Assembly: GCA_003648455.1 (NCBI GenBank) | Contig: QMPG01000118.1 | Span: forward strand, 1 to 8,781 | From: Bacteroidota bacterium | Lineage (GTDB): Bacteria; Bacteroidota; Bacteroidia; Bacteroidales; B39-G9 | DNA: 8,781 bases | Direction: 5' to 3' | Shown: positions 1 through 8,781 of the stretch, in pieces | Layout: each line of letters starts with the position of its first letter | How positions within the stretch are numbered: the first letter of the stretch is position 1 | Position numbers and translations under genes: made by a program | Notes under the pieces: generated by a model | What the model saw: only the letters and a program-made list of their open reading frames with translations | Databases searched by the model: none | Told to the model about the DNA's origin: nothing

Positions 1-84
1 CAACAAATTTGGTGTTTTTTAAACCCCAAATTTGGGTACTTCTAATGCGGGGTTTACCGCTTTACTTTCCACTATCCATCGCTA
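1..84. repeat. Left copy of a window-flanking direct repeat with internal hairpins
   Basis: Positions 1-56 match 8662-8717 with two substitutions (positions 17 and 20), and 58-84 match 8755-8781 exactly. The right copy has 36 extra bases between these blocks. Two overlapping folds are visible. CAAATTTGG (4-12) can pair with CCAAATTTG (26-34), and this extends inward through G14/C24 and TTT/AAA with one mismatch. Alternatively TAAACCCC (20-27) can pair with GGGGTTTA (49-56). CCCAAATTTGGG (25-36) is also a perfect palindrome. No coding potential is seen. It is probably a dispersed intergenic repeat family, but only two copies are visible here. Confidence 0.85.
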
Positions 85-116
85 ATTCATGCAATTCACT
101 TCGTTTTTGCATGAAT
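85..116. repeat. 10-bp perfect inverted repeat next to the left repeat
   Basis: ATTCATGCAA (85-94) and TTGCATGAAT (107-116) are perfect inverted copies separated by 12 bases. The element directly follows the left flanking repeat. The window ends just where the right copy would continue into the same hairpin, so it may be part of the repeat unit. No U-run follows on either strand, so it is a poor terminator candidate. Its function is unknown. Confidence 0.6.
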
Positions 117-175
117 AAAGCGGATTAATATGTTAGCTTAATTTTTTTTTGAGGGTGTTTTTATTTAAAATTGTC

Positions 176-313
176 TCAAATTAATTCAATATTTTTACTT
201 TCGGCAATTTTTTTTATTGTCATTTTAATTTGTTTTACATATTCATCATCAATATTTGAGAGTAATATAAGATTCTGTGGTTTATCCTCAGTAGTTATTT
301 TTATGTATCCACC
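176..313 (-). pseudogene. C-terminal remnant of a paralogue of the 3193-3669 membrane protein
   Basis: Read on the minus strand, 313 down to 179 encodes 45 residues beginning GGYIKITTEDKPQNLI. They match residues 111-155 of the intact protein at 3193-3669 at 39 of 45 positions, and a TGA stop at 176-178 ends the frame. Upstream of the GGY the frame stays open for about a dozen codons with only weak similarity, then meets a stop. There is no start codon and no membrane segment, so this is a 3' fragment, not a gene. The substitutions relative to the intact copy show it came from a diverged paralogue rather than a recent duplication. The matching N-terminal piece is at 3006-3101, beyond the restriction-modification operon. 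Confidence 0.85.
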
Positions 314-568
314 GGTACTAAGTTTCGATAAAATTTTAAGTTTGAATCATTCACTGTAACATCTTGTTACTCCATCATTTTTATACATAATCTACTTTTT
401 TAGTGTAGACATTTTTCATGACGGGTCAGGTTACCATATAATGATTTGGCTAAGAGTAGTACGGGTTTTAATTACTACAATTTTCAATTTATTACTAATT
501 TCGTTGAATGCTAAATACCTCATATTCAGCACTAACCCCACAGTAAATATAGGTTTTGATAGGCATAG
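314..568. other. Gene-free stretch between remnant and restriction operon
   Basis: This segment lies downstream of the endonuclease stop and before the C-terminal remnant. No convincing gene is seen on either strand. It probably contains the left junction of the inserted restriction-modification module, somewhere near 314-350. A weak stem, TCTAC with GTAGA (around 391-409), is the only terminator-like structure seen and has no U-run. How the R-M transcript ends is therefore unclear. Confidence 0.4.
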
Positions 569-1345
569 TTATTTGAATTTTTCAAAGTATTTATCAATTT
601 CTTCTCTCATGTCAATACCAACTCTTTCAAAACAACCAAGTAAATCATTATAAGCATCTTCTCCACCTAAAAAGTCCCAAAATTCTTCTGCAACTTTTAA
701 TTCTTTATCCAAATCAAGCATTCCAGCCATTGTCCACCGACTATATGGTTTTGGTTCATAAGGATTGTAAGGGATAGCTATGAGTGTATTTATTTTTGCT
801 TTAGGATTTTCAGCCAAAACCGTTGCTGTCCATTCTAACAGAGTTCGTTTAAATTCCTTAAATCCGCCTTTGTTCGGTTTGGCTGTTTTTATATCAATCA
901 AATATATTTCACCATCATTGCGTTCAAGATAAACATCTACTCTTGTAGGTTTTATTGTTCGCATTTCACCTTTTTGACATACTTTTCTGATAATTTCAAT
1001 TTCTTTTTTTTTATCCGGTTTTTTGTTTGCCGTAGTCAACTCATCCATTATTTTTTGGATTTCATACTGTGCCTGTTCACTTATCTTTGTTCCTGATTTC
1101 ATTTGAAGTTTTGCAATTTTAAATCGGGTTGAAGCCAATAAAACTGCAACTGGCTCAAATATGGTTGTTCCAAAATTTGTATTTAAAGAATGAATAAAAG
1201 AATAGAGTGCAAGTCTGTCTTTTCCTAACAATCGTGTATGAAATGGCATAACCGCCGGTTCAGGATTGTAAGTTGCAAATCTTTTTCTAATACTTGATTT
1301 TATAGTTTCTTCAACTGATTGTATTTGTTGCTTAGATAAAGCCAT
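569..1345 (-). CDS. Type II restriction endonuclease, TdeIII/MjaII-like (probable GGNCC specificity)
   Basis: This 258-aa protein probably cuts double-stranded DNA at the site protected by the methyltransferase encoded just upstream. A PD-(D/E)xK-type nuclease core is visible. Asp137, in T-R-V-D-V-Y-L, is followed by strand I-Y-L-I and D151-I-K153, then a lysine-rich loop (PNKGG, 157-161). Glu64 in FEPVAVLLA is a plausible upstream helix acidic residue. The overall look matches my memory of the TdeIII/MjaII family, whose members recognise GGNCC. The specificity is inferred and not visible in the sequence. The start codon overlaps the methyltransferase stop by one base (TAATG), and an AAAGGAA Shine-Dalgarno lies about seven bases upstream, inside the methyltransferase gene. 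Coupled translation after the methyltransferase fits the need to protect the host first. Length and catalytic residues look complete. Confidence 0.8.
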   Translation of the reverse strand: MALSKQQIQSVEETIKSSIRKRFATYNPEPAVMPFHTRLLGKDRLALYSFIHSLNTNFGTTIFEPVAVLLASTRFKIAKLQMKSGTKISEQAQYEIQKIMDELTTANKKPDKKKEIEIIRKVCQKGEMRTIKPTRVDVYLERNDGEIYLIDIKTAKPNKGGFKEFKRTLLEWTATVLAENPKAKINTLIAIPYNPYEPKPYSRWTMAGMLDLDKELKVAEEFWDFLGGEDAYNDLLGCFERVGIDMREEIDKYFEKFK

Positions 1346-2922
1346 TATTTTTCCTTTAAATGAAATATTATTTCAGCGTAAGCTGATTTATTTTTTTCCG
1401 TTCTGTTTAAAACAGGTCGTTTATATTGATTTACAATTTTCATCCCTGCGTTTTCAGCAATTGTTGGATACATATTGTATTTATCATTTGCCACAAGAAA
1501 AATATCATAATTGTTTTGTAAATATTGCTTTGAGTTATTCAAAACTTGTGCAATTCCTTTAATATAGGAATTTATTGCTTCACGACCTTGTCCTTTATAT
1601 AACGGACCAATTTCCAATTCATCATTTCTTTTAAATCCAAACAAATCATAGGCATAAGCGTGTTGTTCGTGATAATTTATCAACCCAACATAAGGCGGAC
1701 TTGAAAATATTCCCTTAATTTTTTGTTTTTTAATCAACTTTGCAAAATCAGGTTTTTTTTTCCCCATTTCTGAAACAATATCAATATTTCTGGCATCTCC
1801 TTGTATGCATAATTGGTAGGTATCTGTTCGTAATGTGTCAAATTTTTTTAGTCTTTCAACTGTATCTTTGCTGTATCTTTGCCACCAAGAAAGCATTGAA
1901 AATAAAGGTTTACAAATTTTTCCGTGTTTACTGCAATAATATGTTGTTGTAACAGGTTCTTTTAAAGTTGCCAAATCAGCGTGTGTTGTTGCCCTACACG
2001 ACCTAATTGTTCTGCTTAAAATAATTGTTATGATTTTTTTTGTAGCAGGATTTTTTACTCTTTTTAATTGTTCAAAAGTAAAATCTATTTCATCTTTTAC
2101 CGGTTTTAGATACCATTTCTCAAGAAAGTTATTGGCTGTTTGTTGTTTTATAGTTAAGTTATATTTTTTTTTAAGATTGTTGAAAATTTTTAAAAATTCA
2201 TTCTCTTTTTGTGGTGTATATTCTTTATTATTTATTTCTTTATTTCTAACTTTTATTTTAAAATCCGGTGAAGGGAAATATTTTTTATTAAAAATATTCA
2301 ATTTTTCAAGTAATTCGTTTTCAAATTGAGTGTTATTATTTTTTTTTATAAAATCTTTTAATGCTAGAGTAATTCGTTGTAACTCTTTATTTAAATCATC
2401 AAAATCGACTTTACCGATTTTAACATTTGCAATTAAGGAATTAAAGGCAGATATATCAACCCCAATTGCGTGCATTCCCAATTCGTTTGCTTGAACCATT
2501 GTTGTGCCACTGCCAGAAAACGGGTCTAAAATAATATCATCTTTTTTAAAATAGGTTTCTTTTTTGAAATTATCGGTATGATTATCAAGAAAATACTCAA
2601 CTAATTGTGGTATAAATTTCCCTTTATATGGGTGTAATCTATGAACATGTTTTGTAGTGTCTTTCTCTTTTAAATTATCAAACGATAATGCCCAATTTAA
2701 GTCGTTTCCTAATTTTTTTCTCCAATCGGTTTCTCGTTGTCCGTTATAACTTTTATAGTAAGAAATTAAATCATATTTATTTACAGCAGTTGTACCGTTG
2801 TTACCATATTTTTTTACTTTTCCGTATTGAATTAGATATGAAATATTAGAAGTAGTTACATTCTTTTTTAAATGTTTACTTGCCCATTCACTTGCTTTTT
2901 TTATTGTTAATAATTCTGTCAT
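1345..2922 (-). CDS. Type II DNA methyltransferase (N4-cytosine/N6-adenine family) with N-terminal HTH-like domain
   Basis: This 525-aa SAM-dependent methyltransferase should protect host DNA from the endonuclease downstream. Residues 1-58 resemble a helix-turn-helix or excisionase-type DNA-binding domain (TIKKASEW, TSNISYLIQYGKVKKYG). A motif X-like segment, HPYKGKFIPQLVEYF (97-111), precedes SAM-binding motif I, DPFSGSGTT (133-141), and motif II, GVDIS (154-158). A long lysine-rich middle (about 170-400) probably holds target recognition and includes the characteristic CRATTHADLATL stretch (309-320). The catalytic motif SPPY is at 408-411. The order I, recognition, IV is alpha-like, and serine in SPPY is usual for N4-cytosine enzymes, which would suit a GGNCC system; N6-adenine cannot be excluded. 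It is the first gene of the operon, with an AAGGA ribosome site seven bases before ATG. Confidence 0.88.
   Translation of the reverse strand: MTELLTIKKASEWASKHLKKNVTTSNISYLIQYGKVKKYGNNGTTAVNKYDLISYYKSYNGQRETDWRKKLGNDLNWALSFDNLKEKDTTKHVHRLHPYKGKFIPQLVEYFLDNHTDNFKKETYFKKDDIILDPFSGSGTTMVQANELGMHAIGVDISAFNSLIANVKIGKVDFDDLNKELQRITLALKDFIKKNNNTQFENELLEKLNIFNKKYFPSPDFKIKVRNKEINNKEYTPQKENEFLKIFNNLKKKYNLTIKQQTANNFLEKWYLKPVKDEIDFTFEQLKRVKNPATKKIITIILSRTIRSCRATTHADLATLKEPVTTTYYCSKHGKICKPLFSMLSWWQRYSKDTVERLKKFDTLRTDTYQLCIQGDARNIDIVSEMGKKKPDFAKLIKKQKIKGIFSSPPYVGLINYHEQHAYAYDLFGFKRNDELEIGPLYKGQGREAINSYIKGIAQVLNNSKQYLQNNYDIFLVANDKYNMYPTIAENAGMKIVNQYKRPVLNRTEKNKSAYAEIIFHLKEK
1352..1355 (-). promoter_or_regulatory. 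Ribosome binding site for the restriction endonuclease
   Basis: On the minus strand AAAGGAAAAATAATG places an AGGA core about seven bases before the endonuclease ATG, inside the 3' end of the methyltransferase gene. It supports the chosen start and translational coupling. Such strong sites are absent from the neighbouring non-R-M genes. Confidence 0.6.
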
Positions 2923-2929
2923 ATTTAAT

Positions 2930-2934
2930 TCCTT
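2930..2934 (-). promoter_or_regulatory. Ribosome binding site for the methyltransferase
   Basis: The minus strand reads AAGAAGGAATTAAATATG, with an AAGGA core and a seven-base spacer before ATG. This decides the start at 2922. Confidence 0.65.
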
Positions 2935-2945
2935 CTTAAAAAAAA

Positions 2946-2978
2946 CAAAAATACAAGCAATTTGTTTTTTTACCTAAA
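2946..2978 (-). promoter_or_regulatory. Candidate Bacteroidetes-type promoter for the R-M operon
   Basis: TATTTTTG on the minus strand (2953-2946) is a full match to the TAnnTTTG -7 box. TTTAG (2978-2974) sits 20 bases further upstream, where a TTTG -33 element is expected, and is an imperfect match. Transcription would begin near 2939, giving a leader of under 20 bases that still includes the Shine-Dalgarno. Short AT-rich boxes can occur by chance. Confidence 0.4.
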
Positions 2979-3005
2979 TTTTATTTGTTTACTTTTTCAC
3001 TTACT

Positions 3006-3101
3006 CTAATGATGTCCAACACAAAGATAAACCATAATAAAAATACCTACGATGGAGATTAGCAAAAGATAAATTCCGAAAATTACTTGGAATTTTGATT
3101 T
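3006..3101 (-). pseudogene. N-terminal remnant of a paralogue of the 3193-3669 membrane protein
   Basis: On the minus strand 3101 down to 3009 reads KSKFQVIFGIYLLLISI and onward, ending at TAG (3006-3008). The intact neighbour has KSKTQLIFGIFLLLFSI at residues 13-29, and 13 of these 17 positions are identical. At DNA level the shared block around AATTTTCGGAATTT is obvious. The frame has a TAA just upstream of the first lysine and no start codon, and it ends after about 31 codons, within the first membrane helix. It is therefore a broken 5' piece. It lies directly downstream of the intact gene's terminator, as expected for a tandem duplicate, and its C-terminal partner piece is at 176-313. Confidence 0.8.
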
Positions 3102-3143
3102 TTAGTTTATCAATATATTAAACACTCTAAATTTAATAAAAAA

Positions 3144-3170
3144 AATAGAGATTCTATTAGAATCTCTATT
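3144..3170 (-). terminator. Rho-independent-type terminator after the small membrane protein gene
   Basis: AATAGAGATTCTA (3144-3156) and TAGAATCTCTATT (3158-3170) are perfect inverted copies with almost no spacer, so the real loop uses a few stem bases. A run of T follows on the minus strand, and T-rich sequence also follows on the plus strand. It starts 22 bases after the stop of the 3193-3669 gene and could act in both directions. Confidence 0.75.
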
Positions 3171-3192
3171 TTTATATATTTTTTTATTTCTT

Positions 3193-3669
3193 TTATTCAC
3201 TTTCAATTAATTCAATATTTTTACTTTCGGCAATTTTTTTTATTATCAATTTTATTTGCAACACATATTCAGAATCAATATTTGAGACGAAAATAAGATT
3301 CTGTGGTTTATCCTCAGTAGTTATTTTTATGTATCCACCACGAAATGTCAAATTTATTTTTTTAATATCTTTCCATAATATTTGTTTCTCTTTGTTTATT
3401 GTTTTTATTCGAATTTGTTCTTCATTAATGTGCACAAATGATTTGCGGCCCAAAAAATCATTTATTATGTACCCTTTTCCTTGTGCTATGAACATTAACC
3501 CAAATAAAAAATTTAGAAACATAAAAAGCCAAAAGTAGGAAGAAATGTGATATATTTCAAAAACGAGAGCAAACATAATTGATATTGAGAATAGTAAAAG
3601 AAAAATTCCGAAAATTAATTGAGTTTTTGATTTTTTATAATGTCCATATAGATTTTGATTGTATTCCAT
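3193..3669 (-). CDS. Small two-helix membrane protein with PH-like C-terminal domain, unknown function
   Basis: This 158-aa protein has a short hydrophilic start (about 1-16), two hydrophobic helices (about 17-38 and 44-63), and a cytoplasmic-looking tail (about 70-158). The tail has alternating strands (FVHINEEQIRIKT, KQILWKDIKKINL, YIKITTED, NLIFVSN) and ends in a lysine-rich helix. That layout resembles the bacterial PH-domain membrane proteins common in Bacteroidota; this is a fold-level guess, not a family match. No catalytic motif is seen. Two fragments of a diverged paralogue lie downstream at 3006-3101 and 176-313, so the gene was once one of a tandem pair. A TAATTTTG box (3716-3709) could be its -7 element, though no clear -33 is seen. 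There is no Shine-Dalgarno. It looks intact and has its own terminator. Confidence 0.8.
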   Translation of the reverse strand: MEYNQNLYGHYKKSKTQLIFGIFLLLFSISIMFALVFEIYHISSYFWLFMFLNFLFGLMFIAQGKGYIINDFLGRKSFVHINEEQIRIKTINKEKQILWKDIKKINLTFRGGYIKITTEDKPQNLIFVSNIDSEYVLQIKLIIKKIAESKNIELIESE

Positions 3670-3796
3670 AATTTATTTTTTAATAGTTTTTAATTAAATT
3701 CCTAAAATCAAAATTATAATTTATTTTATTTAAAAGAAATTAATTGTCTCTATATTTAAGTTCCCAAAGAATTAGTTTGACATAACTATAAAATAA

Positions 3797-3826
3797 AATA
3801 GAGACACACATTTTGGTGTCTCTATT
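3797..3826 (-). terminator. Terminator after the M49-like lipoprotein gene
   Basis: AATAGAGACAC (3797-3807) pairs perfectly with GTGTCTCTATT (3816-3826) around an eight-base loop. T-rich sequence follows on both strands. It begins 27 bases past the stop of the 3853-5490 gene. It shares the AATAGAGA/TCTCTATT outer stem with the hairpin at 3144-3170. Confidence 0.75.
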
Positions 3827-3852
3827 TTTAAAGTTATTTTTTTTAATATGGG

Positions 3853-5490
3853 TTAATAATACAATCCAATTACGTTTTTACCTTGAGAGAAAGTAACGTC
3901 AACAGGAATTCCTGCATTAGCAATTTTATCATGAGTTTTTTGTAATTCAGGATTTATTTTTCCGTATTTTTCAATAAGTTTGCTGGCTTCATCATAGTCT
4001 CCATTGCCTTGTATAATAAGTATTTTTTGAGATAGATCTGTAGTAGCTTTTTTCATATTATCAAAATCAATAATGTATTTACCGAATTTGTTTAATGAAA
4101 ATGCATGGTATTCATTAAAATAATTGTAGATAATAAGGTTTGCTATAGCTTGAGAGTTTGAAGCTCCAAATCGAACAGAACGAATTATGTCTGACATAAA
4201 TGTAATATAATTATCCATTAAATTTTTATCATTTAATATACCACCCATTTCTTGGAGTTTTGTAATAAAGAAAAGACTAAGAATATTTGATTTTAGTTCA
4301 TTTGCAATATTATATTTTTCTCTAAGAGCTTGTTTTACTGACCCTCTGTTATTAATTGTATTTGTCATTCCCAGACAGTTTCCAACCTCATAAAACATTG
4401 ATATTTCAAAGAAAGAATCAAATTTTACATGACTAAGTTGATCAGCATCAATAACTACATTGCTTATTGGTTTTAAGATTTTTTCAAATTTGGCTTTCAT
4501 TACATTCTTAAATTCTAATTTGCGACTTCCTTTATTGTAACCTTCTTGTCCAACAAAAGGATAAACAATAGATATTTTTTTACTGCCTGTATTGCAATTG
4601 CCGGCAGCATATACTAAATCATAAACACAAATATCTGAATTAATTTCAGGGATTTCTTTTTTATATTTTGCATCTACAGGAAGCATTTTCTGTAAATCAG
4701 GCAAAATATTTGTAAATTTTTTAAGTTTCGCAGTCCAATTATTATCTTTAATTAGAACAAAAGCTTCATAAGATGCTTTTGCACCCAGCAGAAGGTCTTC
4801 ATATGTTTCGATAGGACCAATAATTATGTCAATATTATTGTCGAGCATCTCAATCCAAGCAATGTCGCTTGCAAGATAATCGTCTGTTTTTATTGCTTTT
4901 GCACGAAGTTGTAGGTAGTTTTTTAAATTTTTATTTTCTGACTTGGAGGCAGCTTTATTTAGAATTTCAGAAATTTTATTAACATTATTTTTATAGGCTT
5001 TGTGGTAAGGAATTGTTACCAGATTCCCGTCTTTTTTCCGCCTTATAATTGTGTACATGCTATACTTATCATCAGAATTTAATGCGTCAAATTCCCAAAA
5101 AGTCATGTTTGAAGGATAAAAACGTGCGCCTACAGGTTTTATCCCATATTTTTCGATAAAAGGTTTGTTTCCATCCAATCTGTCCCAAGTACCATAATTA
5201 ATTAGTGCGAATTTTTTTAAATCTTTGTCTTTTATCTCGTCAATAAGTTTTTCTTTATTTCCAAAAGACTGCTTCCAGAAAATATTGTCAGCATATTTTG
5301 CAGCATCAATAAACAATCCTAGCATTTCTTTTTCTTTTTTACTTAAAGAACTTATATCCGATGTAAGTTTTACTTCAACATATTCAGATAGCTTTTTATT
5401 TATATCTGTAGAAACATCTTCATCTTTTATTGTTTTTTTACAACTAATAATTGATAGAGAAATTAAAAGAACTAAAATTTTTTTTGACAT
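3853..5490 (-). CDS. M49 (dipeptidyl-peptidase III-like) family lipoprotein with degenerate zinc site, probable pseudoenzyme
   Basis: This 545-aa protein has a lipoprotein signal (hydrophobic 5-16, lipobox SIIS-C17), so it is probably anchored in the cell envelope. Family features include GPIETYEDLLLGAKASYEAF (225-244), KNVMKAKFEKILKPI (328-342) and HVKFDSFF (354-361), as in the short M49 metallopeptidases of Bacteroidota. Active relatives carry HExxH or HExxGH next, followed by an E-E motif supplying the third zinc ligand. Here the site reads Y367-E-V-G-N371-C-L-G, so both histidines are lost while Glu368 remains. The later motif reads N397-E398-L-K-S-N402, keeping one Glu. Where relatives have AHG near the C-terminus, this one has S446-Q-A. 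The frame is otherwise open and full length. It probably cannot bind zinc normally and may bind peptides or act in a structural role. It is monocistronic, with no Shine-Dalgarno. Confidence 0.8.
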   Translation of the reverse strand: MSKKILVLLISLSIISCKKTIKDEDVSTDINKKLSEYVEVKLTSDISSLSKKEKEMLGLFIDAAKYADNIFWKQSFGNKEKLIDEIKDKDLKKFALINYGTWDRLDGNKPFIEKYGIKPVGARFYPSNMTFWEFDALNSDDKYSMYTIIRRKKDGNLVTIPYHKAYKNNVNKISEILNKAASKSENKNLKNYLQLRAKAIKTDDYLASDIAWIEMLDNNIDIIIGPIETYEDLLLGAKASYEAFVLIKDNNWTAKLKKFTNILPDLQKMLPVDAKYKKEIPEINSDICVYDLVYAAGNCNTGSKKISIVYPFVGQEGYNKGSRKLEFKNVMKAKFEKILKPISNVVIDADQLSHVKFDSFFEISMFYEVGNCLGMTNTINNRGSVKQALREKYNIANELKSNILSLFFITKLQEMGGILNDKNLMDNYITFMSDIIRSVRFGASNSQAIANLIIYNYFNEYHAFSLNKFGKYIIDFDNMKKATTDLSQKILIIQGNGDYDEASKLIEKYGKINPELQKTHDKIANAGIPVDVTFSQGKNVIGLYY

Positions 5491-5583
5491 GGCTTTAGTT
5501 TTTAGTTAATATCTAGTTAAATTTAAGAAAAAAATCAATCAAAATCAATTTTTTTTTCGCTATGAAATGTCTAAATAACAGAG

Positions 5584-5623
5584 CATAAAAAAAGAGTAAG
5601 TTTAAGCTTACTCTTTTTTTATG
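5584..5623 (-). terminator. Strong hairpin terminator after the TPR protein gene
   Basis: CATAAAAAAAGAGTAAG (5584-5600) and CTTACTCTTTTTTTATG (5607-5623) form a perfect 17-bp stem around the loop TTTAAG. The A/T outer stem supplies a seven-base U-run on either strand. It starts 16 bases beyond the stop of the 5639-6331 gene. Confidence 0.85.
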
Positions 5624-5638
5624 AAATTTTAGTAACGT

Positions 5639-6331
5639 TTATAAAGCTTCAAGTTCTTTTTTTATCTTTTCAGCTTTATCTTTCTTGCCAATATTTGAAT
5701 AAATATTGATTAAAGCTTTAAGAACTGATTTGTTTTTATTGTGATATTCGTATGCTTTTTCAATAAGAGGCAGAGCTTCATTAAATTTCGCATTTGCTTT
5801 TGCATATTCAGCCTTGAATTTTTCAGGATCTGTTTTATTCATACCGCTTTCGTTTGCAGCTTTTTTTATTTTATTTCCTTCTTTATAGAATACCAAACCT
5901 TGTTTGAAAAAACATGAAGCCATTAGTTTATTCAAATTTTTATCACTACTGTATAATTCTAAGCCTTCTTTAAGAGTTGTTTCCATTTCTTTGTATTTCT
6001 TATTCTTGCTTAAAATTTGAGCTTTGTAAATAAAAGGTTTTGATTTCTTATAATTTAATTCAATTGATTTATTAAAATATGGCAAAGCTTCGTCATATTT
6101 TTTTGATTTGTATGCACAGTATCCAGTATTATATACTAGGGGAGTGTCAACTTTATTTTCAGCTTCAAATAAAGCAATAGCCTGTTTAAATGAAATGAAA
6201 GCCTCTTCATATTTTTTGTTTTTGTAAGCTTCGTTTCCTTCTTTAATAAAAGAATTTGCATCTTTTTTTTCTTGAGCTGTCAAGCTGATAAAACTGAATA
6301 ATAGAAGTGCAATAATCGTTAGGTTTTTCAT
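5639..6331 (-). CDS. Secreted tetratricopeptide-repeat (TPR) protein
   Basis: This 230-aa protein has an N-terminal signal peptide (about 1-19, ending SLTAQ), so it is exported, probably to the periplasm. TPR-like helix pairs follow: FIKEGNEAYKNKKYEEAFISF (about 28-48), VYNTGYCAYKSKKYDEALPYF (67-86), and IYKAQILSKNKKYKEMETTL (101-120). A weaker unit at 134-150 is interrupted by a charged insert (about 151-175), and a C-terminal unit spans 181-228. TPRs serve as protein-binding scaffolds; no enzymatic domain is present and the partner is unknown. The gene lies 95 bases after the three-gene envelope operon with no obvious terminator between them, so some read-through is possible. A weak promoter candidate lies at 6379-6408. 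The start is chosen for the signal peptide; no Shine-Dalgarno is seen. Confidence 0.85.
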   Translation of the reverse strand: MKNLTIIALLLFSFISLTAQEKKDANSFIKEGNEAYKNKKYEEAFISFKQAIALFEAENKVDTPLVYNTGYCAYKSKKYDEALPYFNKSIELNYKKSKPFIYKAQILSKNKKYKEMETTLKEGLELYSSDKNLNKLMASCFFKQGLVFYKEGNKIKKAANESGMNKTDPEKFKAEYAKANAKFNEALPLIEKAYEYHNKNKSVLKALINIYSNIGKKDKAEKIKKELEAL

Positions 6332-6378
6332 TTGTTTGAATATTAAATAATTATTTTTTAAAAAAATTTTTGCGACTG

Positions 6379-6408
6379 TAAAAATAGAAAAAAAAATAAA
6401 AAATCAAA
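6379..6408 (-). promoter_or_regulatory. Weak candidate promoter for the TPR gene
   Basis: On the minus strand TATTTTTA (6386-6379) has one mismatch to TAnnTTTG, and TTTG (6408-6405) lies 18 bases upstream as a -33 element. The surrounding sequence is almost pure A/T, so chance matches are likely. Confidence 0.25.
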
Positions 6409-6426
6409 AAAAATATTAATGCATGC

Positions 6427-7095
6427 TTACTTGTTAAAAATATAATTGTAGTCATTGTAGAAATTTGAAGAGAAAGAATTTTGATTAAATTGTGGGAAAT
6501 AATTTGGATTATTTATATTATTAAATCTGTTTGAAACACTAATTTGAGCACCAAAATGTATATTTTTCTTTATTGAATAATTAAACCCTAATGTCATTTC
6601 TTTTTCCTCAAAATTTAATGCATTTGAATTTAATTTATTATTATGAAAATTATTTGAGCTGTATACTACTCTGCTTGTAAAATTTATTTTATTGTTAAGT
6701 TGATACTGAGCTTGTGCGTAAACAGTGTATCTTGTAATATTTGTTGGTAGTGCCTTTTGAATTTCATTTCTATATATTGGATAGTAATTTAATGAACCGT
6801 TCATATAAGAAGTACCAAAATTCACTTTAATTTTTTCATTTATTGAGTAATTAAAATTGGGAGCAATGTAATAGTTAAATAATGTGTTTTTATTTATAAG
6901 GGATACACTACTACCTATTGAAAGCGAATATTTTAGGTTACTATTTTTTAAAATAGCTTGCGATTGAATTTTTCGGTTAAGAAAAGAAGTGTCTTGATTA
7001 ATATTCATAATTGAGATATAATCAGCTTCTTGGGCAATTAAGCCTGAATATAAAAGAAAAGCTAAAATAAAAATTAAAACCTTTTTTAAAAGCAT
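6427..7095 (-). CDS. Probable outer-membrane beta-barrel-like protein, unknown function
   Basis: I do not recognise a named family. The 222-aa product has a signal peptide (about 1-20, ending LIAQ). It is followed by alternating polar/hydrophobic strands rich in Asn, Ser, Tyr and Phe, such as LKYSLSIGSSVSL, FNYYIAPNFNYSI, KIKVNFGTSYM, YTVYAQAQYQL, INFTSRVVYSS, MTLGFNYSI and HFGAQISVSNRF. Paired strands with short turns (SINEKIK, QLNNKIN, SIKKNIH) are typical of small outer-membrane barrels of about 8-10 strands. The tail (about 195-222) is Asn/Phe/Tyr-rich and looks disordered. The gene starts five bases after the stop of the secreted-protein gene upstream, so it is the third gene of an operon. 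No Shine-Dalgarno is seen. Confidence 0.75.
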   Translation of the reverse strand: MLLKKVLIFILAFLLYSGLIAQEADYISIMNINQDTSFLNRKIQSQAILKNSNLKYSLSIGSSVSLINKNTLFNYYIAPNFNYSINEKIKVNFGTSYMNGSLNYYPIYRNEIQKALPTNITRYTVYAQAQYQLNNKINFTSRVVYSSNNFHNNKLNSNALNFEEKEMTLGFNYSIKKNIHFGAQISVSNRFNNINNPNYFPQFNQNSFSSNFYNDYNYIFNK

Positions 7096-7100
7096 AATAA

Positions 7101-7538
7101 TTAATTATCTAAAAAACCAATTAAGACAGCAATACATCCTGATTTATTATTATTTTTGTCTTTAGGAACGTGAATTGAGACAATGGTTTGTAAATTTGTG
7201 TTAAAATAAAAATCCCAAATATTGCTAAAATTATTTTTCTTGTTGTCAAAAATGATATTTCTGTTAATATCTAAAATTTGAAACTCAATTTTTGGCAAAT
7301 TATTGTCTGAACATATTAGGATTCTGTAATCTTGATTAGAAAAAAACGTTTTATATAATTCAATTGTTTCTCCTTGATTAATTTTTTGCGTTACATAAAC
7401 ACCATTATGAGTATATGGGCTTAATTTTTCTTTCCATTTTTTTTGTTTTGCAAATACATCACATTGTGCATTTGAAAACAATGAAAATGAAATAAGCACT
7501 AAAAAACACAGGACTATTTTTTTTTGTAATAACTTCAT
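7101..7538 (-). CDS. Small secreted beta-rich protein, unknown function
   Basis: This 145-aa protein has a signal peptide (about 1-25, ending FSNAQ) followed directly by Cys26. A beta-sandwich-like domain spans about 48-143: YVTQKINQGETIELYKTFF, YRILICS, KIEFQILDINRNIIFD, FYFNTNLQTIVSIHV and GCIAVLIGF. The run of strands with a D-x-N-x-N-I-I-F turn recalls PPC-like (prepeptidase C-terminal) sandwiches; this is a fold-level resemblance only. Cys76 and Cys135 could form a disulfide after export. The gene lies 41 bases after the lipoprotein gene and five bases before the barrel-like gene, so the three are probably co-transcribed and may work together at the envelope. No Shine-Dalgarno is seen. 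Confidence 0.75.
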   Translation of the reverse strand: MKLLQKKIVLCFLVLISFSLFSNAQCDVFAKQKKWKEKLSPYTHNGVYVTQKINQGETIELYKTFFSNQDYRILICSDNNLPKIEFQILDINRNIIFDNKKNNFSNIWDFYFNTNLQTIVSIHVPKDKNNNKSGCIAVLIGFLDN

Positions 7539-7579
7539 TAAAAATTTATATACACAAATAAGTGAAAAAATGATTGTTT

Positions 7580-8500
7580 TTATTGAATAATATTACTCCT
7601 GATACTATCTACTTTTGTACACAATTTATTAAAAATTTTATCACTCATAAAAATGTCAGTTTTGGCTTTTAATGTTGTGATTTTTGTTTCATTATCAGTA
7701 ATAGGTTCAATTTTCGAACTAACAATTTGAATTTCGTCATAAACCGATTTAATGCTGTACATGTCAGCAAGTATTGAATTAATTGATTTGCTGTCTTTAT
7801 ATTCTTCAAGTAGATTTATAAGAGTATTTAGAGAGATTTTTTGATCAACAATCCTGTCAATTAATTCATTATTATTTTGTGATTTTTTTGTTAATTGGGT
7901 TGCTATATAAAGTCCTTCAATCCAGCCGCCAACAATAATCATTGTAGCTATTTCAGGTCTTCCATTTTCTTTTAAAGATGAATTAGAATTTGTGAATATT
8001 TCTGAAATAATTTCCATACATGAATCTCTGTTATTTACATTACTTTCTAAGCGGTCAGCAAAATTTTTGTCAACAATATTCATTAATCCTAATTCCTCAG
8101 CAAGAGTTTTTGATGTTGATAAATATTTAATGGAGGTTTGTGTTTGGTCAAATAAGCTTGCGTAACTTAAGTCGGCTCCATATATGCCTAAATTTAAGGC
8201 TTTGCTTTTGCTAGTATTATATTTTACTGAGTTTTCTATTGGATTTAATATTGTCCCATCGAATGTTGTTTCAGCCCGTTTTATTAACATTGTAGTTTCA
8301 ATGGGAGAGGGAAGAGCATAAAATATTTGTTTAGCTTTGTTAAAATCATTAGTTAATTTTTCATCTTCATTAATGGATTCTTGAATTTTTTCATTAACTT
8401 TTTTATCCTTTTCGTCAGATGTGCAAGAATAAATAAACATTGAGATTGTTACAAATGTTAAAAAAGATATTAACCTTCTTTTTGTTGTAAATATTTTCAT
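7580..8500 (-). CDS. Conserved-looking Bacteroidota lipoprotein, unknown function
   Basis: This 306-aa protein has a positively charged start (KRR, 7-9), a hydrophobic stretch and lipobox FIYSC26, so it is a predicted lipoprotein. After a Glu/Lys-rich linker (29-55) the rest appears all-helical. The most distinctive stretch is LGIYGADLSYASLFDQTQ (about 103-120), followed by a helix with Tyr, Lys and LAEELGL. I have the impression that this pattern recurs in uncharacterised Bacteroidota lipoproteins, but I cannot name the family. A second motif, IVGGWIEGLYIATQ (about 189-202), looks like a conserved helix packing against it. It is the first gene of the three-gene envelope operon, about 60 bases downstream of a good -7 box (8560-8567). 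There is no Shine-Dalgarno. The start is set by the signal peptide. Confidence 0.8.
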   Translation of the reverse strand: MKIFTTKRRLISFLTFVTISMFIYSCTSDEKDKKVNEKIQESINEDEKLTNDFNKAKQIFYALPSPIETTMLIKRAETTFDGTILNPIENSVKYNTSKSKALNLGIYGADLSYASLFDQTQTSIKYLSTSKTLAEELGLMNIVDKNFADRLESNVNNRDSCMEIISEIFTNSNSSLKENGRPEIATMIIVGGWIEGLYIATQLTKKSQNNNELIDRIVDQKISLNTLINLLEEYKDSKSINSILADMYSIKSVYDEIQIVSSKIEPITDNETKITTLKAKTDIFMSDKIFNKLCTKVDSIRSNIIQ

Positions 8501-8559
8501 ATGATTTATGTTTTATTTAATGCTAAAATAATATTTTAGTAAAAATAATATTTTTTTAC

Positions 8560-8592
8560 CAAAAATAACAACAATAATAACAATAATAACAA
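8560..8592 (-). promoter_or_regulatory. Candidate promoter of the three-gene envelope operon
   Basis: TATTTTTG on the minus strand (8567-8560) is a full TAnnTTTG -7 match. A TTG (8592-8590) lies 22 bases upstream as a possible -33 element. That element falls inside a 9-bp tandem repeat in which each unit offers a TTG. Transcription would start near 8553, leaving a leader of about 52 bases before the lipoprotein start codon. Confidence 0.4.
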
Positions 8593-8597
8593 TAATA
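8571..8597. repeat. Three perfect tandem copies of a 9-bp unit
   Basis: The unit ACAATAATA repeats perfectly at 8571-8579, 8580-8588 and 8589-8597, with degenerate related sequence on both sides. The tract covers the position expected for the -33 element of the envelope operon promoter. Nearby CTAAAAT-AAT-ATTTTAG (8523-8539) is a small palindrome in the leader region. Confidence 0.8.
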
Positions 8598-8661
8598 TAA
8601 AAATAACTAATAACATTATTTAACCCGAGAAAATCATAATTTTTCTACGCTTAAGAATTAC

Positions 8662-8781
8662 CAACAAATTTGGTGTTATTAAAACCCCAAATTTGGGTAC
8701 TTCTAATGCGGGGTTTACTTGCGTGAGCTCACCGCCAGCTGGCGGTTCGGTTCCCGCTTTACTTTCCACTATCCATCGCTA
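8662..8781. repeat. Right copy of the flanking direct repeat, with a nested palindromic insert
   Basis: It has the same layout as the repeat at 1-84 and the same orientation. CAAATTTGG (8665-8673) faces CCAAATTTG (8687-8695), AAACCCC (8682-8688) faces GGGGTTT (8710-8716), and CCCAAATTTGGG (8686-8697) is a palindrome. Two base changes relative to the left copy shorten the inner stem. Bases 8719-8754 are extra. The repeat runs off the window end, so its true right border is unknown. Confidence 0.85.
8719..8754. repeat. 36-bp GC-rich palindromic element inside the right repeat
   Basis: This block is absent from the left copy. It contains two adjoining perfect palindromes sharing two bases, GTGAGCTCAC (8723-8732) and ACCGCCAGCTGGCGGT (8731-8746). 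The GC content is far above the surroundings. It resembles a small REP-like or miniature intergenic element. The exact borders are ambiguous by a base because C residues flank the junctions. Confidence 0.7.

What the first reader, a model, noticed from the sequence alone, without database searches (positions are those of the whole stretch)
4360..4410. M49-family lipoprotein with both zinc histidines replaced: probable dead peptidase
Where active relatives have HExxH or HExxGH, this protein reads Y367-E-V-G-N371-C. The codons TAT and AAC are each one base from a histidine codon (CAT, CAC). Glu368 and Glu398 survive, but the third-motif neighbours (N397, N402) and a C-terminal AHG-equivalent (S446-Q-A) are also changed. 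The frame remains open over 545 codons with a good lipobox, which argues for selection on a non-catalytic role such as peptide binding, or for a changed metal site.
Basis: partly seen in the sequence, partly recalled or inferred. Interest (0 to 1): 0.75.

Follow-up and report, generated by a model that had tools for sequence, protein, structure and literature searches.

The report
Conserved dead peptidase on envelope lipoprotein
This gene makes what looks like an anchored envelope protein that keeps the shape of a zinc-dependent peptide-cutting enzyme but has lost the zinc-holding parts; it belongs to an old, well-preserved branch of such proteins, so it probably does a different, non-cutting job that is not yet known.

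Summary
Window 3853-5490 (-) encodes a 545-aa lipoprotein-like protein homologous to bacterial dipeptidyl peptidase III (family M49; closest solved structure 6eom). Its predicted fold matches 6eom over 508 residues at 1.6 A. HExxH reads Y367-E-V-G-N371, the catalytic third His is Q447, and two Asn that hold the substrate's N-terminus are V309 and F312. No HExxH exists elsewhere.

This is not recent decay. Of 277 aligned sequences, 86 share [Y/F/W]-E-x-x-[S/N/D/E/Q/Y] plus Gln for the third His; 191 keep all three His; none is intermediate. With ten active-site columns removed the dead set is one clade (UFBoot 100, SH-aLRT 99). The window-type genes are open, keep their neighbours and are under strong purifying selection. 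Seven of nine genomes with a full-length dead copy also hold an active-type paralogue.

Best reading: an ancient, zinc-free, dead DPP III paralogue kept for a non-catalytic role. Canonical peptide binding is disfavoured; the partner is unknown. The papers searched describe no such clade; one mentions a single fungal M49 homologue lacking the motif. New variant of a known kind (pseudopeptidase).

The parts
3853..5490 (-). Pseudo-DPP III (M49 non-peptidase homologue), 545 aa, lipoprotein-like
   Evidence: fold
5440..5490 (-). Signal peptide with lipobox-like SIISC, Cys17 as presumed lipidation site (by inspection)
   Evidence: sequence; C17 in at least 90% of the 94 rows of A3; no signal-peptide predictor was run. 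A strict lipobox regular expression hit 39 of 84 dead and 140 of 196 active-type proteins
4378..4392 (-). Y367-E-V-G-N371 in place of zinc motif HExxH
4285..4302 (-). N397-E398-L-K-S-N402 in place of EExKAD (third zinc ligand E398 kept, second-shell acids lost)
4150..4152 (-). Q447 in place of the catalytic third His (CaDPP III H460; taken as human H568)
   Evidence: role of H568 from PMC8836397 passages
4555..4566 (-). V309-Y-P-F312 in place of N-x-x-N (CaDPP III N321/N324, human N391/N394), peptide N-terminus clamp
   Evidence: alignment, (191 of 191 active-type sequences have N at both; window V and F); role from PMC5805324 passages
3795..3828 (-). Terminator-like hairpin just downstream of the gene
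   Evidence: 13 pairs; 6 terminator-like sites in 3000-8700 against a shuffled mean of 1.3
5639..8500 (-). Four upstream genes on the same strand for proteins with signal-like N-termini (by inspection): TPR (5639-6331), barrel-like (6427-7095), 145 aa (7101-7538), lipoprotein-like (7580-8500); same order in the two nearest relatives. A hairpin at 5584-5623 lies between the TPR gene and the pseudo-DPP III gene, so one transcript is not shown

Best explanation
The gene encodes an envelope-anchored, lipoprotein-like protein that descends from an active-type DPP III (M49) and has lost catalysis. Shown by sequence: both zinc His, the oxyanion-stabilising His, two second-shell acids and the two peptide-clamp Asn are replaced, while the two-domain fold is predicted to be kept and 107 of 156 strongly conserved positions stay conserved across the dead set. 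Shown: the dead set is one clade, which fits a single loss, and its genes are held by purifying selection with conserved neighbours. Inferred from rat DPP III mutants: it does not hold zinc and does not cut dipeptides. Inferred, less certain: the two-lobed body now works as a non-catalytic clamp or scaffold at the envelope for a partner or ligand other than free peptide N-termini, with the rebuilt former zinc site (aromatic 367, E368, Q447 and clade-typical N394, S405, D434, N445) holding the fold or binding that ligand.
Against: No activity or metal measurement of any member is known to me. E368 in 86 of 86 and E398 in 77 of 86 persist, which a purely structural role does not explain. The mutant evidence comes from a distant eukaryotic enzyme, and human DPP III has an additional metal-binding site near the catalytic one (PMC10454320 passages). 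dS is saturated in most pairs, so omega values are rough. Nesting inside the active-type set rests on moderate support (93/88 for the enclosing group, 85/69 for the sister P0106) and a long outgroup. The positive function is inferred: neighbours differ between subtypes, and the family of the neighbouring lipoprotein occurs in 163 of 393 genomes, far more than were found to hold a dead copy, so gene context does not identify a partner.
Confidence: 0.82

Rival explanations
1. Dead catalytically but still a DPP III-type peptide-binding lipoprotein: the cleft closes on peptide N-termini and presents or sequesters peptides without cutting.
For: Fold kept. The window keeps E228, Y230 and E242, matching CaDPP III E240, Y242 and E254. 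The inactive human E451A variant still binds peptides in crystals (PMC5667867 passages; PMC9101112 passages), though that variant keeps the zinc and clamp residues.
Against: Both clamp Asn are V309 and F312 in the window; N312 is lost in 86 of 86 and N309 in 66 of 86. The His that hydrogen-bonds the P1 carbonyl is Q. Outside the six window-type sequences Y230 is lost in 80 of 80 dead sequences.
Confidence: 0.2
2. Changed metal site: E368, E398, N371 and Q447 hold another ion, giving a different enzyme or a metal-dependent binder. The M49 fold has precedent for a changed metal and chemistry in PolE/DUF6421.
Against: DUF6421 keeps both His and a Glu; this clade keeps no His at these positions. 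E398 is absent in 9 of 86 and residue 371 varies (S 63, N 12, E 5, D 4, Q 1, Y 1), so no ligand set is conserved.
Confidence: 0.1
3. Regulatory pseudoenzyme: it pairs with the active-type paralogue encoded elsewhere in the genome and modulates it.
For: 7 of 9 genomes with a full-length dead copy have an HExxH copy. Ligand-free CoDPP III crystallised as a dimer (PMC9820243 abstract passage).
Against: In the two genomes with the window-type copy (G001, G003) no HExxH copy was found, though these are draft assemblies of unstated completeness. The two copies were on different contigs or far apart (G286: about 967 kb apart on one contig).
Confidence: 0.15
4. Recently decayed gene or sequencing artefact on the way to loss.
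For: TAT and AAC are one base from His codons.
Against: Open frame with conserved neighbours, omega near 0.03, same pattern in 86 sequences that form one clade.
Confidence: 0.01

Closest known systems
Bacterial HExxH-type DPP III (CaDPP III 6eom, CoDPP III 5zum)
   Same: Two-domain fold, length, zinc-ligand Glu (E398), general-base Glu (E368), E228; 33% and 29% identity over 508 and 513 residues
   Different: Both zinc His, catalytic third His, second-shell acids and both clamp Asn replaced
Bacteroidota HExxH M49 lipoprotein-like proteins (active-type, e.g. P0011, L080-L083)
   Same: About 50% identity; lipoprotein-like N-terminus; 107 of 156 strongly conserved positions also conserved in the dead set
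   Different: Active type has HE..H, EE, D, third H and N..N in 191 of 191; other chromosomal places
PolE / DUF6421 Fe- and pterin-dependent oxidases
   Different: DUF6421 keeps HE/DxxH...E and uses Fe; no His at these positions here
Aspergillus niger An01g02980, an M49 homologue without the hexapeptide motif
   Same: Authors judge it unlikely to carry out proteolysis (PMC7804941 passages)
   Different: One fungal protein flagged in a genome survey; not compared here, and no clade, structure or selection was described in the passages seen
Pseudopeptidases of other families (for example iRhoms; recalled, no call)
   Same: Conserved inactive homologue beside active relatives
   Different: Unrelated fold

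Membership tests
Peptidase family M49 (DPP III), as an active peptidase | Sequence homology to PF03571 | tested here: met
   51.8 bits against cut-off 21; but only 8 of 19 Y-type proteins match PF03571 at E 0.01
Peptidase family M49 (DPP III), as an active peptidase | Two-domain DPP III fold | tested here: met
Peptidase family M49 (DPP III), as an active peptidase | HExxGH or HExxH zinc motif | tested here: not met
   Y367EVGN371; no HExxH elsewhere
Peptidase family M49 (DPP III), as an active peptidase | EExxAE/D second motif | tested here: not met
   N397 E398 L K S N402: only the ligand Glu remains of the acids
Peptidase family M49 (DPP III), as an active peptidase | Third catalytic His | tested here: not met
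   Q447
Peptidase family M49 (DPP III), as an active peptidase | Dipeptidyl peptidase activity and bound zinc | not testable with these tools
   needs protein
Pseudoenzyme (non-peptidase homologue of M49) | Homologous to an enzyme family but lacking essential catalytic residues | tested here: met
Pseudoenzyme (non-peptidase homologue of M49) | Maintained by selection as a lineage | tested here: met
Pseudoenzyme (non-peptidase homologue of M49) | Measured lack of activity | not testable with these tools
   needs protein
PolE / DUF6421 | HE/DxxHx(21-23)E iron motif | tested here: not met
   no His at either position; motif definition from PMC12614342 passages

The most novel reading that the evidence does not exclude
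A clade of Bacteroidales-group lipoproteins has turned the DPP III zinc cleft into a metal-free functional site built on an aromatic residue, the former general-base Glu (kept in 86 of 86) and a Gln, used for binding or chemistry on a ligand that is not a peptide N-terminus: a new function for the M49 fold.
Probability: 0.2. Interest if true: 0.75.

Novelty: new variant of a known kind. Interest (0 to 1): 0.55.

Why it matters
Where sources name these proteins, several are called Zn-dependent hydrolases or dipeptidyl-peptidase 3 family proteins, and the motifs say that they very probably are neither. The clade gives M49 a pseudoenzyme branch with a clean before/after contrast: three His and a clamp Asn exchanged together, one general-base Glu never lost among 86. 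It makes testable what a DPP III body does without zinc, and bears on non-catalytic roles of DPP III elsewhere (the KEAP1 interaction of human DPP3 is mentioned in the abstract of PMC10532290, seen in the listing).

Tried and rejected

Literature. Six searches of the held PMC library listed no paper on an inactive M49 clade. Of the papers they listed I read passages of six (PMC3531462, PMC4826915, PMC7804941, PMC9101112, PMC3268031, PMC5667867) and saw the rest as listings only. One counter-example to a broad novelty claim came out: PMC7804941 says that the A. niger M49 homologue An01g02980 lacks the hexapeptide and is unlikely to carry out proteolysis.

Limits. The three protein searches list only the best 120 of 1593, 1556 and 7837 matches, and the second and third queries were made of dead copies, so 86 of 277 is not a prevalence. 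In the 393-genome order sample motifs were read in the 30 loci returned (L040-L069: 9 dead, 21 active-type) and in further fetched regions; other matches were not read, so the genome count is a lower bound. In the class-wide sample of 395 nothing but G001 exceeded 740 bits, and the 11 next-best loci read HEVAH. Tree rows: 86 dead and 197 active-type cut to 59 and 54 by length and identity; 26 and 28 of these in the careful tree, the dead ones picked by hand for diversity, the active ones every second row plus named ones. Omega was computed only for seven M49 pairs and five neighbour pairs.

Full report
Observation. The protein is homologous to M49: PF03571 at E=6e-14, 6eom (CaDPP III) at 3.3e-88 and 5zum (CoDPP III) at 8e-75. 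The HMMER alignment to 6eom puts Y367 on H379, E368 on E380, N371 on H383, N397 and E398 on E411 and E412, N402 on the D of EECKAD, and Q447 on H460. There is no other HExxH; the protein has four His in total. CaDPP III and CoDPP III bind zinc with the two His and a Glu of the second motif (passages of PMC5805324, and PMC9820243).

What is lost. In rat DPP III, H450Y (the same exchange as at Y367), H455Y and E508A lack zinc and activity, and replacing E507 or E512 (here N397 and N402) raises the zinc dissociation constant by factors of 10 to 1e5; the review adds that replacing E451 gives zinc but no activity (passages of PMC3268031). Human H568 stabilises the oxyanion (passages of PMC8836397); here it is Q447. 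The S2 clamp E316-N391-N394 corresponds to E228, V309 and F312: in the window the Glu is kept and both Asn are gone. Across the 86 dead sequences position 228 is E in 69, D in 16 and Q in 1. Of 156 positions at least 95% conserved in 107 active-type homologues, 107 keep the same residue in at least 90% of 75 dead ones. The zinc, catalytic and clamp positions are among those lost; the dead set has its own near-constant residues, among them Y367, N394, S405, D434, N445 and Q447.

A clade, not an oddity. The first search gave 19 of 120 proteins without HExxH. After a second search the count was 75 of 182; after a third, with one locus (L030) added as outgroup, 86 of 277. In these 86 the first His is Y (81), F (4) or W (1), the second is S (63), N (12), E (5), D (4), Q (1) or Y (1), and the third is Q (86). 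E368 is kept in 86 of 86 and E398 in 77 of 86. N312 is lost in 86 and N309 kept in 20. No sequence is intermediate. With ten active-site columns removed, the dead set is one side of a branch: SH-aLRT 99 for 59 dead against 54 active-type rows, UFBoot 100 / SH-aLRT 99 and 100% of 200 bootstrap trees for 26 against 28. Rooted on a distant HEVSH homologue (L030, 31% identical, a long branch), it lies within the active-type set, with moderate support (93/88) for the enclosing group.

Selection and place in the genome. Pairwise codon models give omega 0.030 (window-L001), 0.025 (window-L071) and 0.064 (L001-L071), with 2dlnL against neutrality of 453, 442 and 288. dS is saturated in most pairs, so the values are soft but the rejection of neutrality is not. 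In two matched genome pairs dN is 0.131 and 0.141 for dead copies against 0.091 and 0.109 for the active-type paralogues, so the dead copies evolve somewhat faster. Y/S-type dead genes lie beside the same six genes in 4 of 4 loci read (L073-L076): a purE-like gene (on the other strand) and an Obg-like gene, both recognised by recall, then phosphoribosyltransferase, adenylate kinase, PAP2 and lipoate ligase by Pfam. The window type follows the same four genes in 3 of 3 loci, the most distal being cut at a contig end in L071, and the window is collinear with L001 over 3179-8557 at about 80% nucleotide identity. Active-type paralogues lie elsewhere: L080-L083 share two downstream gene families, three of these four also share two upstream flavodoxin-like genes (one identified by Pfam, the other by recall), while L078 and L079 have other surroundings. 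A terminator-like hairpin follows the gene at 3828-3795, and another hairpin lies upstream at 5584-5623.

Distribution. Motifs were read for nine genomes with a full-length dead copy (G001, G003, G004, G006, G071, G102, G202, G286, G348). Seven also hold an HExxH copy (G004, G006, G071, G102, G202, G286, G348); G001 and G003 show none. G005 has a copy that reads YEVGN, cut by a contig end before the later motifs, and no second. All ten lie in the 393-genome order sample, so at least 10 of 393. In a class-wide sample of 395, nothing but G001 exceeded 740 bits and the 11 next-best loci read HEVAH. Named sources of dead copies are MAGs labelled Bacteroidales, Marinilabiliales, Bacteroidetes or Chlorobi; where a source gives a name it is often Zn-dependent hydrolase or hypothetical protein.

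Mechanism. I judge it about 0.82 likely that the protein is a zinc-free, non-catalytic, envelope-anchored DPP III paralogue. What it does instead is inference: a two-lobed clamp or scaffold for a partner or ligand. Canonical peptide binding (0.2), regulation of the active-type paralogue (0.15) and another metal (0.1) are the named alternatives; the first two are compatible with the dead-peptidase reading. The constant presence of E368 is unexplained and is the best lead to function.

Novelty. Six literature searches listed no paper on an inactive M49 clade. One genome survey says of a single A. niger M49 homologue that it lacks the motif and is unlikely to cut (PMC7804941 passages). Pseudopeptidases as such are known, so this is a new variant of a known kind.

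Noticed in passing
window 569-2922 (-) with 179-313 and 3027-3103: A TdeIII-type restriction endonuclease (PF09520, E=2e-99) and a type II methyltransferase lie between two pieces of a second copy of the small protein encoded at 3193-3669: residues 13-37 at 3101-3027 and 111-155 at 313-179. The restriction-modification pair seems to sit where the middle of a tandem duplicate was; no related pair was seen in L001 or L071.
   Followed up: partly
window 1-84 and 8662-8781: The two window ends carry near-identical direct repeats (57 nt at 96%, then 28 nt identical); two exact sub-strings of them are absent from L001, L070 and L071. Possibly a dispersed element.
   Followed up: partly
P0183-P0189, P0196, P0197, P0213; L061, L084: Dead M49 proteins outside the window and Y/S types. 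Nine of the 86 (P0183-P0189, P0196, P0213) have also lost the last zinc-ligand Glu (398) while keeping the general-base Glu (368).
   Followed up: partly
window 7580-8500 (-): A 306-aa lipoprotein-like protein of a widespread, often multi-copy family (163 of 393 genomes in the order sample) with no Pfam match above cut-off and no NCBIfam match.
   Followed up: partly
alignment A1 (19 Y-type proteins): Only 8 of 19 Y-type dead homologues match PF03571 at E 0.01, so profile annotation misses many of this clade.
   Followed up: yes
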